Shown in pieces: positions 1-64,000 of a stretch of 64,000 nt of DNA. The stretch is from Solibacillus daqui. Its GTDB lineage: Bacteria > Bacillota > Bacilli > Bacillales_A > Planococcaceae. The notes beneath the pieces were generated by a model. It saw only the letters and a list, made by a program, of their open reading frames with translations, searched no databases and was not told the DNA's origin. A program made the position numbers and the translations under genes. How positions within the stretch are numbered: position 1 is the first letter of the stretch; each line of letters opens with the position of its first letter. The stretch lies in NCBI RefSeq assembly GCF_028747805.1, contig NZ_CP114887.1:3807001-3871000 (forward strand), given 5' to 3'.

Positions 1-780
1 AATTAATAGCGAGAAATTTTCAACGCTTGCATTACCGGTCATGTATGCCAATGCTCCTAAAGCGAGAATTACGAAACTACCAATTATAAAGTTACGTGCT
101 GTTGTTTTCTTCTCTGCATCAGATAATGGGTTTGGCGCTACAGAGCCTGCTAAACCAAGGTTCTTCTGTGACATTAAATAAACAACTAGCCCAATGAACA
201 TACCTACTGCGGCAACACCAAATCCTGCGTGGAAGCCCCAGTTTTTTTGAAATAAACCAACAAGTAATGGCGCTGTGAAACCACCTAAGTTAATACCCAT
301 ATAGAAAATAGAGAAGCCTGAATCACGACGAGCATCAGTAGGCGCATATAAATCACCGACAACTGATGATACGTTTGGCTTCAGTAAGCCTGTACCAATG
401 ATAATGAAGAACATTGATAAGTAAAGTGCTGCTGCACCAAGTGGTAACGCAAGTAAAATATGACCGATCATAATTAATATACCGCCATAGAATATCGCTT
501 TTCGCGTACCTGTAATTCGGTCAGCAATCCAACCACCGATAATACCTGACATGTAGATTAACGAACCGTAAATCGACATGATGATGTTTGCTTGCGTACG
601 ATCCAATCCTAAACCGCCATCTTTAAGCGAGTAGTACATGTAGAATAATAAAATAGCACGCATGCCGTAATATGAAAATCGCTCCCAAAACTCTGTAAAG
701 AATAAAGTAAATAGCCCTTTAGGTTGTCCTACAAAGCCAGTTTGAGGAACTGATTTCACGATTTCTTCTTTAGAATACAT
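1..780 (-). CDS. POT/PTR2 family proton-dependent oligopeptide transporter (3' part cut off by window edge)
   Basis: This is the N-terminal ~260 residues of a multi-spanning proton-coupled di/tripeptide symporter of the POT (PTR2) family, running off the left edge. Reading the minus strand from ATG at 780, the family signature [12 protein letters not shown] appears near residue 30 and the second signature [11 protein letters not shown] near residue 130, with alternating hydrophobic helices throughout. A GGAGG ribosome site lies a few bases before the ATG. The product should import short peptides across the cytoplasmic membrane. A CodY-like box lies just upstream, which fits a peptide transporter. 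Family assignment is firm; substrate range is inferred from the family. The closest named relatives are DtpT-type transporters. Confidence 0.93.
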
Positions 781-803
781 TTGAAATTTCCTCCGATTTA
801 ATA

Positions 804-818
804 AATATTCTGACAATT
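804..818. promoter_or_regulatory. Putative CodY box upstream of the peptide transporter
   Basis: The 15-mer AATATTCTGACAATT matches 13 of 15 positions of the CodY consensus AATTTTCWGAAAATT. It lies 24-38 bases before the transporter start codon. It overlaps a perfect inverted repeat, TGACAAT-N7-ATTGTCA, at 811-831. CodY represses peptide transporters in several Firmicutes when branched-chain amino acids and GTP are plentiful, so the context is apt. Binding itself is an inference. Confidence 0.5.
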
Positions 819-1024
819 AATTTCATTGTCATACCAGTAGTAAAAGCATTTTAATACTCTAACGTAACAATTAAACAAAATCAAGAAAAAACTAAAATGT
901 TATAATATTACTTTTTTTCGTTATTTTCTGATAAATTAATCAAGAATCCATCATCAATATCCAACTATTATAGTTTATTCTCTTTCAGTTACAAAATGGT
1001 TTGACTTACTGAAATGAAATAATA

Positions 1025-1236
1025 AAGGACTCGTCCAAAGCATTTACTTTTTTTAGCAACGTCTGTCTCATGAATTAATTATCCGCTGTAGGTTGCTTTT
1101 CGCGGTGGGCTTAAGTAAAGAACGAATGCTAAAAACGTCACGCCCTGTGACAACACATTCATGACTAGCTTCGTGCCAGCCTCCATTCTCAGCGCAAAGG
1201 GAGTGTCCCAGAATTGTTTCTAGGACACTCCCTTTG
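1025..1236 (-). repeat. Dispersed repeat family A, copy A3 (terminator hairpin plus conserved tail)
   Basis: Read on the minus strand it begins directly after the hflX stop codon with a 15-bp stem (GCAAAGGGAGTGTCC pairing with its complement, 1195-1236). It continues into a ~170-base tail that aligns along its length with the copy at 12059-12270. The first ~100 bases of the tail also align with the copy at 44883. Shared blocks include GAGGCT, GCACGAAGCTA and TTTTAGCATTCGTTCTT. The hairpin should terminate hflX. No protein is encoded. The rest of the gap from 832 to 1024 is AT-rich and holds only the likely promoter region of the peptide transporter. Confidence 0.8.
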
Positions 1237-1245
1237 CTTCGTAAA

Positions 1246-2523
1246 TTATTTCAATACATATTTTTCATATTTATTATAATCCGCTTGTTTTAGTTCTAAT
1301 GTTAGTAGCGTACCTTGTTCTTCGTACGCTGTTTCTAAAATTGTTGCCTGTTCATTTAAATGGGAAACAACTGCACCTTGTTCGTATGGAATGAGCATTT
1401 GGCATGTTACGTAATCCGAGAAGATTTGCTTACGAATCATTTGAAGTAATTCATCTAAGCCCACTCCCTCTTTAGCTGCAATCCAAATATTATCACCGCT
1501 AATTAACGGATATTCTAAATTGGCCAAGTCCGATTTGTTATACACATAGAGTGTTGGGATATTTTCAACATCAATAGCTTTTAATGTATCGTTTGTCACG
1601 TCCATCATGAAACGATATTCTTCATTTGACACATCAACGACATGCAGAAGTAAATCTGCCTCACGTGCTTCTTCTAACGTCGAACGAAAGGCCTTTACTA
1701 AATGGTGTGGCAGCTTACTAACAAAACCAACTGTATCTGTTAGTAAAAATGATTTGTTATCCTCTAATTCAATATTGCGCACCGATGTTTCAAGTGTGGC
1801 GAACAGCATGTCTTTTTCGAAAACCTGCTTTCCATCGTCCTGACCCATTTTCGCTAACAGTTGATTCATGATTGTTGACTTACCTGCGTTTGTATAGCCG
1901 ACTATTGAAACGACTGGCACAGCATTTTTACGGCGTTGCTTACGCTGTGTTTCGCGCTGTTCTTTTACTACCTCTAAATCCTTTTTAATTTTGGCGATTT
2001 GGTCCTCGATTTTACGACGATCTAGCTCCAGCTTTGTTTCCCCGGCACCACGGTTTTTAAAGCCACCACCTGTACCACCACCTTGACGTGAAAGTGAAGC
2101 ATGTAAACCTACTAGGCGCGGTAGCATATATTGGAGCTGCGCAAGCTCTACTTGTAATTGTGCCTCGCGTGTTTTGGCACGGCGACTGAAAATATCTAAG
2201 ATCAGCATCGTACGGTCGATTACTTTACAATCTAAATCGCGCTCTAAATTACGAATTTGCGATGGGGATAATTCATCATTAAAAATGACGATATTCGCAT
2301 CTGCTTCTTCATAAAATGCCTTAATTTCATCAATTTTTCCTGTTCCAACATAATGAGACGGTGTGACACGCTCTAAATTCTGTGTCACCATGCCGACTAC
2401 GTCTACATTTAAAGCTTCTGCTAAATTTGCTAACTCTTCCATTGAATAATCGAAGTGCTCGTCTTTTTGTAAGTTCACGCCCACTAAAATGCCGCGTTCA
2501 ATTAATACTTCTACCTCTTTCAA
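1246..2523 (-). CDS. hflX: GTPase HflX
   Basis: HflX is a GTPase that binds the 50S subunit and splits stalled or hibernating 70S ribosomes under stress. The 425-residue product has the HflX N-terminal domain, the diagnostic glycine-rich linker ending in RGAGETKLELDRR (about residues 155-170), a basic coiled segment, and then a G domain with G1 GYTNAGKST, G3 DTVGF and G4 NKSD. Length is typical of Bacillus homologues. The start is TTG at 2523, placed by an AGGAGG site seven bases upstream; no ATG fits as well. It stands alone, divergent from the methyltransferase at 2660, and is closed by the family A hairpin. Confidence 0.95.
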   Translation of the reverse strand: MKEVEVLIERGILVGVNLQKDEHFDYSMEELANLAEALNVDVVGMVTQNLERVTPSHYVGTGKIDEIKAFYEEADANIVIFNDELSPSQIRNLERDLDCKVIDRTMLILDIFSRRAKTREAQLQVELAQLQYMLPRLVGLHASLSRQGGGTGGGFKNRGAGETKLELDRRKIEDQIAKIKKDLEVVKEQRETQRKQRRKNAVPVVSIVGYTNAGKSTIMNQLLAKMGQDDGKQVFEKDMLFATLETSVRNIELEDNKSFLLTDTVGFVSKLPHHLVKAFRSTLEEAREADLLLHVVDVSNEEYRFMMDVTNDTLKAIDVENIPTLYVYNKSDLANLEYPLISGDNIWIAAKEGVGLDELLQMIRKQIFSDYVTCQMLIPYEQGAVVSHLNEQATILETAYEEQGTLLTLELKQADYNKYEKYVLK

Positions 2524-2659
2524 ACAGATAGCCTCCTCAAAGGTTCATTCTATCGTTCAATCGTAACATACATTACAAAAGCCTGTACAATCACACCATA
2601 TAACGCATTGTGATAAAATAGAAGTAACAATATTTTTCATTATAGAAAAGGCGGTTTTT

Positions 2660-3820
2660 ATGGAATTTCAACAAATGAAAGAGCAGTTGGTCGCTCTTTT
2701 ACAAGATAAAACACTAATTCAAGCAACGATCAGTCAGCCTCGCCAAAAATCAAACGATATAAAACGTGTAAAATTAAAGCCAGTTGAATTACGCGGTGAT
2801 TATGTGATTCAGCTTGAATATCAATATGAGCGCATTTTAAAACACGAAAACTTACCACTTACCGATGTAGCAGCAAAGCTAGACGAATTATTTGAACATT
2901 TTCGCCAAGTACATGCAGAATTCACGGAGCAAACGGTGCAAATCCAATTATCAAAGAAAAACAAAGTGCTATGGAAATCAAATGCGAGCGCCTCAACAAA
3001 GCAAGTGAACTTATCACATAATCGTAAAAAACAATATTTGTTAGATGACTCACGCGTTCATCCGTTTTTAGTACGTTTAGGCGTGCAAGCAGAAGACGGC
3101 AAAATTAAAAAGCAAAAGTACGATAAATTTAAGCAAATTAATCGCTTCGTTGAATTCATTGACGATTCTCTAGCACATTTACCAAAGGATAAACAAATCC
3201 GTATTTTAGACTTTGGCTCAGGGAAATCGTATTTAACATTTGCGTTATACCATTATTTAAAAGTAGAAAAAGGGTTAAATATACGTGTTACTGGGTTAGA
3301 TTTAAAGAAAGAAGTTATTGAAGAATGTAATCGCATTGCACAGGATTTACGATATGATGATTTAGAATTTTTAGTTGGGGATATTAATGATTACAATGAT
3401 GAAACAGCGGTTGATATGGTTGTAACCCTTCATGCGTGTGACGTTGCAACCGATATGGCTTTAGCACGTGCTGTTAAATGGGGCGCGAAAGTGATTTTAA
3501 GTGTACCTTGCTGTCAGCATGAACTGAACCGACAACTTCAAGCCCCGGAATTATCGATTATGACACAGCACGGCTTAGTAAAAGAACGCTTTGCCGCACT
3601 TGCGACCGATTCAATCCGTGCCGAGCTGTTATCACTTGTTGGGTATGAAACACAGCTATTAGAGTTTATCGATATGGAAAATACGCCGAAAAACATTTTA
3701 ATTCGCGCCTACTTTACAGGAAAGCAGCCAACTGACGAACAACGTGCGAAATATGTCGAATTTGTGAGATTTTTAAACGCAAAACCATTTTTGCAAAAAG
3801 AATTACAAGATTTCTTATAA
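2660..3820 (+). CDS. Class I SAM-dependent methyltransferase (Methyltransf_32-like)
   Basis: A 386-residue cytoplasmic protein with a C-terminal Rossmann methyltransferase fold. The SAM-binding motif I is LDFGSGKSY near residue 182, followed by acidic motif II (TGLDLKKEV) and a VGDIND motif III-type segment. The N-terminal ~150 residues have no motif I recognise and may bind the substrate. The glycine-rich loop followed by Lys-Ser-Tyr resembles the Methyltransf_32 group, whose members often act on RNA or protein; the substrate here is unknown. A conserved-looking CC pair occurs in SVPCCQHEL near residue 280. An AAAGGCGG ribosome site precedes the ATG. It is a single-gene unit. Confidence 0.82.
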   Translation: MEFQQMKEQLVALLQDKTLIQATISQPRQKSNDIKRVKLKPVELRGDYVIQLEYQYERILKHENLPLTDVAAKLDELFEHFRQVHAEFTEQTVQIQLSKKNKVLWKSNASASTKQVNLSHNRKKQYLLDDSRVHPFLVRLGVQAEDGKIKKQKYDKFKQINRFVEFIDDSLAHLPKDKQIRILDFGSGKSYLTFALYHYLKVEKGLNIRVTGLDLKKEVIEECNRIAQDLRYDDLEFLVGDINDYNDETAVDMVVTLHACDVATDMALARAVKWGAKVILSVPCCQHELNRQLQAPELSIMTQHGLVKERFAALATDSIRAELLSLVGYETQLLEFIDMENTPKNILIRAYFTGKQPTDEQRAKYVEFVRFLNAKPFLQKELQDFL

Positions 3821-4010
3821 TAGCGAAACACTTTCTCCCTTAAACTTATTTTCGCTAAAAATTGACTAAAATTAACGCAAAAGTCACACAATCCTTTTGT
3901 TACAGAATTGTAAAGTTTAAGACGTAATGAGTAAATTTTATGTAGATTTTTTTTAGATTTTGTTATGATTATTAGGTTGGTTTGATTATATAATTCCAGG
4001 AGGCAATTCC

Positions 4011-4631
4011 ATGTTTAGTCCAAAAAAACAAGATCCATTTTTCGCAGCATTGTTAAAAATTGCTGAAAACATGCGTGAAGCCGTTCATTACGCAAATGAT
4101 TTCCGCATCGAAACGGTTGCTGATTTAAAGGAAATTAGCGTTCGTATGAAACAATACGAAACAGCTGGCGATAAATTAATACATGAATTAATCGTGATGT
4201 TAAATAAATCATTTATGACACCAATTGAGCGTGAAGATATTTTATCTTTAGCGATTCGTATGGATGACGTATTAGATGGTACAGAAGGAACAATCGGACA
4301 CTTCGAAATGTTCTCATTAACTGAAATTGACGATTCAATGCGCAACTTCTTAGAATACATTGCGAAATCATCTGATGAAATCGTGAAAGCGATGGAACTT
4401 TTGAACAAAAAAGATCTTGTTGGTATGCGTCAGCATGCAATTTTAATTAAAGATTATGAGCGCGAGTGCGATGAAGTATTGCGTTCTTCCATTAAGCAAC
4501 TGTTCTTAAATGAAAAAGACCCGATTCGTTTAATTAAATTTAAAGACATCTACGAACAACTTGAAGAAATTGCAGACTACTGCCAAACAGTAGCGAACAC
4601 AATCGAAACAATTATTATGCGTAACGCATAA
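4011..4631 (+). CDS. DUF47 (PhoU-like) phosphate-transporter accessory protein
   Basis: A 206-residue, all-helical cytoplasmic protein of the DUF47/YkaA family, distantly related to PhoU. Proteins of this family are encoded next to PiT permeases and are thought to regulate low-affinity phosphate uptake. The regularly spaced acidic and hydrophobic residues (for example EREDILSLAIRMDDVLDG) are typical of the PhoU-like three-helix bundle that binds metal clusters. An AGGAGG site precedes the ATG, and the PiT gene follows 19 bases later, so the two are almost certainly co-transcribed. No Pho box is visible upstream. Confidence 0.9.
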   Translation: MFSPKKQDPFFAALLKIAENMREAVHYANDFRIETVADLKEISVRMKQYETAGDKLIHELIVMLNKSFMTPIEREDILSLAIRMDDVLDGTEGTIGHFEMFSLTEIDDSMRNFLEYIAKSSDEIVKAMELLNKKDLVGMRQHAILIKDYERECDEVLRSSIKQLFLNEKDPIRLIKFKDIYEQLEEIADYCQTVANTIETIIMRNA

Positions 4632-4650
4632 TCATAGGGAGTCTTAATAA

Positions 4651-5667
4651 ATGAACACACTATTAATCATTACCGTATTAGTTGTCGTATGCGCATTACT
4701 ATTTGACTTCATTAATGGTTTCCATGATACGGCTAATGCGATTGCCACATCTGTTTCAACGCGTGCTTTACCACCACGTGTAGCGGTATTAATGGCAGCC
4801 ATCATGAACTTTATCGGTGCCATTACATTCGTTGGTGTAGCAAAAGCGATTGCTTCTGATATCGTTGATCCGTTTTCACTATCAACACCTGAAGCACCAT
4901 TAATCGGTTCTGTTGTTATTTTAGCTGCTCTACTTTCTGCCATAACGTGGAACTTAGTAACTTGGTATTTCGGTATTCCGTCTAGTTCATCTCACACGTT
5001 AATTGGTTCGATTGCCGGTGCTGCGATTGCTGCTTCTGGTTTTGGCGTTTTAAACTACAGTGGCTTTTCAAAAATTATTATTGCGTTATTATTGTCACCA
5101 ATTATCGCCATTTGCGTTGGTTACTTAATGATGTCTTTAATGAAGTTCTTATTTAAAAACATGAACCTTTATAAAACAAATAAAGGGTTCCGTATTATGC
5201 AAATTTTCACCGCAGCTATTCAATCGTTCACACACGGGACGAACGATGCTCAAAAGGCAATGGGGATCATTACGATGGCTTTAATTGCGGCGAATTGGCA
5301 AACAACTGATGATGTACAAGGCTGGGTTCGTTTTGCCTGTGCCCTTGCAATGGGTTTAGGGACTTCGATTGGTGGTTATAAAATCATCAAAACAGTCGGC
5401 GGTAAAATCATGAAAATTCGTCCAGTAAACGGGGCTGCAGCTGACCTTTCTTCTGCATCAATCATTTTCGGGGCAACTTTAATTCACTTACCCGTTTCAA
5501 CAACACACGTTATTTCATCTGCCATTATGGGTGTAGGTGCTGCACAAAACGTGAAAGGCGTTAACTGGGGAATAGCTCGTAAAATCGTCACAACTTGGAT
5601 TATTACAATGCCAATTTCAGCTGTAATGGCTGCAATAATTTATACAGTATTAAATATCTTCTTTTAA
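4651..5667 (+). CDS. pit: PiT family low-affinity inorganic phosphate transporter
   Basis: A 338-residue integral membrane symporter for phosphate (probably as a metal-phosphate complex). The duplicated PiT signature is clear: NGFHDTANAIAT at about residue 25 and FTHGTNDAQKAMG at about residue 190. Around ten hydrophobic helices span the protein. It lies 19 bases downstream of the DUF47 partner in a two-gene operon that ends in a strong hairpin. Length matches bacterial PiT proteins of the short Bacillus type. The family assignment is secure. Metal-phosphate specificity, as opposed to sulfate in some members, is inferred from the DUF47 partner. Confidence 0.95.
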   Translation: MNTLLIITVLVVVCALLFDFINGFHDTANAIATSVSTRALPPRVAVLMAAIMNFIGAITFVGVAKAIASDIVDPFSLSTPEAPLIGSVVILAALLSAITWNLVTWYFGIPSSSSHTLIGSIAGAAIAASGFGVLNYSGFSKIIIALLLSPIIAICVGYLMMSLMKFLFKNMNLYKTNKGFRIMQIFTAAIQSFTHGTNDAQKAMGIITMALIAANWQTTDDVQGWVRFACALAMGLGTSIGGYKIIKTVGGKIMKIRPVNGAAADLSSASIIFGATLIHLPVSTTHVISSAIMGVGAAQNVKGVNWGIARKIVTTWIITMPISAVMAAIIYTVLNIFF

Positions 5668-5673
5668 CCAATA

Positions 5674-5718
5674 AAAAGCCTCCAGAATTCTATAACTTTT
5701 CTGGAGGCTTTTCCTTTT
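5674..5718 (+). terminator. Terminator of the DUF47-pit operon
   Basis: A 14-bp perfect stem, AAAAGCCTCCAGAA with its complement, and an 11-base loop are followed by a T-rich run. It sits six bases after the pit stop codon and just before the MMPL promoter. Confidence 0.88.
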
Positions 5719-5768
5719 TCCGCCAAATCAATTACACTAGAAGTACTGAAATAGAAAGGCGGTATTTT

Positions 5769-7877
5769 ATGAAGAACTTTGCAGCAATTGTTACGAAATT
5801 TTCAAAGCCGGTTGTCGCCATTTGGTTTATTATCCTTGCTATATTTGCATTTTTTGCTCTTCAGCTTCCTTCTAAATTGCAAGGGGATGGGTTTTTCGTA
5901 GATGGTGATCATACATACGTAACAAACGAGCTTTCTGAGACATTTGATTTACCCGCAAAAACGATTTTTGTTTTATTTAAAGATAAGTCCGACGATGAAA
6001 TTACGTCGATTATGGAAAAACTCGAAAATATGGATGCCGTTCATGCAGTGACTTCTCCAGTAGGCAATGCCGCATTAAATAAAAACGGCTACGCTTATGG
6101 ACTACTTGAATTTGATAATACAATTACCGATTACTTTCCTATTATCGATGACATTCGGGAAATTACTGAGGATGAAAAAGGCATTTCGATTACAGGGGAG
6201 CCCGTTATTTCAAAAGATATTAACGTAGCGAGCCAAAAAGATTTAATTAAAGCCGAGGCAATTGGCTTACCTATCGCTTTAATCGTTTTATTATTAGCAT
6301 TTGGTTCAATTGTAGCGTCATTATTACCATTAATTATTGGTGGCGCAACAGTTGTTATCGCACTCGGTATTTTAACGCTATTAAGCGATTATTTTAATTT
6401 ATCGATATTCGTCATGAATATTGTGCCGATGCTTGGCTTAGCATTAAGCATTGATTTTGCGCTTTTATTTATTAACCGTTACCGTGAAGAACGCGAAAAA
6501 CATACGGTTGGCGAATCCGTTCAAACCGCAATCCAAACAGCTGGACGCTCGATCATTTTCTCTGCACTATGTGTCATGATTGGCTTAGGTGCAATGGTCG
6601 TTATTAATGTAGAGATTTTTATGAATATTGCTCTTGGTGGCACAATCGTTGTTTTCCTTGCAGTGCTAACAGCGTTAACCTTTTTACCAGCAACGATTAC
6701 ACTCTTGGGCGATCGTTTAAATAAAGGGCGTATTTTCCGCGTAAAAGCAACCGCTTCACGTTGGCAAAAGTTTGCTGCTTTCGTGATGAAACGTCCGGTT
6801 GTCATTATTTTTGTCGCTATTCTTTTACTATGTGTGGCGATGGTTCCTATTAAAGATATAGCGTTAACGATTCCTTCGACTGAATCATTACCAGCGTCCT
6901 ACGAATCACGCCAGACTTTCGATACCCTAGATGAAACATTCGGTATTGGCGAAAATACGCCTGTCTTTTTACTCGCTGAAAACGATGACACTTGGGATAC
7001 GACGGAGGGACGTGAAAAGGTCTTTGATATTCAACAGCAACTACTAGATGATCCAATGGTAGATCGTGTCACTTCTATGTTTACAGTAGCAAACATCGAA
7101 TCGGTTGAAATGTGGGAAATGGTCAATAGCAACCCACAAGCACCAGGAGCACTTGACGAGGTTGCTGAAAACTTTATTCAAAAAGATAAAATGTATATGG
7201 TCGCTTATTTAAACACAACCGGTGCGACATCCGAAGCGCAGGATTTTGTCCGTAATTGGATGAATAAGGATTTAGGTGTGGATTTCGCATTATCTGGACA
7301 AGCAAAGTTCAATCAGGAAATTTTTGATGAAATTGCGAATAAAGTGCTTATTGCCATTGCAATCATTATTGTTTCAACGTTTATTATTTTAATGATCGCG
7401 TTCCGTTCCATTTTAATTCCTTTAAAGGCGATTTTAATGAATATTTTAGGACTTGGCGCGACATTCGGTATTTTGGTTTATATTTTCCAATACGGGCACT
7501 TTGGTATTGAAGCAGGCACAATTGTATTAATTATTCCGGTATTAGTATTCTGTTTAGTCTTTGGCTTAAGCATGGACTATGAGGTATTTTTAATTTCGCG
7601 GATTCAAGAGGAATATATAAAAGGGGCTACGAACACGAAGGCTACGATTGATGGGCTTGTTGCAACAAGTAAAATTATTACCTCTGCCGCACTTATTATG
7701 ATTGTCATTACCGGAGCATTTGCGTTTACCGATGTAATGCCCGTTAAACAAATCGGGGTCGGTATAGCGATTGCCATTGCGATTGATGCAACGATTATTC
7801 GCCTCATGCTCGTACCAAGTTTCATGAAACTGTTTGGCGATTGGAACTGGTGGCTACCGTTTAGAAAAGGAAGATAA
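5769..7877 (+). CDS. MMPL/RND-family membrane exporter (YdfJ-like)
   Basis: A 702-residue transporter of the MMPL branch of the RND superfamily. It has the internal two-fold repeat expected: one helix, a large extracytoplasmic loop and a five-helix bundle, then the same again. The acidic helix-4 motifs LSIDFALLFINRY and LSMDYEVFLISRI mark the proton-relay positions in each half. The ATG at 5769 is chosen because AAAGGCGG lies six bases upstream; the frame is open further back but overlaps pit and the terminator. Homologues export lipids, siderophores or drugs; the cargo here is unknown. It is a single gene closed by a bidirectional hairpin. Confidence 0.9.
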   Translation: MKNFAAIVTKFSKPVVAIWFIILAIFAFFALQLPSKLQGDGFFVDGDHTYVTNELSETFDLPAKTIFVLFKDKSDDEITSIMEKLENMDAVHAVTSPVGNAALNKNGYAYGLLEFDNTITDYFPIIDDIREITEDEKGISITGEPVISKDINVASQKDLIKAEAIGLPIALIVLLLAFGSIVASLLPLIIGGATVVIALGILTLLSDYFNLSIFVMNIVPMLGLALSIDFALLFINRYREEREKHTVGESVQTAIQTAGRSIIFSALCVMIGLGAMVVINVEIFMNIALGGTIVVFLAVLTALTFLPATITLLGDRLNKGRIFRVKATASRWQKFAAFVMKRPVVIIFVAILLLCVAMVPIKDIALTIPSTESLPASYESRQTFDTLDETFGIGENTPVFLLAENDDTWDTTEGREKVFDIQQQLLDDPMVDRVTSMFTVANIESVEMWEMVNSNPQAPGALDEVAENFIQKDKMYMVAYLNTTGATSEAQDFVRNWMNKDLGVDFALSGQAKFNQEIFDEIANKVLIAIAIIIVSTFIILMIAFRSILIPLKAILMNILGLGATFGILVYIFQYGHFGIEAGTIVLIIPVLVFCLVFGLSMDYEVFLISRIQEEYIKGATNTKATIDGLVATSKIITSAALIMIVITGAFAFTDVMPVKQIGVGIAIAIAIDATIIRLMLVPSFMKLFGDWNWWLPFRKGR

Positions 7878-7891
7878 TAACGTAAAAAATG

Positions 7892-7930
7892 GGCTTGTCC
7901 GGAAATTGATTTCTGGACAAGCCCTGTTTT
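7892..7930. terminator. Bidirectional terminator between MMPL gene and small membrane protein
   Basis: The stem GGGCTTGTCC/GGACAAGCCC carries an inner GGAAA/TTTC extension and T-runs on both sides. It belongs to a recurring hairpin type in this window (GTCC..GGAAA..TTTC..GGAC). Confidence 0.85.
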
Positions 7931-7975
7931 TGAAATAAAGTATACCATGTTCATTCAAATATTGACTATTGTTCA

Positions 7976-8203
7976 CTAGCTTAAGTGCAGCAATGTTTCA
8001 TAATTAATCATTGCTGACTTTGAATAGCTTGGCTGTTCACTTTCGTCTTGGCGATCATTATGCTTTTGCTCATTTGGCTCCCATAATACATAGAACGCCT
8101 GAATAACAGCTACGATAATAATGGAAGCGACTAAAATTGTGCCTATAATAATTTTGACCATTTTATTACCAGACATTTCTTTTGATTGATGCTGTTGCTC
8201 CAT
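7976..8203 (-). CDS. Small single-pass membrane protein, unknown
   Basis: A 75-residue protein with a polar N-terminus (about 15 residues), one strongly hydrophobic helix (about residues 17-40, VKIIIGTILVASIIIVAVI) and a charged, Gln/Glu/Asp-rich tail. No family is recognised. The ATG has a GAGGG site about ten bases upstream. It lies 20 bases downstream of the next minus-strand gene (8224) and probably shares its transcript, ending at the bidirectional hairpin near 7900. Confidence 0.6.
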   Translation of the reverse strand: MEQQHQSKEMSGNKMVKIIIGTILVASIIIVAVIQAFYVLWEPNEQKHNDRQDESEQPSYSKSAMINYETLLHLS

Positions 8204-8223
8204 ACTCCATTTCCCTCACTTAT

Positions 8224-8685
8224 CTATTTTGAAAGTCGGAAACCTTCTTCACGTAAATATGCGATTGCATCATCACGTGTCCCGAATGATTCCTCTAAAT
8301 TTCCTTGGTGATAAATGTTCCATGAACGATTGTTAAATTCTAGCTCTAGCTTTGTGCCTTGGCGTGATGTCCAGTGTTCAATAATTGGTGTATCATCAAT
8401 TTCTTCTGATAAGTAATCGATAGCAGCTTCGATAATTTCGCGTAGTTGCTGTTCGCTATAATCGCGAATATTGACTAAGCCCTTATCGCTTGCTTCTTTT
8501 TCGTATTTTAGTAAATCCCCTACAAATATAAAGCCGTTGCCATTTGGATGTAGCTTTTCAACGACGATTGTTTTTTCGTAAAGGCTGTCTTCAAAGTGAT
8601 AGTTTAAACGCTTTAACGAAATTTCTTTTTTCGTTAGTTGCGGAAACGACTCGATAATTGCTTGTTTTTGTTCAAATGTTAGCAT
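8224..8685 (-). CDS. Conserved-looking hypothetical protein, 153 aa
   Basis: An acidic, soluble protein of 153 residues without signal peptide or membrane helix. Its N-terminal half alternates strand-like segments (KTIVVEKL, NGFIFVG). The middle is a helix rich in Glu and Ile (YSEQQLREIIEAAIDYL). The C-terminal part (NRSWNIYHQGNLEESFGTR) looks like a small beta-meander. I do not recognise the family. An AGGAG-type site precedes the ATG. It probably heads a two-gene unit with the small membrane protein at 7976. Confidence 0.68.
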   Translation of the reverse strand: MLTFEQKQAIIESFPQLTKKEISLKRLNYHFEDSLYEKTIVVEKLHPNGNGFIFVGDLLKYEKEASDKGLVNIRDYSEQQLREIIEAAIDYLSEEIDDTPIIEHWTSRQGTKLELEFNNRSWNIYHQGNLEESFGTRDDAIAYLREEGFRLSK

Positions 8686-8742
8686 TGTTTGCTCCTTTAA
8701 TAATTCTTCTCAAGTATTAAGTATACCGTTTTCGCTTTAAAT

Positions 8743-8777
8743 AAAAAAGAGAAGCACATGCTTGTCACATATGCTCC
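8743..8777 (-). terminator. Terminator of the AI-2E permease gene
   Basis: On the minus strand GGAGCATATG pairs with CATGTGCTTC (10 bp including G-U pairs) and runs into TCTTTTTT. It begins six bases after the permease stop codon. Confidence 0.75.
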
Positions 8778-8782
8778 ACAAT

Positions 8783-9862
8783 TTACACAGACTTGGTCAT
8801 CTCTTTTTTGATTTTTTGGCGTTCATGGTAAATGTTTTGTACCACTACTTTAATAACACAATACGTTGGAATTGCAATAATAATGCCGATGAAGCCGGCG
8901 ATATTTCCTGCCGCTAAAACAAGTGAAATAACTGTTAATGGGTGAATATCTAATGATTTCCCCATTACATTTGGCGTGATTAAGTTACTTTCCAGTTGCT
9001 GTGCCACTAATGTAATGACACACACCCAAATGACTAATACTGGGTCTTGGATAAGCGCGACAATCACTGCTGGTACAAGCGATACCCATGGACCGATGAA
9101 CGGAATCATGTTCATGAAAAATGCAAACAGCGCCAATAATAACGAGTATTCCAATTTAATGATTAAATAACCGATAAACATCATAGTGGCCAGTAAAAAA
9201 CTTACTAACACTTGTCCTTGTACATAGCTACGTAACACTTTATCAATATCTTCTAATGTTTTCTTAATCCAAGAACGCGTGTCCCCTGAAAAGATATCAT
9301 AAATATTAGGTGCAAACTTTTCATGATCTTTTAACATAAAAATAAAGAAAAACGGTACTAAAATTAGTGTAAACGTCACCGATACCGCACCACTTACAAA
9401 GTTCACGAAATAACGACTACTCGTTATGGCAATGTCTTGAATGGAGCTTGTAATAGACGCGACAAATTCATCCACTTGTGGTGGTAATATACCGGGGTTT
9501 TCTATAATATAGTTAACCGCCTGCTCAATTTGAGTCGCAATTGTTGGTGCATTTTCTACTAGGCGATTCACCTGATTGGCAATTGGATTGCCAATTAATA
9601 AGAAAACGCTTGTTAAAACCCCTGCTAATAAGAGCACAATGGTTAATAAGCTCCCCCATCTTGGCATACCTCGTTTTTCGAGTAAACGTTGCAATGGCTC
9701 GGTAATATAATACAGCACGCCGCCTAATAATAATGGCATCATAATCGTTTTAAAAATAATGATAATTGGATTAAATAAATGATAAATTTCCATGAAATAT
9801 TTTATGATTAATAAGGAAATTAATAATCCTATTCCAAATTGAAACCACAGTTTCCTCGTCAT
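8783..9862 (-). CDS. AI-2E family permease (YtvI/YueF type)
   Basis: A 359-residue integral membrane protein of the AI-2E/PerM family. Two N-terminal helices are followed by a long amphipathic stretch (about residues 75-150), then five or six helices in the C-terminal half. The hallmark conserved segment AFFMNMIPFIGPWVSLVP lies near residue 245. Family members transport autoinducer-2 (TqsA), act as Na+(Li+)/H+ antiporters, or are uncharacterised; sequence alone does not separate these roles. The ATG at 9862 is preceded by GGAAGTGAG. It is monocistronic with its own terminator. Confidence 0.88.
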   Translation of the reverse strand: MTRKLWFQFGIGLLISLLIIKYFMEIYHLFNPIIIIFKTIMMPLLLGGVLYYITEPLQRLLEKRGMPRWGSLLTIVLLLAGVLTSVFLLIGNPIANQVNRLVENAPTIATQIEQAVNYIIENPGILPPQVDEFVASITSSIQDIAITSSRYFVNFVSGAVSVTFTLILVPFFFIFMLKDHEKFAPNIYDIFSGDTRSWIKKTLEDIDKVLRSYVQGQVLVSFLLATMMFIGYLIIKLEYSLLLALFAFFMNMIPFIGPWVSLVPAVIVALIQDPVLVIWVCVITLVAQQLESNLITPNVMGKSLDIHPLTVISLVLAAGNIAGFIGIIIAIPTYCVIKVVVQNIYHERQKIKKEMTKSV

Positions 9863-9959
9863 TAACTCACTTCCTTTTTTGCTTTCTTCAAGTAAAACCT
9901 ACTATAATACTTTGTACATTTTAGCATGCCATAAAGTGTCATTAATTACAAAAGAAAAA

Positions 9960-9993
9960 GGACATTTTGCTGTTAAAATTAAGCAAAATGTCC
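9960..9993 (-). terminator. Terminator of the M3 peptidase gene
   Basis: A perfect 11-bp stem, GGACATTTTGC/GCAAAATGTCC, is followed on the minus strand by TTTTTC. It starts 12 bases after the peptidase stop codon. Confidence 0.85.
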
Positions 9994-10005
9994 CCAAATT
10001 ATTTC

Positions 10006-11703
10006 TTATAAATTTTTATCATCAACAGCATTTAAATAATCTTCAATAGTACCAATAACGGATTCTACACAACCCTCTTCAAATGGTGAAATTAATCCAG
10101 CCTCTTCTACTAGCTTCGTGAAGGCAAATGATCCACCTAATTGGCAAAGGTGTAAATAATCTTTCCATGCGCCTTCGAAGTCTTCACCTGAGCGTTTCCA
10201 GAATTGGAATGCACAAATTTGCGCTAATGTGTAATCGATGTAATAAAACGGGCTTGCATAAATATGACCTTGACGTTGCCATACTGCACCAGATTCTAAA
10301 TAGTCGTGCCCATCGTAATCGCGGTGTGGTAAATACTTCGCCTCAATTTCTTTCCATGCCGCATTACGCTCAGCTGGAGTCATTTCAGGGTTTTCGTACA
10401 CAACGTGCTGGAACTCATCAACTGACACTCCATATGGTAAGAATAATAAGCCACTGCTTAAATGTGAGAATTTGTATTTCTCAGTTTGATGCTTAAAGAA
10501 TAGCTCCATCCAAGGCCATGTGAAAAATTCCATACTCATTGAGTGAATTTCACAAGACTCATATGTTGGCCATAAGTACTCTGGAATTCCGATGTTACGG
10601 CTAGAGTATACTTGGAATGCGTGACCTGCTTCGTGCGTTAAAACATCGATGTCACCTGATGTTCCATTAAAGTTTGAGAAAATAAACGGCGAATCATAGT
10701 CTTCAATAAACGTACAATAACCGCCACTTTCTTTCCCTTTTTTCGCAACTAAATCCATTAAATCATGCTCAATCATATAGTTAAAGAATTCGCCAGTTTC
10801 TTTAGAAAGCTCGTCGTACATTTTCTTCCCGTTTTCAACAATCCACTGTGCATCGCCTTGCGGTACAGCATTCCCCGTTAAGAACGATAAGCCTTCATCA
10901 TAAAACTTGAACTCGTCTACACCTATGCGCTCTGCTTGGCGTGCGTATAATTTCGACGCAAGTGGCACGATAAATTCACGTACTTGCTCACGGAATTTTG
11001 CAACCATTTCTGCATTATAGTCTACACGATTCATGTTGACATAGCCTAGCTCTACATAGTTTTTAAAGCCCAAAGTAGTTGCGATTTTATGACGTAGCTT
11101 AACTAATTGATCATAAATTGAATCAAACTTTTCTTTGTTTTCTGCAAAGAAATTAAAGTTCGCTTCACGTGCTGCTTTACGTACAGCACGGTCTGTTGAT
11201 TCTGCATATGGTGCTAATTGTGCTAATGTTAATGTTTTACCATCAAACTCAATTTGTGCCGATGCAACTAGCTTGCTATATTCAGACGTTAATTTGTTTT
11301 CTTGTTGCATTAACTCAATGACTTCTGGTGAGAAGCCTTTTAACTGATTTTCTGCTAATGCAAATAGTTGCGTGCCCCATTTCTCCTCTAGTTGCGAACG
11401 GAATGGTGATTTTACAAGCTCTGTATAATAGTTAAATACTAGTTCTTCTACTACAGGACCGATTTCATCAAAGTGATCACGCTCTTTTTGATAAAACTCA
11501 TCATTCGTATCAATCGAAGCACGAATATAGACGATATTTGCCATTGTTGAATACGTGTTGCGGATTTTGTTTAGCTTATCAATTACTCCACTTTGCGCTT
11601 CAACGGAATCCGCCGCTTTAAATTCTTCTAAAAGAACCACATATTGTTCTTTCATGTCATCTAAATTTGGACGTTTGTAATCAAATTCTTTAAATGTAGC
11701 CAT
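10006..11703 (-). CDS. M3 family oligoendopeptidase (PepF-like)
   Basis: A zinc metallopeptidase of family M3 that degrades short peptides in the cytosol. The active-site helix is LTHEAGHAFQVY near residue 345 (HExxH), with the distal Glu ligand expected in PTYESCEIHSMSMEFF about 25 residues on. At 565 residues it belongs to the shorter M3 group, not the ~600-residue PepF proper. The frame opens with a GTG at 11712, but that codon overlaps the GAGGTG ribosome site; ATG at 11703, six bases after the site, is the better start. No partner gene adjoins. A 17-bp palindrome lies just upstream of the ribosome site. Confidence 0.93.
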   Translation of the reverse strand: MATFKEFDYKRPNLDDMKEQYVVLLEEFKAADSVEAQSGVIDKLNKIRNTYSTMANIVYIRASIDTNDEFYQKERDHFDEIGPVVEELVFNYYTELVKSPFRSQLEEKWGTQLFALAENQLKGFSPEVIELMQQENKLTSEYSKLVASAQIEFDGKTLTLAQLAPYAESTDRAVRKAAREANFNFFAENKEKFDSIYDQLVKLRHKIATTLGFKNYVELGYVNMNRVDYNAEMVAKFREQVREFIVPLASKLYARQAERIGVDEFKFYDEGLSFLTGNAVPQGDAQWIVENGKKMYDELSKETGEFFNYMIEHDLMDLVAKKGKESGGYCTFIEDYDSPFIFSNFNGTSGDIDVLTHEAGHAFQVYSSRNIGIPEYLWPTYESCEIHSMSMEFFTWPWMELFFKHQTEKYKFSHLSSGLLFLPYGVSVDEFQHVVYENPEMTPAERNAAWKEIEAKYLPHRDYDGHDYLESGAVWQRQGHIYASPFYYIDYTLAQICAFQFWKRSGEDFEGAWKDYLHLCQLGGSFAFTKLVEEAGLISPFEEGCVESVIGTIEDYLNAVDDKNL

Positions 11704-11721
11704 TATTATCACCTCATAATT

Positions 11722-11738
11722 ATTTCGGTAACCGAAAT
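11722..11738. promoter_or_regulatory. Perfect 17-bp palindrome in the leader of the M3 peptidase gene
   Basis: ATTTCGGT-A-ACCGAAAT ends about 10 bases before the GAGGTG ribosome site. With a one-base centre it cannot form a useful RNA hairpin, so a dimeric repressor site is likelier. I cannot match it to a known regulator. Confidence 0.45.
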
Positions 11739-11873
11739 TCGTATAGTTTATTATTTATTATATTCTAACAAATTGCAAATATAATCAGAAAATTTAAAGC
11801 AATTTTCAATATTATAACTGAAATAACAATAGATTCATATTAATAGTCTCTCAAATTATCAATTTAAATGAAA

Positions 11874-11912
11874 GAAATCACATTACCATTAGTGATAATG
11901 TGATTTCAAATT
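11874..11912 (+). terminator. Orphan terminator-like hairpin
   Basis: A perfect 12-bp stem, GAAATCACATTA/TAATGTGATTTC, with a 10-base loop is followed on the plus strand by AAATTTTTG. No plus-strand gene precedes it, so its role is unclear. The AT-rich stretch on both sides (about 11740-12050) shows no reading frame I can support. Confidence 0.5.
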
Positions 11913-12058
11913 TTTGAATAATACGACTACCTATCGTTGTGTCTTTTTCATCTATTATTCTCATAATTATATTATTCTTCTTACATATATTTTGGGTGAT
12001 TCAAACTTTAAATGGCAATAACTCTAGCATAACGCAGACATATTTAACCATTTACCAA

Positions 12059-12270
12059 TAAAAAAGGTCTTGTCTGGAAAGTGATTTCCGGACAAGACCT
12101 TTGCGCCGAGGTTAGAGGCTAGCACGAAGCTAATCATGAATACGCTATCACCGATCGTGACATTTTAGCATTCGTTCTTTACTTACGACCAACCTGATAG
12201 CAGCCAACTGCGGATAAATAACACATGAGTGGACACTGTCAAAAAGTAAACACTTTTTGGACAGCTCCCT
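12059..12270 (+). repeat. Dispersed repeat family A, copy A1
   Basis: The hairpin AAGGTCTTGTC...GACAAGACCTT (12064-12102) is followed by the conserved tail with GAGGCTAGCACGAAGCTA and TTTTAGCATTCGTTCTTTAC. Similarity to copy A3 continues to GCGGATAA and CATGAG near 12229. The far end holds a second hairpin (AAAAAGTAAACACTTTTT, 12240-12258) that can terminate the convergent yebC-type gene. Thus both ends carry terminator-like structures. Confidence 0.8.
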
Positions 12271-12279
12271 TTGAGCTTT

Positions 12280-12999
12280 TTATTCGCCTAAATCAGCATT
12301 ATGATAAACGCGTTGTACATCTTCTAAATCTTCTAACGCATCGATCATTTTTTCGAATTTTGCTAAGTCATCACCAGCTAATGCTACTTCTGTCATTGGT
12401 AACATCGCTAACTCTGCTACTGTAAATTCTTCAATACCAGCACCCTTGAATGCTTCTTGTGTTGCATGGAACTGCTCTGGCTCTACATAAACGATGATTG
12501 TGCCTTCTTCATCCATAATATCACGCATATCTAAATCTGCTTCCATTAAGATTTCAAGGATTTCATCTTCTGATTTGCCTTCAACCCCGAATACTGCAGT
12601 ATTTTGGAACATGTGCGCTGCTGAACCAGATACACCCATGTTACCGCCGTTTTTACCGAATGCTGCACGAACTTCTGAAGCTGTACGGTTTACGTTGTTT
12701 GTTAAAGCATCAACGATAACCATTGTACCTGCTACGCCGAAACCTTCGTAGCGTAGCTCGTCAAATTGCTCGTCGCCGCCACCTTTAGCTTTGTCAATTG
12801 CTTTTTCGATGATATGTTTTGGTACCGAATATGTTTTCGCACGCTCTAAAACGGTTTTTAATGCGCGGTTTGATTCTGGATTTGGTTCACCAGATTTTGC
12901 TGCTACATAAATTTCTCGACCAAACTTTGCATAGATACGACTGTTAGCTGCGTCTTTACCAGCCTTTTTGTCTTTAATGTTATTCCACTTACGACCCAT
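12280..12999 (-). CDS. YebC/PmpR family protein (YeeI-like)
   Basis: A 239-residue cytosolic protein of the YebC/TACO1 family. The N-terminus begins [17 protein letters not shown] and the diagnostic [11 protein letters not shown] and GNMGVSGS motifs follow at about residues 100-125. The MGRKWN opening resembles B. subtilis YeeI. Family members were described as transcription regulators and more recently as translation factors relieving ribosome stalls at proline-rich stretches; which role applies here cannot be read from sequence. The start is ATG at 12999, since the upstream GTG lies inside the AGAGAGTG ribosome site. Monocistronic. Confidence 0.93.
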
Positions 13000-13223
13000 T
13001 TTGTTCACTCTCTTTCGATATTCTATTGATAACGTTATATAAAACGAAAAAATATTTTTTAACTTAATTATTATACTTGAACTCTAAAAAAAAGTGAAAT
13101 TACTTAACATAAAATGGACTTTAGTTGAAGAAATTAAATAACTATTATGCGTGTGGTAAAGTCTCTTTCAATACTGATACTTGCAAATTAATATTCTATA
13201 TGTTAATAATTGAATTGTAAAAT

Positions 13224-13242
13224 AATTTACGTTTTGTAAATT
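13224..13242. promoter_or_regulatory. Inverted repeat upstream of the SDR gene, possible operator
   Basis: AATTTAC-N5-GTAAATT is a perfect 7-bp inverted repeat ending 25 bases before the SDR start codon. A TetR-type regulator is encoded just downstream of the SDR, so it is a plausible binding site. No second copy was seen at the regulator's own promoter. Confidence 0.35.
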
Positions 13243-13267
13243 AACTAACTATATGGAGGCTCTTAAA

Positions 13268-14011
13268 ATGAGATTAAAAGGTAAAGTAGCGATTATTACA
13301 GGCGCAGCAAACGGGATGGGTGCCGAAGAAGCAAAATTATTTGCAAAAGAAGGCGCGAAAGTTGTAGCAACAGACTTTAATGAAGCAAAATTACTTGAAG
13401 TAGAAGCAGAAATCAAAGCAGCTGGTGGCGAAATAACTGCGATTAAGCAAAACGTTATTTCTGAAGACGAATGGAAAGCGGTCGTAGCGAAAACAATTGA
13501 GTTATATGGTAAAGTCGATATTCTTGTAAACAATGCGGGCGTTGCGAGTCCAAATAGTTTCGCTAATATGGAAATGGACGAGTGGAATGCCGTTATGGAC
13601 ATCAACTTAAATGGTTGTGTGTTAGGGATGAAATACTGTATTCCAGAAATGAAAAAAGCGGGCGGCGGTTCTGTTATTAATATTTCTTCTATTGGCGGTA
13701 TTGTAGGGATGGCTGGATCAAGCCCTTATACAGCTGCAAAAGGTGCATTACGTGCATTATCTAAATCAGCTGCAGTAGAATACGGAAAAGATAAAATTCG
13801 CGTAAACTCATTACACCCAGGTATTATCGTAACACCTATGACAGCACAATCAATGGAAGTGGCAATGCCTTATTACGAACTACATACGCAATTACCTTAC
13901 TTTGGCCAACCAGAGGATATAGCATATGGCGTCGTATTTTTAGCGAGTGATGAATCGAAATTTATGACAGGTGCAGAGCTTGTTATTGATGGTGGATGGA
14001 CAGCTCTATAA
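13268..14011 (+). CDS. Short-chain dehydrogenase/reductase
   Basis: A 247-residue classical SDR using NAD(P)H. Visible elements are the cofactor loop TGAANGMG (residues 12-19), NNAG (about 88-91), the catalytic Ser in NISSIGG (about 140), and the Tyr-Lys pair in YTAAK (about 153-157). The C-terminal DGGWTA is typical of glucose-1-dehydrogenase-like or 3-alpha/20-beta-hydroxysteroid dehydrogenase-like members. The substrate is unknown. ATG at 13268 is used because GGAGG lies nine bases before it; an earlier in-frame ATG overlaps that site. A second SDR of the same type lies at 26243. The gene ends in a hairpin, then a TetR-type gene follows. Confidence 0.9.
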   Translation: MRLKGKVAIITGAANGMGAEEAKLFAKEGAKVVATDFNEAKLLEVEAEIKAAGGEITAIKQNVISEDEWKAVVAKTIELYGKVDILVNNAGVASPNSFANMEMDEWNAVMDINLNGCVLGMKYCIPEMKKAGGGSVINISSIGGIVGMAGSSPYTAAKGALRALSKSAAVEYGKDKIRVNSLHPGIIVTPMTAQSMEVAMPYYELHTQLPYFGQPEDIAYGVVFLASDESKFMTGAELVIDGGWTAL

Positions 14012-14018
14012 AATTATG

Positions 14019-14060
14019 GAATCATGGAATGAGAGCAATCTTGTTTCATGGTTCTTTTTC
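14019..14060 (+). terminator. Terminator of the SDR gene
   Basis: GAATCATGGAA pairs with TTTCATGGTTC (with two G-U pairs), then CTTTTTCT-type T-rich sequence follows. It starts eight bases after the stop codon. Confidence 0.7.
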
Positions 14061-14227
14061 TATGCAAATAATTTATTTTCCTGTCATAGTTGGAACTGAA
14101 AAGCTCATGGATGTTTTATCATTATAATTAAACTGAAAACATTGGTAGTATTAACAGATTGGACGAAATTACGATAAGAATTAAAGTAAAGAAGAATCAT
14201 GATTAGAGGAATATACAGATAGGTGTG

Positions 14228-14830
14228 ATGTACTTGAAACTAGACGCTAGACAAGTTCAGTCTATAAAAAAATTGCATAAAGCGTATCTTTCATTACTAC
14301 TAGAATCCAATGAAAACATGTCTATCCAAAGCCTTTGCTTGGAGGCGCGAATAACGCGGCCAACTTTTTATAAATTTTACAAGGATCCCATGGAGCTACG
14401 CCTACATTTACATGAAACGTTATTGAATAACTTAAAAGCTTGCTTACAAATTAACAATCCAAAAGATATGACTGATTTTGGTCCAGAAGAATTGCCTGAA
14501 AATATGTTGTGGCTTTTTGAACATATTTTAGAAAATCAATTGGCTTATGAAGTTTTATTAGTTAATCAACCAGATGGGCTGTTTATTAAGTCTTTTAAAG
14601 AAATTTTGCTAAAGTACATTGACGATGGAGTTACAACGACAAAAATACCTCCACAACATATAAGAGCGCAAAGATCATTTGTTGTCCATTATGTTGCAGG
14701 TGCCTATATGGAAAGCATTACGTGGTGGATTCAAAATAATTGTATGCATGATGCGTCTTTTATGGCGTTAAAATTACTTGAACTCTCCTTACATGGCCCT
14801 TATAAAGTAGAAATTCAATGGAAAAAATAA
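14228..14830 (+). CDS. TetR/AcrR-type transcriptional regulator
   Basis: A 200-residue predicted repressor. The N-terminal helices and helix-turn-helix (about residues 30-55, MSIQSLCLEARITRPTFYKFYKD) fit the TetR pattern, in which the segment ending TFYxxYxxx is highly recognisable. The C-terminal ~140 residues form the ligand-binding, dimerising domain. The start is uncertain: ATG 14228 lies too close to AGGTG, and TTG 14234 gives better spacing. It follows the SDR gene by about 210 bases behind a terminator, so it is transcribed separately; control of the SDR is plausible but unproven. Confidence 0.78.
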   Translation: MYLKLDARQVQSIKKLHKAYLSLLLESNENMSIQSLCLEARITRPTFYKFYKDPMELRLHLHETLLNNLKACLQINNPKDMTDFGPEELPENMLWLFEHILENQLAYEVLLVNQPDGLFIKSFKEILLKYIDDGVTTTKIPPQHIRAQRSFVVHYVAGAYMESITWWIQNNCMHDASFMALKLLELSLHGPYKVEIQWKK

Positions 14831-14946
14831 AGTAGTGCTTGGTACATGGATGTTCTAAGGGATATGTATCCGGCACTCTTATTTAATTTGCCATAAACAG
14901 ATTGATTATGGAGATAAAACATACATGTGACTTCATCCATAGAATT

Positions 14947-15230
14947 TCAAGATTGCTCGGGTAAGTGTGAATTTGTTACGAAATCAGAAAGATACATAAT
15001 GGCTGTAACCCAAACCACATTGGCAATAGATTCAAAGATAATCATTACATGAATCGTGCGAAATGAATGAATTTCCCAAATCAGCTTAAAACCCTTAGTT
15101 AATTCTTGCCTTTTGGAAGCATTCATTTTCCTTTCGAATGGCGTATGATCAATAACAAACATACAAATAGTGTAGAAAGCACAATGAATTACGTTCAGGA
15201 TTACCTAATTTTCCTTCTGTAGGATACATT
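14947..15230 (-). pseudogene. Remnant of an MFS transporter gene
   Basis: The minus strand holds two overlapping pieces of one transporter in different frames. The first is a hydrophobic segment, FIVLSTLFVCLLLIIRHSKG (about 15135-15195), preceded and followed by stops. The second, 14947-15162, reads KGFKLIWEIHSFRTIHVMI then more helix and stops. In MFS drug-exporter homologues the sixth helix is followed by this kind of loop and helix 7, so a frameshift and loss of both ends are the simplest reading. The rest of the 14831-15333 gap shows no other feature except the ybjQ promoter region. Confidence 0.6.
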
Positions 15231-15333
15231 CAATTAAGTTACTTACATATTATTGTATAACAACCATAATTTATAAAAGTTTTATTGTATACTAACTGTG
15301 TAAGTAATATTTCATATTAAGGGGCGGATTCAA

Positions 15334-15654
15334 ATGATTATCGTAACAACTGAAAATATTGCGCATCATCAAATTACAGAAGTAATAGGTCCGGTATTTG
15401 GTTTAACCGTTAGAGCTAGAGGGATTGGCAAAGATATCGTAGCTTCACTAAAGGGACTTGTAGGCGGAGAAATCAGTCAGTATACAGAAATGCTTGAAGA
15501 TGCTCGAAAGCAAGCGATGGATCGAATGGTGCAAAACGCTACGGCAATGGGTGCAAATGCAATTATTATGATGCGTTTTGACTCTGGTGAAATTGGGCAA
15601 AATATGAGCGAAATTGTTGCTTATGGTACAGCTGTTATTGTGGAGAAAAGATAG
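15334..15654 (+). CDS. YbjQ/UPF0145 family protein
   Basis: A 106-residue protein of the UPF0145 (YbjQ) family, which forms small pentamer-like beta assemblies; a heavy-metal-binding role has been proposed but is not established. Typical segments are VRARGIGKDIVASLKGLVGGE, shown here in part by VGGEISQYTEMLEDARKQA near residue 45, and the end VAYGTAVIVE. An AGGGGCGG site precedes the ATG. The next gene starts three bases after the stop, so both are co-translated from one message. Confidence 0.9.
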   Translation: MIIVTTENIAHHQITEVIGPVFGLTVRARGIGKDIVASLKGLVGGEISQYTEMLEDARKQAMDRMVQNATAMGANAIIMMRFDSGEIGQNMSEIVAYGTAVIVEKR

Positions 15655-15657
15655 CGA

Positions 15658-15891
15658 ATGGGATGGATTGTAGGGTTTTATGGTATCCAATTGTTAATTC
15701 TCATTATTTTAATAATCGGTTCATGGTTCTTTTGGGATCGTCGCTTCAAAACAAAACATGGTAAACACGTTCCTAAAGGCTTCGAACGTACAAATGAAAT
15801 ATCGATTGATCCGAGTACAAACAAGCGATTAATTGTTTACTTCCACCCAGAAACCGGCGAGCGTTTCTATAAAGAAGAAAATAATAATTAA
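15658..15891 (+). CDS. Small membrane protein co-transcribed with the YbjQ gene
   Basis: A 77-residue protein with one N-terminal hydrophobic helix (about residues 4-26, ending SWFFWDRR) and a basic, soluble tail. The tail contains NKRLIVYFHPETGERFYK, which looks like a short beta-hairpin. The family is not recognised. It lies three bases after the YbjQ stop codon with no room for a separate promoter. It may anchor or assist the YbjQ protein at the membrane; this is inference from position only. Confidence 0.75.
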   Translation: MGWIVGFYGIQLLILIILIIGSWFFWDRRFKTKHGKHVPKGFERTNEISIDPSTNKRLIVYFHPETGERFYKEENNN

Positions 15892-15895
15892 CATG

Positions 15896-15935
15896 AAAAG
15901 GCGCCTGACTTCAAACAGGTACCTTTTCTTTTTTT
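15896..15935 (+). terminator. Terminator of the ybjQ operon
   Basis: AAAAGGCGCCTG pairs with CAGGTACCTTTT (two central mismatches) and is followed by CTTTTTTT. It begins two bases after the stop codon. Confidence 0.8.
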
Positions 15936-16019
15936 GGTTTTTTCTAAAATATTTTTTCTATCGTTGTCACAAATCGATAACCAATTCAGTTATATATGCC
16001 AGAGAGGAGGGGGAACGTA

Positions 16020-16613
16020 TTGACTGCATCAAATACACCTAGGGAAAATACTGAGTTTGCTACAAAATCTATTGTAGTACAAGTTCAATCGGGCAATATT
16101 CAAGCCTATACAGAAATTATCCGTAGCTTTCAAAAACAAATCTATATTTACTGTTATTATCTACTGGGAAGTAAGGAAGAAGCGGAGGATGCGGCACAAG
16201 ATATTTTTATAAAAGGATTAGAAAATATCCGTAATTTTTCATATACAGTCTCATTCTCAGCATGGCTTTACAAAATTGCACATCACCATTGTATGGATAT
16301 ACTTAAAAAGAAAAACAAAAGCTACAAATTTTGGACAAGTTTTAAGAAGGAACAAGCACACGATCAGAGTCATAGGCAAGCATATGAATATGATGATTTC
16401 ATTCACGAGTTATTAGAAAAGTTAAGTGTGGACGAAAGAAGAATTCTGCTACTTAGATCGATTGAAGAATATAGCTTTGATGAAATTGCTTCGATTATGG
16501 AACTTAAAGCAACGACTGTTCGAAAAAAATATGAACGATTACGTAAAAAATTGCTGAAAGAGAAAAAGTTGGGAGGGGAAATTTATGAACACTCGCTCAA
16601 AACAGAAGGATAA
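16020..16613 (+). CDS. ECF-type RNA polymerase sigma factor
   Basis: A 197-residue group 4 (ECF) sigma factor. Region 2 includes YYLLGSKEEAEDAAQDIFIK (about residues 45-65), which melts and reads the -10 element. Region 4 is LSVDERRILLLRSIEEYSF plus the recognition helix ELKATTVRKKYERLRKK near the C-terminus. The chosen start is TTG at 16020, six to eight bases after an AGAGGAGGGGG site; an earlier ATG lies upstream of that site. The stop codon falls inside the next gene, a DUF4179 anti-sigma factor. No promoter resembling an autoregulated ECF site could be picked out upstream. Confidence 0.88.
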   Translation: MTASNTPRENTEFATKSIVVQVQSGNIQAYTEIIRSFQKQIYIYCYYLLGSKEEAEDAAQDIFIKGLENIRNFSYTVSFSAWLYKIAHHHCMDILKKKNKSYKFWTSFKKEQAHDQSHRQAYEYDDFIHELLEKLSVDERRILLLRSIEEYSFDEIASIMELKATTVRKKYERLRKKLLKEKKLGGEIYEHSLKTEG

Positions 16614-17715
16614 AGAGGTAACTCAGTTAGAAAGATTCATTCGAGAAACACCTGTGGAAGTTGATTTGGTAAATCGTACTATGAGCAAATATGAAAGTAT
16701 TCGTAATACAAAGCCGTCTGAAAAATTTAGAACTCGTAAGAACTTACGTCAAAGAGTCATGATGATTACCGCCTCCGCAGCAATGATTTTTAGTTTGATC
16801 ATTATCACGGGTTTAATTTCACCAACGATGGCGGCGACGATGAAAGAAGTGCCTTTATTATCATCTGTTTTTAAATTTACAAGGGATCTTGGTCTACACG
16901 CCGCAGATGAAAAGGGATTCTCAACAAAATTGAATACAAGCGTTACGCATGAAGGCTTTACATTAAATGTAACAGAAGTAGTGTTTGACGGTACACGTGT
17001 TGCAATTGGGATTGAACGCCATCATAAAGAAGGTGAAAATTCAAAAGAAAGTTTATCAGATCAAATGAGTAATATTGAATTTTTACTAAATGGTGAACCA
17101 CTGAATCACACTAATTTTAGTGGTGTTTTTAGACAGCCAAGTAAGGATAAGAATTCCGTAATTCTTGAATTTTCAGATTTGAAAAATCAAGGTGGAAGTC
17201 CTTTCCCAAAGCAGTTTAATTTGACATTATCCACTACAATAACCGAGATTTCTGAACCTTTTAAAATGGATATTCCAGTGAGTGATATTGGTAACTATGT
17301 AAACCTACAACCTAATATAAGTAGAAAATACAAAAATAATCAGTTTACTATTGAACAAATTATACTAACTCCCATTACAACTAGTATTACGACAAGAATA
17401 GCCTTGCTTGATAAATCAACTTCTGTAGATTTCCGGGAAGGAATAAATATCGAAGTTTATGATGAACAAGGGCGTGAACTAAAACTAATTCATGGCAATG
17501 GTCGGCGTGAGACAAATAAAGGAAATAGCGATTTAATTATGGATTTACGGTTCCATCCATTTGAAACCTTACCAAAAGCTATTACAATTAAGCCATATAT
17601 TAATCTTATTAATGACTATCCAAAAGGAACATATCAAGAGGATGAAAATGGTGACCCAATAATTCAATACATCCCTGAACTAGAAATAACAATACCGATT
17701 AAATCACAGCAATAA
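16585..17715 (+). CDS. DUF4179-domain anti-sigma factor
   Basis: A 376-residue membrane protein overlapping the sigma gene by 29 bases. The N-terminal ~55 residues are charged and cytoplasmic (the presumed sigma-binding part). One helix spans about residues 55-78 (MMITASAAMIFSLIIITGL). The following MAATMKEVPLLSSVFKFTRD marks the DUF4179 ectodomain. The remaining ~270 residues are beta-rich and resemble the DUF5643-type C-terminal domain. By analogy with known pairs it holds the sigma factor inactive until an envelope signal triggers release. The ligand is unknown. A GGGAGGGG site sits seven bases before the ATG. Confidence 0.85.
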   Translation: MNTRSKQKDKEVTQLERFIRETPVEVDLVNRTMSKYESIRNTKPSEKFRTRKNLRQRVMMITASAAMIFSLIIITGLISPTMAATMKEVPLLSSVFKFTRDLGLHAADEKGFSTKLNTSVTHEGFTLNVTEVVFDGTRVAIGIERHHKEGENSKESLSDQMSNIEFLLNGEPLNHTNFSGVFRQPSKDKNSVILEFSDLKNQGGSPFPKQFNLTLSTTITEISEPFKMDIPVSDIGNYVNLQPNISRKYKNNQFTIEQIILTPITTSITTRIALLDKSTSVDFREGINIEVYDEQGRELKLIHGNGRRETNKGNSDLIMDLRFHPFETLPKAITIKPYINLINDYPKGTYQEDENGDPIIQYIPELEITIPIKSQQ

Positions 17716-17740
17716 AATAGTAGAGCAAGTGAACCAGTGT

Positions 17741-17775
17741 GCCAAACGATGAATTAACAACGTTTTGGCTTTTTT
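17741..17775 (+). terminator. Terminator of the first sigma/anti-sigma operon
   Basis: GCCAAACG pairs with CGTTTTGGC (one bulge) and ends in TTTTTT. The following gap to 18036 is AT-rich, with the nupC promoter region and no gene I can support. Confidence 0.75.
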
Positions 17776-18036
17776 CACGGGAATTTTACACTAATAATTA
17801 TTTGAATGAAAAAGAAGTTTTTAGTTCAACCTAAATTGTTCAAGTAACTATCAGTGTGGTAAAAGTCATAATGAACTTGGTGTGTGGATTTATATTGATA
17901 AATCGGAATCATTCGTCATTTTACATCTCATATGCTTTTTGTTAAAATTGCTAAGTCACGTCAGTCGTCTGATGTAATAAAATGGAATATTGAAAGCGAA
18001 TGTTTTCTTCCTAAAAATATTAAAAAGGTGTCTATT

Positions 18037-19248
18037 ATGAACGTACTATGGGGAATTGGCGGTATTTTTATCGTCTTAATAATTGCTTTTCTTTTATCAA
18101 GCGCTAAAAGTTCAATTAAGTGGCGCACAATTTTAGTGGGATTAGCAATTCAAATTTTATTTGCTTTTATTGTTTTAAAATGGGAGGCCGGTCGAGAGGT
18201 ACTTGAAAGTTTCTCCAACGGCGTGCAACATTTAATTTCTTATGCGAATGAAGGAATTTCTTTCTTATTTGGACCTGCAGCAGATACAGAAAATTTTGGG
18301 TTTGTTTTTGCCTTTCAAGTGCTAACCGTTATCATTTTCTTTTCTGCTTTAATCTCGGTTTTATATTATTTAGGCATAATGCAATTTTTAATACGCATTA
18401 TCGGTGGAGGACTTTCGAAGCTTCTTGGGACAAGCAAGGCGGAGTCCATTTCAGCAGCTGCAAACATCTTTGTTGGGTATACAGAAGCACCACTTGTCAT
18501 TCGGCCGTTCATTAACAAAATGACAAAGTCTGAGTTATTTGCCGTTATGACAGGAGGACTTGCATCAGTCTCTGGTTCGGTTTTAGTCGGATATGCATTG
18601 TTAGGTGTGCCTCTAGAATATTTACTTGCAGCAAGCTTTATGGCTGCCCCAGCTGGGTTAGTTTTAGCTAAAATCATGATTCCAGAAACAGAAGTTATTG
18701 ATGAAGGAAACTTTAAGTTAGAAAAAGATGATTCTTCTGCGAATGTAATTGATGCAGCTGCACGAGGTGCAAGTGATGGGATGAAGCTTGCAGTGAATGT
18801 TGGAGCTATGCTACTGGCATTTATTGGTATTATCGCATTACTTAACGGTATACTTGGTGGTTTAGGCAGTATCTTTGGTTTTGAAGACTTAACACTTCAA
18901 GGCATTTTAGGTTACCTGTTTTCACCATTAGCGTTTGCCATTGGTGTTCCATGGGCAGAAGCTGTTCAAGCTGGTTCATACATTGGGCAAAAACTTGTGT
19001 TGAATGAGTTTGTTGCTTATGCATCATTTGGGCCAGCGATTGCAGAGCTTTCTGATAAAACTGTTATTGTAGTTAGTTTCGCTTTATGTGGTTTTGCAAA
19101 CTTAAGTTCAATGGCCATTTTATTAGGTGGCTTAGGGTCATTAGCACCAAATCGCCGTTCAGATATTGCTCGTTTAGGAGTTAGAGCTGTTGCTGCGGGG
19201 ATGTTAGCTTCCTTATTAAGTGCGGCAATAGCAGGGATGTTTATTTAA
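18037..19248 (+). CDS. nupC: NupC-family nucleoside transporter (CNT)
   Basis: A 403-residue concentrative nucleoside transporter that imports nucleosides with protons or sodium. It shows the full CNT layout: N-terminal helices, the gate/core domain with [19 protein letters not shown] near residue 145, and the C-terminal signature [16 protein letters not shown] near residue 350. The ATG at 18037 is preceded by AAAAGGTG; the frame is open about 35 codons further up, but that stretch is polar, low in codon bias and has no ribosome site. It is a single gene with its own terminator, unrelated to the flanking sigma modules. Confidence 0.94.
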
Positions 19249-19263
19249 ATATGTAGGATCTAG

Positions 19264-19303
19264 AGTGCCAGGTGCAGAATATACATGCGCCCGGCACTTT
19301 TTT
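19264..19303 (+). terminator. Terminator of nupC
   Basis: AGTGCC-A-GG-T-GCA pairs with TGC-G-CC-C-GGCACT, followed by TTTTTT. It starts 15 bases after the nupC stop. Confidence 0.8.
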
Positions 19304-19372
19304 GAGCCATATTCCCACCGAAGCAGCTAAAAGTATAGGTAGATTACTATCCGTTTTTCATATATAAAAATA

Positions 19373-19412
19373 AGGCACTTTTTGTTCAAAATTGAACAAA
19401 AAGTGCCTTTAC
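19373..19412. terminator. Bidirectional terminator hairpin
   Basis: A 17-bp perfect stem, AGGCACTTTTTGTTCAA with its complement, has a two-base loop region. It lies between convergent nupC and the small YfhD-like gene at 19459 and can end the latter. Confidence 0.75.
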
Positions 19413-19458
19413 TATTGTACTGAGGAGCTTATTTACCAAGTTTTTAATTTAAATGCCC

Positions 19459-19620
19459 CTATTTCTTAGATTTCTTTTCAGCTACTGAATTAATCATATC
19501 TGAAAATTCCTTTGAAAACTCTTCTTTCGCTTTGTTTGGTGCAATTTTTTGGTTTTTCGGTGTTTGAGGTAACGAACCTTTGTTGCTGCTTTGACCTTGC
19601 TTATTATCTCTTCCCATCAT
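19459..19620 (-). CDS. YfhD-like small hydrophilic protein
   Basis: A 53-residue, Lys/Gln/Ser-rich protein with no hydrophobic stretch. It opens MMGRDNKQGQSSNKG, continues with LPQTPKN and ends with EEFSKEFSDMINSVAEKK. The MGR start, the LPQxP motif and the E(E/Y)(F/Y)SxE(F/L)xD segment recall the YfhD family of Bacillus, small proteins of unknown role linked to sporulation-stage expression. The gene is preceded by AGGAGAG four to seven bases before ATG 19620 (or 19617) and closed by the strong hairpin at 19373. The stretch 19625-19930 upstream is AT-rich with no further gene visible. Confidence 0.65.
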   Translation of the reverse strand: MMGRDNKQGQSSNKGSLPQTPKNQKIAPNKAKEEFSKEFSDMINSVAEKKSKK

Positions 19621-19931
19621 CCATCTCTCCTTTCATTTTGAATCGTTCTTAATATGGCATGGAATTTGATTTTCAATAACAAAAAAGCAGAATTGAAAAA
19701 AATTTATGTGGACTAACCTAATTTCATAAGAAAACATTAAATATTTCTAAAAAGGGTATGAATAAAACAAGACCTACTCAATTATTTTGGGAGCGTTTTT
19801 CTATGACAAGAGTTAGTATGAATACGTACTGCGTGGTCGTCCTTTATCACTATCCTCGGGTACTAGATCAAAACACTACTAGCAATTTTTAGCTAATCAA
19901 CATATGTAGTAATTTTTCTTTTTTATTTTTC

Positions 19932-19958
19932 TAAAACGTACCTTCGATTTGCCTCGTC
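19932..19958 (+). promoter_or_regulatory. Possible ECF-type promoter of the second sigma operon
   Basis: TAAAAC-N17-CGTC resembles the AAC/CGTC elements recognised by B. subtilis ECF sigma factors such as SigX. It lies 33 bases before the sigma start codon, so the factor may control itself. Motif judged by eye. Confidence 0.4.
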
Positions 19959-19990
19959 TAATGGTCAAATCAACAACGAAAGGAGCAAGA

Positions 19991-20512
19991 ATGATGATGC
20001 TTTCTGATGAACGTGCTTTTAGTGAAGCAATGGAAGAATACAGCGATTATTTACTGCGCATCGCTTACCTCTACGTAAAAGATTGGCTAGTTGCAGAAGA
20101 TATTGTGCAAGATGCTTTTTTGTCCTACTATGTAAAGTTCGAGCAATTTGAAGAACGTGCTTCACTCAAAACATACCTTGTGCGTATTGTGATTAATAAA
20201 TGTAAAGACTACTTAAAGTCTTGGAAATATCGCAAGCTAACCTTAACGAATCATTTTTTTAGTGCTAAAAAAGATGCGGCTACCGCAATACAAAATGAAG
20301 AACGTCTTGATATTGCCAATGCCGTACTGAGTTTACCTATCCATTTGCGTGAAGTCATTATTCATTATTATTACGATGAGTTATCCGTTTTAGAAGTCGC
20401 CTCCTTATTAGCACTTTCCGACAATACCGTTAAAACAAGATTGAGGCGCGCACGACAGCTATTAAAAGAACAGCTTTCACATGACGAATGGGAGGTGCTT
20501 TCACATGAATGA
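19991..20512 (+). CDS. ECF-type RNA polymerase sigma factor (second module)
   Basis: A 173-residue group 4 sigma factor, more typical of SigV/SigX-like proteins than the one at 16020. Region 2 reads YLYVKDWLVAEDIVQDAF (about residues 27-44), and region 4 ends with the helix LALSDNTVKTRLRRARQLLK near the C-terminus. The start is one of three consecutive ATG codons after AGGAG; the first is used here. Its last eight bases overlap the following membrane protein. A possible self-recognised promoter lies just upstream. The two sigma factors share little beyond the fold, so they are not a recent duplication. Confidence 0.9.
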   Translation: MMMLSDERAFSEAMEEYSDYLLRIAYLYVKDWLVAEDIVQDAFLSYYVKFEQFEERASLKTYLVRIVINKCKDYLKSWKYRKLTLTNHFFSAKKDAATAIQNEERLDIANAVLSLPIHLREVIIHYYYDELSVLEVASLLALSDNTVKTRLRRARQLLKEQLSHDEWEVLSHE

Positions 20513-21866
20513 ATTGAAACGTCAGCTCGATAAAAAAATGGGAAATACATCACAAAGGGTAGAACGCATTATGAATAACATTAACGATAATAAACGTCAA
20601 AAGGAAAATAAAAAAGCTCCACAGAAATTGTACTATGTCACATTCGCTGGGTTTATAGCATTGTTGGTTGCAATTACGATTATCACCAATCCATTCTCAT
20701 CAAATAGTCCAAACACTGCAACACCAGTGCCAACTGATTCAAATAAGCCAGCAATTCAAATAGAAGAACCTGAAGACTATAGTGAAATTCTAAAAAAATT
20801 CTTCAAGCAAGACGGTGATGTTGCTCACTTTTTAGGTACTGGTAATGAGTTTGCAGGCTTTACGGAAACAACGACTTGGTTATCTAATAATTATGTGCAA
20901 ATTTTGGAAGATAACGGAGGGGCCGTTTCTCAAAAGGTATACCGCATTACAAAGGAAACAATCGAACTCATCTACCAAGATATTGCCGAACCTACAGCAA
21001 AGGTATTTACTAATACTGAGTTAACATCACTAGCAGCTATCCAAACAGTTTTACAATGGCCACTTGTAGATGGGGACTCCATTGATGATATATCTGTTCA
21101 ATTACCTGTTGAAATAAAAACACCATATAAAACGTTTTCAAATACAATCATGCTTAGCGAAATTGTTGAAAGTGGGAAAAATGACTACTACTATGCAGAG
21201 GGGTACGGCCTAGTCGCTCGTATTTTCAAGACAAGTGATGGCTATCAAATTGCGTCTTTCCTTGCCTCAATTAATGAGCCCCCTGCAACGACATCTGACG
21301 AAAAAATTTCTTTTTTAAATGTAGATACAAATAAACAAGAGACACTTCTGCTACAAAGTTTACCATTCATTGATAAATTGCATCCTTATACATCAACCGA
21401 TGATTTTGAATTAACATACGACCCACTATTCTCAACAGACAACGGTGAGTTCGGGGTGTTCACCACTTATTGCAATGATTACAACTGTCAGCTAGCATTT
21501 GTGATGCGAAATGCTGATCGCATTACAAGTGGTCCTATCGTTTATGCACGTATGACAGGTTTTAAACGTTCACCAAATTTCGAAAAAGTGATAATTGCGT
21601 TACAATCTCCAGAGCTATATGAAGATACGTTTATTGAACGTTCCATGCTAAAAATAATTAATGTCCAAACAATGCAAGTTGAAGTACCAACTTCTCAGGA
21701 AATTTACTTTAGCGAACAAAGCTACCCAATATCTTATTACGATTGGGTAGATGACACAACGATTCAACTTGAAGTGGCAGATGTTAATGATGCAGAAGCG
21801 AGCACGATTTATAATTGGCAAAAAAACAACAAACCGACAATTACAATCGAAGCACGTTTACCATAA
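20505..21866 (+). CDS. Predicted membrane-anchored anti-sigma factor
   Basis: A 453-residue protein with a basic N-terminal cytoplasmic tail (about 44 residues), one helix (about 46-62, VTFAGFIALLVAITIIT), a Pro/Thr/Ser/Asn linker and a large extracytoplasmic domain rich in strands and aromatic residues. No zinc-binding HxxxCxxC motif is present, so it is not a ZAS-type anti-sigma. The role is inferred from the 8-base overlap with the sigma gene and the type II membrane layout. GGAGGTG lies eight bases before ATG 20505. The ectodomain family is not recognised; it could bind a cell-wall ligand. Confidence 0.75.
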   Translation: MNELKRQLDKKMGNTSQRVERIMNNINDNKRQKENKKAPQKLYYVTFAGFIALLVAITIITNPFSSNSPNTATPVPTDSNKPAIQIEEPEDYSEILKKFFKQDGDVAHFLGTGNEFAGFTETTTWLSNNYVQILEDNGGAVSQKVYRITKETIELIYQDIAEPTAKVFTNTELTSLAAIQTVLQWPLVDGDSIDDISVQLPVEIKTPYKTFSNTIMLSEIVESGKNDYYYAEGYGLVARIFKTSDGYQIASFLASINEPPATTSDEKISFLNVDTNKQETLLLQSLPFIDKLHPYTSTDDFELTYDPLFSTDNGEFGVFTTYCNDYNCQLAFVMRNADRITSGPIVYARMTGFKRSPNFEKVIIALQSPELYEDTFIERSMLKIINVQTMQVEVPTSQEIYFSEQSYPISYYDWVDDTTIQLEVADVNDAEASTIYNWQKNNKPTITIEARLP

Positions 21867-21869
21867 AAA

Positions 21870-21905
21870 ATGCCCACCATCTGAATATCAGATGGTGGGC
21901 ATTTG
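21870..21905. terminator. Bidirectional terminator between sigma operon and phosphatase
   Basis: ATGCCCACCATCTGA pairs perfectly with TCAGATGGTGGGCAT, flanked by A- and T-rich runs. It serves the anti-sigma gene and the convergent phosphatase. Confidence 0.88.
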
Positions 21906-21919
21906 AATTTTTAGTTAGT

Positions 21920-22375
21920 TTAGTCTATCAAAATTTTCTCCAGTAACACTTCGCAGCCCTCTAAACATAAATCATATGTTTCCTGAAAATCACCTGTATA
22001 CCATGGATCTGGCACATCTTTTTTATGCGGTGTTAAATCTAAGAAACGAAACACTTTTGCATGTCCTTCCGCGCGTAACATCTCAATCGTATTACGGACA
22101 TTGCTATCGTCCATGCATACTAAATAATCAAAATCTCGTAAATCTGAACTACGTAATTGGCGCGCCTTCATTCCGCTTGTTGAAATGCCATATTCCTGTA
22201 ACTTTGCCTTCGTTCCTCTGTGTGGTTGCTCGTCAATATGGTAATCACTTGTCCCAGCCGAATCGACTTTAATTTTACTTGTTAATCCGTTCTTTTCCAC
22301 TAAATCACGCATGACCGCCTCAGCCATTGGCGAACGACAAATATTGCCCAAACAAATAAATAACACCTGTTTCAT
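21920..22375 (-). CDS. Low-molecular-weight protein-tyrosine phosphatase
   Basis: A 151-residue cysteine phosphatase. The P-loop CLGNICRS is at residues 8-15 (nucleophile Cys8) and the general-acid segment is VPDPWY near residue 120. The pattern DPWYTGDF and the length match the YfkJ-type enzyme of Bacillus, not the arginine-phosphatase YwlE. It removes phosphate from protein tyrosine residues in the cytosol; the target is unknown. It lies downstream of a run of minus-strand genes with about 56 bases and a terminator between it and the acyltransferase, so it probably has its own promoter. Confidence 0.92.
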   Translation of the reverse strand: MKQVLFICLGNICRSPMAEAVMRDLVEKNGLTSKIKVDSAGTSDYHIDEQPHRGTKAKLQEYGISTSGMKARQLRSSDLRDFDYLVCMDDSNVRNTIEMLRAEGHAKVFRFLDLTPHKKDVPDPWYTGDFQETYDLCLEGCEVLLEKILID

Positions 22376-22396
22376 TGATTTCGCTCCTTATTTAAA

Positions 22397-22424
22397 GAAG
22401 CTGCACGAAAAAATTCGTACAGCT
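22397..22424 (-). terminator. Terminator of the acyltransferase gene
   Basis: AAGCTGTACGAA pairs with TTCGTGCAGCTT on the minus strand (one G-U), followed by TCTTTAAATAA. It begins eight bases after the acyltransferase stop. Confidence 0.7.
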
Positions 22425-22431
22425 TACACAA

Positions 22432-23034
22432 TTATTTTATTTCTGGATGTTTTGCTTTTAATTCGTTTGTTAAACGAAGTAATTCTTCTTCTAAAAATTG
22501 CACTGATGCATCACGGCCATCCTTACCTGATTCCACTGAAAAGGGCTTACCGTAAACTAAATAGCCTTTTTGACGCTTGAATACACCCTTTGCATCTTTT
22601 GGTCCGATATAGGCAGCTGGCACAATTTGTGCTTTAGACAACTGTGCGATTGTAATAGCTCCTGCTTTTAACTCTGAATTTTCTGAGCTACGTGTACCAC
22701 TTGGAAAAATGCCTACAATCTTTCCTTCTTTAATTAATTGACGAGGAATTTTAATTACACTCGGCCCTGGGTTATCACGGTCAACTGGGAAAGCATTGAG
22801 CTTTGTAATTAACCAGCCTAGCCCTTTAATATCGAAAAGCTGTTTTTTCGCCATGAAATGAATTTCACGCGGCAACATTGACGTACCTAAATTTAAAATA
22901 TCAATATAACCATTGTGAGTACAGGCAACTATGAAGCCGCCCTCTTTCGGAACATTTTCTTCGCCGTACACTTTTGCCCTTGCTCCATTTACGCCTAAAA
23001 TTACGTTTACTACACCTGCAATAAATTTATACAC
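22432..23034 (-). CDS. 1-acyl-sn-glycerol-3-phosphate acyltransferase (PlsC-like)
   Basis: A 200-residue LPLAT-superfamily enzyme of phospholipid synthesis. The catalytic motif HX4D is HNGYID at about residues 40-45. The phosphate-binding motif is FPSGTRS near residue 110. It acylates lysophosphatidic acid at the membrane surface. The usual NHxxxxD has Thr-His instead of Asn-His, a common variant. The gene is monocistronic by spacing, with a stem-loop downstream. It could be a paralogue specialised for another acceptor, since PlsC-like proteins are often multiple in Bacilli. Confidence 0.88.
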   Translation of the reverse strand: MYKFIAGVVNVILGVNGARAKVYGEENVPKEGGFIVACTHNGYIDILNLGTSMLPREIHFMAKKQLFDIKGLGWLITKLNAFPVDRDNPGPSVIKIPRQLIKEGKIVGIFPSGTRSSENSELKAGAITIAQLSKAQIVPAAYIGPKDAKGVFKRQKGYLVYGKPFSVESGKDGRDASVQFLEEELLRLTNELKAKHPEIK

Positions 23035-23105
23035 GTTTTAATCCTACCTTATTCTTTCGTTATGCTTCTATTGTAAGCGATAGTGATTACGAGCTTCAAC
23101 TGAAA

Positions 23106-23987
23106 CTATTTCACATTTACTTTTGAAATGGCCTCAACTAAGCCTGACAACCAATCTTGTAAATTACTAAATGTAAAGCCTAAGCCTGTTGCCTTATCAT
23201 TTTTCATATACCAAGAAGCTGGAATCGCGTATGGTGAACGAATTTCATCTGTACCGAGCAATGCAATTTTTGCACGTTTATTCGTTTTGTCTTCAATTAA
23301 AGAAATTAAATCCTTCAATGAGATAATCCCGTTCGCTGTTGCATTTATTGGGCCTTCTACATCATTCATACCAACCCATGCTAAAAATTTGGCTGCTTCT
23401 GTCGCCTGAATAAATGACATCTCCGCATCCATATTAACAAATCCGATTGGCTCATCGTTTAAAATGCGCTCGACATGGAAATGCAAGCGGCGTGTGTAAT
23501 CATCTTCCCCCATAACAATTGGGAAACGTACTGCCACAACTGGGAAATTGGCCTCTTTATAAAACACAGCCTCTGCTAATCGTTTGCCTTCTCCGTAAGT
23601 AAATTCATGCGTATCCCCCATACGAATTTCATAGTCATATGGGTTAAAATCCTCTTCCGCATGGGCTGTACCGTTTGCTTCGTATGTTGAAAGTGTCGAT
23701 GTAAAAACTAGTTTTTTTATTGAACCATTGAAAATTTCACATAGCTGCTTTGCTTCATTTGGAGAATAACAAATATTATCGTAAACAACATCAAACTGTT
23801 TGTCTGCTAATGCTTCTTTAAAGCTTGCCACATCTTTGCGATCAACTTTAATATGTGTCACGTTCTTGCCGAAAGGATTTTCTGACATGCCACGCGTCAC
23901 AATCGTTACATCATGCTGTTCTGCTAATAAATTTTCTACTAATTTTCGTCCAAAAAATCGTGTGCCGCCTAATACTAAAATATTCAT
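23106..23987 (-). CDS. NAD-dependent epimerase/dehydratase family protein
   Basis: A 293-residue extended SDR. The cofactor loop is GGTRFFG (residues 8-14). A Thr/Ser-rich catalytic loop FTSTLSTYE lies near residue 95, and the YGEGK (YxxxK) motif near residue 132. The GGTRFFG variant is characteristic of a group of bacterial proteins related to chloroplast CSP41 and sugar-nucleotide epimerases. The substrate is unknown. It starts seven bases after the stop of the RlmA-type gene, so the two form an operon, although the functional link is not obvious. Confidence 0.85.
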   Translation of the reverse strand: MNILVLGGTRFFGRKLVENLLAEQHDVTIVTRGMSENPFGKNVTHIKVDRKDVASFKEALADKQFDVVYDNICYSPNEAKQLCEIFNGSIKKLVFTSTLSTYEANGTAHAEEDFNPYDYEIRMGDTHEFTYGEGKRLAEAVFYKEANFPVVAVRFPIVMGEDDYTRRLHFHVERILNDEPIGFVNMDAEMSFIQATEAAKFLAWVGMNDVEGPINATANGIISLKDLISLIEDKTNKRAKIALLGTDEIRSPYAIPASWYMKNDKATGLGFTFSNLQDWLSGLVEAISKVNVK

Positions 23988-23993
23988 TGTTCC

Positions 23994-24833
23994 CTACCTC
24001 ATTCCAATTAATATGTCTAAATCAATCGTGATATGTTGAAGTTCAATGTTTTCCTTTTGTTCAATATGCCATCCCATTGGCGTCATTTCTAGTAATTTTT
24101 GTACAAGATTTGGTTTTAGCGGAATCGTATACGTTACACGCTTTACATCAACATTATTAAAGCTTGCCGTAAATCGAGCTACCGTTTGCTCGTTTGTATA
24201 ATTTTCTTTTTCAGAATCTGCAAATGCCTGCACACGCAATTCTTTCAAATAATTTTCCTGTGGCACAACTTTAATAACCTTACCACCTGGTTTTAATAAA
24301 CGTTTGAATTCCTCATAATTGGCAGGTGACAAAATATTCAAAATACAATCAAATGAGGCTTCATTATAAGGACTATTTGCTAAATCACCTACACACCATA
24401 ATTGATCCTCATAAAATTTAGCTGCCGCCATAATCCCTTCTTTTGAAATATCGACACCAATTCCCAACGCCCCTTCAAGCTTTTGGCAAATTCGATGTAG
24501 ATGTGAGCCTTCACCACAGCCCGTATCTAAAATAATAGGATGTTGGACGTTTATTTCCCCGGCAATAACTTGTTGTACATTGTCATATATTCCTGATTGA
24601 ATCACTTCATGACGCGATTCAAATAATTCCTTTGAATACATTGACTGTATTGGACGACTTAATAAATATATATAGCCTTGTTTTGCAACATCAAAAGAAT
24701 GGTTCGATGGGCAACTCATTTTACCTTCATCACTCATTGTCATCTGTTGTTTGCAAAGTGGGCATGCAAAAATTTCAATTGATTGTTGAAGTTGTTGAAT
24801 GCTTTGCGCGCGTTTTGATAATAGACCCATCAT
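23994..24833 (-). CDS. 23S rRNA (guanine-N1)-methyltransferase, RlmA family
   Basis: A 279-residue enzyme predicted to methylate a guanine in helix 35 of 23S rRNA. The N-terminal zinc ribbon has CPLC (residues 24-27) and CPSNHSFD (about 40-47), the ligand set seen in RlmA. The SAM site LDTGCGEGSH is near residue 105. Gram-positive members of this family (RlmA-II/TlrB type) modify G748 and influence tylosin-class macrolide sensitivity; the exact base here is an inference. An AGGAGG site precedes ATG 24833. The gene leads a two-gene unit with the epimerase-like protein. Confidence 0.9.
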   Translation of the reverse strand: MMGLLSKRAQSIQQLQQSIEIFACPLCKQQMTMSDEGKMSCPSNHSFDVAKQGYIYLLSRPIQSMYSKELFESRHEVIQSGIYDNVQQVIAGEINVQHPIILDTGCGEGSHLHRICQKLEGALGIGVDISKEGIMAAAKFYEDQLWCVGDLANSPYNEASFDCILNILSPANYEEFKRLLKPGGKVIKVVPQENYLKELRVQAFADSEKENYTNEQTVARFTASFNNVDVKRVTYTIPLKPNLVQKLLEMTPMGWHIEQKENIELQHITIDLDILIGMR

Positions 24834-25028
24834 TGGATCCTCCTTCTCTTGTTGTCGCTAGTATCGTACCACAAATTATTTAAAATTAGAAAAACACAAA
24901 TCGCGCTAAACTAATACCAATTGATGTAGTTTCTTATGTGGATTTCCTAAAAACATTTGCTATCCTAAGCACCCAAGAAGTTATTCGCGGGCGTCCCCTT
25001 TGCGCTGGCCCCCTCAAAAATCACTTTA

Positions 25029-25937
25029 CTATTTATATAATTCTTCTACCGTCACAAATTCATAGTTTTCCTGTATTAAATATTGAATAACAGCCTCTAA
25101 TGCTTCTGCCGTTTCCTTATGAATATCATGCATTAAAATAACGCCACCATCTTTCGCATGTAATTTTACATTTGCAAGTGTTTTAGCAGGTGTTTTATGC
25201 TGCCAATCCATTGTATCGATGTTCCACAATATCGATTTCATCTTGATTTCATCACGCACGTTTGCATTAATCGCTCCGTATGGCGGACGGTATGTTGTTG
25301 GATATTGTCCTATTGCCTCAAATATCGCATTGCTAGCACGGTCAATTTCGTCATGCAATTGAGCAGGTGTTAATTTTGTTAAGTTTTTATGGCTCCATGT
25401 ATGGCTAGCAATTTCATGACCTTGTTGTGCTGCTAACTTTACAATTTCCGGATGCTTTACTACATTCAATCCAATTACAAAAAATGTCGCTTTTACATCA
25501 TACTTTTGCAATATAGATAAAATTTGTACTGTGTTTTTATCGTTAGGGCCATCATCAAATGTTAGCGCAATTCGTTTGCGCTGTACTTCTTGCTGAGGTT
25601 TTTCTATCAATTCCTTTTGAGGCTCCTCTTTTGGTTCCTCTTTTGGTTCTTCTTGTTTCACCAATATTTCACTAACCGTTATGTATGCTTCACAATCACG
25701 GATATAACGGGGAAGTCCACCATTATTCATATAAAAAGGCGAGTTCCAATTCATTTTATCCCATTTTTGCTGTGGTAATTGCTTTACAAATTGTTCATAA
25801 CCTTGTTGCTCGTTATACGTTGCACTAATATGCATATTCTCTGCTTTTGTACCAAGTGGACTTTTTAACCACCAAAAAACAAGTGAACTCACTAATCCAA
25901 ATAAAATACCAATCATTAATATATTTTTGCTCATCAT
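25029..25937 (-). CDS. Membrane-anchored polysaccharide deacetylase (NodB family)
   Basis: A 302-residue extracytoplasmic deacetylase. An N-terminal signal anchor (about residues 4-22) and a stalk with the repeat EEPKEEPKEEP (about residue 95) precede the NodB domain. All CE4 motifs are present: TFDDGP (motif 1), HTWSH (motif 2), RPPYG (motif 3), DTMDW (motif 4) and LMHDI (motif 5). It should remove acetyl groups from peptidoglycan or another wall glycan. The GTG at 25949 lies before the GGTGGGGG ribosome site, so ATG 25937 is taken. The 145-base gap downstream of the rRNA methyltransferase start shows nothing clear. Confidence 0.92.
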   Translation of the reverse strand: MMSKNILMIGILFGLVSSLVFWWLKSPLGTKAENMHISATYNEQQGYEQFVKQLPQQKWDKMNWNSPFYMNNGGLPRYIRDCEAYITVSEILVKQEEPKEEPKEEPQKELIEKPQQEVQRKRIALTFDDGPNDKNTVQILSILQKYDVKATFFVIGLNVVKHPEIVKLAAQQGHEIASHTWSHKNLTKLTPAQLHDEIDRASNAIFEAIGQYPTTYRPPYGAINANVRDEIKMKSILWNIDTMDWQHKTPAKTLANVKLHAKDGGVILMHDIHKETAEALEAVIQYLIQENYEFVTVEELYK

Positions 25938-26034
25938 GCTGTCCCCCACCAGTCTATTCTATCTATTTAGACGTATGAGGGGTATTAAAAGTTGATAAAT
26001 AATAAAAAATAGGGCTCAGAAAATTCCCGAGCAC

Positions 26035-26220
26035 TATCAATTACACCTTGGCGTGATTGTGTCCAGATTTTTTTCGAGCCTTCTCGAAAAACTCCTCTAA
26101 AAATCTGTGACATTCGCCAGGGGTATTGGGCCAACACGATGTTGGTTACTTAAGCTTTGCCTCAAGACGCAGCGCTCTTAGCCTAAGTTGATTAATACAA
26201 TCAGAGTTTGAAACCCCGCT
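26035..26220 (-). repeat. Dispersed repeat family C, copy C1
   Basis: From 26035 the plus strand reads TATCAATTACACCTTGGCGT, then AGATTTTTTTCGAGCCT and later TGTGACATTCGCCAGGGG. The same blocks occur in the same order and spacing at 45503-45594. The remainder to 26220 contains a CCAACA-CGA-TGTTGG hairpin (26131-26145) not shared with the second copy. It fills the gap between the SDR stop and the deacetylase start, with no gene inside. Confidence 0.65.
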
Positions 26221-26242
26221 GAAGCAAGGTAATAGTTATCTA

Positions 26243-27001
26243 TTAGTAGGCTGTCCATCCAGCATCAGCTGTAATGACAACACCATTTACAAAATCGGAG
26301 TCTTCTGATGCTAAAAATAAGGCTACACGTGCAATATCGTCCGGTTCACCCGTACGTGGATTAAATCCAGCACCTGCCATTGCACGAGAAAGACCGTCCT
26401 CATTCGGACTTTGGAAACTTGTACTAATATTTGTATTCACACCACCTGGGGCAATTGCATTACATTTAATCCCTTTTTCTGCATATTGGAAAGCCGTATT
26501 TTTCGTAAGCCCAACTACCGCATGCTTTGCCGCTGTATATGCCGCACCTGCACGTGAACCATACAGCCCACCAACAGAAGCTATGTTAATAATTGTACCT
26601 GCCCCTTTTTCTAAAAAGACTGGCATCGCTTGACGAATTCCGCGCATAACACCTTTAACGTTAACATCAAATACGCGATCCCACATTTCATCTTTCACGT
26701 CACCTACTGGAGAGAAATCATCCATAATGCCTGCGTTATTTACTAAAATATCAAGTGTACCGTAACTATTTTGAGCAGCTTTAATTAACTTGTGGATATC
26801 TGCTTCCACTGCTACATTTGATACGACAGCAGTTGCCGTACCACCTAATGCAGTAATTTCTGAAACAGTTGCTCCTGCACCTTCAAGAGTCAAATCTGAA
26901 ACGACTACTTTTGCGCCTTCCTTTGCAAATAATATGGCAATTGCTTTCCCCATACCTGAAGCTGCCCCTGTTACAACCGCTACTTTGTCTTTTAATCTCA
27001 T
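26243..27001 (-). CDS. Short-chain dehydrogenase/reductase (second copy type)
   Basis: A 252-residue classical SDR. It has TGAASGMG (residues 12-19), NNAG (about 88-91), a catalytic Ser in NIASVGG and YTAAK, and ends ADAGWTAY. It is the same subfamily as the SDR at 13268 but clearly diverged, and lacks a regulator nearby. The likely chemistry is NAD(P)-dependent oxidation of a secondary alcohol; the substrate is unknown. GGGGG lies before the ATG. It is monocistronic, flanked by a family C repeat downstream and a hairpin-bearing gap upstream. Confidence 0.9.
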   Translation of the reverse strand: MRLKDKVAVVTGAASGMGKAIAILFAKEGAKVVVSDLTLEGAGATVSEITALGGTATAVVSNVAVEADIHKLIKAAQNSYGTLDILVNNAGIMDDFSPVGDVKDEMWDRVFDVNVKGVMRGIRQAMPVFLEKGAGTIINIASVGGLYGSRAGAAYTAAKHAVVGLTKNTAFQYAEKGIKCNAIAPGGVNTNISTSFQSPNEDGLSRAMAGAGFNPRTGEPDDIARVALFLASEDSDFVNGVVITADAGWTAY

Positions 27002-27131
27002 GAAAAAACCCCCTTATCAGAAATTTTTACTACAAATAGCATTTCGACAATTAGATAGTAAATTCCTTGAAAGTTTATTCTACTTTTCATTAAGAATGTG
27101 TCTAAAACTTACACGTAGCTAGCCATAAGAA

Positions 27132-27175
27132 AAGGACTTGTCCGGAAAGTAATTTCTGGACAAGCCCTTAAATAT
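27132..27175. terminator. Terminator of the NERD-domain gene
   Basis: AAGGACTTGTCC with inner GGAAA/TTTC pairs with GGACAAGCCCTT and has T-rich flank on the minus strand. It is the same hairpin type as at 7892 and 12064. Confidence 0.8.
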
Positions 27176-27858
27176 TAAACAGACACTGTCTTATCTGCTT
27201 TTAAAATAGCATTCTTTTTACTCATTGAGCCCTCCAATGTAACGAATAGTGTTTGAATGTCTGTTTCGGAAATGACGTTCCCCTTTATAGAGCTCGTCCA
27301 CTTTTTTAGATCTTTCATTTTTAACACTTCTACATTGTCTGATTGAATTTCAATTTGCTGAAATGAGCAATCATCCGTAAATAACACAACCGATTGGAAC
27401 GCATGTTCATCAACTTCAGCTAGCTGATCTCGTAAGGCAAACATAAGACGCTTCGTTTCATGAATTGGATTACTAAATGTACGACTTTTTCCCTTATGTA
27501 ATAACTCTTTCCATTCGTGATCACGTTCACGACCATTAATCCAACCTGATTTTGCTCTAATGTTCATTACATAGATACCCGACTCATGTAATAACATGGC
27601 ATCAATTGTTTTTAGTGCATCGTTTACTGGTACTTGTATATTCACCAAAATTTTATGTGTGCCATTTACTTGATCTAACACACCCACAAGTTTGTACAGA
27701 GTACGGATTTTTTTACTAGTTAACAAATCTAAATAGGAATAACTCGTCAATTTGTAAAACGTTGAATTATCATGACGGTATATATTCACCATAAAATAAC
27801 CGATAGTAAAAATTACTAATATTATTAGTAGTAGCGTCACAGAGCCCACTCCTTGCAT
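27175..27858 (-). CDS. NERD domain-containing membrane protein
   Basis: A 227-residue protein with an N-terminal helix (about residues 5-25) and a NERD (nuclease-related) domain at about residues 60-170. Visible landmarks are the strand pair IDAMLLHESGIYVMNIRA, the GWINGRERDHEW loop and NPIHETKRLMFALRDQL. These match the pattern in which an acidic residue and a Lys form a nuclease-like core, but the usual active-site K of the K-G/S-G segment is read here as KSGW. Function is unknown; nuclease activity is only proposed for the family. Single gene. Confidence 0.82.
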   Translation of the reverse strand: MQGVGSVTLLLIILVIFTIGYFMVNIYRHDNSTFYKLTSYSYLDLLTSKKIRTLYKLVGVLDQVNGTHKILVNIQVPVNDALKTIDAMLLHESGIYVMNIRAKSGWINGRERDHEWKELLHKGKSRTFSNPIHETKRLMFALRDQLAEVDEHAFQSVVLFTDDCSFQQIEIQSDNVEVLKMKDLKKWTSSIKGNVISETDIQTLFVTLEGSMSKKNAILKADKTVSV

Positions 27859-27997
27859 TATGCTTCATTATCACTCATTTTAACAAACCTCGTGGGCCTT
27901 TTCTATACACCTATAGACTACTTTTACTATTACAATTGCCCTTTATGAATTGAGCAAAATAACAGAAAAGTACTATTAATCACCATGTATTTAGTGA

Positions 27998-28693
27998 CTA
28001 ATTATCATGTTGAAGTAATGTGACAAGCTGCTCTAATTTCTCAATTGTATATGTTGGCTGAATAGTTGATGTTGGTACTTTTTTTAATGGATTTAGCCAG
28101 CATGTATCGATACCAGCTCCCGCTCCTCCAATTATATCTGCGCTATATGAATCACCGATAATCATTGCCTTTGTTGGGTCAAAATGCGGAATACGGTCAA
28201 ATACATAATCAAAAAATGGTTTCATCGGCTTTTGATAGCCAGTATCTTCAGAGACAAATACTTGCTTAAAGTATGGTGCTAATCCTGTTACTTGTAAACG
28301 TTTGTATTGTGTTTCAGAAACCCCGTTTGACGTAATATACAACTCATTTTTTTGTGCTAATAGTTGAATCGTTTCTAAAGCTCCCTCTACAAACACATTG
28401 CTCTCTGCTAAGTAGCTGCGGAATTCTGCATCCAATGCAAGCCCGTCCGCTGTGCGTCCAAAATGTTCAAATGTTTTACCAAAGCGTGTTGCCATTAGCT
28501 CTTGACGAGTTACCAGTCCTTGCTCTAAAGAGTTCCACAGTCCACTATTTAACTCATGGTAAAAACGTTCTACTTCTGGTGTTAGCGGGAAATCATGCGC
28601 TGCAAATAATTTTGGTAAAGCTATTTTTTCTGCTTCTTTAAAATCTAATAATGTATCATCTAAATCAAAAAATAAAAATTGGTAATCCTTCAT
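27998..28693 (-). CDS. HAD hydrolase, YjjG-type noncanonical pyrimidine nucleotidase
   Basis: A 231-residue HAD-superfamily phosphatase. Motif I is DLDDTLLD (about residues 9-16), motif II TSNGV (about 110), the motif III lysine lies in GYQKPMKPFF (about 145-154) and motif IV is GDSYSADIIGG. The cap domain sits between motifs I and II. The close fit to the YjjG/YfnB group suggests dephosphorylation of non-canonical pyrimidine nucleotides (house-cleaning). Length is as expected. The ATG lies in a short, gene-poor gap facing the TauE gene; the terminator is not obvious. Confidence 0.88.
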   Translation of the reverse strand: MKDYQFLFFDLDDTLLDFKEAEKIALPKLFAAHDFPLTPEVERFYHELNSGLWNSLEQGLVTRQELMATRFGKTFEHFGRTADGLALDAEFRSYLAESNVFVEGALETIQLLAQKNELYITSNGVSETQYKRLQVTGLAPYFKQVFVSEDTGYQKPMKPFFDYVFDRIPHFDPTKAMIIGDSYSADIIGGAGAGIDTCWLNPLKKVPTSTIQPTYTIEKLEQLVTLLQHDN

Positions 28694-28827
28694 TATTCAA
28701 AAACTCCATTTCGTACCGTCTGATTCTTCTACCTTATCATAATCACCTCAAAATATTAACTATTTACACCACTTAGTTAAATCGTGTAACATGCCTATAG
28801 TGAAAATATAGAAAGAAGGTAACCTTC

Positions 28828-29595
28828 ATGGGTTTTGATGTTGATCCGCAACTCGTCTTTATTTTAATGTGCTTCGGATTTTTAGCGGCTTTTATTGATT
28901 CAGTTGTTGGAGGAGGAGGTCTTATTTCGTTGCCTGCACTTATGTTTAGTGGGCTTAGTCCCTCTGTAGCTGTTGCGACGAATAAGCTTGCAGGTACGAT
29001 GGGGTCATTAACAAGTACAATTACATTTTATCGTTCTGGTAAACTAGATATTAAATCCGTAAAAAAATATATTCCATTTGTATTTTTATTCTCCATGATT
29101 GGAGCATGGATTGTACATTTGCTTGATCCGAATGTGTTGAAGCCATTGATGCTCATTATGCTTGCGGTCGTTGCGGTATATACGATTTTAAAAAAAGATT
29201 GGGGAAGTACTACCTCGGTTAAGACATTATCTAAACCAAAATACATTTTATTTTTTATTATTATCGGGCTGATTGGCTTTTATGATGGCTTTTTAGGTCC
29301 AGGGACGGGCTCATTTTTAATCTTTGCATTTTTAATGGTCGGCTATGATTTTTTGAAAGCAGCTGGTAATGCCAAATTATTAAATCTCACAAGTAATATT
29401 GCGGCCTTGCTGATGTTTATGTATTTAGGGCAGGTCAATTATATGTACGGGCTCATTATGGGGGTATCACAAATTGCTGGTGCGATTGTTGGTTCACGCT
29501 TTGCAATTCGGCAGGGAAGTGGTTATGTACGTGTGCTGTTTATCATCGTCACTTTTACACTACTCGCTAAAAATGCTTATGATTATTTCTTTTAA
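28828..29595 (+). CDS. TauE/SafE family sulfite/organosulfonate exporter-type permease (YfcA-like)
   Basis: A 255-residue membrane protein with about eight helices and the two-repeat TauE/SafE layout. The repeat marker GGGGLISLPALMFSGLSPS is near residue 31, with the matching GFYDGFLGPGTGS near residue 155. Members move sulfite, sulfoacetate or unknown small anions; the substrate here is unassigned. The ribosome site lies within a perfect palindrome, GAAGGT-A-ACCTTC, directly before the ATG. A single gene ended by a hairpin. Confidence 0.88.
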   Translation: MGFDVDPQLVFILMCFGFLAAFIDSVVGGGGLISLPALMFSGLSPSVAVATNKLAGTMGSLTSTITFYRSGKLDIKSVKKYIPFVFLFSMIGAWIVHLLDPNVLKPLMLIMLAVVAVYTILKKDWGSTTSVKTLSKPKYILFFIIIGLIGFYDGFLGPGTGSFLIFAFLMVGYDFLKAAGNAKLLNLTSNIAALLMFMYLGQVNYMYGLIMGVSQIAGAIVGSRFAIRQGSGYVRVLFIIVTFTLLAKNAYDYFF

Positions 29596-29611
29596 TACAC
29601 TAGACAAAACA

Positions 29612-29649
29612 AAAAAGCAATTTTTCTCAGCAGAGAAAAATTGTTTTTT
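29612..29649 (+). terminator. Terminator of the TauE/SafE gene
   Basis: GCAATTTTTCTC pairs with GAGAAAAATTGT and is followed by TTTTT. It begins 16 bases after the stop. Confidence 0.82.
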
Positions 29650-29705
29650 ATGGACGAAAAAATTGCTTTTCATTCCAAGTACGCTTTTTGTTGTACAGTC
29701 TCTTT

Positions 29706-30383
29706 TTATAGAAAACTGATGATGATATACCAAACAACCGGTACCAAAAGGGCGGGTAGCATATTCAATGTTTTGCTATCCTTTATCCCTAAAATCGATA
29801 ACCCTGACGCGAAAATAAGCACACCACCAACAATGGATACTTCCGCCATTAAGCCTTCCGTTAAAAATGGCTCTAAATAACCCGCTAATAAATAAATGCC
29901 GCCCTGCCAGAAAAATAGGACAACCGCTGAAAACATTATTCCGATGCCGTATGTTGCTGCCAATGCTATCGACGTTACAAAATCCAGCGTGGCATTTGTT
30001 AATAAATAGGTATGGTTATTATGTAATGCACTTTCAATCGGTCCTAAAATCGATAATGTGCCGATACAAAATAATAAAATGGCGGTTGAAAGCCCTTTGT
30101 TTAAATTCGAATTTCCAAAGCGGCCAACAATCCTATTAAATCTTCCAGCTAGATTAAGTGCCGCACCGACAAAGCTGCCAATTGCCAAGCTAACAATAAA
30201 TAATACGGGATACGCACTTTTCGGCATATTTTGCACAACTGCATTCGCACCTAAAGCGACCGCCGCAAAGCCCATTGCATTAAATAACGTTGCTTGATAC
30301 TCCTCTTTAATACCCTTTTTCAATACTGTACCAATTAGCGTCCCTAAAATAATCAATACTGTATTGACAATTGTTCCAAACAT
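29706..30383 (-). CDS. DUF554 membrane protein (YdfK/YqgA-like)
   Basis: A 225-residue protein with six or seven helices and the DUF554 pattern: an N-terminal GTIVNTVLIILGTLIGT helix, a central GTLSILGPIESAL loop at about residue 110, and a C-terminal GVLIFASGLSILGIKD segment. The family is widespread and functionally unassigned, possibly a transporter. The ATG is preceded by GGAG. It is convergent with the TauE gene and monocistronic; the terminator at 30411 upstream belongs to the DinB gene. Confidence 0.88.
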   Translation of the reverse strand: MFGTIVNTVLIILGTLIGTVLKKGIKEEYQATLFNAMGFAAVALGANAVVQNMPKSAYPVLFIVSLAIGSFVGAALNLAGRFNRIVGRFGNSNLNKGLSTAILLFCIGTLSILGPIESALHNNHTYLLTNATLDFVTSIALAATYGIGIMFSAVVLFFWQGGIYLLAGYLEPFLTEGLMAEVSIVGGVLIFASGLSILGIKDSKTLNMLPALLVPVVWYIIISFL

Positions 30384-30410
30384 ACGTCAAATCTCCTCAT
30401 TCTATGTATG

Positions 30411-30437
30411 AAAAAACTCCGAAAAACTTCGGAGCTT
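30411..30437 (-). terminator. Terminator hairpin downstream of the DinB gene
   Basis: On the minus strand CTCCGAA-GTTT-TTCGGAG is followed by TTTTTT. It lies beyond the family B repeat that separates it from the DinB stop codon. Confidence 0.8.
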
Positions 30438-30452
30438 TTGTAAATTATCTCG

Positions 30453-30600
30453 CATTAAGGGACAGTAAGACGCCCACTTCAAACTGGCAAGTGTTAAGAC
30501 AGCTAAGTGGGCGATCCAATGTCTCTAAAAGCCCGATTGGTGAAGACTAATGCTCGGTGAGGGCTGAGGAACCTCCCCCTCCATCGAGCAAAGTTTCACT
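30453..30600 (+). repeat. Dispersed repeat family B, copy B1
   Basis: The element begins CATTAAGGGACAGTAAGACG and ends GAGCAAAGTTTCACTTTAT, abutting the DinB stop codon. Both ends recur in inverse orientation at 46053-46148. Its centre can fold as CGCCCACTT/AAGTGGGCG enclosing a TGGCA/TGTTA hairpin; a second stem (GCTCGGTGAGGG with its partner ending CGAGC, 30553-30590) is missing half in the other copy. No reading frame. Confidence 0.72.
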
Positions 30601-31071
30601 TTATTGCATTTCTTTTGTTGGTCCCATTACAGGTGGTACGTTTAATCCAGCTTGACGCAATAATACCGTCATTTGTCCAACGTGATGCGTTTGATGCGTA
30701 ATTACTACGCGTAATAAGGCGCCGCGTTTCATTGTACCGCCAAATGCCGGTACTTCTTCAAGAAGCTGCTCTTCTGTCAAAGATGCTACTTCTTTTTTAT
30801 AAGCTTCGCGCACTTCTTCATACATTTCTACGATTTCAGCCATCGTTTCAGGTTGTTCCATATCTGGACCAGGTGCTGGAATTTGTAAGCCAGCAAAGTG
30901 ACCAAATGCTCCTGCCACTTTAACTAAATGCCATGATAGCCAACCTAAAGAGTTATGGCCTTCCACAATGGCCACTTCCATCTTGTCATTCGGAATTGCC
31001 TGCATTACTTTTAATGCTCCTTTAGATGCATTTGCCCATTCTTGAACAAAATCTTCTGCTATACGATACAT
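30601..31071 (-). CDS. DinB family protein
   Basis: A 156-residue four-helix protein of the DinB/YfiT superfamily, metal-dependent enzymes often involved in thiol (for example bacillithiol) transfer. The metal-binding histidines are visible as SWHLVKVAG near residue 43 and HQTHHVGQM near residue 128. The start is ATG 31071, nine bases after AAGGGGG; a longer reading has no ribosome site. The gene is downstream of the glycosylase but separated by about 70 bases. The reaction is unknown; bacillithiol-S-transferase activity is a family-level possibility. Confidence 0.85.
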   Translation of the reverse strand: MYRIAEDFVQEWANASKGALKVMQAIPNDKMEVAIVEGHNSLGWLSWHLVKVAGAFGHFAGLQIPAPGPDMEQPETMAEIVEMYEEVREAYKKEVASLTEEQLLEEVPAFGGTMKRGALLRVVITHQTHHVGQMTVLLRQAGLNVPPVMGPTKEMQ

Positions 31072-31141
31072 GTATAAATCCCCCTTTTGTTTAACTATCA
31101 CTATCATACATAACTCTCTAGCATTACGCTATTTCAGTGGC

Positions 31142-31657
31142 TTACATATATGCTTTCATCATTTGCCACATTGCCACTTTTTCATTGAATGATTTAATAT
31201 TCTTCCCTGGAATAGGACTTGTTGATGGCATTTTTTTGTATGCACGGTTTTCAAGTACCTGTAAACCAACATGCTTTTTAAATACATCCAAGCTTTTACT
31301 ACCATTAAACAAGACGAGTTGAACTTGTGGGTATTGTTCAAACAACTTTGCAAAGTCATTCGGTGTTTCGTTTTTAATCGTCGCATCTAAGCTACCTTTC
31401 CGTTCACAGCTTGCAATCGAATCCCATAACCCGATTTTATTTGAACGTAAGAGAGCTATTCTTTCTTCATAGTTATCTGGAATTTCAACTTGAAAAAGTT
31501 CACCGATAATTGGCCAAAAGTGGTTACGCGCATTGCCATAATATTGCTGTTTGTCGAGCGATTGCTTACCCGGCATCGAACCGACAACTAATATACGCGT
31601 GTTTTCATCAACAATTGGTGGCAAGACATTTTGAATAGGTTGCATTTCATCACACAC
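31142..31657 (-). CDS. DNA-deoxyinosine glycosylase (UDG superfamily, family 6)
   Basis: A 171-residue base-excision repair enzyme that removes hypoxanthine (deaminated adenine) from DNA. The UDG-fold landmarks are LVVGSMPGKQS (about residues 24-34), the YYGNARNHFWP segment characteristic of this family (about 40-50), GLWDSIASC (about 78-86) and the C-terminal STSPIPG loop that holds the base. The start is uncertain: GTG 31657 lacks a good ribosome site, while ATG 31645 gives a protein four residues shorter. It starts 14 bases after the amidohydrolase stop, so the two are likely co-transcribed. Confidence 0.88.
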   Translation of the reverse strand: MCDEMQPIQNVLPPIVDENTRILVVGSMPGKQSLDKQQYYGNARNHFWPIIGELFQVEIPDNYEERIALLRSNKIGLWDSIASCERKGSLDATIKNETPNDFAKLFEQYPQVQLVLFNGSKSLDVFKKHVGLQVLENRAYKKMPSTSPIPGKNIKSFNEKVAMWQMMKAYM

Positions 31658-31671
31658 TCTCTACATTTGCT

Positions 31672-33264
31672 TCAATTAGTAAATGAGCATTTTTCGTAAA
31701 CAATTTTCCCAGCTACTACGGTTTTCAATGCCGTTGCTTGTAATATTTCCTCTGGCGTACAGGTTAACAAATCAAAATCTAAAATCGTAAAATCCGCATC
31801 AAAGCCCTCTTTTATCAGTCCGCGCTCATGCTCCTTACAAATCGCTTGTGCACTACCAAACGTATACATTTTCACCGCTTCATAGCGCGTTAATTTTTGC
31901 TCAGGAGCATATCCATCATGTGTATCCGTGTTTTTTTTACGTTCCACTGCAGCATAAATCGTTTCAAACGGACTAATCGCTTCAATTGGTGCATCTGTAC
32001 CTGCCGCACAAATTAACCCTTCCTCTATGAATGTTTTCCACGCATAGACATGCCCTTTCCGGTGATGCCCTAACTTTTCAAGCACCCACGGAAAATCAGA
32101 CGTCACAAATGCCGGTTGCAAATCCAAAATAACAGGAAGTTTCTTTATACGCTGTAATTGGCTATCCGAAATATAGCAGCAATGAATTAAACGATCACGC
32201 TTTCCTTGTGGTACAGGATACTTCTCTAAATATGTAAGCACTTGCTCAACACCAGCATCGCCAATTAAATGAATCGCTACGGCCTCATTATATTTACGTG
32301 CTAATTGAACAAGCGTCTCTATTTGTTCATTCGTATGAATAAGCATTCCTTTATTTGTTGCGTCATTTGCATATGGTTCAAGAAGTGCGGCAGTTGAACC
32401 ACCAAATGAGCCATCTGCATAGAACTTCATCGCACCTGGCTCAATAAATGGTTCGTTAAACGCCGCATGTTGTTCATTCATCTGTTCAAATACGGAGTGA
32501 TGGCGCAGTAAATTCACACGGAAGTTTTTATGCTCTCCAACTGTTCGCTGATATGCCGTTAATGGATTTGTATATTCTCCAAAATAGCCCATCTCCTCCG
32601 TATGACCACCTGTTAAGCCATAACGCTGCATATCTGCAATCGCCAGCTCTAGTGAATGTACTAGACTTTCAATGTACGCCTCGCCTTGCTGCTGGAATGT
32701 TTCGGACACACTATTCATCGCTTGCTCATATAATAAGCCATTCAATTGACCATCCTCCGAGCGTCCAAACTTTCCGCCTTTAGGATCTTGCGTGGTAACG
32801 GAAATATTGGCTTGCTCAAGTGCTGCTGAATTCACGAGCGCAACATGGTGACAAATGCGGTTTAGATACACTGGATTAGATGTAACTGTATCTAATTGTT
32901 CTATTGTAGGGATAGCACCATCTGTAAATTGATTTTCATTCCAGCCGTCCCCAATAAGCCACTGCCCCGGTTCCAGTTTATTCACAGCTTCACCGATCAA
33001 TTGCAAAAGCTGTTCTCCACTTTTAGCTTTTGTTAAATCTAGGCGTTTCAGTTTTTCACCGTGCCCTATCATGTGTAAATGACTATCTACAAAGCCTGGA
33101 TACATTGTCATGCCTTGTAAATCGATTATTTCATCTGCTAACGGCTGTAAATTGTCTAGTGTTCCTGTTGCGAGTATTTTTCCACTCTCAACAAGTACGG
33201 CCTGCACTACTTCCCACTCATTTTCCATTGTGTAAATAACGCCATTTGTCCACAGTTGCTTCAT
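31672..33264 (-). CDS. Amidohydrolase family protein (YtcJ-like)
   Basis: A 530-residue metal-dependent hydrolase of amidohydrolase family 3. The metal ligands are in DSHLHM (about residues 60-65), HLIGDAG (about 335), HCCYIS (about 370) and AGTDAPI (about 450). No signal peptide is present. The length and motif set match YtcJ-type proteins, whose substrates are formamides or other N-acyl compounds but are not established. It lies between a lipoprotein gene (15 bases upstream) and the deoxyinosine glycosylase (14 bases downstream), so three genes form one transcript without an evident shared role. Confidence 0.9.
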   Translation of the reverse strand: MKQLWTNGVIYTMENEWEVVQAVLVESGKILATGTLDNLQPLADEIIDLQGMTMYPGFVDSHLHMIGHGEKLKRLDLTKAKSGEQLLQLIGEAVNKLEPGQWLIGDGWNENQFTDGAIPTIEQLDTVTSNPVYLNRICHHVALVNSAALEQANISVTTQDPKGGKFGRSEDGQLNGLLYEQAMNSVSETFQQQGEAYIESLVHSLELAIADMQRYGLTGGHTEEMGYFGEYTNPLTAYQRTVGEHKNFRVNLLRHHSVFEQMNEQHAAFNEPFIEPGAMKFYADGSFGGSTAALLEPYANDATNKGMLIHTNEQIETLVQLARKYNEAVAIHLIGDAGVEQVLTYLEKYPVPQGKRDRLIHCCYISDSQLQRIKKLPVILDLQPAFVTSDFPWVLEKLGHHRKGHVYAWKTFIEEGLICAAGTDAPIEAISPFETIYAAVERKKNTDTHDGYAPEQKLTRYEAVKMYTFGSAQAICKEHERGLIKEGFDADFTILDFDLLTCTPEEILQATALKTVVAGKIVYEKCSFTN

Positions 33265-33279
33265 TATAATATCCCCATT

Positions 33280-33753
33280 CTACATATCAAAAACTTGTCG
33301 TGTATACGGCTCTCCAATATTCATATGGTCTAAAATGGATTCATATGAGCCTTTGTAAATGAACGTAATTTCTTCAAGTTCCGAGAAATTTTCAAAATAG
33401 GATTTCGCCAATGTCTCGACAAACATTGCTGCTCCAGCCGAACCTTGAATGGAATAAACATCATCACCTAAATTTAAAATCAAGCTTTTATTATCATTCT
33501 CAAAGGTATAATCTAATAGCTCCACATCATGCTTATTGACATTTTCAAAAATAAACGGTACAAAATCCGCATCATTGCCTGCAAACGTTACTTCAAATGG
33601 CATTGTATATTCCGCATTACTATCCGCTTTATAAAGTACAATTACTTCTGATTCTTCTAAGTTACCTTGCCCTGTATTTGTAGGATTTTTTTCATCCGTT
33701 CCACAAGCAGCTAACACAACCGTCATTAATAGTACAAAAACTAACTTTTTCAT
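33280..33753 (-). CDS. Lipoprotein with GerMN-like domain
   Basis: A 157-residue exported lipoprotein: signal peptide of about 16 residues and lipobox VVLAAC (Cys17). The body has the GerMN domain pattern, a strand-rich start (SEVIVLYKADSNAEYT) and then GSAGAAMFVETLAKSYFENF followed by EITFIYKG, as in spore-germination protein GerM and related wall-associated lipoproteins. The role in germination or wall metabolism is an inference from the fold. The gene sits 15 bases upstream of the amidohydrolase. AAGGAGTGGGA precedes the ATG. Confidence 0.72.
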   Translation of the reverse strand: MKKLVFVLLMTVVLAACGTDEKNPTNTGQGNLEESEVIVLYKADSNAEYTMPFEVTFAGNDADFVPFIFENVNKHDVELLDYTFENDNKSLILNLGDDVYSIQGSAGAAMFVETLAKSYFENFSELEEITFIYKGSYESILDHMNIGEPYTRQVFDM

Positions 33754-33820
33754 GCGCTCCCACTCCTTATGATTTATTTACTTTACGATAACGAATAAAG
33801 TATCAATTTTCAAATTAAAA

Positions 33821-33856
33821 CCCCCTCATCGTTTAGTACGTAGAAAGGGGGCATTT
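33821..33856 (-). terminator. Terminator of the nucleotide kinase gene
   Basis: On the minus strand a CCCCCT/AGGGGG stem is followed by TTTTAATTT. It lies within 10 bases of the kinase stop. Confidence 0.7.
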
Positions 33857-33857
33857 A

Positions 33858-34427
33858 TCATTTTATATAGCTCTGAATTTCTTTAATAATATCTGCTAAT
33901 TCACGATCCGTAGTTTGAATGCGAATAAACTCACTTTCTAATGCGTCGAACTCTTCAACAAAACGTTGACGTAATGCTTCATCATTTAATTGGTCATCTA
34001 AAAAGCCTCGCCCGCGCGCATCTAAACGCATTTGACGCTCCCCTTCTTCTACATCTAAATAGAAAATGTAATCTGGCTTACGAATTGAGTACAGTTCTGT
34101 TTCGTATTCATATTTGACATCTACACCTTTTGCTCGATGCGAAACAACTGTATCGATATAATGGCGAATACAATAAATATTGTTATCATGCTCAGCCATT
34201 TTTTCATTGATTACTTCTGTTAATTGAACGTTCGACGCTAAATAGTATAAATAATGTGCTGTTGGTGACTGATGGAATAACTTTTCATCAATATCATGAC
34301 GATTCGATGAAAACGGATATGGCGGTGATTTTAATAATGAAGAACCTAAATCTTCAAAGTGCAATTGATCGCCAACTGTGCTTGTACCACTACCATCTAA
34401 ACCTGTAATAACAACTAATTTACCCAT
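33858..34427 (-). CDS. Thymidylate kinase-like nucleotide kinase
   Basis: A 189-residue P-loop kinase. The Walker A segment is GLDGSGTST (residues 9-17), with a DRY-like position replaced by IRHYIDTVVSHRAKG near residue 95 and a lid segment RLDARGRGFLDD near residue 132. The fold is that of dTMP kinase, but the substitution of the usual DR(Y/F) and the GTST variant of the P-loop suggest a divergent deoxynucleoside or nucleotide kinase, not the housekeeping Tmk. It is monocistronic, transcribed away from the bmrCD-like operon. Confidence 0.78.
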   Translation of the reverse strand: MGKLVVITGLDGSGTSTVGDQLHFEDLGSSLLKSPPYPFSSNRHDIDEKLFHQSPTAHYLYYLASNVQLTEVINEKMAEHDNNIYCIRHYIDTVVSHRAKGVDVKYEYETELYSIRKPDYIFYLDVEEGERQMRLDARGRGFLDDQLNDEALRQRFVEEFDALESEFIRIQTTDRELADIIKEIQSYIK

Positions 34428-34570
34428 GAAAGTTCATCTCCTTTCGAATCCTCAAAAATGTACCATATTTCACCTATTTCGTAAATGAAGCACGGCATAA
34501 ATGTTCATTTTCTGTCACAATATTTACCAGTTAATATCCAAGATAGAAAATAAAATATTTTCTAAAAATA

Positions 34571-34599
34571 TTGACAATGATTATTCACTACACTAATAT
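34571..34599 (+). promoter_or_regulatory. Sigma-A promoter of the ABC exporter leader
   Basis: TTGACA, a 17-base spacer and TAATAT match the vegetative consensus at 11 of 12 positions. Transcription should start near 34606, just before the leader reading frame. Confidence 0.8.
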
Positions 34600-34644
34600 T
34601 AAGGAACACTAAATAATTTAAAACATGTAAAGGAGGCTATGGCT

Positions 34645-34740
34645 ATGATGAACCCAATTGTAAAACCACACACAAATAACACAATATCATACAAGCCTAC
34701 CTTAAACCTTTGTTTTAAATGTTCATTCGGACGTATATAA
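34645..34740 (+). CDS. Leader peptide of the BmrCD-like operon (attenuation candidate)
   Basis: A 31-residue frame starting at ATG 34645, eight bases after AGGAGG (34631-34636). The peptide starts MMNPIVKPHTNN and ends CFKCSFGRI. Its stop codon abuts the first of two consecutive terminators. In B. subtilis the bmrCD operon is controlled by ribosome-mediated attenuation through the leader peptide BmrB; this frame holds the same position but I do not claim sequence homology. Ribosome stalling here could disrupt the terminator and switch on the exporter. Confidence 0.6.
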   Translation: MMNPIVKPHTNNTISYKPTLNLCFKCSFGRI

Positions 34741-34774
34741 AAGGCGCAGGTACGGTCATACCTGTGCCCTTTTT
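34740..34774 (+). terminator. First terminator of the exporter leader
   Basis: GGCGCAGGTA pairs with TACCTGTGCC (10 bp, one G-U) around a six-base loop, then a run of Ts. It starts at the leader-peptide stop codon. Confidence 0.85.
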
Positions 34775-34780
34775 CGTTTT

Positions 34781-34816
34781 GACACCTTTTCGAAAAATCG
34801 GATAGGTGTCTTTTTT
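34781..34816 (+). terminator. Second terminator of the exporter leader
   Basis: GACACCT pairs with AGGTGTC, with additional inner pairs, followed by six Ts. Two terminators in tandem inside one leader give tight shut-off. Confidence 0.8.
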
Positions 34817-34877
34817 GTTTGTATAACAGACAAAAACGGCACAAATTTAGTGGAAAAATTCTTGAGGAGGGCTTTGT

Positions 34878-34934
34878 ATGATGATTTTCATGCAACGAAA
34901 ACTATTAAGACAGGATCTCTACGATGATGGGTAG
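34878..34934 (+). CDS. Second short leader frame before the ABC exporter
   Basis: An 18-residue frame, ATG 34878 to TAG 34934, follows GAGGAGGG by six bases. The product (MMIFMQRKLLRQDLYDDG) is too short for a family call. It lies between the terminators and the first transporter gene, so it is translated only when the attenuator is read through. It may be a translational switch or a simple spacer. Confidence 0.4.
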   Translation: MMIFMQRKLLRQDLYDDG

Positions 34935-34972
34935 CTACTTAACAAACTTTAAAGAAAGAAGGTACACAGACC

Positions 34973-36712
34973 ATGTTTAATGTATTTGTCAAACTGAAAT
35001 GGTTTTTTAAAGAATACCGCAAGCAATACACCCTCGCGATTACTTTACTAATGATAGCGAGCGTTGTCGAAATCTTGCCACCTTGGATTTTAGGTGAAGC
35101 AATCGACACGATGACAAATGGTGAAATGGATAATACACAACTATTCAAATATGTAGGGTTCACGCTAATTGCAGCAGTGGCGAGCTATTCGCTGAACTTT
35201 GTATGGCAATATCAGCTATTTGGTGGCTCTATTGCCTTGGACCGAATTTTACGTAAAAAATTAATGCATCAATTTTTACAAATGACTCCAACGTTTTACG
35301 AAAAAAACCGTACTGGTGATTTAATGGCCAAAGCAACAAATGATTTAAATTCCGTTACATTAACAGCTGGTTTTGGGATTATGACGTTAATCGATTCAAC
35401 TGTCTATATGGCACTCATTATTTTAGCGATGGGCTTCTTCATTTCATGGAAGCTAACATTTTTTGCAATGCTTCCAATTCCAATCATGGCAATCATCATT
35501 CAATATCTAGGTAAAATTGTTCATGAGCGCTATATGACTGCACAAGAGGCATTTGGCGAAATGAATGATAGCGTACTTGAATCAGTTGCTGGTACACGTG
35601 TTATTCGTGCCTATGTTCAAGAAACAAAAGACGAACAGCGCTTCAGTGATATGAGCGAAAATATTTTCGCGAAAAATATGCGCGTTGCTTACATTAACGG
35701 TCTTTTCATGCCAATCACAAAAATCGGTACTGGGATTTGTTATGTGATCGCACTCGGTTATGGTGCTGTACTTGTTTCCAATGGGCAATTAACAGTCGGT
35801 CAGCTTGTATCGTTTAATGTTTATTTAGGCTTAGCAATTTGGCCTATGTTTGCGATTGGGGAATTAATTAACGTTATGCAACAAGGGAGTGCTTCTCTAG
35901 ACCGTGTACAAGATACACTAGATTACGAGGCAGATGTAAAAAACCCATTAGCTGCAACAGCTTACGCAACACCAAACTCTATTGGATTCTCTGAATTCAC
36001 ATTCCAATATCCTTTATCTCAAGCGAAAAACTTACAGCAAATTTCTCTTAATTTACAAAAAGGGCAAACGCTTGGAATCGTCGGAAAAACAGGTGCTGGA
36101 AAAACGACATTCATCCGCCAGCTACTGCGTGAATATCCGCTTGGTGACGGGCACATCGTGATTAACGATACAGATTTATCAAATATGAACAAAGAGCAAA
36201 TTTTAGACTGGATTGGCTATGTGCCACAAGATCACGTGTTATTCTCACGTACGATTCGTGAAAACATTCTATTCGGTAAAGAAGATGCAACGAGGGCTGA
36301 TATTAATGAAGCGATTCGTTTAGCAGACTTCGAAAAAGACTTAACAAATTTACCACTTGGCATAGAAACACTTGTTGGTGAAAAAGGCGTTTCATTATCA
36401 GGTGGGCAAAAGCAGCGTGTATCCATTGCACGTGCCCTAATTAAAGACCCAGAAATTTTAATTTTAGATGATTCGTTATCAGCGGTAGACGCGAAAACCG
36501 AATCAAAAATTATCGAAAACATTCAAACAGAGCGTGCTGGAAAAACGACCATTATTTCTACACATCGCTTATCCGGAATTCAACATGCCGATGAAATTAT
36601 CGTGCTTGACGATGGACTGATTGTAGAACGTGGTACACATGAAGAGCTTCTTCAATTAGGTGGTTGGTATAAAGAACAATTCGACCGCCAGCAGCTTGAG
36701 GAGGTGGAATAA
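34973..36712 (+). CDS. bmrC: Heterodimeric multidrug ABC transporter subunit BmrC-like
   Basis: A 579-residue ABC half-exporter: six membrane helices (about residues 1-310) and one nucleotide-binding domain. Walker A is GKTGAGKTT (about 372-380), the signature LSGGQKQR is intact, and Walker B reads ILILDDSLSAVD, in which Asp replaces the usual catalytic Glu. That defect is the mark of the BmrC subunit in BmrC/BmrD, where one ATP site is degenerate. The opening MFNVFVKLKWFFKEY and EKNRTGDLMAKATNDL also match YheI-type proteins. It overlaps the next gene by one base (TAATG). It exports drugs as a dimer with that product. Confidence 0.9.
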   Translation: MFNVFVKLKWFFKEYRKQYTLAITLLMIASVVEILPPWILGEAIDTMTNGEMDNTQLFKYVGFTLIAAVASYSLNFVWQYQLFGGSIALDRILRKKLMHQFLQMTPTFYEKNRTGDLMAKATNDLNSVTLTAGFGIMTLIDSTVYMALIILAMGFFISWKLTFFAMLPIPIMAIIIQYLGKIVHERYMTAQEAFGEMNDSVLESVAGTRVIRAYVQETKDEQRFSDMSENIFAKNMRVAYINGLFMPITKIGTGICYVIALGYGAVLVSNGQLTVGQLVSFNVYLGLAIWPMFAIGELINVMQQGSASLDRVQDTLDYEADVKNPLAATAYATPNSIGFSEFTFQYPLSQAKNLQQISLNLQKGQTLGIVGKTGAGKTTFIRQLLREYPLGDGHIVINDTDLSNMNKEQILDWIGYVPQDHVLFSRTIRENILFGKEDATRADINEAIRLADFEKDLTNLPLGIETLVGEKGVSLSGGQKQRVSIARALIKDPEILILDDSLSAVDAKTESKIIENIQTERAGKTTIISTHRLSGIQHADEIIVLDDGLIVERGTHEELLQLGGWYKEQFDRQQLEEVE

Positions 36713-38448
36713 TGAGCACTTCAAAAAGACTTTACAACTACGCATTAAAATTTAAAAAGCCGATTTTCATCGGATTATTCTTACTAACACTTGCGGTTGC
36801 AACGGATATCGCCGGACCATTTATCGCTAAGTATATTATTGACCATTACATGACACCAGGAAGCATCGAAGCGAAACCAATCGTTATTTTACTAGCGATT
36901 TTCTTCCTACTTTCTGTGTTAACAGCCGTGTTCCGCTATGCGATGAATATTTTCTTACAGCGCGGTGCGAACCACGTCATTCAACAACTACGTAAAGATG
37001 TGTTCGGACATATTCAAAAGCTTCCAATTGAATACTTCGATAACTTACCAGCCGGGAAAGTTGTTGCTCGTGTAACGAACGATACCGAAGCCATTCGCAA
37101 CCTTTACGTAACCGTACTTTCTCAATTTGCCAATAGTCTTATTACGATTGCAGGGGTATATATTGCATTATTCATTTTAAATTGGAAAATGGCATTATTT
37201 GCACTGCTGCTAATTCCAATTGTCTATATATGGATGATTTTATATCGTAAATACGCATCGCAATACAATCATGTTATTCGTACAAAAATTGCAGATATTA
37301 ACGCAATGATTAACGAATCGATTAACGGTATGACAATCATCCAAGCATTCCGTCGCGAAGATCAAATGAAGGTTGAATTCGATGAAATGAATGACGAACA
37401 TTATGCATACAATCGCAAACTATTAATTTTAGATTCTGCGACAAGTCATAACTTAGTCAATATTTTACGACTGTCTATGTTTGCTGTATTTGTCTACTAC
37501 TTCGGTACACAATCTATGACTTTACCAGAAGCTGTATCAGCCGGTACTCTATACGCATTCGTTGATTACATCACACGTTTATTCAATCCGATTACGAACA
37601 TGGTCAACCAGTTCTCTCAATTAGAACGTTCACTTGTTGCCGGATCTCGTGTATTTGAGCTACTCGACCAAAAAGGCGAAACAGTAAGCTTACAACACAT
37701 TGAGCGCTATAAAGGAAATGTTGTATTCGATAACGTATCATTTGCTTACAAAAACGATGAGTACGTATTAAAAAACATTCAATTTGAAGCAAAACAAGGT
37801 GAAACGATTGCACTTGTAGGTCATACAGGTTCAGGAAAAAGTTCGATTATGAACTTATTATTCCGATTCTATGATCCACAAAAAGGACGGATCGTTATTG
37901 ATGGGCAGGACATTACAAAGCTGCCGCGCCAAGCGATTCGTGAGCATATGGGCATCGTATTACAAGACCCATATTTATTTACAGGGACAATCGCATCGAA
38001 CATTAGCTTGAATGACGAACGTATCTCACGTGAAATGGTGGAAAAAGCGTTAGAGGCTGTTGGTGGTGAGCGTGTATTATCAAAATTTGAAAAAGGTATA
38101 GATGAGCCTGTTATTGAAAAAGGCAGTACACTTTCTTCAGGGCAGCGTCAGCTCATTTCATTTGCACGTGCATTAGCGTTTGACCCAGCAATTTTAATTT
38201 TAGATGAAGCAACTTCGAATATTGACTCCGAAACAGAGGAAATTATTCAACACGCGATGGACGTATTAAAAAAAGGACGTACAACGTTCATCATCGCGCA
38301 CCGCTTATCAACAATTAAAAATGCCGACAAAATTTTAGTATTAGACCGTGGTGAAATTGTTGAACAAGGAAATCACGATGAACTCGTTGCCCTAGGTGGT
38401 AAATATGAGCTAATGTACCGATTACAATCAGGTGCACTCACTTCATAA
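36712..38448 (+). CDS. bmrD: Heterodimeric multidrug ABC transporter subunit BmrD-like
   Basis: A 578-residue ABC half-exporter with an intact Walker B (AILILDEATSNID) and Walker A (GHTGSGKSS), but with a degenerate signature, LSSGQRQL. This complements the BmrC-like partner so that only one composite ATP site is active. It is about 95 residues shorter than B. subtilis BmrD (673 aa, from memory); the missing part may be the extracellular insert. The start overlaps the upstream stop. The pair is ended by a bidirectional terminator and faces an MMPL gene. Confidence 0.9.
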   Translation: MSTSKRLYNYALKFKKPIFIGLFLLTLAVATDIAGPFIAKYIIDHYMTPGSIEAKPIVILLAIFFLLSVLTAVFRYAMNIFLQRGANHVIQQLRKDVFGHIQKLPIEYFDNLPAGKVVARVTNDTEAIRNLYVTVLSQFANSLITIAGVYIALFILNWKMALFALLLIPIVYIWMILYRKYASQYNHVIRTKIADINAMINESINGMTIIQAFRREDQMKVEFDEMNDEHYAYNRKLLILDSATSHNLVNILRLSMFAVFVYYFGTQSMTLPEAVSAGTLYAFVDYITRLFNPITNMVNQFSQLERSLVAGSRVFELLDQKGETVSLQHIERYKGNVVFDNVSFAYKNDEYVLKNIQFEAKQGETIALVGHTGSGKSSIMNLLFRFYDPQKGRIVIDGQDITKLPRQAIREHMGIVLQDPYLFTGTIASNISLNDERISREMVEKALEAVGGERVLSKFEKGIDEPVIEKGSTLSSGQRQLISFARALAFDPAILILDEATSNIDSETEEIIQHAMDVLKKGRTTFIIAHRLSTIKNADKILVLDRGEIVEQGNHDELVALGGKYELMYRLQSGALTS

Positions 38449-38456
38449 AACAAAAA

Positions 38457-38495
38457 GCGTATGGAACCTTCAAATGAAGACTCCATACGCCTTTT
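38457..38495. terminator. Bidirectional terminator between ABC operon and MMPL gene
   Basis: GCGTATGGA pairs with TCCATACGC, with A-run on one side and T-runs on the other. It closes both convergent units. Confidence 0.85.
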
Positions 38496-38496
38496 A

Positions 38497-40698
38497 TTAT
38501 TTTTGTAGCTTTTTATTCGGCCAATACGACCATTTCCCAAACACTGTAATAAGTGCTGGTACTAAAAGTGGACGAACAACAAATGTATCTAGTAAGATAC
38601 CAACCGCTGTTACGATACCAAACTGTACTAACAACTGAATCGGTAATGATGCCAATACTAAAAACGTGCCTGCTAAAATTAATCCTGCCGATGTAATAAC
38701 TGCACCTGTTGACGCAATCCCCTCACTAATTGCTTTTTTATGTGCAACACCGCGCTTCCGATTTTTCCAAATATCTGAAATCATGAAAATATTATAGTCA
38801 TTTCCAAGCGCAATAATAAATACGAAGCTGTATAACGGTATCGCGCTTGCCATCGCCTCATGTCCTAAACCATAATGAATAATTAACCAGCCCGCGCCAA
38901 GTGCCGAGAAGAATGAAATCACGACTGTAATCATCAATTGAATCGATGTAATAACCGCACGTAAATATACTAATAATACAACGAAAATAATAATAATCAT
39001 GACTGGCTGAATGAGCTTTTCATCACCAAGCTGTACAACCTTTTTGTCTAACTGTGCGCTTGTTTCGCCACCAATCCAAAAATCACTATCCGTTAAATTA
39101 TGATCTCCTAAAATCGATTTTATGTCCGTTTTCATTTGCTCGACGTCATCCATCGCGGCATTAGAATACGGATCTTTGTTTAATTCAATTTCATATAGTT
39201 GAATCTCGGCATTTTTTGAACCTGTACGCACATCCTTTACTAATCCAACGTAAGGTAAATCTGCTATTTGCTGTTGAATATTCAGCTCCGTACCTTGTGT
39301 ATCAACTAATAACTGAACCGGTGCTAATTCGCCTGCTGTGAAGTTTTCTTCGATAATTTTAAAGCCTTCACGTGATTGCATATCTTCTGGGAATGAAGAA
39401 ATTAAATCGTAATTGTATTTTATATTCGTTGAGGTAAATGCTAATCCGATTAAAATTGCACCCGCAACTACGATAACTAACCACGGTTTTGCCGTTACAA
39501 TTTCCCCTACTGCACGCATAAAACGGTGATTTTCTTTTCGAGCTTTTAGCGATTTATTTTTCTTTTCCGCTTGTGCCTTTTCTGCTACCTCTGTACGAGG
39601 AACAAATGGCCAAAAAGCCGTGCGCCCCAAAATGCCAAGAGTGGCTGGTAATAGTGTCACAACTGCAAAACCGGTAATAAGTACCCCAAAACTAAATGGG
39701 ACAGCAAAGCGCTGGAATGCACCATAATCTGCCAACCCTAATGTAGCCAAACCGATAACAACGGTTAAACCACTCATAACAATGGCACCTGTTGATTCAC
39801 GAACTGCCTGTGCAAGTGCTATAAATTTATTTTCCTCTATTAACAATTTGTCACGATAACGCGTGATTAAAAATAAACAATAATCTGTCCCAGCACCGAA
39901 TAATAGTACAATCATAATCGATACTGCTTGTGCATCCTTATCAATCAAGCCATTTTCAGCCATTACCCCAAGTAATGGACTTACGACTAAAAAGGCAATT
40001 CCTACAACAACTAATGGAATGATCGCTAAAATTGGCGAACGATAGATAACAAGTAAGATGACTAAAATAATGATGACTGTTGCAATCATTAACTGTACAT
40101 CAGCCGATTTAAAAAGGTCTGTTGCATCTACCGAAATCCCAACTGGACCTGAGAAGCGTGCATGTAAGCCTTCATCTTCTAACTTATTTTCGTATGGATT
40201 ATCACCAAATTGCGCTTCTGTTTTTTCAGTTAACACTTGTAAATTTTCTTTTAATACTTCCGTCGTTTCGTCCGCTGAGAAGAAAATCGGTGTTACTAGC
40301 GCAGCGCTATTTTCTGATAGTATACCCATTAACGCCTGCACGGGCATTTCATGGAATGGCGGAATCGTTTCTTGCCCTGGTAATGGGTTTTGTGCTAATT
40401 CCTTATAAAGCCCTTGAATATTTGATAAGTCTTGTTCTGTTAAACCAGATTCGTTATACCATGTAATCAGTAGCGGAATCCCACTATCTGAAGCAAATTG
40501 CTCCTCGATGATTTTGCCAGCTTGAACTGATGTATACGTTTCCGGAATTTCTTCACCAGCATAGTTTTCTACATTGTTAATTTGCGGGAAAATAAATGCT
40601 AATACCACTGCAAATACAATCCATAATGCTACAACAACCCAGCGTGTATTTTTCCCACCCATCAAACTTCCCCATTTTTCTAATGGATGCTTGGACAT
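38497..40698 (-). CDS. MMPL/RND-family membrane exporter
   Basis: A 733-residue transporter with the MMPL architecture: two repeats of one helix, a large extracytoplasmic domain and five helices. The acidic helix-4 motifs are GAGTDYCLFLITRYRDKL near residue 270 and LGNDYNIFMISDI near residue 650. These proton-relay residues are intact. It is only distantly similar to the MMPL protein at 5769 and carries a long cytoplasmic linker of Lys/Glu residues near residue 375. Cargo unknown. Together with bmrCD it makes the 34.5-40.7 kb stretch an export cluster. Confidence 0.9.
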   Translation of the reverse strand: MSKHPLEKWGSLMGGKNTRWVVVALWIVFAVVLAFIFPQINNVENYAGEEIPETYTSVQAGKIIEEQFASDSGIPLLITWYNESGLTEQDLSNIQGLYKELAQNPLPGQETIPPFHEMPVQALMGILSENSAALVTPIFFSADETTEVLKENLQVLTEKTEAQFGDNPYENKLEDEGLHARFSGPVGISVDATDLFKSADVQLMIATVIIILVILLVIYRSPILAIIPLVVVGIAFLVVSPLLGVMAENGLIDKDAQAVSIMIVLLFGAGTDYCLFLITRYRDKLLIEENKFIALAQAVRESTGAIVMSGLTVVIGLATLGLADYGAFQRFAVPFSFGVLITGFAVVTLLPATLGILGRTAFWPFVPRTEVAEKAQAEKKNKSLKARKENHRFMRAVGEIVTAKPWLVIVVAGAILIGLAFTSTNIKYNYDLISSFPEDMQSREGFKIIEENFTAGELAPVQLLVDTQGTELNIQQQIADLPYVGLVKDVRTGSKNAEIQLYEIELNKDPYSNAAMDDVEQMKTDIKSILGDHNLTDSDFWIGGETSAQLDKKVVQLGDEKLIQPVMIIIIFVVLLVYLRAVITSIQLMITVVISFFSALGAGWLIIHYGLGHEAMASAIPLYSFVFIIALGNDYNIFMISDIWKNRKRGVAHKKAISEGIASTGAVITSAGLILAGTFLVLASLPIQLLVQFGIVTAVGILLDTFVVRPLLVPALITVFGKWSYWPNKKLQK

Positions 40699-40920
40699 AA
40701 CCTTTCAACCCCTTCATGAGTTACTAATTATTAAATAAAAATTACCATACTCTACCACTACACAAATATTGTACAAAAACAGAAAAAAATATGGCAAGCA
40801 ATTTCCTTTATGCTTCTTCAATAGAAATAATTCCATGAGAATGTACAATTTCACTAAAAAGGTAAGAAATTTCTCAGCGAAATTCTCCTATTCGAATCGT
40901 GATATTTTAAAGCAGTAAAA

Positions 40921-40957
40921 AAGGAATTGGAGATTTAACGCTTCCAATTCCTTTTGT
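40921..40957 (-). terminator. Terminator of the CueP-like gene
   Basis: AAGGAATTGGA pairs with TCCAATTCCTT and is followed on the minus strand by TTTTTTAC. It lies within six bases of the CueP stop. Confidence 0.82.
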
Positions 40958-40958
40958 T

Positions 40959-41540
40959 TTAAATCATTTGTAATGTTGTCACACATGTCCCATCTTCATC
41001 AAACGTTGTTATCTCACCTGATACTTTCTTTCCATCATGCACCATTTCAATAACAAACGCTTCGTTGCGTGGTAACCATAAATCGATGAAACCATTTTCT
41101 AATGTTGTTACTGTATCATCAAAAATAACCTCACCGTTTTCATTTTCAATGAAAACGTCAATATCTTTTGCGACAAGCTCTCCTTGGCAACCTGTTAAGC
41201 TGTGGTCTTTACAAGGATGTGTATTTGTAAAATACGGTGCAATTGAGACGAAAAACTCATCCGTCGGTAATGCATAATGTGTTTCGTTCCCGTCTTTATC
41301 TGTCACGATTAGTTGTTGTGACGTAATCGATGCTTTTTCGTTTGTTGTTTTATTTGAACTATAGTTTTCAATTAACCCTTTAATATCATCGGTTTGCCCC
41401 TGTGTCACCGTCGTTTTAGCTTGCCGCTCGCCCTGTTGCGGTTGCTCGGTATTTGCTTTACTTTCTGTTTGTTGTTCATCACCACATGCTGCTAATACCG
41501 CTACTGCTAACAGACTCACTGCCACTAATTTCAACTTCAT
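40959..41540 (-). CDS. CueP-family metal-binding lipoprotein
   Basis: A 193-residue lipoprotein: signal peptide and lipobox VLAAC (Cys19), an acidic Gln/Thr-rich linker, then a CueP-type domain. The domain landmarks are HPCKDHSLTGCQGEL (about residues 108-122), NGFIDLWLPR (about 148-157) and the C-terminal TCVTTLQM. CueP binds copper in the periplasm of Salmonella through conserved cysteines; the two central cysteines and the C-terminal one are present here. In a Gram-positive cell it would be tethered outside the membrane and bind extracytoplasmic copper or another metal. No copper exporter or regulator lies within the window. Confidence 0.82.
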   Translation of the reverse strand: MKLKLVAVSLLAVAVLAACGDEQQTESKANTEQPQQGERQAKTTVTQGQTDDIKGLIENYSSNKTTNEKASITSQQLIVTDKDGNETHYALPTDEFFVSIAPYFTNTHPCKDHSLTGCQGELVAKDIDVFIENENGEVIFDDTVTTLENGFIDLWLPRNEAFVIEMVHDGKKVSGEITTFDEDGTCVTTLQMI

Positions 41541-41757
41541 TTCATCTTACTCCAATCTTTTTTACTTTTATTGTAATTGAAGACAAATAAAATAGCTGTG
41601 AACAATATCGGAAGGTTGAAAAGCATTGCCCTTTTTACCATAGGCTTTCGTTACTATTTAGTTGCTTTTTTTATTCAATTGTAGATGTAAATTTGGATTC
41701 ATCTATATTTTTCGTTATCCTCAATGAAAGAAATTTACTTTTCACTACTGCTATTTA

Positions 41758-42051
41758 TTAACGTTTAAATTGTAAATTTTCTTCCTCTAATGCCGTTTTT
41801 AAGATCGGCATCGTAGTAGGACCTACACCATGTAATGCTAAAATCTCTTTTTCACTATAATCCGCAAGCTGTTTAAGCGATGTAATTCCTTCATGTAGTA
41901 ATGCATTACGAGCAGGCGATGATAGTCGTGCTAAGAAACCTTCTGTTGGCTTGTTTTCCTGCTCACATTTTGGGCAAGTGCCACAGTCTGTACTTTTATA
42001 ATAACGATGCCCCTTTGGACAAATGCGCAATGTTCGTTCGCGGTTCACCAT
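41758..42051 (-). CDS. Zinc-ribbon protein with RNA polymerase alpha C-terminal-like domain
   Basis: A 97-residue protein. The N-terminus is a zinc ribbon with CPKGH (residues 11-15) and CGTCPKC (about 23-29). After a short linker the second half is a helix-hairpin-helix fold like the C-terminal domain of the RNA polymerase alpha subunit: LSSPARNALLHEGITSLKQL and then HGVGPTTMPILKTAL. The alpha-CTD-like half usually contacts UP elements or regulators, so this may be a small DNA-binding or RNA-polymerase-associated factor; the function is unknown. It is flanked by gaps and probably transcribed alone. Confidence 0.78.
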   Translation of the reverse strand: MVNRERTLRICPKGHRYYKSTDCGTCPKCEQENKPTEGFLARLSSPARNALLHEGITSLKQLADYSEKEILALHGVGPTTMPILKTALEEENLQFKR

Positions 42052-42192
42052 AATTTACCCTCCTTAAAATGACTACTTCTTTCAATGTAGCGCATTGTAC
42101 AATACATTGTCGACCGATGACTACTTGTCATTACATGAATGGAAAAAGCGAAATGATGCCTTTTCCTGTATTGGCGTTCTTTCATAACAACT

Positions 42193-42227
42193 AAAAAATC
42201 CGCTGTACGAAAAATTCATACAACGGA
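42193..42227 (-). terminator. Terminator of ahpF
   Basis: TCCGTTGTATGAA pairs with TTCGTACAGCGGA (13 bp with G-U pairs), then TTTTTTAG on the minus strand. It starts eight bases past the ahpF stop. Confidence 0.82.
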
Positions 42228-42234
42228 CGTTGGT

Positions 42235-43791
42235 TTATGATTTTACTAAATGGTTGTCGGTTACATTACGAATCATATAATCAAACGCGCCCAGTGCAGC
42301 TGTTGCACCCGAACCCATAGAAATGACGATTTGTTTGTAAGCCGTATCTGTGCAATCTCCTGCTGCAAACACACCTGGGATATTTGTTGCACCGTGCTTA
42401 TCAACGATGATTTCACCGTGCCCATTCATGTTTACAGCACCTTGAAGGAATTCTGTATTTGGTAATAAACCAATTTGAATGAACACACCTTCTAACGCAA
42501 TATGCTTTTCTTCTCCAGATACGCTATCGATATAAGTTAAACCATTTACTTTATCGGTACCTGTAATTTCTTGAGTTAATGCGTTTGTAAGAACGGTCAC
42601 ATTTTTTAATGAACGCACACGCTCTTGTAGTACTTTATCCGCCTTTAATTCCGAGCCACGTTGAATTAGTGTTACATGATTGACGATACCTGCTAAATCA
42701 ATTGCCGCTTCAACACCAGAGTTACCACCGCCGATTACTGCCACGTTTTTGCCTTTGAAGATTGGCCCATCACAGTGTGGACAGTACGCAACTCCTTTGT
42801 TTTTAAATTGCTCTTCACCTGGTACATCTAATTGACGATAGCGTGCACCTGTTGAAAGAATAACTGTTTTCCCTTTTAATACCGCACCGTTTTCTAATGT
42901 TACTTCCACGAAATCTTTTTTCTCGATTTTCGCTGCTCGTTGAGACTTCAGTACATCGATATCATAATCTAATACGTGCGCCTCTAAGCTTGATACGAAT
43001 GCTGGACCTTCTGTAGCCTTCGTTCCGATAATGTTTTCAATCGATAACGTATCATTCACCTGACCACCGAATCGGTCTGCTACGATACCTGTACGAATAC
43101 CTTTACGTGCCGAATAAATCGCAGCCGAAGCACCAGCAGGACCACCACCAACAACTAATACGTCAAATGGGTCTACATCAGCAAACTCTGAACCATCCGA
43201 TACTTCACCAAGCTTCGTTAAAATTTCCTCTAACTCCATACGACCGCCACCGAAGTTTTCACCGTTTAAAAATACGGTTGGTACTGCCATAATGTCGCGT
43301 GCTTTAATTTCATCTTGGAACGCGCCACCTTCAACCATTGTATTGGAGACGTTAGGATTTAACACTGCCATAATGTTTAATGCTTGTACAACGTCAGGAC
43401 AGTTATGACATGTTAGGCTTACGTATGTTTCGAATTTCATTGGCTGTTTAATCGCTTGAATACGTTTTACAACTGCCGCATCTACTTTCGGTGCACGACC
43501 AGAAACTTGTAATAACGCTAACACAAGTGATGTAAATTCATGCCCTAGTGGTAAACCTGCGAAAACAATCCCTGACTCTTCGGCACCTACTTTGTCAATA
43601 CTAAAACTTGGCGTACGTTCTAATAACGCGTGCTGCACCGTAATACGTGGTGACATTTTTTCTAATTCTTCTACAAGGTTTAACATATCTTGGGACGTTT
43701 TATCGTCGGCAACACTTACTTTAATAAGTAAATCGCCTTCAAGCATCGTTAAATACTGCTGTAATTGCGCTTTAATTTGATTATCTAACAT
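42235..43791 (-). CDS. ahpF: Alkyl hydroperoxide reductase subunit F
   Basis: A 518-residue flavoprotein disulfide reductase that reduces AhpC using NADH. It has an N-terminal double-thioredoxin region with redox motif CHNCPDV (about residue 127), an FAD site GGGPAGASAAIYSARKG (about 214), the second redox pair CPHCDGP (about 344) and the NAD site GGGNSGVEAAIDLAG. The order and length are those of AhpF. Unusually no Shine-Dalgarno sequence precedes the ATG at 43791. A short upstream frame with a good site ends over the ahpF start, suggesting translational coupling. It follows ahpC on the same strand. Confidence 0.95.
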   Translation of the reverse strand: MLDNQIKAQLQQYLTMLEGDLLIKVSVADDKTSQDMLNLVEELEKMSPRITVQHALLERTPSFSIDKVGAEESGIVFAGLPLGHEFTSLVLALLQVSGRAPKVDAAVVKRIQAIKQPMKFETYVSLTCHNCPDVVQALNIMAVLNPNVSNTMVEGGAFQDEIKARDIMAVPTVFLNGENFGGGRMELEEILTKLGEVSDGSEFADVDPFDVLVVGGGPAGASAAIYSARKGIRTGIVADRFGGQVNDTLSIENIIGTKATEGPAFVSSLEAHVLDYDIDVLKSQRAAKIEKKDFVEVTLENGAVLKGKTVILSTGARYRQLDVPGEEQFKNKGVAYCPHCDGPIFKGKNVAVIGGGNSGVEAAIDLAGIVNHVTLIQRGSELKADKVLQERVRSLKNVTVLTNALTQEITGTDKVNGLTYIDSVSGEEKHIALEGVFIQIGLLPNTEFLQGAVNMNGHGEIIVDKHGATNIPGVFAAGDCTDTAYKQIVISMGSGATAALGAFDYMIRNVTDNHLVKS

Positions 43792-43867
43792 AGCATTTGT
43801 TGCTGTGACTATAACGCACTATTGTTTTACCAAAAACAGCGCATATACACTCTCTCACAGCAAACAA
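43781..43867 (-). CDS. Possible 28-residue leader frame overlapping the ahpF start
   Basis: TTG 43867 follows AAAGAGGTG and opens a 28-codon frame whose TAA lies 8-10 bases inside ahpF. It could load ribosomes that reinitiate at the ahpF ATG, which has no ribosome site of its own. The spacing between the site and TTG is short, so the frame is only a candidate. Confidence 0.3.
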   Translation of the reverse strand: MFAVRECICAVFGKTIVRYSHSNKCYVR

Positions 43868-44005
43868 TTCACCTCTTTCCTGTATTATTTCATAAACAGA
43901 GAGCCAACCTATTTTAATTCCCTAATTAAAAACAGAGCGACAAAAATCAATCCACTAAGGTTAATTTTTGCCGCCATAAAAGTTTTATTGATTAACGAGT
44001 AACCG

Positions 44006-44569
44006 TTAGATTTTACCTACTAAGTCTAAGCTTGGTGTTAACGTTTCGCCGCCTTCTTGCCATTTAGCTGGGCAAACTTCACCTGGATTGTTACGTACGT
44101 ATTGAGCTGCTTTAATTTTGTTAACTAAAGTTGAAGCATCACGGCCGATACCACCAGCGTTAATTTCTACTGCTTGAACAACGCCATCTGGATCGATGAT
44201 GAATGTACCGCGCTCTGCTAAGCCATCTTCTTCATTTAACACATCAAATGCTTTTGAAATTGTGTGTGATGGGTCACCAATCATGATGTACTCAATTGTA
44301 CCGATTACATCAGAAGTGTCATGCCATGCTTTGTGTGTGAAGTGAGTATCAGTTGATACTGAGTATACTTCAACGCCTAAAGATTTTAATGTAGCGTATT
44401 CGTTTTGTAAGTCACCTAATTCCGTTGGGCAAACGAATGTGAAGTCTGCTGGGTAGAAGCAAACTACTGACCATTGTCCTTTGAAGTTTTCTGAAGTTAC
44501 GTCGATGAATTCACCTTTTTGGAACGCTTTTGCAGCGAATTGTGCGATTTCTTTACCGATTAAAGCCAT
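44006..44569 (-). CDS. ahpC: Alkyl hydroperoxide reductase subunit C (2-Cys peroxiredoxin)
   Basis: A 187-residue AhpC-type peroxiredoxin that reduces hydrogen peroxide and organic peroxides. Peroxidatic Cys47 lies in [14 protein letters not shown] and resolving Cys in PGEVCPAKW near residue 166; Thr and Arg of the active site are in place. The ATG is preceded by AAGGAGGAA. An exact PerR box lies about 40 bases upstream, so induction by peroxide is expected. ahpF follows after a 214-base gap, longer than in B. subtilis, and there is no clear terminator between, so a shared transcript is plausible. Confidence 0.96.
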
Positions 44570-44606
44570 GTGTATTTCCTCCTTAAATGTATATAAATGA
44601 TTAACA

Positions 44607-44621
44607 TTATAATTATTATAA
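44607..44621. promoter_or_regulatory. PerR box of ahpC
   Basis: TTATAATTATTATAA is an exact match to the PerR consensus TTATAATNATTATAA. It lies 38-52 bases upstream of ahpC. PerR represses until peroxide oxidises its metal site. Confidence 0.88.
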
Positions 44622-44882
44622 AATAATTATTATTACCGTTTAGATTATCTTATATTAACCAAATTTAGTCAACCTATTCGCTCTAGAAATTAAAAATCAC
44701 TTCTTCAATTATTACCATTCTTGCTATCCATCTAGATTTAACCGATTTATGTCAAAAGAACACAAAATCACTACTTAATGTATTTATTTTCTAACAAATC
44801 CGTTTTGTTTTTCTATATATCCATTGTATTTTTGTCTAAAATAATATTTTTACATGACAAAGTTCATTTTTCCAAACATGAG

Positions 44883-45045
44883 AAAAAGGAGTGTCCTAGA
44901 AGTATTTCTGGGACACTCCTTTTTCGCCGAGGATGGAGGCTAGCACGAAGCTATTCGTGAATGATTTGTCATAGGATGTGACGGTTTTAGCATTCGTTCT
45001 TCCCTTCTGGCCACCGCAGAAGCACCGCTTAAAGCGCATTATTAC
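44883..45045 (+). repeat. Dispersed repeat family A, copy A2
   Basis: The hairpin AAAAAGGAGTGTCC/GGACACTCCTTTTT with an AGAA/TTCT extension (44883-44924) is followed by CGCCGAGGATGGAGGCTAGC, ACGAAGCTA, GTCAT-N5-GTGAC and TTTTAGCATTCGTTCTT. After about 45005 similarity to the other copies fades. It sits in the gene-free 44570-45121 interval, whose other content is the ahpC promoter region and a cysteine-free AT-rich stretch without a supported frame. Confidence 0.8.
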
Positions 45046-45121
45046 TACACGAGGTTTTCACTCTCACGCTATTTTATTTGATTCTCGCTTAAGTGTATTT
45101 TTGTTCAATAATTGAGAAAAG

Positions 45122-45285
45122 CTAAAATAATATTTCTAATTCACCTGTTTGATCCACTAATTTATCGAGCAATACATCAAGGTGTTGCACGGATTCCGAA
45201 ACATCTTGATGTATTGAAAACAGTTCCTCACTATTTGCCGCTTTTAAATGCTCCACTAATGATGATTTTTCTTATGTGGGTTCAT
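45122..45285 (-). pseudogene. Spo0E-like small protein, possibly frameshifted
   Basis: A minus-strand frame ending at 45122 encodes EHLKAANSEELFSIHQDV then SESVQHLDVLLDKLVDQTG. It resembles the Spo0E-like aspartyl-phosphatase family pattern (HPxVxxxSQxLDxLL), though the S and E of SQELD are replaced. No ribosome site precedes its GTG 45256. An ATG at 45285 with an AAGGAT site reads MNPHKK and then stops in another frame; one base change would join the two. Either a decayed Spo0E-like gene or a small gene with an odd start. The GTG-start product would be 44 residues. Confidence 0.35.
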
Positions 45286-45314
45286 CGGAAAAGTTATCCT
45301 TCTCTAGCTAACCT

Positions 45315-45355
45315 AAAAAAGCCAAAGTCGATTTCCCCGACTTTGGCTTTTTTTT
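45315..45355. terminator. Bidirectional terminator
   Basis: GCCAAAGTCG pairs with CGACTTTGGC (extended by AAA/TTT), with eight Ts on the plus strand and A/T-rich sequence on the other. On the minus strand it ends the 40-residue protein gene at 45363. Confidence 0.85.
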
Positions 45356-45362
45356 ATACCGA

Positions 45363-45485
45363 TTAGTTTGTAAATGATAAAACAGCATTTGAGTACTTCG
45401 ATAACATTTTAGCAGCCTCATTTTTTGTTGTGTACTCGAACATACGAATATCGTTTGGATTATTGAAAATTGTTACTACCCACAT
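45363..45485 (-). CDS. 40-residue small protein, tandem paralogue 1
   Basis: A 40-residue protein that begins MWVVTIFNNPNDIRMFEYTT and continues KNEAAKMLSKYSNAVLSF. It is about 80% identical to the product of 45619-45741. The ATG follows AAGGAGCG. The pattern (MWVV-x-F start, MFEYTT, then an amphipathic helix with Ala and Tyr) looks like a folded beta-beta-alpha mini-protein. I do not recognise a named family. It is separated from its paralogue by a family C repeat and ends at the hairpin at 45315. Confidence 0.72.
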   Translation of the reverse strand: MWVVTIFNNPNDIRMFEYTTKNEAAKMLSKYSNAVLSFTN

Positions 45486-45502
45486 GTTTTTTCGCTCCTT
45501 TT

Positions 45503-45594
45503 TATCAATTACGTCTTTACGTAATAACGTCGAGATTTTTTTCAAGCCTACAAAAAAATGTCGCTTAAAACCTATGACAGCCGCCGGGGGATTG
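45503..45594 (-). repeat. Dispersed repeat family C, copy C2
   Basis: The plus strand reads TATCAATTACGTCTTTACGT, AGATTTTTTTCAAGCCT and CTATGACAGCCGCCGGGGG, matching copy C1 block by block. ATTACGT-CTTT-ACGTAAT is a perfect hairpin; in C1 the stem keeps six of seven pairs. The element occupies most of the gap between the two 40-residue genes. Confidence 0.65.
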
Positions 45595-45618
45595 ACCCCA
45601 CGCAAAAGCAAGTAAAAA

Positions 45619-45741
45619 TTAGTTTGTGTATGATAAAACGGCGTTTGTATATTTTGCTAATTGTAAAGCTGCTTCATTTTTTGTTGTGTATTCGAACATA
45701 CGAATATCATTTTGATTGTTAAATACTGTTACTACCCACAT
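45619..45741 (-). CDS. 40-residue small protein, tandem paralogue 2
   Basis: A 40-residue protein starting MWVVTVFNNQNDIRMFEYTT and ending AKYTNAVLSYTN, closely matching paralogue 1, with no gap in alignment. AAGGAGAAA precedes the ATG by about nine bases. It stands upstream in the tandem pair, so the likely order of transcription is this gene, the repeat, then 45485-45363. Conservation of every aromatic residue between the copies argues that both are translated and functional. Family and role unknown. Confidence 0.72.
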   Translation of the reverse strand: MWVVTVFNNQNDIRMFEYTTKNEAALQLAKYTNAVLSYTN

Positions 45742-46052
45742 GTTTCATTTCTCCTTTTTTATAAAGCTATATAATAAAATTGTTCATTCTCTAATGACAT
45801 TTGCAACTTGTTGTATAACACCTTACTTGACTCTCATTCTACTCCGATTTTTAGAAAAAGAAAGTAATATATTTAGCTTTTCACAATGTGTTCAAAAATA
45901 AACCGCTTTCTTTGAACACTTTGTGACACATGAATTTTCAACGAATAAAACGCAAATTAGAGAAAAATTCCACAAGCGAGCAACTACTGTTGTAGTACAG
46001 AAGAAAAGCGGTTCAAAACGATTTTTAAAGCTTCATATTTTAGGTGTATGTA

Positions 46053-46148
46053 TAAAATGAAACTTTGCTCGGTGGGGAGTTCTCATTGCACACTTAGCTT
46101 AATCCTGACACTTGTCAGTTGAAGTGGACGTCTTACTGTCCCTTAATG
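46053..46148 (-). repeat. Dispersed repeat family B, copy B2
   Basis: Read on the minus strand it starts CATTAAGGGACAGTAAGACG and ends GAGCAAAGTTTCATTTTAT, as in B1, but lacks about 50 internal bases. The CTGACA-AG-TGTCAG hairpin inside GTCCACTT/AAGTGTGC is preserved. It lies just upstream of the yjdI promoter region. The rest of the 45742-46052 interval is AT-rich with no supported gene. Confidence 0.7.
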
Positions 46149-46191
46149 AAGTTAAAATGTGTATACTAAAAAGATAGGGGGGATGATAAAC

Positions 46192-46431
46192 ATGAACGAA
46201 CAACAACTACTAAATGACGGCTATCGGAAATACACAGGTGAAAAGATTGACGTATTTTTCTCAACAGGCATCTGTGAGCATTCAGGAATTTGCGTAAAAG
46301 GCAATCATGATGTTTTTGACACAAAACGGAAGCCATGGATTATTGCTGATGCCGCTTCAACAGATGTAGTCGCAGCTCTAATTGACCGGTGCCCATCTGG
46401 TGCCTTACAATACATTCGAAAAGGGGAATAA
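46192..46431 (+). CDS. yjdI: YjdI-like (4Fe-4S) mono-cluster protein
   Basis: A 79-residue protein of the Fer4_19 family. Three cysteines are visible at positions 28, 34 and 67 in TGICEHSGIC and RCPSGAL, the layout of the YjdI iron-sulfur domain; the fourth ligand may be a non-cysteine residue. ATG 46192 is chosen because GGGGGG lies nine bases before it. The yjdJ-like acetyltransferase follows two bases after the stop, so the pair is an operon as in B. subtilis. The role of the cluster (redox or sensing) is unknown. Confidence 0.88.
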   Translation: MNEQQLLNDGYRKYTGEKIDVFFSTGICEHSGICVKGNHDVFDTKRKPWIIADAASTDVVAALIDRCPSGALQYIRKGE

Positions 46432-46433
46432 TT

Positions 46434-46703
46434 TTGCAAACATTAATTGAAGAAGCACGCGTTGTTACAACAGAAGATGGTCAAGAGCTTGGTGAAATGA
46501 CATTCGTCAAATCCAATAATGAATTTTATATTATTGATCACACCGCTGTAGCTGATGCAGCACGTGGTCGCGGTGTTGGACAAGAGATGGTAAAAACCTT
46601 TGTCGAGCATGTCCGTGCCAATAATCAAAAGATTGTGCCGCTCTGCCCATTTGCCAAGGCTCAATTCGATAAAAATCCAGAATATCGAGATGTATTAAAA
46701 TAA
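46434..46703 (+). CDS. yjdJ: YjdJ-like GNAT-type N-acetyltransferase
   Basis: An 89-residue minimal GNAT domain of the YjdJ/At1g77540 type. The acetyl-CoA pyrophosphate loop is GRGVGQEMV (about residues 44-52) and the catalytic-type Cys in VPLCPFAKA lies near residue 68. The start is TTG at 46434, eight bases after AAGGGGA; no ATG fits. These short GNAT proteins have unknown acceptors. It directly follows the iron-sulfur protein, so a joint function is likely though undefined. A strong hairpin ends the operon. Confidence 0.85.
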   Translation: MQTLIEEARVVTTEDGQELGEMTFVKSNNEFYIIDHTAVADAARGRGVGQEMVKTFVEHVRANNQKIVPLCPFAKAQFDKNPEYRDVLK

Positions 46704-46710
46704 TATATTT

Positions 46711-46755
46711 AAAGCCCGATGAAAGAATTCTAAACTCTAAGCATCGGGCTTTTCA
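46711..46755 (+). terminator. Terminator of yjdI-yjdJ
   Basis: AAAGCCCGATG pairs with CATCGGGCTTT (11 bp), loop of 20 bases, then T-rich flank. Confidence 0.85.
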
Positions 46756-46824
46756 TCGCTTTGAACCGGATACTTCCATGTTAGACATCGAAAATGCAAT
46801 TGAAAGCCTCATATAAACAACAAC

Positions 46825-46870
46825 AGCATACAGGATGTTCGGTACTAACCGCTTCATCCTGTATGCTTTT
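46825..46870 (-). terminator. Terminator of the DUF948 gene
   Basis: AGCATACAGGATG pairs with CATCCTGTATGCT (13 bp). It lies four bases from the DUF948 stop codon. Confidence 0.8.
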
Positions 46871-46871
46871 C

Positions 46872-47273
46872 CTATCCATTACGTTTTAAATAACCCATTG
46901 CAGTATTTGTCCACTGTTCAACTTGTGCTTGACGTACTGGATCATCCGCCGCTTTTTGCATCACTTTAGAAGTTAACGCCTGTGATGAATCACTAATTTC
47001 ATTTAACACATCGCCTGTATTTTTCAAGGATTGTATAACTCCTTGCACAGTCTCTATTTTGTATTCAATATCATATTTCATTTTTTCCGCAGTTGTCGCC
47101 AAAAGCGTTGTTTGCGTTTGAATGCCGTTCATTTGCTTTTGAATACCTTCCGAATGTGCATGCAAAATCGTCATTGTTTTTTTTATTGGCATTATGACTG
47201 CAATAATGCACACGATTAGAATAACAACAGCTAGTATTAATAGGATTACCGATGCTAATAGCCAACTATTCAC
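46872..47273 (-). CDS. DUF948 membrane protein
   Basis: A 133-residue protein with one N-terminal helix (about residues 5-28, VILLILAVVILIVCIIAVI) and a long amphipathic coiled region rich in Thr, Gln and Lys (about 35-110). This is the DUF948 layout, found near cell-envelope or stress genes in Bacillales and without a known function. The orientation is likely N-out or C-in with the coil in the cytoplasm. Divergent from the metNIQ leader at 47422. Confidence 0.85.
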   Translation of the reverse strand: MNSWLLASVILLILAVVILIVCIIAVIMPIKKTMTILHAHSEGIQKQMNGIQTQTTLLATTAEKMKYDIEYKIETVQGVIQSLKNTGDVLNEISDSSQALTSKVMQKAADDPVRQAQVEQWTNTAMGYLKRNG

Positions 47274-47421
47274 CTTAACGCCTCCTACTCATTTTCTTTA
47301 TTTTAATTTATTTTATTATATATACCCAGTTTCCCACTAGCGATAAGTAAATTTTTAACCATATTCATGAGTTGTATGCTATTAGTATTTTTCAGAAAAA
47401 CGGAAATTTTTATTTTATATA

Positions 47422-47450
47422 TTGACAAGTGTTTTACTTGGATTTATTAT
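47422..47450 (+). promoter_or_regulatory. Sigma-A promoter of the met operon
   Basis: TTGACA, 17-base spacer and TATTAT lie upstream of the S-box leader. Start near 47457. Confidence 0.78.
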
Positions 47451-47482
47451 AAGATTCATAGCAAATGACAACTACATATTTT

Positions 47483-47580
47483 CTTATCAAGAGAGATGGA
47501 GGGACAGGCCCTTTGAAGTCTCGGCAGCAGCTATACATAGCGTTGTGCCAAATCCTGCAAGTATACACTTGGAAGATAAG
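47483..47580 (+). ncRNA. SAM-I riboswitch (S-box) controlling metNIQ
   Basis: CTTATC (47483-47488) closes P1 with GATAAG (47575-47580). Between them stand AGAGA, GGAGGGACAGGCCCTTTGAA and TCGGCAGCAG, the conserved core of the SAM-I class. With S-adenosylmethionine bound, P1 forms and the downstream terminator folds; without it, AAGATA can pair with TATCTT to give an antiterminator. The context (methionine transporter) is exactly as expected. Confidence 0.95.
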
Positions 47581-47603
47581 AGCAAAAGTAATGGTAACTA
47601 TTC

Positions 47604-47643
47604 AACTTTCGTATCTTATTTTCTAGATGCGAAAGTTTTTTTA
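47604..47643 (+). terminator. SAM-dependent terminator of the S-box leader
   Basis: AACTTTCG pairs with CGAAAGTT, followed by a run of Ts. The stem's 5' side overlaps the antiterminator sequence. Confidence 0.88.
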
Positions 47644-47696
47644 TTGTCTCAAGAAGGTTTCGTATCGAGCATTTTATAGTAAAGGTGGGTTTTGAA

Positions 47697-48722
47697 ATGA
47701 TTGAATTTTCAAATATATCAAAAGTATTTAAAACGAAAGATCGAGAAGTTCATGCTGTACGCGATGTCAATTTAACCATTGACCAAGGTGATATTTTTGG
47801 GATTATCGGTTTTAGTGGAGCTGGTAAAAGTACATTGTTACGCCTGGTGAATTTACTTGAAGCGCCTTCAACTGGCTCCGTAAAAATTCAAGGAACCGAT
47901 TTAGCAACACTATCTCAAAAAGACTTACGCCAATTACGTCGTCGCATTGGGATGATCTTTCAAAATTTCAACTTAATGACGTCAAGAACGGTTGCCGGTA
48001 ATATCGGCTATCCGCTGAAATTAGCGGGCACACAAAAAGCAGAAATCGACCGTCGCACAGCAGAGCTTTTAAAGTTTGTTGGCTTATCTGAAAAAGCACG
48101 TGACTATCCTGAACAACTATCCGGTGGGCAAAAGCAGCGTGTTGGCATTGCTCGTGCGCTTGCAACAAATCCAGATATTCTAATCTGTGATGAAGCAACC
48201 TCAGCACTTGACCCAGAGACAACTGCTGATATTTTAAAGCTATTAAAAAGAGTAAATGAAGAATTCGGCATTACGGTTTTATTAATTACGCATGAAATGA
48301 ATGTCATTCAATCCATTTGTAATCGAGTAGCCGTAATGGAGCAAGGACGAGTTATTGAGCAAGGCGATGTTTACGATGTCTTTACGCAACCGCAACATCC
48401 AACAACGCAGCGCTTTATTCAGTCGGTGCATCAGGACATTCCTTCTGAGCAAATTTTAAAAGAGTGGCAAAAATCAGGAGGACAGCATTTATACCGAGTA
48501 TTGTTTAAAGGATCGCTCACGCATAATCCTCTACTATCCGAAATTACGCAAAAACATCAAGTACCATTCAACATTATTTATGGTTCGGTACGCGAGTTAC
48601 AAAATAAATTATTCGGTAACCTACTCATTTCGTTCCAAGGAAATGATGTTCAAGTAAAGAAAGTAATCGACGAACTTTCACAGCAAGTTGAAATAGAGGA
48701 GGTACAGTTACATGAAAGTTGA
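47697..48722 (+). CDS. metN: Methionine ABC transporter ATP-binding protein MetN
   Basis: A 341-residue ATPase that powers methionine uptake. Walker A is GFSGAGKST (about residues 38-46), the signature LSGGQKQR (about 140), Walker B LICDEATSALDP, and the C-terminal ~90 residues form the regulatory NIL (ACT-like) domain that senses methionine. ATG 47697 follows AAAGGTGGG. It overlaps metI by 11 bases. Preceded by an S-box, so it is expressed when S-adenosylmethionine is low. Confidence 0.96.
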   Translation: MIEFSNISKVFKTKDREVHAVRDVNLTIDQGDIFGIIGFSGAGKSTLLRLVNLLEAPSTGSVKIQGTDLATLSQKDLRQLRRRIGMIFQNFNLMTSRTVAGNIGYPLKLAGTQKAEIDRRTAELLKFVGLSEKARDYPEQLSGGQKQRVGIARALATNPDILICDEATSALDPETTADILKLLKRVNEEFGITVLLITHEMNVIQSICNRVAVMEQGRVIEQGDVYDVFTQPQHPTTQRFIQSVHQDIPSEQILKEWQKSGGQHLYRVLFKGSLTHNPLLSEITQKHQVPFNIIYGSVRELQNKLFGNLLISFQGNDVQVKKVIDELSQQVEIEEVQLHES

Positions 48723-49374
48723 TTGGAGTACATTTTGGCCGAGAATTATTGAGGCAACAGGTGAAACGCTTTATATGGTAATTTTGACGCTTGGTTTCGG
48801 CTCAATTCTTGGTATATCTATAGGAATACTTCTATTCGTAACACGAGAAAACAATATTTTAGAAAGTAAGCTAACGTTTAACTTACTCAACCTATTAATT
48901 AATATTGTGCGACCAATTCCATTTTTAATTTTCTTAGTAGCCATTTCCCCACTTACACGTATTGTTATGGGCACAACAATTGGTACAAGCGCAGCGGTTT
49001 TCCCAATGACCATTGCAGCAGCATTTGGAATTGCCCGTATTGTAGAAACAAATTTAATTAGCATTGATCCAGGCGTAATTGAAGCTGCTAAAGCAATGGG
49101 TGCTAGCCCGCTGCAAATTATCTTTACGGTATTAATACCAGAAGCTTTAGGACCTCTAATTTTAGGGTTAACATTTGTCACAATTAGTTTAATCGATTTC
49201 TCAGCTATTGCAGGTACAGTTGGCGGCGGTGGTTTAGGTCATATCGCCATAACTTATGGCTATCAACGATTTGATGGTAGCGTCATGATCGTCACAGTTG
49301 TCATATTAATTATTTTAGTTCAACTCGCTCAATGGCTTGGCAATACTTTAGCAAAAAAAATCTTAAGACGATAG
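48712..49374 (+). CDS. metI: Methionine ABC transporter permease MetI
   Basis: A 220-residue permease with five or six helices. The EAA loop that docks MetN is EAAKAMGASPLQIIFTVLIP (about residues 124-143). The overlapping start (ATGA-type overlap with metN) ensures coupled expression. The periplasmic-side segments are short, as in MetI-type permeases. It pairs with the lipoprotein encoded 13 bases downstream. Confidence 0.95.
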   Translation: MKVDWSTFWPRIIEATGETLYMVILTLGFGSILGISIGILLFVTRENNILESKLTFNLLNLLINIVRPIPFLIFLVAISPLTRIVMGTTIGTSAAVFPMTIAAAFGIARIVETNLISIDPGVIEAAKAMGASPLQIIFTVLIPEALGPLILGLTFVTISLIDFSAIAGTVGGGGLGHIAITYGYQRFDGSVMIVTVVILIILVQLAQWLGNTLAKKILRR

Positions 49375-49387
49375 GAGTTCAAAACTT

Positions 49388-50239
49388 ATGAAAAAAATCT
49401 TATTAACAGCTGTTACAGCTTTATCAGCCTTTGCATTAGCAGCTTGTGGTGACGACAACGAGGTAGTAAAAATCGGGGTAAACGGTGCGGATGGTGCACA
49501 ATGGCCCATTTTAGAAGAGAAATTAGAAAAAGAAGGTATCGAAATCGAGCTTGTAGAGTTCGCTGATTACACATTACCAAACAACGCATTAGCACAAGGT
49601 GAAGTTGATTTAAATGCATTCCAACATATTTCATTCCTTGCAAGCTATGTTAACGAAAGTGGCAATGAATTAATTCCGCTTGGCTCTACAGTATTTGCGC
49701 CGCTTGGTTTATATTCTGAAAAAATTACAGACATTAACGAAATCAAAAAAGGCGACAAAATTGCCATTCCAGATGATCCATCAAACCAAGCACGTGCATT
49801 ACGCTTACTTGAATCAGCAGGCTTCATTGAATTAGCTGAGGACTTTGGATTATTCGGTGATCCCACTAAAATTACAGCAAATAAATTAAATTTAGACATT
49901 ATCCCAATGACAGCACAGCAAACACCTCAAGTATTACCTGATGTGGTAGCCGCAATTATTAACAACGGCATTGCAGGTCAAGCGGGCTTAAATCCTGGAG
50001 AAGACCCTATCTACCGCGAATTAGCTGAGGATGAAAGCATCTATCCGTATGTCAACATTATCGCTGCACGTGCAGAAGACAAAGACAATGAAGTGTACCA
50101 AAGAATTATCGAACTATACCATACAGAAGAAATTGAAAAGGCTATTAAAGAGGATTCAAATGGCGGTTCATTAATGACAATCTTAACAGACGAAGAGCTA
50201 CAAACAACCTTCGAAGACTTAAAGGTGCAATCGAAATAA
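49388..50239 (+). CDS. metQ: Methionine-binding lipoprotein MetQ
   Basis: A 283-residue NlpA/MetQ-family substrate-binding lipoprotein. The signal peptide ends at the lipobox ALAAC (Cys20). The binding fold begins VVKIGVNGADGAQWPILEE and includes FQHISFLASYVN and PDDPSNQARAL, the ligand-loop segments of this family. It captures methionine at the cell surface for MetNI. It is a single-domain protein of normal length, in frame behind metI with a GGAG site. Confidence 0.94.
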   Translation: MKKILLTAVTALSAFALAACGDDNEVVKIGVNGADGAQWPILEEKLEKEGIEIELVEFADYTLPNNALAQGEVDLNAFQHISFLASYVNESGNELIPLGSTVFAPLGLYSEKITDINEIKKGDKIAIPDDPSNQARALRLLESAGFIELAEDFGLFGDPTKITANKLNLDIIPMTAQQTPQVLPDVVAAIINNGIAGQAGLNPGEDPIYRELAEDESIYPYVNIIAARAEDKDNEVYQRIIELYHTEEIEKAIKEDSNGGSLMTILTDEELQTTFEDLKVQSK

Positions 50240-50254
50240 GAAGGGGGCATTTCC

Positions 50255-51457
50255 ATGACAGTTACAGTTGATAACGAAACAATTATTGCAAAATCAGTAC
50301 AAAAAAATAGCGAAAAATATATTTCTACAAGTAAGGCCATTCACGCGAATCCGGAAATCGGAAACGAAGAAGTGTTTGCAAGCGCACAGCTTGTAGCACT
50401 TCTAGAAGAAGCAAACTTTGATGTAACAACCGCGGTTGCTGGTCATGAAACTTCTTTTTACGCACAAAAAGATAGCGGCAAGCCTGGTCCGACAATTGCT
50501 TATTTAGCGGAATATGACGCTTTACCTGGTTTAGGCCATGCTTGCGGTCATAATATTATTGGTGTGACAAGTGTTGCTGCTGCAATCGCATTAGCCGATA
50601 CATTATCTGCTACTGGTGGTAAGGTAATTGTACTTGGTACACCTGCAGAAGAAGGCGGTCCAAATGGGAGTGCTAAAGGCAGCTTTGTAAGTCACGGTTA
50701 CTTAAAGGATGTTGACCTTGCCTTCATGCTACACCCTTCTGGAAAAACAGGTGTGACAAATGAATCGCTAGCCGTTGATCCTCTTGATTTTCATTTTTAC
50801 GGACAAGCCGCGCATGCATCAGCTTCACCCGAAGAGGGAATTAATGCACTAGATGCCGTTATTCAATTATTTAACGGTATTAACGCACTACGCCAGCATG
50901 TGCCATCTGATGTGCGCATTCATGGTATTATTACGCATGGTGGTGACGCACCGAATATCGTACCAGAATATGCATCAGCTCGCTTTTACATTCGTGCATC
51001 ATCTTGGCCGAAAACAGAAGAAGTTTCAAATAAAATTCGAAAAATTGCTGAAGGTGCGGCACTTGCAACTGGAGCTACAGTGAAAATCGAACGCTTCCAA
51101 AACGAAGTAAAAGACCTTGTTGTCAACGAAGTAACTGATCGTATTTTAGCCGAAAAGCTAGAAGCACTTGGAGAAGATGTTCACCCACGTGGTCACCGTT
51201 CTCCAGGCTCAACAGATGCTGGAAATATTAGCTATGAAGTCCCTACTTCTCACGGCTATATTAAAATTGGACCAAATGATTTAATCGCACATACAAATGA
51301 ATTCCGTGAAGCAGCAAATTCAGAGCATGGTTACCAGGCACTTATTACAGGTGCCATTGCTCTTGCTCAAACAGGCTATACATTTTTACAAAACCCATCA
51401 CTATTAGATGAAGCAAAGGTTGCACATCAGCAAGCACTAGAACAAAAAAACGCATAA
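50255..51457 (+). CDS. M20-family amidohydrolase in the met operon
   Basis: A 400-residue cytosolic metallopeptidase of the M20D/PM20D2-like group. Metal-binding and catalytic motifs are AEYDALPGLGHACGHNI (about residues 88-104) and GTPAEEGGP (about 130-138), with a dimerisation domain inserted at about 180-290. It starts 15 bases after metQ with no terminator between, so it belongs to the S-box regulon. By context it may release methionine from N-acyl or dipeptide conjugates taken up by MetNIQ; this is inference. The operon ends in a strong hairpin. Confidence 0.85.
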   Translation: MTVTVDNETIIAKSVQKNSEKYISTSKAIHANPEIGNEEVFASAQLVALLEEANFDVTTAVAGHETSFYAQKDSGKPGPTIAYLAEYDALPGLGHACGHNIIGVTSVAAAIALADTLSATGGKVIVLGTPAEEGGPNGSAKGSFVSHGYLKDVDLAFMLHPSGKTGVTNESLAVDPLDFHFYGQAAHASASPEEGINALDAVIQLFNGINALRQHVPSDVRIHGIITHGGDAPNIVPEYASARFYIRASSWPKTEEVSNKIRKIAEGAALATGATVKIERFQNEVKDLVVNEVTDRILAEKLEALGEDVHPRGHRSPGSTDAGNISYEVPTSHGYIKIGPNDLIAHTNEFREAANSEHGYQALITGAIALAQTGYTFLQNPSLLDEAKVAHQQALEQKNA

Positions 51458-51462
51458 CTAAA

Positions 51463-51505
51463 AAACATCAACTCGCAAAAAATAGCGTGAGTTGATGTTT
51501 TTTCG
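51463..51505 (+). terminator. Terminator of the met operon
   Basis: AAACATCAACTCGC pairs with GCGTGAGTTGATGTTT, followed by TTTT. It begins six bases after the M20 gene. Confidence 0.86.
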
Positions 51506-51563
51506 TATACGGATTACATTGAAGGAACTGTCCAATATAACGTCTCAGACAATCCCCTTTCTA

Positions 51564-53120
51564 CTATAAATACCGACGCGCACCTGAGTAATTCTTTTTA
51601 TACGCACCTTGATTCATTGATTCAATTTTCACTTTAGAAGCATAGTGCGGGGCATGCAGCATTTTCCCATCCCCTACATAGAGCCCTACATGATATACCT
51701 GCCCTTTTCCTCCGTTATAAGCGAAAAAAACGAGGTCCCCTGGCTTTAAATCTTTCTTTGCTACAGCTTTTCCTCCCGTTGCCTGATAAAACGAATCACG
51801 CGGAATCATAATACCATGTGTTCGGAACACACCATATAAAATACCCGAGCAATCATAACCCCAAGAGGACGTGCCTGCCCACAAGTATGGTAAATCTAAA
51901 AAGCGCTTTGCTTCTTTAATAATCGTATCGGCAGTTGGTTTTGCAATATCACTATACTTTTGATATGACTTGGCATCACTTTTCTTTAAGAGCTTAATGC
52001 CGTCACTTGGTGTTTCTACATAATAATATGTATTATCTTCTTCTATTACAGGTAATATTGTGGCATAACTAATTTCTAAAAACTTCTTTTTCGTCTCATC
52101 ATCTAATAACGTCGTTTTCTTTGCAGTAATGATCGCCTTTAAGCAGTCATCATAATTTTTTGTCGTTGCAACAACATGCGTAACTGGAACCCAACCTGGA
52201 TAACCCGCCTTTAAATACGGTACATATTGGTCTTTAGCAGCAATACGTTGCCACTTTCCTTTAGTATCTAATAGCGACACTTCATCCCCATATAAAGCTT
52301 GTGTATCGGTTTTTCCTACTAACCATTTCTTTTGTGCCAATGATAACGAAGAAATCCACTTTTGCATTTCTACTGGATTTTTCGTTGAAGGATAGTCCAA
52401 TTCACGCGCTTGATTCGATTGGTGCCATAAGTTTGTTACGGCCACATCAACTACATAACGCTTCTTACCAGTATCTATGGCACAGCTTTCATATACGGGC
52501 TGTTCCGGTTCGGTTATACGTATAGCAGGCTCTATAATACGAGCTAAATACGAAACAAAACTTCCGCGTGTTATATTGACATCCGGTTTAAATTTTTCAT
52601 TTTTGGCAGGAATAAAAATTTGATTTGCAATAAATGCTTGCACCGTTTTGTAGTCATTATGATTTTTCGGAATATCCACATATTCTTGTGATGCCTCACC
52701 AGTTAATCCATAAATTTGAGCTAAAATTTTAATAGCTTGCGCACGAGTTACCTTTCCATCTGGATTAAATTTTCCATCATAACCTACCATAATGCGGGCA
52801 TTAAAAATTGCAGCAATTACTGGCATTCTCTCATCATTTGCAGCAATATCTGAATAGGTAGGAATATTATTGTACTCTGGTTCTAATTGTAATGTATGCA
52901 TTAAAATTTCAGCCATTTCATACCGTGTAATTGGATTATTTGCTCTAAAGGCTTTATTTGGTGTCAAAGTTATTCCACCATAATCACTCAATACCATTAA
53001 TTCCTCTGTTAATTTTGAATCGTCCGGCACATCATTAAAAACTTGCGCCTGACTAATTGAAACGGCACTTGTAAGTACGATAGTGATTACAAGCATTTGC
53101 AAAACTATTTTTTTAATCAT
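51564..53120 (-). CDS. SLH-domain NlpC/P60 cell-wall endopeptidase
   Basis: A 518-residue exported protein. A signal peptide (about residues 1-25) is followed by three SLH repeats (about 28-200), which tether proteins to pyruvylated secondary cell-wall polymer. A middle region of about 190 residues contains SH3-like segments. The C-terminal NlpC/P60 domain has Cys in YDCSGILYG (about residue 425), His in YHVGLYVG (about 481) and a third polar residue. It should cleave D-glutamyl-diaminopimelate-type bonds in wall peptides. SLH anchoring points to S-layer-bearing Bacillales. Monocistronic. Confidence 0.9.
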   Translation of the reverse strand: MIKKIVLQMLVITIVLTSAVSISQAQVFNDVPDDSKLTEELMVLSDYGGITLTPNKAFRANNPITRYEMAEILMHTLQLEPEYNNIPTYSDIAANDERMPVIAAIFNARIMVGYDGKFNPDGKVTRAQAIKILAQIYGLTGEASQEYVDIPKNHNDYKTVQAFIANQIFIPAKNEKFKPDVNITRGSFVSYLARIIEPAIRITEPEQPVYESCAIDTGKKRYVVDVAVTNLWHQSNQARELDYPSTKNPVEMQKWISSLSLAQKKWLVGKTDTQALYGDEVSLLDTKGKWQRIAAKDQYVPYLKAGYPGWVPVTHVVATTKNYDDCLKAIITAKKTTLLDDETKKKFLEISYATILPVIEEDNTYYYVETPSDGIKLLKKSDAKSYQKYSDIAKPTADTIIKEAKRFLDLPYLWAGTSSWGYDCSGILYGVFRTHGIMIPRDSFYQATGGKAVAKKDLKPGDLVFFAYNGGKGQVYHVGLYVGDGKMLHAPHYASKVKIESMNQGAYKKNYSGARRYL

Positions 53121-53354
53121 CTCTCTACCCCGATCTGTTTTTCGACAACATTTCTTAATAATCTTTCTATAACCCTATTAAATATATACTCTTTCACTAT
53201 AAATTTATAGAATAATTGTTAATTTATTCATATTCAATAAATTTTTTGAATATATATCTTATTTTATGTCAAAAAACATTTTTCACGTGAAACAAATTAC
53301 GACATATTGAGCTATGAATCGCTTTTCAAGTGAATGGATTTTTAAGCTACTAAA

Positions 53355-53387
53355 AAAGGAGCTCCCTAAATTGTAGGAACTCCTTTA
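53355..53387 (+). terminator. Orphan hairpin in a gene-poor gap
   Basis: AAAGGAGCTCC pairs with GGAACTCCTTT (one mismatch). It lies in the 53121-53654 gap, which also holds a possible frameshifted small gene (53431-53590). No clear plus-strand gene precedes it. Confidence 0.5.
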
Positions 53388-53430
53388 AGTATTTTAAAGT
53401 TAATACGCACTCTATCCACCTGATCATGTA

Positions 53431-53590
53431 TTAAAATCTTATTAAATAGATTGGGCGTTCTGGTCCTTCACTCGTAACGACAAGAGTTCCTTCCTCTGTA
53501 AAACGCCTCCGCCCCCTCTCTATAACATAAACGATGCTATCCTATTAAAAGACGAAAACCCTTTCGTAATTTTTCCAACAAACCTTTCAT
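53431..53590 (-). pseudogene. Possible frameshifted small protein gene
   Basis: Minus strand: ATG 53590 reads MKGLLEKLRKGFRLLIG and then stops; a frame displaced by one base continues DSIVYVIERGRRRFTEEGT and ends PERPIYLIRF. Joined, they would give a ~53-residue basic protein. The second piece has no start codon of its own. Either a decayed gene or chance frames; the basic, beta-like second half looks protein-like. No ribosome site of note precedes ATG 53590. Confidence 0.3.
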
Positions 53591-53654
53591 GAGCGATTGA
53601 TCCCAACCTATGCATTAAAAAGTTTATTACATAGAAAAAAGCCTAGCATATTCG

Positions 53655-54011
53655 CTAAGCTTTCATATGAAGAAATTCAATTTTTTTACAGTATTTTTTT
53701 AAGATGTCTAACACATCGTTTAATTTCGTTAATTCATCTTTTTCCACCATAAACGCATTTTCGTCATGCTGTGCGACGTATGAGCTACTTAAAAACTCTT
53801 CGTTTTCTTTTGTAATAAAACGCACATAACCGAATGTCATACCTGATTCTTTGTATTCCACACGTAATATATCACTGTAGGCTAGTGTTTTCGTGCGTGG
53901 CTTTGCTTTTTGGATGAACCAAAACTTTTCTCCGGTATAATCGACTATTACTTCTGTTTTATCTAGATGTACCTTATAGCCACCAAACAATTTAAAGCTA
54001 AATGTATTCAT
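53655..54011 (-). CDS. PH-like small cytosolic protein (DUF4429-type region)
   Basis: A 118-residue soluble protein with alternating strands and one C-terminal helix. Features such as FKLFGGYKVHLDKTEVIVDY at the start and SDILRVEYKESGMTFGYVRF in the middle resemble the PH-like DUF4429 domain seen in Bacillales. The assignment is by pattern only. Its TAG stop lies inside a stem-loop (AGCTTAGC/GCTAGGCT) that ends in TTTTTT and can terminate it. The gene stands alone with about 100 bases to the next one. Confidence 0.65.
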   Translation of the reverse strand: MNTFSFKLFGGYKVHLDKTEVIVDYTGEKFWFIQKAKPRTKTLAYSDILRVEYKESGMTFGYVRFITKENEEFLSSSYVAQHDENAFMVEKDELTKLNDVLDILKKYCKKIEFLHMKA

Positions 54012-54108
54012 TGTAATTACTCCATTTCAAAACATCATTAGCTTCATTATACGAATTATACGGATGAAATTCTAATTTCTGCAACGCTTTTCAATAGTTT
54101 GACTTTCG

Positions 54109-55155
54109 TTACCGGGTAACTAATTCTTCTACAGTAATTTTCCCGTTTCTTGTTTGTAATTGAATCGTATTTTCTTTTGATCCATGCTCATAGTGCGTTA
54201 CTTGTTCGTTATAAATGGTCACGACATCTGAATTCGTTTTCCCTTCAATTACAACATCCTGAAGCTTACCCACCGTTGTCAAAACAATACGACCATTATC
54301 TGTTTTAAATTGTAATGGATGCTTCACTACTAGGAAATCGGCTTCAATGCGACCGTTATGTGAGCGTGCTTGCACTTTGGCTTCTACCTGTTTCAATACA
54401 ACGCGACCGTTATACGACTCAATTTCATATTGTAGCCCTTTACAATTTTCAACTTCTATGCGTCCATTTTGAGTAGCTGCTTTTACGTATTCAATCGTCG
54501 TATTTTCCAAAATGATACGGCCATTGCTTGATTTTGCGTCTAGCTTTGTTCCCTCAATTGCATTCGTTATGATGCGACCGTTATCAGACTGTAGCTGAAA
54601 TTGTTTGGCAAATGTATCCGTAATTTTAATGGCCCCGTTATTATTGGCAATTTGAATATTGTCATATTGTTTTTTCGGTAAATGTACAATGATTTCAGCT
54701 GATCCGACTGAACTAATGATTGTAATAAATAAAAATCGGCGAACCTTTTCCTTACGCACAGCCTTCACTACAAGCATATCCTCTTCAATTGTCATTGTAG
54801 CTGTTGTTAAATTTTCCTTATCCTTCACTTCTAACATTGCTTCATTCTCATTGGTTGCAATGACTGAAATCTTAACATTATCAATATCCATTTTTACATT
54901 GCTATAGGGGATATGCGCGTCATTTTTATGAAGCGAAACGGCTTGTACAAAATCTTCTTCGTCATATGAAGCAAGTAGTTCATTTGCTAACTCATCCATA
55001 TTGCCAAATGATTCAATGATTTCTTCGGTTGTTTTTCCCTCTGCTCGCCCGTTTTCGAAGTATTCCTCAAAATCACGGCGAATATCTGCACGTTCTTGTG
55101 AATTGATTTTTTGTAAATGACCTTCAAGTAAATCTAAAAATTGTTGTTCATTCAT
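54109..55155 (-). CDS. DUF1700/DUF4097 protein encoded with a PadR regulator
   Basis: A 348-residue protein. The first ~65 residues are the HAAS/DUF1700 helical module (LEGHLQKINSQERADIRRDF). The rest is the DUF4097 beta-solenoid with at least seven NGR(I/V)- or NGKI-type turns spaced by about 17-23 residues (for example SDNGRII, SSNGRII, TQNGRIE, SYNGRVV, SHNGRIE, TDNGRIV). No signal peptide. It lies two bases after the PadR gene. Genes of this pair are common and poorly understood; a membrane- or stress-related role has been suggested for other members. Confidence 0.88.
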   Translation of the reverse strand: MNEQQFLDLLEGHLQKINSQERADIRRDFEEYFENGRAEGKTTEEIIESFGNMDELANELLASYDEEDFVQAVSLHKNDAHIPYSNVKMDIDNVKISVIATNENEAMLEVKDKENLTTATMTIEEDMLVVKAVRKEKVRRFLFITIISSVGSAEIIVHLPKKQYDNIQIANNNGAIKITDTFAKQFQLQSDNGRIITNAIEGTKLDAKSSNGRIILENTTIEYVKAATQNGRIEVENCKGLQYEIESYNGRVVLKQVEAKVQARSHNGRIEADFLVVKHPLQFKTDNGRIVLTTVGKLQDVVIEGKTNSDVVTIYNEQVTHYEHGSKENTIQLQTRNGKITVEELVTR

Positions 55156-55157
55156 TT

Positions 55158-55472
55158 TTAATTACTCCCTTGAATTAATGTATTTACTCCTGCAATAAAG
55201 CTTTCCCATTCTTTTCTCAAGCTGTTTAACTGTGCAATACCTTGCTCTGTAATTTGATAATATTTGCGCGGCGGCCCTTCTGTTGACTCCATTAAATACG
55301 TTGTAAATAAGCCTTCATTTGTGAGTCTTCGCAGTAATGGATAAACTGCCCCTTCAGAAATTTCGATTTGAGAAGAGATGGCTTGAACAAGCTCATAGCC
55401 ATACATATCTTTCTTTTCTAAAAGCGCTAATACACATAAATTCAGTACACCTTTTTTAAATTGAGGATTCAT
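55158..55472 (-). CDS. PadR-family transcriptional regulator
   Basis: A 104-residue winged-helix protein. The PadR landmarks are [11 protein letters not shown] (about residues 23-33), the recognition segment [16 protein letters not shown] (about 40-55) and [13 protein letters not shown] (about 66-78). It probably represses its own operon with the DUF1700/DUF4097 gene two bases downstream. A C-terminal helix provides dimerisation. The effector is unknown. A short leader precedes the ATG with GTGAGG-type site. Confidence 0.92.
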
Positions 55473-55651
55473 TTCTTCACCTCACTATTATTCTATAAAC
55501 AATAGTGTATCAAATGGTACTATTCATTGCAAGGTACTAAGCAAAATATAATTGCATAAAATGTACAACTATTCGTGCAATAAGTATAGACACTCGATTA
55601 CTTTGAGGAAATTGCCGCGCTACCTTACCTGATAGAGCAGACTTCAGTCGC

Positions 55652-55716
55652 CGTGCTAGCCTCCATCCTCTGCGCAAAGGGAGTGTCCCAGAAATTCTTC
55701 TCGGACACTCCCTTTT
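55652..55716 (-). repeat. Dispersed repeat family A, truncated copy A4
   Basis: On the minus strand the hairpin AAAGGGAGTGTCC/GGACACTCCCTTT (55676-55715) is followed by GCGCAGAGGATGGAGGCTAG and CACG, then diverges. It directly follows the DUF1648 gene's stop and serves as its terminator. Confidence 0.75.
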
Positions 55717-56173
55717 ATGCTGCCTTTAACTTTTGATTTTTCACGATAAACCAAATAAGTGTGACAGTTAGTACACCTATAAAAATAACAAACTCCCAAA
55801 TCCCTAAGCTAATCGGATAACCAATCGATGTTAGCACCTCTTTTAGCGTTAAAAGTGACATAAATAGTAATACTTCATTACGAAGAGTATGTAGCATGAA
55901 AATACTATTTTGTTGCTGCGCTGCGTTTAACGGCTCACCGTCATTCGGCATGTTTATAAATTCCAGAAATTTCTCTACCTGTCCAAGTAGCAACCACAAA
56001 CCTATTCCTAAAAATGGTATAAAGAAAATAAACCATTTATTCGCCCACGCATCTGCCTCGCCCATAATGTTATAATGACTTGGTACCTCACTCGGTAAAT
56101 TTGGAAATTGAATCGCTGTAAAAACGATTGTAATTATAAATACTGCGAGTGTAATTTTGCTAAAGAGCTTCAT
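55715..56173 (-). CDS. DUF1648 (SdpI-like) membrane protein
   Basis: A 152-residue protein with four helices. The conserved N-terminal part (LPSEVPSHYNIMGEADAW, about residues 27-44) is the DUF1648 hallmark of SdpI-type immunity and signal proteins. Unlike full SdpI it lacks the second half. The function is unknown; some relatives protect against toxins. The ATG follows GGAGC at short distance, and the gene ends in the truncated family A hairpin. Confidence 0.85.
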   Translation of the reverse strand: MKLFSKITLAVFIITIVFTAIQFPNLPSEVPSHYNIMGEADAWANKWFIFFIPFLGIGLWLLLGQVEKFLEFINMPNDGEPLNAAQQQNSIFMLHTLRNEVLLFMSLLTLKEVLTSIGYPISLGIWEFVIFIGVLTVTLIWFIVKNQKLKAA

Positions 56174-56197
56174 CTAATGTTCGCTCCATTCATAAAA

Positions 56198-56430
56198 TTA
56201 TTGAACGAAAAGACCTGCGATTTTATCTTTGTCGTCAAATGTTATGGTAAATACACGTTTTTCGTTACTATATTGTGCAACTAGTACAACCACTTTCATG
56301 CCGTCCTTTTCTTCAACCGTAGATTTTTCCACCTTTTCAAACAAACCTTAACTACTTACACTATTTTAAAATTTGCTGAAATGCCCTTAAAATTACTGTT
56401 ATTACCTCCGCAATCGTTGCGAAAGAATCG
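56198..56430 (-). pseudogene. DUF3887-like gene remnant
   Basis: The minus strand shows two protein-like pieces in different frames. One reads SFATIAEVITVILRAFQQIL and stops; the other reads GLFEKVEKSTVEEKDGMK, continues VVVLVAQYSNEKRVFTITF and ends DKDKIAGLFVQ. The end matches the C-terminal pattern of DUF3887 domains (DxDGKIAGLFxQ), and the first piece fits the preceding helix. No intact start remains. It lies directly downstream of a gene whose N-terminus looks DUF3887-like, so it may be a decayed relative. Confidence 0.5.
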
Positions 56431-56471
56431 ACCTTAACTATTTTTTATAAAACGGTTTTTTTAGGCTGCTG

Positions 56472-57341
56472 CTAGATTTTACTCTTAATCGTATCTCCTT
56501 GCAGCGGCTCTTGTTTACTGTTAAATCGAATACGCAGTGATTTACAACTCGCTAAGCTTGGCGTATCCATCACTTGAAAATGTAAATGTGTTTCAGACGA
56601 ATTACCCGAATTGCCACAGCGTCCAATTGTCTCTCCTGTTTTCACATGCTGCCCAACTCGTACTGTAATCGAACTCGGTATTAAATGGGCAAGTAAGCTA
56701 TATTCTTTATTTGCATGCTCAATGATGACAAAATTACCAGCTGGATTTTGCTCATCCATTTGCCCTGGAATATTGTCTACAATGCCATCTACTACTTCAA
56801 TTACTGTACCTTCTAGTGGCGCCAAAATCTCCTCATTATATGCGAAATACATGTCATTGCGCTCTGGTGTCTGGTGATATGTTAGACCATCTTGAACTTT
56901 TACAAAATCATAGGCAAAGCGCTGAGATTCGTAAGCGTAATGATAGTTAATTAGCTCATTTGTGCCGCCCCAAAACACAAACCACTCCCCCTTAAATGGA
57001 TAATGATATGTATTTTTTGTATAGCGTTTATTCGCTTGTTCATCAATCGTAAAAGGTGTTAAAAATAAGCTTTCAATTTCATTTGCTGGGTTGAATGCCA
57101 CAACAATTGCCTTTGTTTTCATATCATCTAGCCAAATCATTTGTTTTGAATATGGCAAATTAGCTTCATGCTCTAATCGAAATTGCTCTACCCCTTCGAC
57201 AAACGGTATCGCCAAATTTAAAAATTGATCGTATGTAACGTAATGCTGAAACTCAGTCGTCGTCACACGATATACTTCTTCAAATTGCTGTGCTAAAAAT
57301 AGTTGCCCCATTGTCTGTTTTAAATTGGTAACCGGTTCCAT
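56472..57341 (-). CDS. DUF3887-like + M23-type peptidase-fold protein
   Basis: A 289-residue cytosolic-looking protein (no signal). The first ~110 residues resemble DUF3887 (LFLAQQFEEVYRVTTTEF, then IESLFLTPFTID). The second half is an M23 beta-barrel with GRCGNSGNSSETHLHFQVMD (about residues 238-257) carrying HLHF. The first metal-ligand motif (HxxxD) is represented by QRFAYDF, which has no clear histidine. Metal binding may therefore be weak or lost. It likely binds or trims a peptidoglycan-type ligand in theory, but the lack of a signal peptide leaves this open. Confidence 0.75.
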   Translation of the reverse strand: MEPVTNLKQTMGQLFLAQQFEEVYRVTTTEFQHYVTYDQFLNLAIPFVEGVEQFRLEHEANLPYSKQMIWLDDMKTKAIVVAFNPANEIESLFLTPFTIDEQANKRYTKNTYHYPFKGEWFVFWGGTNELINYHYAYESQRFAYDFVKVQDGLTYHQTPERNDMYFAYNEEILAPLEGTVIEVVDGIVDNIPGQMDEQNPAGNFVIIEHANKEYSLLAHLIPSSITVRVGQHVKTGETIGRCGNSGNSSETHLHFQVMDTPSLASCKSLRIRFNSKQEPLQGDTIKSKI

Positions 57342-57459
57342 ATAACCCCTCCAGATACATTTTCTAACTTATTTACGGTTGCAGATAGAGAAAGTTTCAT
57401 TAAATAACTATTTCCATATACAATTATTAAGAGAAAATGTAATTTAAGGTGGGCTTTTC

Positions 57460-57861
57460 ATGGTATTCAAATCAAAAATTGATATTTGGATGGCGGCAAT
57501 GTTTATTATCGTCCCTACCCTAATGATTTATGGGGTCATTACGGAGCCAGATATTATTTCCTTAGTTGTTACAATTGCGATAATCGCTCTATTAGCTATA
57601 CTATTTTTTGGCACCAAGTATGTCATTCAGGACAATAAGCTAATCATCTATGGTGGCATTACAAAAACAAATATTGATATCGCAAAAATTCATAGCTTGC
57701 GCCCATCAAAAAATCCTTTTTCTGCACCAGCAATGTCCATTGACCGTATTGAAATTACCTTTGACCCCGATATGCAGATGACACTTGTTTCACCAAAAGA
57801 TAAAGAAAACTTTGTTAAAAAATTACTAGAAATTAACCCTACTATTAAGCTTATCCATTAA
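57460..57861 (+). CDS. Bacterial PH-domain membrane protein (bPH_4)
   Basis: A 133-residue protein with two N-terminal helices (about residues 10-45) and a PH-like domain carrying SLRPSKNPFSAPAMSIDR near residue 85, the marker of the bPH_4 (DUF1200) family. Function unknown. GGTGGG precedes the ATG. It is convergent with the NUDIX gene across a shared hairpin. The domain would face the cytoplasm if the N-terminus is inside. Confidence 0.84.
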   Translation: MVFKSKIDIWMAAMFIIVPTLMIYGVITEPDIISLVVTIAIIALLAILFFGTKYVIQDNKLIIYGGITKTNIDIAKIHSLRPSKNPFSAPAMSIDRIEITFDPDMQMTLVSPKDKENFVKKLLEINPTIKLIH

Positions 57862-57866
57862 CCAAA

Positions 57867-57898
57867 AAGGGTAATTGCGATTACTCATAATTACCCTT
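57867..57898. terminator. Bidirectional terminator
   Basis: AAGGGTAATT pairs with AATTACCCTT (10 bp), with flanking A/T runs. It separates the PH-domain gene and the NUDIX gene, overlapping the latter's end by a few bases. Confidence 0.8.
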
Positions 57899-58283
57899 CT
57901 TTCTTCATATTTAAGACTTGAACAACTATAGCTGGAATAACATTTTTTCCGTATAAGTCACTTGCCTTTATCCAAACTGGTAAGTATGTACCGTTATCCG
58001 GTTCCATAAATTCTTCTGCCTGACCTGTACCAAATTGCCCACCAGTTATTTTTGCACAAAAATAATGTTGTATTCCGTTATAAGGCACCGTTGTTAAGAG
58101 CTCTCCTATTTCAACCTCTACACCGAGCTCTTCGAATGCTTCACGCTTTGCACATTGCTCAATCGTTTCGCCTATTTCCTGCTTACCGCCCGGAAATACA
58201 TAATACACACGCCCCGCCTTTTCACGTCGAATTAACGCAACCTTATCATTTTCTACAATAACAACCGCACCACGATCCGTCAT
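57891..58283 (-). CDS. NUDIX hydrolase
   Basis: A 130-residue NUDIX enzyme. The box GGKQEIGETIEQCAKREAFE with EELGVEVE follows the G-x5-E-x7-R-E-U-x-E-E-x-G-U pattern, so all catalytic glutamates are present. Substrate unknown; the small size suggests a nucleotide-diphosphate clean-up role. It is linked by 15 bases to a downstream-lying DUF2441 gene on the same strand (upstream in transcription), forming an operon. Confidence 0.9.
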   Translation of the reverse strand: MTDRGAVVIVENDKVALIRREKAGRVYYVFPGGKQEIGETIEQCAKREAFEELGVEVEIGELLTTVPYNGIQHYFCAKITGGQFGTGQAEEFMEPDNGTYLPVWIKASDLYGKNVIPAIVVQVLNMKKEG

Positions 58284-58298
58284 AACCTTTTCACCCTC

Positions 58299-58889
58299 TT
58301 ACTCAAATTCTTCTAGTATTTCTACAACTTCTATCCTGCCATCGACTAGCATTTCTGGTAAAGCAGTTGTGTTATTACTTTGCCAATAGCTGCGCGCCTG
58401 TTCAATTTTCTTTGCAAAGGATGCTCCGTCTTCTTTCGGTAACAGCTCGCCATCACCTTTAAAACAGTTACCATCCACCTTTAATTTTACAATTTGCAGT
58501 ACTTTCCGGTTAAACGAGTCGAATATCACCTTCCATTTCAGTAAATCGTCATAGCTTTTTGTTACATATAAACATGATAGTCTCGATGGATAGTGAGGAA
58601 ATTCTTGTAGTCGAACCATTTCTACAATTGTTTCTCGAATTGCGCGTACACTTGATCCCGCATAATTTAACACAACGTCCGCATCTTCCTTCTCCATGTG
58701 TAAGCCATTTTCAGAATTTCTACTTCGCAAAATTTGGAAAGCATCTTCTCCTTGTGCGTTGCGCTGCTCCTGTTCAAAAAAGAAGCGGTACAATGTATTT
58801 TTTTCATGCTGATCAAAATAAATGATTTGACCAAGTTGCATTTTATTTCGTGTTACTAGGTGATATACGTATTGTTCAGTTTGATTCAT
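58299..58889 (-). CDS. DUF2441 family protein
   Basis: A 196-residue cytosolic protein of the DUF2441 type. It begins [20 protein letters not shown] and contains a DUF-typical [17 protein letters not shown] segment near residue 105. The family is common in Bacillales and uncharacterised; the fold may relate to ADP-ribosyl or sugar-phosphate handling, which I cannot confirm. ATG 58889 follows AGGGGG by seven bases; the frame is open seven more codons, with no ribosome site. It precedes the NUDIX gene by 15 bases, so the two may act together. Confidence 0.75.
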
Positions 58890-59020
58890 ATCTGTACCCC
58901 CTATATGCAATAATGCTTCCTACACCAGCATACATACTCTTGTTACGCCCACCCATGTTACTCCTCCTTTTGTTTACAAACCCGCAAGGATAATTACCAT
59001 TTATTTCATCCATTATATAC

Positions 59021-59048
59021 TTTACTAAATTTTCTGATAAAATAATAT
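59021..59048 (+). promoter_or_regulatory. Possible promoter of the acetyltransferase leader
   Basis: TTTACT, 16-base spacer and TAATAT lie about 25 bases before the short leader frame. Moderate match to sigma-A. Confidence 0.45.
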
Positions 59049-59075
59049 TAGCTGAAAAAGAAAGGAATGATTTCT

Positions 59076-59108
59076 ATGAATACGACAACAAAGGTGATTG
59101 AAAAGTAG
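59076..59108 (+). CDS. Ten-residue leader peptide before the GNAT gene
   Basis: ATG 59076 to TAG 59108 encodes MNTTTKVIEK. AAAGGA precedes it by about 8 bases. Its last four codons lie in the 5' arm of a terminator-like stem. A ribosome stalled on this frame would keep that stem open, so it has the layout of an attenuation leader. Confidence 0.5.
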   Translation: MNTTTKVIEK

Positions 59109-59132
59109 AAACGCTACTCTTTTCAATCTTTT
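59096..59132 (+). terminator. Attenuator-like terminator overlapping the leader frame
   Basis: GATTGAAAAGTAG pairs with CTACTCTTTTCAATC (two-base bulge) and runs into TTTTAG. Without read-through the GNAT gene would not be transcribed. Confidence 0.65.
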
Positions 59133-59174
59133 AGACAAATAGACAAAATATTATTGAAAAGAGGATTATCATTC

Positions 59175-59714
59175 ATGTATACCGATCAAGAATTAACCAT
59201 TCGCCCGATTGCACAAAAGGATATGGGCCGTTTATGGGAGCTTATTTACAAAGAAGAACAACCTGAGTGGAAAAAATGGGATGCACCTTACTATCCACAT
59301 CAAGCAATACCATATGAAGACTTCATTCAATCAAAACAAGATTGGATTGGCGATGACAGCTTTTGGGTTATTGAAGTGAATGGGATTGTACGTGGTATTA
59401 TTTCATACTTTTGGGAGCATGAGCCTTCTAAATGGCTTGAAATGGGCATTGTTCTTCATGAGGCTGGCTCTTGGGGAAAAGGTATTGGAACACGTGCATT
59501 AAAACTTTGGATAGCACATTTATTTAATACAATGCCGCTCGTACGCGTAGGCTATTCAACATGGTCTGGCAACGAACGCATGATTCGTGTTGGTGAAAAG
59601 CTTGGTATGCAAGTGGAAGCACGTATTCGCAAAGTACGTTTCTATGAAGGTCATTATTACGATTCCATTCGTATGGGGATTTTACGAGAGGAATGGGAAG
59701 CGTACAAACTATAA
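59175..59714 (+). CDS. GNAT-family N-acetyltransferase
   Basis: A 179-residue GNAT enzyme. It has the acetyl-CoA loop in GSWGKGIGTRALKLW (about residues 103-117), the substrate strand segment RVGYSTWSGNERMIRVGEK and the C-terminal RFYEGHYYDSIRMG typical of the RimJ/YjcK-like group. ATG 59175 follows AAGAGGA by nine bases; a TTG upstream lacks spacing. The leader attenuator directly upstream suggests control by an inhibitor of translation, as for some resistance genes. The acceptor (antibiotic, protein or metabolite) is unknown. Confidence 0.85.
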   Translation: MYTDQELTIRPIAQKDMGRLWELIYKEEQPEWKKWDAPYYPHQAIPYEDFIQSKQDWIGDDSFWVIEVNGIVRGIISYFWEHEPSKWLEMGIVLHEAGSWGKGIGTRALKLWIAHLFNTMPLVRVGYSTWSGNERMIRVGEKLGMQVEARIRKVRFYEGHYYDSIRMGILREEWEAYKL

Positions 59715-59732
59715 ATTTTAGGGGTGGATGAA

Positions 59733-60905
59733 TTGAGTCTTACGCAGAAGCTACAAGCCAATTTTGATGAAATGGTGGAAATTCGCAGACATTTACACAT
59801 GTATCCAGAGTTATCTTTTAAAGAAATAAATACACCAAAACTGATTGCAGAAAAGCTACGGTCATATGGCATTGAGGTGAAGGAAAACGTTGGTGGTAAT
59901 GGCGTTGTTGGCCTTTTAAAGGGTACATTTGATGGACCAACGATTGCATTGCGTGCTGATTTTGATGCGTTACCCATTCAAGATGAGAAGGAAGTTGCCT
60001 ACAAATCCAAAATTGATGGTGTGAGCCATGCTTGTGGTCACGATATTCATACTGCCGCACTACTTGGTTTAGCGAGAGCATTAAGCGAGGCGCGCGATGA
60101 GATACATGGTAATGTCGTATTTATTCACCAATTTGCCGAAGAAGTTGTCCCTGGTGGTGCGAAGGCAATGGTTGAGGCTGGCTGTTTAGACGGCGTTGAC
60201 TATGTATATGGAGCACACGTTTCTTCATGGTCAGATGTTGGTACCATACTATTTTGTGAAGGTTATGCAATGGCAGCAGCTGACTTTTTCGAGCTTACAA
60301 TTCAGGGAAAAGGCGGACACGGTGCCGCTCCACACGAAACAATTGACCCGATTGTTGCAGCCGCGCAATTTGTCTTTGGCGTACAGCCAATTGTGAGCCG
60401 TAATACCGACCCAATTGAATCCGCTGTTGTTACAGTCGGAAAAATCGAAAGCGGTACAGTCGGAAATGTCATTCCCGATAAAGCCTATTTAACTGGAACG
60501 GTGCGTACATTTAACCCTGATGTACGTAACATGGTTGAAAAAAAGCTAAATAACTTGTGCAAAGCAATCGAAATTCAATATGATGCAAAAATTAATTTTA
60601 CTTATACACGTGGCTATGATGCAGTTTATAACCATCCAGCAGAAACGGCTACCCTACGTGAAGCAGTGTCGATTAATTTACCAGAGCTACAAGTTGTCAA
60701 TGTACCACCAAGCATGGGAGCAGAGGATTTCACGTATTATTTACAAGAAAAACCGGGTACATTTTTCTTCGTTGGTGGTGGCAATCCGTCCATTAAGGCC
60801 GTCTATCCACACCACCATCCAAAATTTGACGTCGATGAACAATCAATGATCAATACCGGTGAAGTATTTATTGAAGTGTTGAAATTGCACGGCATTATTC
60901 GATAA
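59733..60905 (+). CDS. M20-family amidohydrolase/aminoacylase
   Basis: A 390-residue M20D metallopeptidase. Motifs are LRADFDALPI (about residues 70-79), SHACGHDIH (about 98-106) and QFAEEVVPGGAKAM near residue 132. Such enzymes hydrolyse N-acyl amino acids (for example N-acetyl-diaminopimelate or hippurate-like compounds). TTG 59733 follows AGGGGTGG at good spacing; the longer GTG start overlaps the ribosome site. It begins 18 bases after the acetyltransferase stop, so it is probably co-transcribed with that gene. It is distinct from the M20 protein at 50255. Confidence 0.9.
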   Translation: MSLTQKLQANFDEMVEIRRHLHMYPELSFKEINTPKLIAEKLRSYGIEVKENVGGNGVVGLLKGTFDGPTIALRADFDALPIQDEKEVAYKSKIDGVSHACGHDIHTAALLGLARALSEARDEIHGNVVFIHQFAEEVVPGGAKAMVEAGCLDGVDYVYGAHVSSWSDVGTILFCEGYAMAAADFFELTIQGKGGHGAAPHETIDPIVAAAQFVFGVQPIVSRNTDPIESAVVTVGKIESGTVGNVIPDKAYLTGTVRTFNPDVRNMVEKKLNNLCKAIEIQYDAKINFTYTRGYDAVYNHPAETATLREAVSINLPELQVVNVPPSMGAEDFTYYLQEKPGTFFFVGGGNPSIKAVYPHHHPKFDVDEQSMINTGEVFIEVLKLHGIIR

Positions 60906-60918
60906 AACGAGCTATACG

Positions 60919-60960
60919 TTGAAGAAGGCTTGAGTTTCAAGATACTTAAGCCTTCTTCAA
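60919..60960. terminator. Hairpin between convergent genes
   Basis: TTGAAGAAGGCTT pairs with AAGCCTTCTTCAA (13 bp). It overlaps the 3' end of the DUF4440-like gene, so it serves mainly the M20 gene. No strong T-run follows on the plus strand. Confidence 0.6.
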
Positions 60961-61317
60961 TGCTTCCTCCAATGACAATGGCGAAATTGTTCCTTGATGG
61001 AAATACAATTGCCAACGTCCATCAATCAGCTTCCAAATCGAGCTACGATATGAATTGCGATTTCTCGTCGTATCGACAATAAAATAAGTCGTCAACACAA
61101 CACCATCTGCTAATGGATACATTTCAAAGTTATGCAGCGACATCTCTGATAACACAATACCCGTTTCCAAGCATTCTTTTTTATCATACATAAAGCCTGA
61201 ACTACCAATTTCAAAAAACGCATCCGCTAAAACTTCATCGAGCTTCTCCACACTTTCACGCACATCTGGCTTTATATGACTTTCTTCTAACGTCTTTATA
61301 TGCTGCTTTATATTCAT
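60946..61317 (-). CDS. DUF4440-like (NTF2-fold) protein
   Basis: A 123-residue NTF2-like protein with the DUF4440 pattern: a helical opening (KQHIKTLEESHIKPDVRESV), a cone of strands and the conserved WKLIDGRWQLYFHQG segment at the end (about residues 98-112). Members include small isomerase-like and unknown proteins. ATG 61317 follows GGGGGAGA. Monocistronic, convergent with the M20 gene. Role unknown. Confidence 0.82.
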   Translation of the reverse strand: MNIKQHIKTLEESHIKPDVRESVEKLDEVLADAFFEIGSSGFMYDKKECLETGIVLSEMSLHNFEMYPLADGVVLTTYFIVDTTRNRNSYRSSIWKLIDGRWQLYFHQGTISPLSLEEALKKA

Positions 61318-61426
61318 ACAAATCTCCCCCATAAAAGAATTAAAATGATTTTACTTGTTAATTCCTAGAAATACAAATAGAATTTATAATATTCAGATGA
61401 TTAATAGAGAGTTGAGGTGTTTAACA

Positions 61427-61987
61427 TTGAAAAAAGAAAAAAACGAGTTTTTTGAATGGGTAAAGGTAATTGTTTTAACGGCCGTTTTTGTTATCGGAAT
61501 CCGCACATTTATTTTTTCGCCTATTATGGTAGACGGTGCCTCCATGATGCCAACGTATGAGGACGGTGACCGAATCATTGTCAATAAAATTGGCAAAACC
61601 ATTACAGATTTAGAGCGCTTTGATATTGTTGTTTTTAAAGCACCTGATGAGCGCAACTTCATTAAACGCATTATCGGCTTGCCGGGTGATCATATTGCAT
61701 ACGAAAATGATGAACTCTACGTGAATGGCGAAAAATTTGAAGAGCCATATTTGTCACAATATAAATCAGAGTTAGACGGTTTCGGTGATTTAACATATGA
61801 TTTCACGTTAGAACAACTGACAGACCGTTCTAAAATTCCTGAAGATTATTATTTAGTGTTAGGAGACAATCGTCGTAAAAGTAGTGATAGTCGCGATGCA
61901 CGTGTTGGCTTAGTCGCTAAAGACAAAATTATCGGGAAAGCAAATATTAGGGTTTATCCTTTTGATGAAGTTGGCTGGGTACAATAA
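61427..61987 (+). CDS. lepB: Signal peptidase I
   Basis: A 186-residue type I signal peptidase of the small Gram-positive kind: one N-terminal helix (about residues 12-30), then the catalytic domain outside the membrane. The nucleophile is Ser39 in DGASMMPT and the general base Lys80 in NFIKRIIGLPGD; box E appears as LGDNRRKSSDSRD. TTG 61427 follows GAGGTG by seven bases. It cleaves signal peptides from secreted proteins. The first of four plus-strand genes in close spacing (GNAT, NUDIX, peptidase E homologue). Confidence 0.94.
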   Translation: MKKEKNEFFEWVKVIVLTAVFVIGIRTFIFSPIMVDGASMMPTYEDGDRIIVNKIGKTITDLERFDIVVFKAPDERNFIKRIIGLPGDHIAYENDELYVNGEKFEEPYLSQYKSELDGFGDLTYDFTLEQLTDRSKIPEDYYLVLGDNRRKSSDSRDARVGLVAKDKIIGKANIRVYPFDEVGWVQ

Positions 61988-62008
61988 TTGAACCTTGAGG
62001 TGATGATA

Positions 62009-62551
62009 ATGAATTTTCCTGTTTTAGAAACTGAACGACTTATTTTACGTCAATTAAAAATTGAAGATGCACAGGCTATGTACATTTACGCCTCAAACGA
62101 CGACGTAACCAAATACGTATTATGGGATTCACACACATCTCCAGAGCAAACAAAACAATTTTTACAATTTATGATTGATAAATACGAACAGGATAACTAT
62201 GCGTGGGCGGTTACTTTAAAGGATTCGGATGAATTTATCGGTACGATTGATTATGTGATGTTCAATAAAGAGGAACGCATAGGCGAAATCGGTTATGCCG
62301 TATCACATCTATACTGGGGCAAGGGCTATATGAGTGAAGCTGCGCAAGCAATTATTCATTATGGCTTTGCCGAGCTTAATTTAGAGCGTATTCAAGCACG
62401 ATGCTTCGCGGAAAACATTGGCTCCGAGCGAGTTATGCAAAAGATAGGCATGGTATATGAAGGAACGATGCGCAAAGCGAAATTTTCTAAAGGTACTTAC
62501 CACGATTTAAAAATGTATTCGATTTTACGTGAAGAAGCGAATTTATCGTAA
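62009..62551 (+). CDS. GNAT-family N-acetyltransferase (RimJ-like)
   Basis: A 180-residue GNAT enzyme of the RimJ/RimL group. It opens FPVLETERLILRQLKIEDA, has GEIGYAVSHLYWGKGYMSEA (acetyl-CoA loop, about residues 90-109) and ends with the RCFAENIGSERVMQKIGM segment typical of the group. ATG 62009 follows GAGGTGAT. Acceptor unknown; relatives acetylate ribosomal proteins or small molecules. It lies 21 bases after lepB and 12 bases before the NUDIX gene, so it is part of that run. Confidence 0.88.
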   Translation: MNFPVLETERLILRQLKIEDAQAMYIYASNDDVTKYVLWDSHTSPEQTKQFLQFMIDKYEQDNYAWAVTLKDSDEFIGTIDYVMFNKEERIGEIGYAVSHLYWGKGYMSEAAQAIIHYGFAELNLERIQARCFAENIGSERVMQKIGMVYEGTMRKAKFSKGTYHDLKMYSILREEANLS

Positions 62552-62563
62552 GGAGCAAAACGA

Positions 62564-63010
62564 ATGAGGCAAGATTTAACGATTCCTTTAGAAGAAGGAA
62601 AACTCAATATACGTGTGGCCGTTTGGATTGAACAGGAAGAAAGCCTCCTCATAAGCGAATTCCCAAACGGTCTTCTTTCGCTACCTGGTGGACGCGTAAA
62701 ATTTGGTGAAGCAAGTAATGATGCGGCAATTCGTGAGCTTTATGAAGAAACTGGTGAGCAGCTAAAAGACATAAGATTATTTGCAATCATTGAAAATTTC
62801 TTCACACTAGGACAAGCCCACCACGAAATTTTATATGTCTATCGTGGCACGATTCCCTTTAAAGAAACGTATGCAGGGATCGATTATGACGACCAAAAGC
62901 TGTACTGGCTATCGAAATCAGAAATTCACAAATTAAAACCCCAAGCGTTCGCTCAGCTTATACATAAAGCAGATGAATTTGGTGTTGTGCATATTGTACA
63001 CCGTGATTAA
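62564..63010 (+). CDS. NUDIX hydrolase
   Basis: A 148-residue NUDIX protein. The box GGRVKFGEASNDAAIRELYE with EETGEQ matches the consensus with all glutamates. It starts 12 bases after the RimJ-like gene, preceded by AAGGAG. Substrate unknown. The larger size than the NUDIX at 57891 and the extended C-terminus suggest a different specificity. It is closed by a loop structure before the peptidase E homologue. Confidence 0.9.
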   Translation: MRQDLTIPLEEGKLNIRVAVWIEQEESLLISEFPNGLLSLPGGRVKFGEASNDAAIRELYEETGEQLKDIRLFAIIENFFTLGQAHHEILYVYRGTIPFKETYAGIDYDDQKLYWLSKSEIHKLKPQAFAQLIHKADEFGVVHIVHRD

Positions 63011-63017
63011 AAATTTC

Positions 63018-63060
63018 GAGAGGCATTGCGTGCTAGTACGTGATACCTCTCTTTGTTTTA
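63018..63060 (+). terminator. Hairpin after the NUDIX gene
   Basis: GAGAGGCAT pairs with ATACCTCTC, with extra inner pairs, and ends in TTTGTTTTAG. It separates the NUDIX gene from the next gene by a weak to moderate terminator. Confidence 0.6.
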
Positions 63061-63076
63061 GAAAGGGATGAGCATA

Positions 63077-63685
63077 ATGAACCGGCACATACTCGCCATT
63101 TCAGGAGACGGATTTTCTGAACAACAAAATGCAGCCATCGATCAATATTTGATTCAGCTTACACAGAAAAACGCTCCTGTTAAAATAGCGTTCATCGCCA
63201 CAGCGAGCAATGATAATCCGCATTATATTGAAAAATTTCACACTTCATTTCAACTGCATGAGACAACACATATTACACAGCAAGATTTTCATAGGCAGGA
63301 CATTCAGCACATCATCAATGCACAAGATATTCTTTATGTAGGCGGTGGTAACACAAAATATATGCTGGATTGCTGGAATGCAGCTGAATTTGATGGCGTG
63401 TTAAAAAATGCTTATGCAGAAGGTATCATTTTAGCAGGCGTCAGTGCTGGTGCCATGTGCTGGTTTGAGACTTGCTATAGTGAGGTCGATGGTCGTTTTA
63501 TACAATTTGAAGGCTTAGGGCTATTAAAAGGTACCTTTTGTCCGCATTATCAGGAATCAGAACGTCAGCAACTATTTGATACATGGGCAAGTACACATAG
63601 TATTGTCCCTAGCTACACATTAACTGACAATGAAAATTTGCACTTTAAAAACGAACAACGCGTGATGAAGTTAACTAGTTATTAA
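63077..63685 (+). CDS. Peptidase E (S51) family protein
   Basis: A 202-residue serine-type dipeptidase of the S51 (PepE) fold. The nucleophile Ser lies in GVSAGAMCWF (about residues 123-132), and the GGGNTKYML segment (about 93-101) contributes the catalytic loop. These enzymes cleave alpha-aspartyl dipeptides; relatives act on cyanophycin. ATG 63077 is taken because AAAGGG lies nine bases before it; the earlier ATG at 63068 sits on the ribosome site. It ends before a hairpin shared with the TPR gene. Confidence 0.88.
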   Translation: MNRHILAISGDGFSEQQNAAIDQYLIQLTQKNAPVKIAFIATASNDNPHYIEKFHTSFQLHETTHITQQDFHRQDIQHIINAQDILYVGGGNTKYMLDCWNAAEFDGVLKNAYAEGIILAGVSAGAMCWFETCYSEVDGRFIQFEGLGLLKGTFCPHYQESERQQLFDTWASTHSIVPSYTLTDNENLHFKNEQRVMKLTSY

Positions 63686-63702
63686 AATTAATCGCAAAGA
63701 AA

Positions 63703-63735
63703 GTGTCCTCGAATCACTTCACGGACACTTCCTTT
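63703..63735. terminator. Bidirectional terminator
   Basis: AAGTGTCC pairs with GGACACTT with A and T runs outside. Its GTGTCC core resembles the family A hairpins. It closes the peptidase E homologue and the TPR gene. Confidence 0.75.
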
Positions 63736-63739
63736 TCTA

Positions 63740-64000
63740 TTACTTCCACGTTTCATCCAACTTGTCTGAGTAAAATTCAATCGCTCGCTTATACATTAAA
63801 ATCGAATGATCAGATGTTGTGTTTGTTAAACATTTTAACAGCAACTCCATTGCCTCACTATGAGCTTGTAAATTATAGAGCGTCATCGCATAAAACACTT
63901 TTAACGATTCATTTTCTGGAAAAAAGCTTACTGCCTTTTCAAAAACATCCCTTGATTTTTCGTATTCACCAAGCGTTCGATATGTACTTCCCAATCCTAA
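63740..64000 (-). CDS. Tetratricopeptide-repeat protein (5' part beyond the window)
   Basis: The C-terminal ~86 residues of a TPR protein. The segment LGSTYRTLGEYEKSRDVFEK followed by FPENESLKVFYAMTLYNLQ shows two TPR helical pairs with the usual Gly/Ala and Tyr positions. The frame is open to the window edge (64000) with no stop, so the start lies outside. TPR proteins mediate protein contacts; the partner is unknown. It converges on the peptidase E homologue. Confidence 0.8.
   Translation of the reverse strand, partial: LGLGSTYRTLGEYEKSRDVFEKAVSFFPENESLKVFYAMTLYNLQAHSEAMELLLKCLTNTTSDHSILMYKRAIEFYSDKLDETWK

Follow-up and report, generated by a model that had tools for sequence, protein, structure and literature searches.

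The RF01690 core as a separable module of probably mobile repeats at transcription terminators in Solibacillus daqui

Repeats in the window

The window is a stretch of 64,000 nucleotides of Solibacillus daqui (contig NZ_CP114887.1, positions 3,807,001 to 3,871,000). In it, the minus-strand genes hflX (1246-2523) and yebC (12280-13008) each adjoin, at their 3′ ends, a full-length copy of a dispersed repeat that we call type A. Copy 1 (1025..1237), at hflX, lies on the plus strand in the orientation of the Rfam family RF01690, opposite to the minus strand given for it in a preliminary description of this DNA; copy 2 (12059..12270), at yebC, lies on the minus strand in RF01690 orientation. Copy 1 comprises a 5′ hairpin region (approximately 1025..1064), an RF01690 core at 1113..1179 (plus strand, cmscan 60.2 bits), in which P1 with an inner P2 is followed by P3 and the hairpins carry pentaloops, and a terminator-like 3′ hairpin at 1196..1235 (AAAGGGAGTGTCC..GGACACTCCCTTT). 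The corresponding features of copy 2 are a core at 12119..12184 (minus strand, 39.7 bits) and a 3′ hairpin at 12062..12101.

Two shorter type A copies are present. Copy 3 (44883..45065, outer end approximate, minus strand) has the 3′ hairpin and a core at 44940..45006 (minus strand, 43.2 bits) without the 5′ hairpin, and its counterpart in MA9, a strain of the same species, is shorter still. The copy at 55652..55716 (plus strand) is truncated to the end of P3, the linker, and the 3′ hairpin. The preliminary description had listed a family of four copies (12059-12270, 44883-45045, 1025-1236, and 55652-55716), and all four were found at these positions. It had missed a fourth RF01690 match at 26131..26197 (minus strand, 50.7 bits), which is located in a different repeat, a type B element at 26036..26228 (minus strand; CTTGCTTCAGC..GTAATTGAT). 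The four matches in the window thus score between 39.7 and 60.2 bits, all above the cut-off of 35. In addition, two solo hairpins of the 3′-hairpin type, without a core, sit at ORF ends: one at 7883..7925, directly after an ORF end (7877), and one at 27126..27168, just beyond the end of an ORF on the minus strand (27175-27858).

Several other elements were seen along the way. Beside copy 3 lies a near-tandem 142-nt repeat (45362-45503 and 45618-45759, 81% identical), and a second dispersed repeat occurs as inverted copies at 30453-30604 and 46052-46148, with blocks (CATTAAGGGACAGTAAGACGCCCACTTCAA; CCATCGAGCAAAGTTTCACTTTAT) that are 97% and 92% complementary. A SAM riboswitch (RF00162, 90.4 bits) at 47481-47582 on the plus strand precedes a series of ORFs starting at 47685. 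Outside the window, a piece of the left flank of the type A site at 3651712 (GGGACAATAGGTTGAGCCACTGTCCC..) is itself another short dispersed repeat, with matches in MA9 at C1:1197753, C1:538255, C1:421767, and four more places.

Type A anatomy and pairing of the core

The conserved tail noted in the preliminary description is real but not new, being RF01690 (Bacillaceae-1 RNA) read on the opposite strand; the core belongs to this family both by its score above the cut-off and by its P1/P2/P3 consensus structure with covariation. The combination of a terminator hairpin and a tail, which had been taken as the unit of the family, holds for type A, but the RF01690 repeats as a whole share only the core of about 67 nt. 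An alignment of 34 type A copies (33 that clustered together plus the window copy at 12119) defines a unit of about 205 nt, in which a 5′ hairpin and a stem region are followed by the core, a linker (CCTCCATCCTCGGCGC), and a 3′ hairpin (GGGNNTGTCCCAGAA..TTCTCGGACANNCCC). The 5′ hairpin occurs as two sequence variants, GGCTGTCCAAAAAG..CTTTTTGGACAG or GCTGCGCGAAAAG..CTTCTCGCGCAG, both of which are paired, so that pairing has been kept despite the change in sequence. A simple search found a 3′ hairpin of at least 13 Watson-Crick pairs in all 34 copies, with the proviso that the match in copy 2731949 is not the usual hairpin and that the match extends past the hairpin in a few others.

The 3′ hairpin passes a terminator test in the outward direction in 31 of the 34 copies and in the inward direction in 17, and the 5′ hairpin passes on its own strand in only 6; the test is lax, its lax version being passed by 94 of 300 random 130-nt stretches. 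With these outward 5′ and inward 3′ counts, the idea that the transcript of each strand crosses the whole element to the far hairpin was dropped. A palindromic pattern for the 3′ hairpin detects 42 sites genome-wide (none with the reversed control), 22 of which adjoin an RF01690 match and 20 of which do not. Three of these core-free sites lie in core-less type A copies, one of them decayed, and one lies in the truncated window copy; the remaining 16, including the two at ORF ends in the window, seem to be solo hairpins. Using rough ORF calls and leaving aside the 5 of 34 copies in which an ORF overlaps the core, we found 15 of the 29 scorable type A copies flanked by convergent ORFs, versus 24 of 125 background pairs (Fisher p = 0.0007), and 1 of the 29 flanked by divergent ORFs. 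This bias fits either insertion at gene ends or survival only there.

The base pairing of the core is strongly maintained. Over the 66 distinct cores among 72 aligned from this and other genomes, 16 of the 17 pairs, distributed over all three helices, show two-sided changes; 207 cells are changed on both sides versus 69.7 in shuffled alignments, and 91.5% of paired cells can pair versus 73.2% after shuffling. None of 500 shuffles reached the observed value on any measure, and slid controls were far lower. The compensating changes described earlier in the tail are therefore confirmed, down to the three inner stems GTCAC/GTGAC, GTCAT/GTGAC, and TCAC/GTGA. They had been read as arguing for a folded RNA, and on this point the data are less favorable: mismatches in the stems, counted without the outermost P1 pair, are G-T in 27 cells and A-C in 37 (p = 0.26), which shows no strand preference; with that pair, which contributes 24 A-C cells, the counts are 27 and 61. 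Since G-T and A-C mismatches are about equally frequent, the pairing may be maintained in the DNA itself or on both strands, and the compensating changes need not be a sign of a functional RNA. Copy 1 folds better than its shuffles on both strands, with z = −6.4 on the strand read in the preliminary description versus −3.8 on the other, and the 3′ hairpin contributes to both values.

These data also bear on a proposal that Bacillaceae-1 is a regulatory RNA that sequesters CsrA, with its multiple copies titrating the protein. The available part of PMC4333381 puts forward the reverse complement of RF01690 as such a sponge and reports two strong matches to the CsrA motif in it. The stronger folding of copy 1 on the strand of the preliminary description would agree with this, as would the finding of csrA in all 23 RF01690-bearing genomes among 41 searched, including one csrA match in the S. 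daqui genome itself. However, csrA is also present in 11 of the 18 genomes without RF01690, and 15 of the 41 genomes belong to one genus. The GGA trinucleotide is an essential part of a CsrA site. Among the 75 full-length cores (18 of 93 cores that are not 67 nt long were left out), GGA is found in neither loop in 39, in one loop in 33, and in both loops in 3. The core pentaloops are mostly RTCST; the commonest in both hairpins, ATCGT, reads ACGAT on the CsrA-motif strand. With 39 of 75 cores lacking GGA in both loops, CsrA sequestration cannot be the general role of the core here, and a range from 3 to at least 94 copies within one genus would be odd for a titrating RNA. We consider this explanation very improbable.

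Distribution, hosts, and comparison of sites

The dispersed family at terminator positions described in the window is real. A covariance-model search of the S. daqui genome gave at least 93 RF01690 matches at E ≤ 0.001, 89 of them above the cut-off, from 150 scored out of 448 candidates; the window copy at 12119-12184 is missing from this list, so that 93 is a lower bound. Type A accounts for 34 cores. BLAST with the full type A element returned 53 places in the genome, some of which consist of a hairpin alone or are one hairpin matched on each strand, and BLAST with the type B repeat returned 61. Taking the origin at position 1 and the terminus at about 2.05 Mb, the presumed leading strand holds 61 of 94 copies. 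Strain MA9 has 101 matches, and 15 Solibacillus genomes, searched with stricter filters and with at most 94 candidates scored per genome (so that the top value is a lower bound), have 90, 26, at least 94, 42, 8, 19, 8, 28, 39, 89, 13, 16, 18, 7, and 3. RF01690 was found in 8 of 26 relatives outside Solibacillus and in 6 of 398 genomes drawn from the phylum, the S. daqui genome included, with 12 candidates scored per genome listed; a Bacillus subtilis control for the search was positive. These copy-number swings, together with the strain-specific presence and absence described below, support the non-autonomous mobile nature that had been suggested for the family.

The core occurs in three host types in the S. 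daqui genome (A, B/C, and D) that cluster apart. Type B has the layout CTTGATTCAGC..GCTGAAT-core-AAGCCCCGGCGGATGTCACAG..GGCGTAATTGAT; in type C, the core stands at the apex of the 3′ hairpin of the same repeat, so that B and C are positions in one repeat, and in B+C tandems two cores lie about 110 nt apart. In full-length type B copies, such as L083:6130-6540 on the minus strand, the 5′ part is reminiscent of the right ends of tnpB elements: a stretch resembling GCAAAGCGACAGGTACAGAAGT comes first, and a hairpin resembling CCTACTTCTATAAG..GGGGGATGAAT stands behind it. Type D is a GC-rich repeat with a core that is also found in other Solibacillus genomes. The top-scoring copies in four other Solibacillus species are type B in one (G002) and type D in three (G001, G004, and G006). 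In two other genera, the core lies directly before 16S rRNA, in the leader (L203:1501-1567, L208:1501-1567, and L209:1501-1567): in one genome (G037), both of the two matches viewed out of three are so placed, and in another (G232), one of the two viewed out of five. The two 16S leaders of S. daqui that were viewed contain no core.

Conversely, each host type also exists without the core. Core-less type A copies lie at 1658771 and 2839379, with a decayed one near 2764, and core-less type B copies at 2300833, 1220483, and 3780420, all in the S. daqui genome; type D without a core was seen in MA9. With boundaries set by eye, the bases that stand in place of the absent core are AATTTCCA in A, CAAGTTA in B, and AAAGCGTC in D; in type C, they are TTCGAT or TCAAG at three sites and 16 nt at a fourth. 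The core is thus a separable module, occurring in several repeat types and present or absent on its own within shared elements.

We compared 31 of the 34 type A sites with MA9 by means of joined 70-nt flanks (3 tandem or nested sites were dropped), reading nine of the 31 base by base. The element is present in MA9 at 23 sites, 22 of them by spacing and an RF01690 match and one (2666889) by alignment. At 280640 and 2675037, MA9 has a plain terminator in the exact slot between the same flanks, and at 1452538 and 1365086 the place of the element is taken by other DNA with a terminator in it. The terminator test was passed at each of these four sites, at 1365086 on the opposite strand. At 722106 and 1225510, MA9 has the same type A element minus the core. 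At 3851940 its element is truncated at the 5′ end, and the left flank of 3170172 was not found in it.

In the reverse direction, the truncated window copy at 55652-55716 corresponds to a complete type A element in MA9 (C42:115181; L221 about 3095-3304) that is preceded by about 1.4 kb of extra DNA, and the S. daqui genome has therefore probably undergone a deletion here. Deletions within copies, as at 3851940 in MA9 and at 55652 in the window, mean that some absences may be losses. The truncated window copy and the MA9 counterpart of the copy at 44883 (L149) are both cut in the P3 loop region, leaving the 3′ part; this region is possibly a recurrent breakpoint in type A copies. Near the copy at 55652, MA9 contig C42 also has about 2.4 kb of extra DNA (L221 3929-6369) opposite a 9-nt gap at window positions of about 56341-56351.

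For types B and C, 14 sites were compared. MA9 has four clean empty sites, at 308945 (191 nt), 3496664 (193 nt), 1435019 (190 nt), and 3787894 (305 nt); the junctions at the last two are ambiguous by 2 nt, and at 3787894 the flank bases also differ slightly. The MA9 copy at C22:74411 corresponds to an empty site in the S. daqui genome, with a junction that is ambiguous by a few nucleotides. None of these five empty sites shows a target duplication beyond a possible 2 nt or the junction ambiguity. Among the 14 sites, three are core-only differences, 3783136 is filled, and 2747352 is rearranged; at 817123, MA9 lacks 79 nt after the core. Site 1183466 was rejected as a clean empty site as MA9 retains the first 40 nt or so of the element, as was C1:1017147, where the S. 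daqui genome retains both ends; 2775538, 2786753, and 3775659 were left unused for a partial match or a position off the compared stretch.

The core alone is absent from MA9 at 1281130, 1357590, 2050923, and 3386201 in the B/C set, which with the type A sites 722106 and 1225510 makes six loci, all of type A or C. These six were found starting from S. daqui copies, and the reverse direction was hardly sampled. Homologous recombination between copies could account for such presence and absence, with cores being swapped by gene conversion and no movement of the module by itself. Dozens of related arms are available in one genome, as the BLAST counts for A and B show, and in each of the six cases the element concerned has arms in common with other copies; within types, moreover, cores are more alike than arms, as in 17 type C copies with a similarity of 0.913 for the core versus 0.639 and 0.787 for the arms. 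The core, however, is also found in the separately clustered hosts A, B/C, and D and in 16S leaders, and conversion among similar copies cannot account for how it first reached each of them. Within each host type, copy-to-copy recombination is a serious rival, and as an account of the swaps in general we regard it as quite possible, while giving it less than an even chance.

The sites at yebC and hflX were also viewed in 14 other Solibacillus species. Only the S. daqui genome and MA9 carry the element at yebC; within the 520 nt viewed, each of the 14 others lacks it and shows a terminator. At hflX, where 330 nt were viewed, the full element is again confined to these two genomes. A terminator-like hairpin is found there in 13 of the 14 others; in G013 and G011, the closest of them by HflX identity, the hairpin is A-like and no other part of the element accompanies it. 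The hairpins at both sites have 10 to 19 pairs by the lax test. At the sites compared, then, type A occupies the position that an intrinsic terminator holds in a related strain or species. Judged from these two sites, it would most simply have arrived in the line leading to the S. daqui genome and MA9, displacing terminators at yebC and hflX.

Such positions could also be occupied by a selected 3′ RNA module, a long terminator plus structured 3′ UTR that stabilizes or processes transcripts and has spread by selection and not as a parasite. The bias toward gene ends and convergent ORFs, the terminator-like 3′ hairpin, and the strongly maintained pairing are what such a module would show. Nearly all congeners, however, manage with a plain terminator after yebC and hflX, the presence of the element varies between strains, and core-less forms exist, all of which makes this explanation unlikely.

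Mobilization and interpretation

Type B inserts cleanly, mostly after TTTAA and without target duplication. The motif stands on the left in 22 of the 35 copies in which a 5′ end was found (12 further copies had none found), with position −6 unconserved; of the five empty sites, two have it exactly at the junction and a third has it at a distance of 2 nt. Palindromes lie near both ends, at the 3′ end as judged by eye and at the 5′ end as folded for two copies. Insertion at a fixed motif, absence of target duplication, and end palindromes are features of IS200/IS605 elements and their PATE derivatives, according to the portions of PMC7290912 and PMC3119063 available to us. Type A behaves differently: it replaces terminator DNA, clean insertion is not seen, and its alignment shows no fixed left motif such as TTTAA. 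Remnants of the former terminator's arms on both sides of type A were expected, but as a general claim this was dropped (19/34 scorable copies; 2679 of 5000 permutations as high); such arms are seen clearly at 1452538 and perhaps at 3480572, both with a score of 9.

A strict assignment to REP/RAYT-type or IS200/IS605-derived palindromic elements mobilized by a Y1 (HUH) transposase would draw on these type B features. No gene for a Y1 transposase (PF01797), and hence no Y1/RAYT gene, was found in the S. daqui genome or in MA9, although 9 of 16 Solibacillus genomes have one, and when the A and B repeats were compared by BLAST with 10 Y1-transposase loci from congeners, the sole match was 19 nt long (E = 0.17). 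With type A showing neither the motif nor clean insertion, we find the strict assignment rather doubtful. In the accessible text on Haloquadratum (PMC3119063), strain-specific insertions are described even though the IS200-type transposons of one strain are all pseudogenes. Among the 53 type A and 61 type B places in the S. daqui genome, no pair of ends around a gene was noticed that would mark an autonomous partner. The target duplication expected of a MITE was likewise not seen, with at most a possible 2 nt and none at the type A sites read.

The closest parallels are parallels of behavior, and we claim no kinship for them. PATE of the archaeon Haloquadratum walsbyi, as described in the consulted part of PMC3119063, has terminal palindromes, no target duplication, and no transposase of its own, and type B is alike in these respects. 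SMR-A of the same organism, in the same part of that paper, is about 110 nt long, causes no target duplication, lies within PATE palindromes, and has an unknown mobilizer; the core resembles it in being small, in lacking target duplications, and in lying within the palindromes of mobile repeats (types A, B, and C). SMR-A, however, has terminal inverted repeats and the core has none, its repeats being internal (P1) with a separate hairpin (P3), and where the core is present, a few target bases are missing. Pneumococcal BOX elements are, in an excerpt of PMC3049150, modular repeats with boxB absent or multiple that fold, spread like parasites, and affect transcription; unlike in BOX, the core occurs in more than one kind of host repeat, and type A is positioned at terminators. 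The same excerpt describes SPRITE as a terminator-like repeat, like type A, and the available part of PMC3446304 describes the bcr repeats of Bacillus cereus as intergenic, with about half of the copies transcribed and often located in UTRs. Compared by description, neither SPRITE nor bcr has an exchangeable module in these parts of PMC3049150 and PMC3446304. A search of open-licence papers on Bacillaceae-1 turned up no report of its mobility.

Taken together, the observations lead us to propose that the feature is probably a mobile repeat, modular and non-autonomous, whose landing sites are transcription terminators, with the RF01690 core as an exchangeable module; the interpretation of the preliminary description is thus partly supported overall. 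Whole elements would move as mobile DNA by means of a machinery provided in trans, and the terminator-shaped 3′ hairpin would plausibly take over termination for the preceding gene. The core may come and go within hairpins through insertion or through conversion from copy to copy. Pairing would be kept because folding is needed for spread, for termination, or for both, and not necessarily because the sequence acts as a regulatory RNA. A further step, from a module that is present or absent to one that moves by itself, we put forward tentatively as possible: RF01690 would not be an sRNA gene but a mobile module of about 67 nt with two hairpins. It would enter other hairpins, be they at the ends of mobile repeats, in palindromic repeats of other kinds, or in the 16S rRNA leader, would take the place of a few bases there without duplicating the target, and would be carried along by host repeats that take over terminators.

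For RF01690, which has been on record since 2010 as an RNA without a known function and is catalogued as an sRNA gene, a testable other identity emerges, that of an exchangeable module of mobile repeats: what is known here from sequence alone is a module within larger repeats, absent from some copies. Covariation by itself is no proof of a regulatory RNA where a sequence spreads as folded DNA. The repeats also offer a case of mobile DNA that takes over the terminators of host genes, and as pairs of strains differ at defined sites, the direction, rate, and mechanism of this process would be open to measurement.
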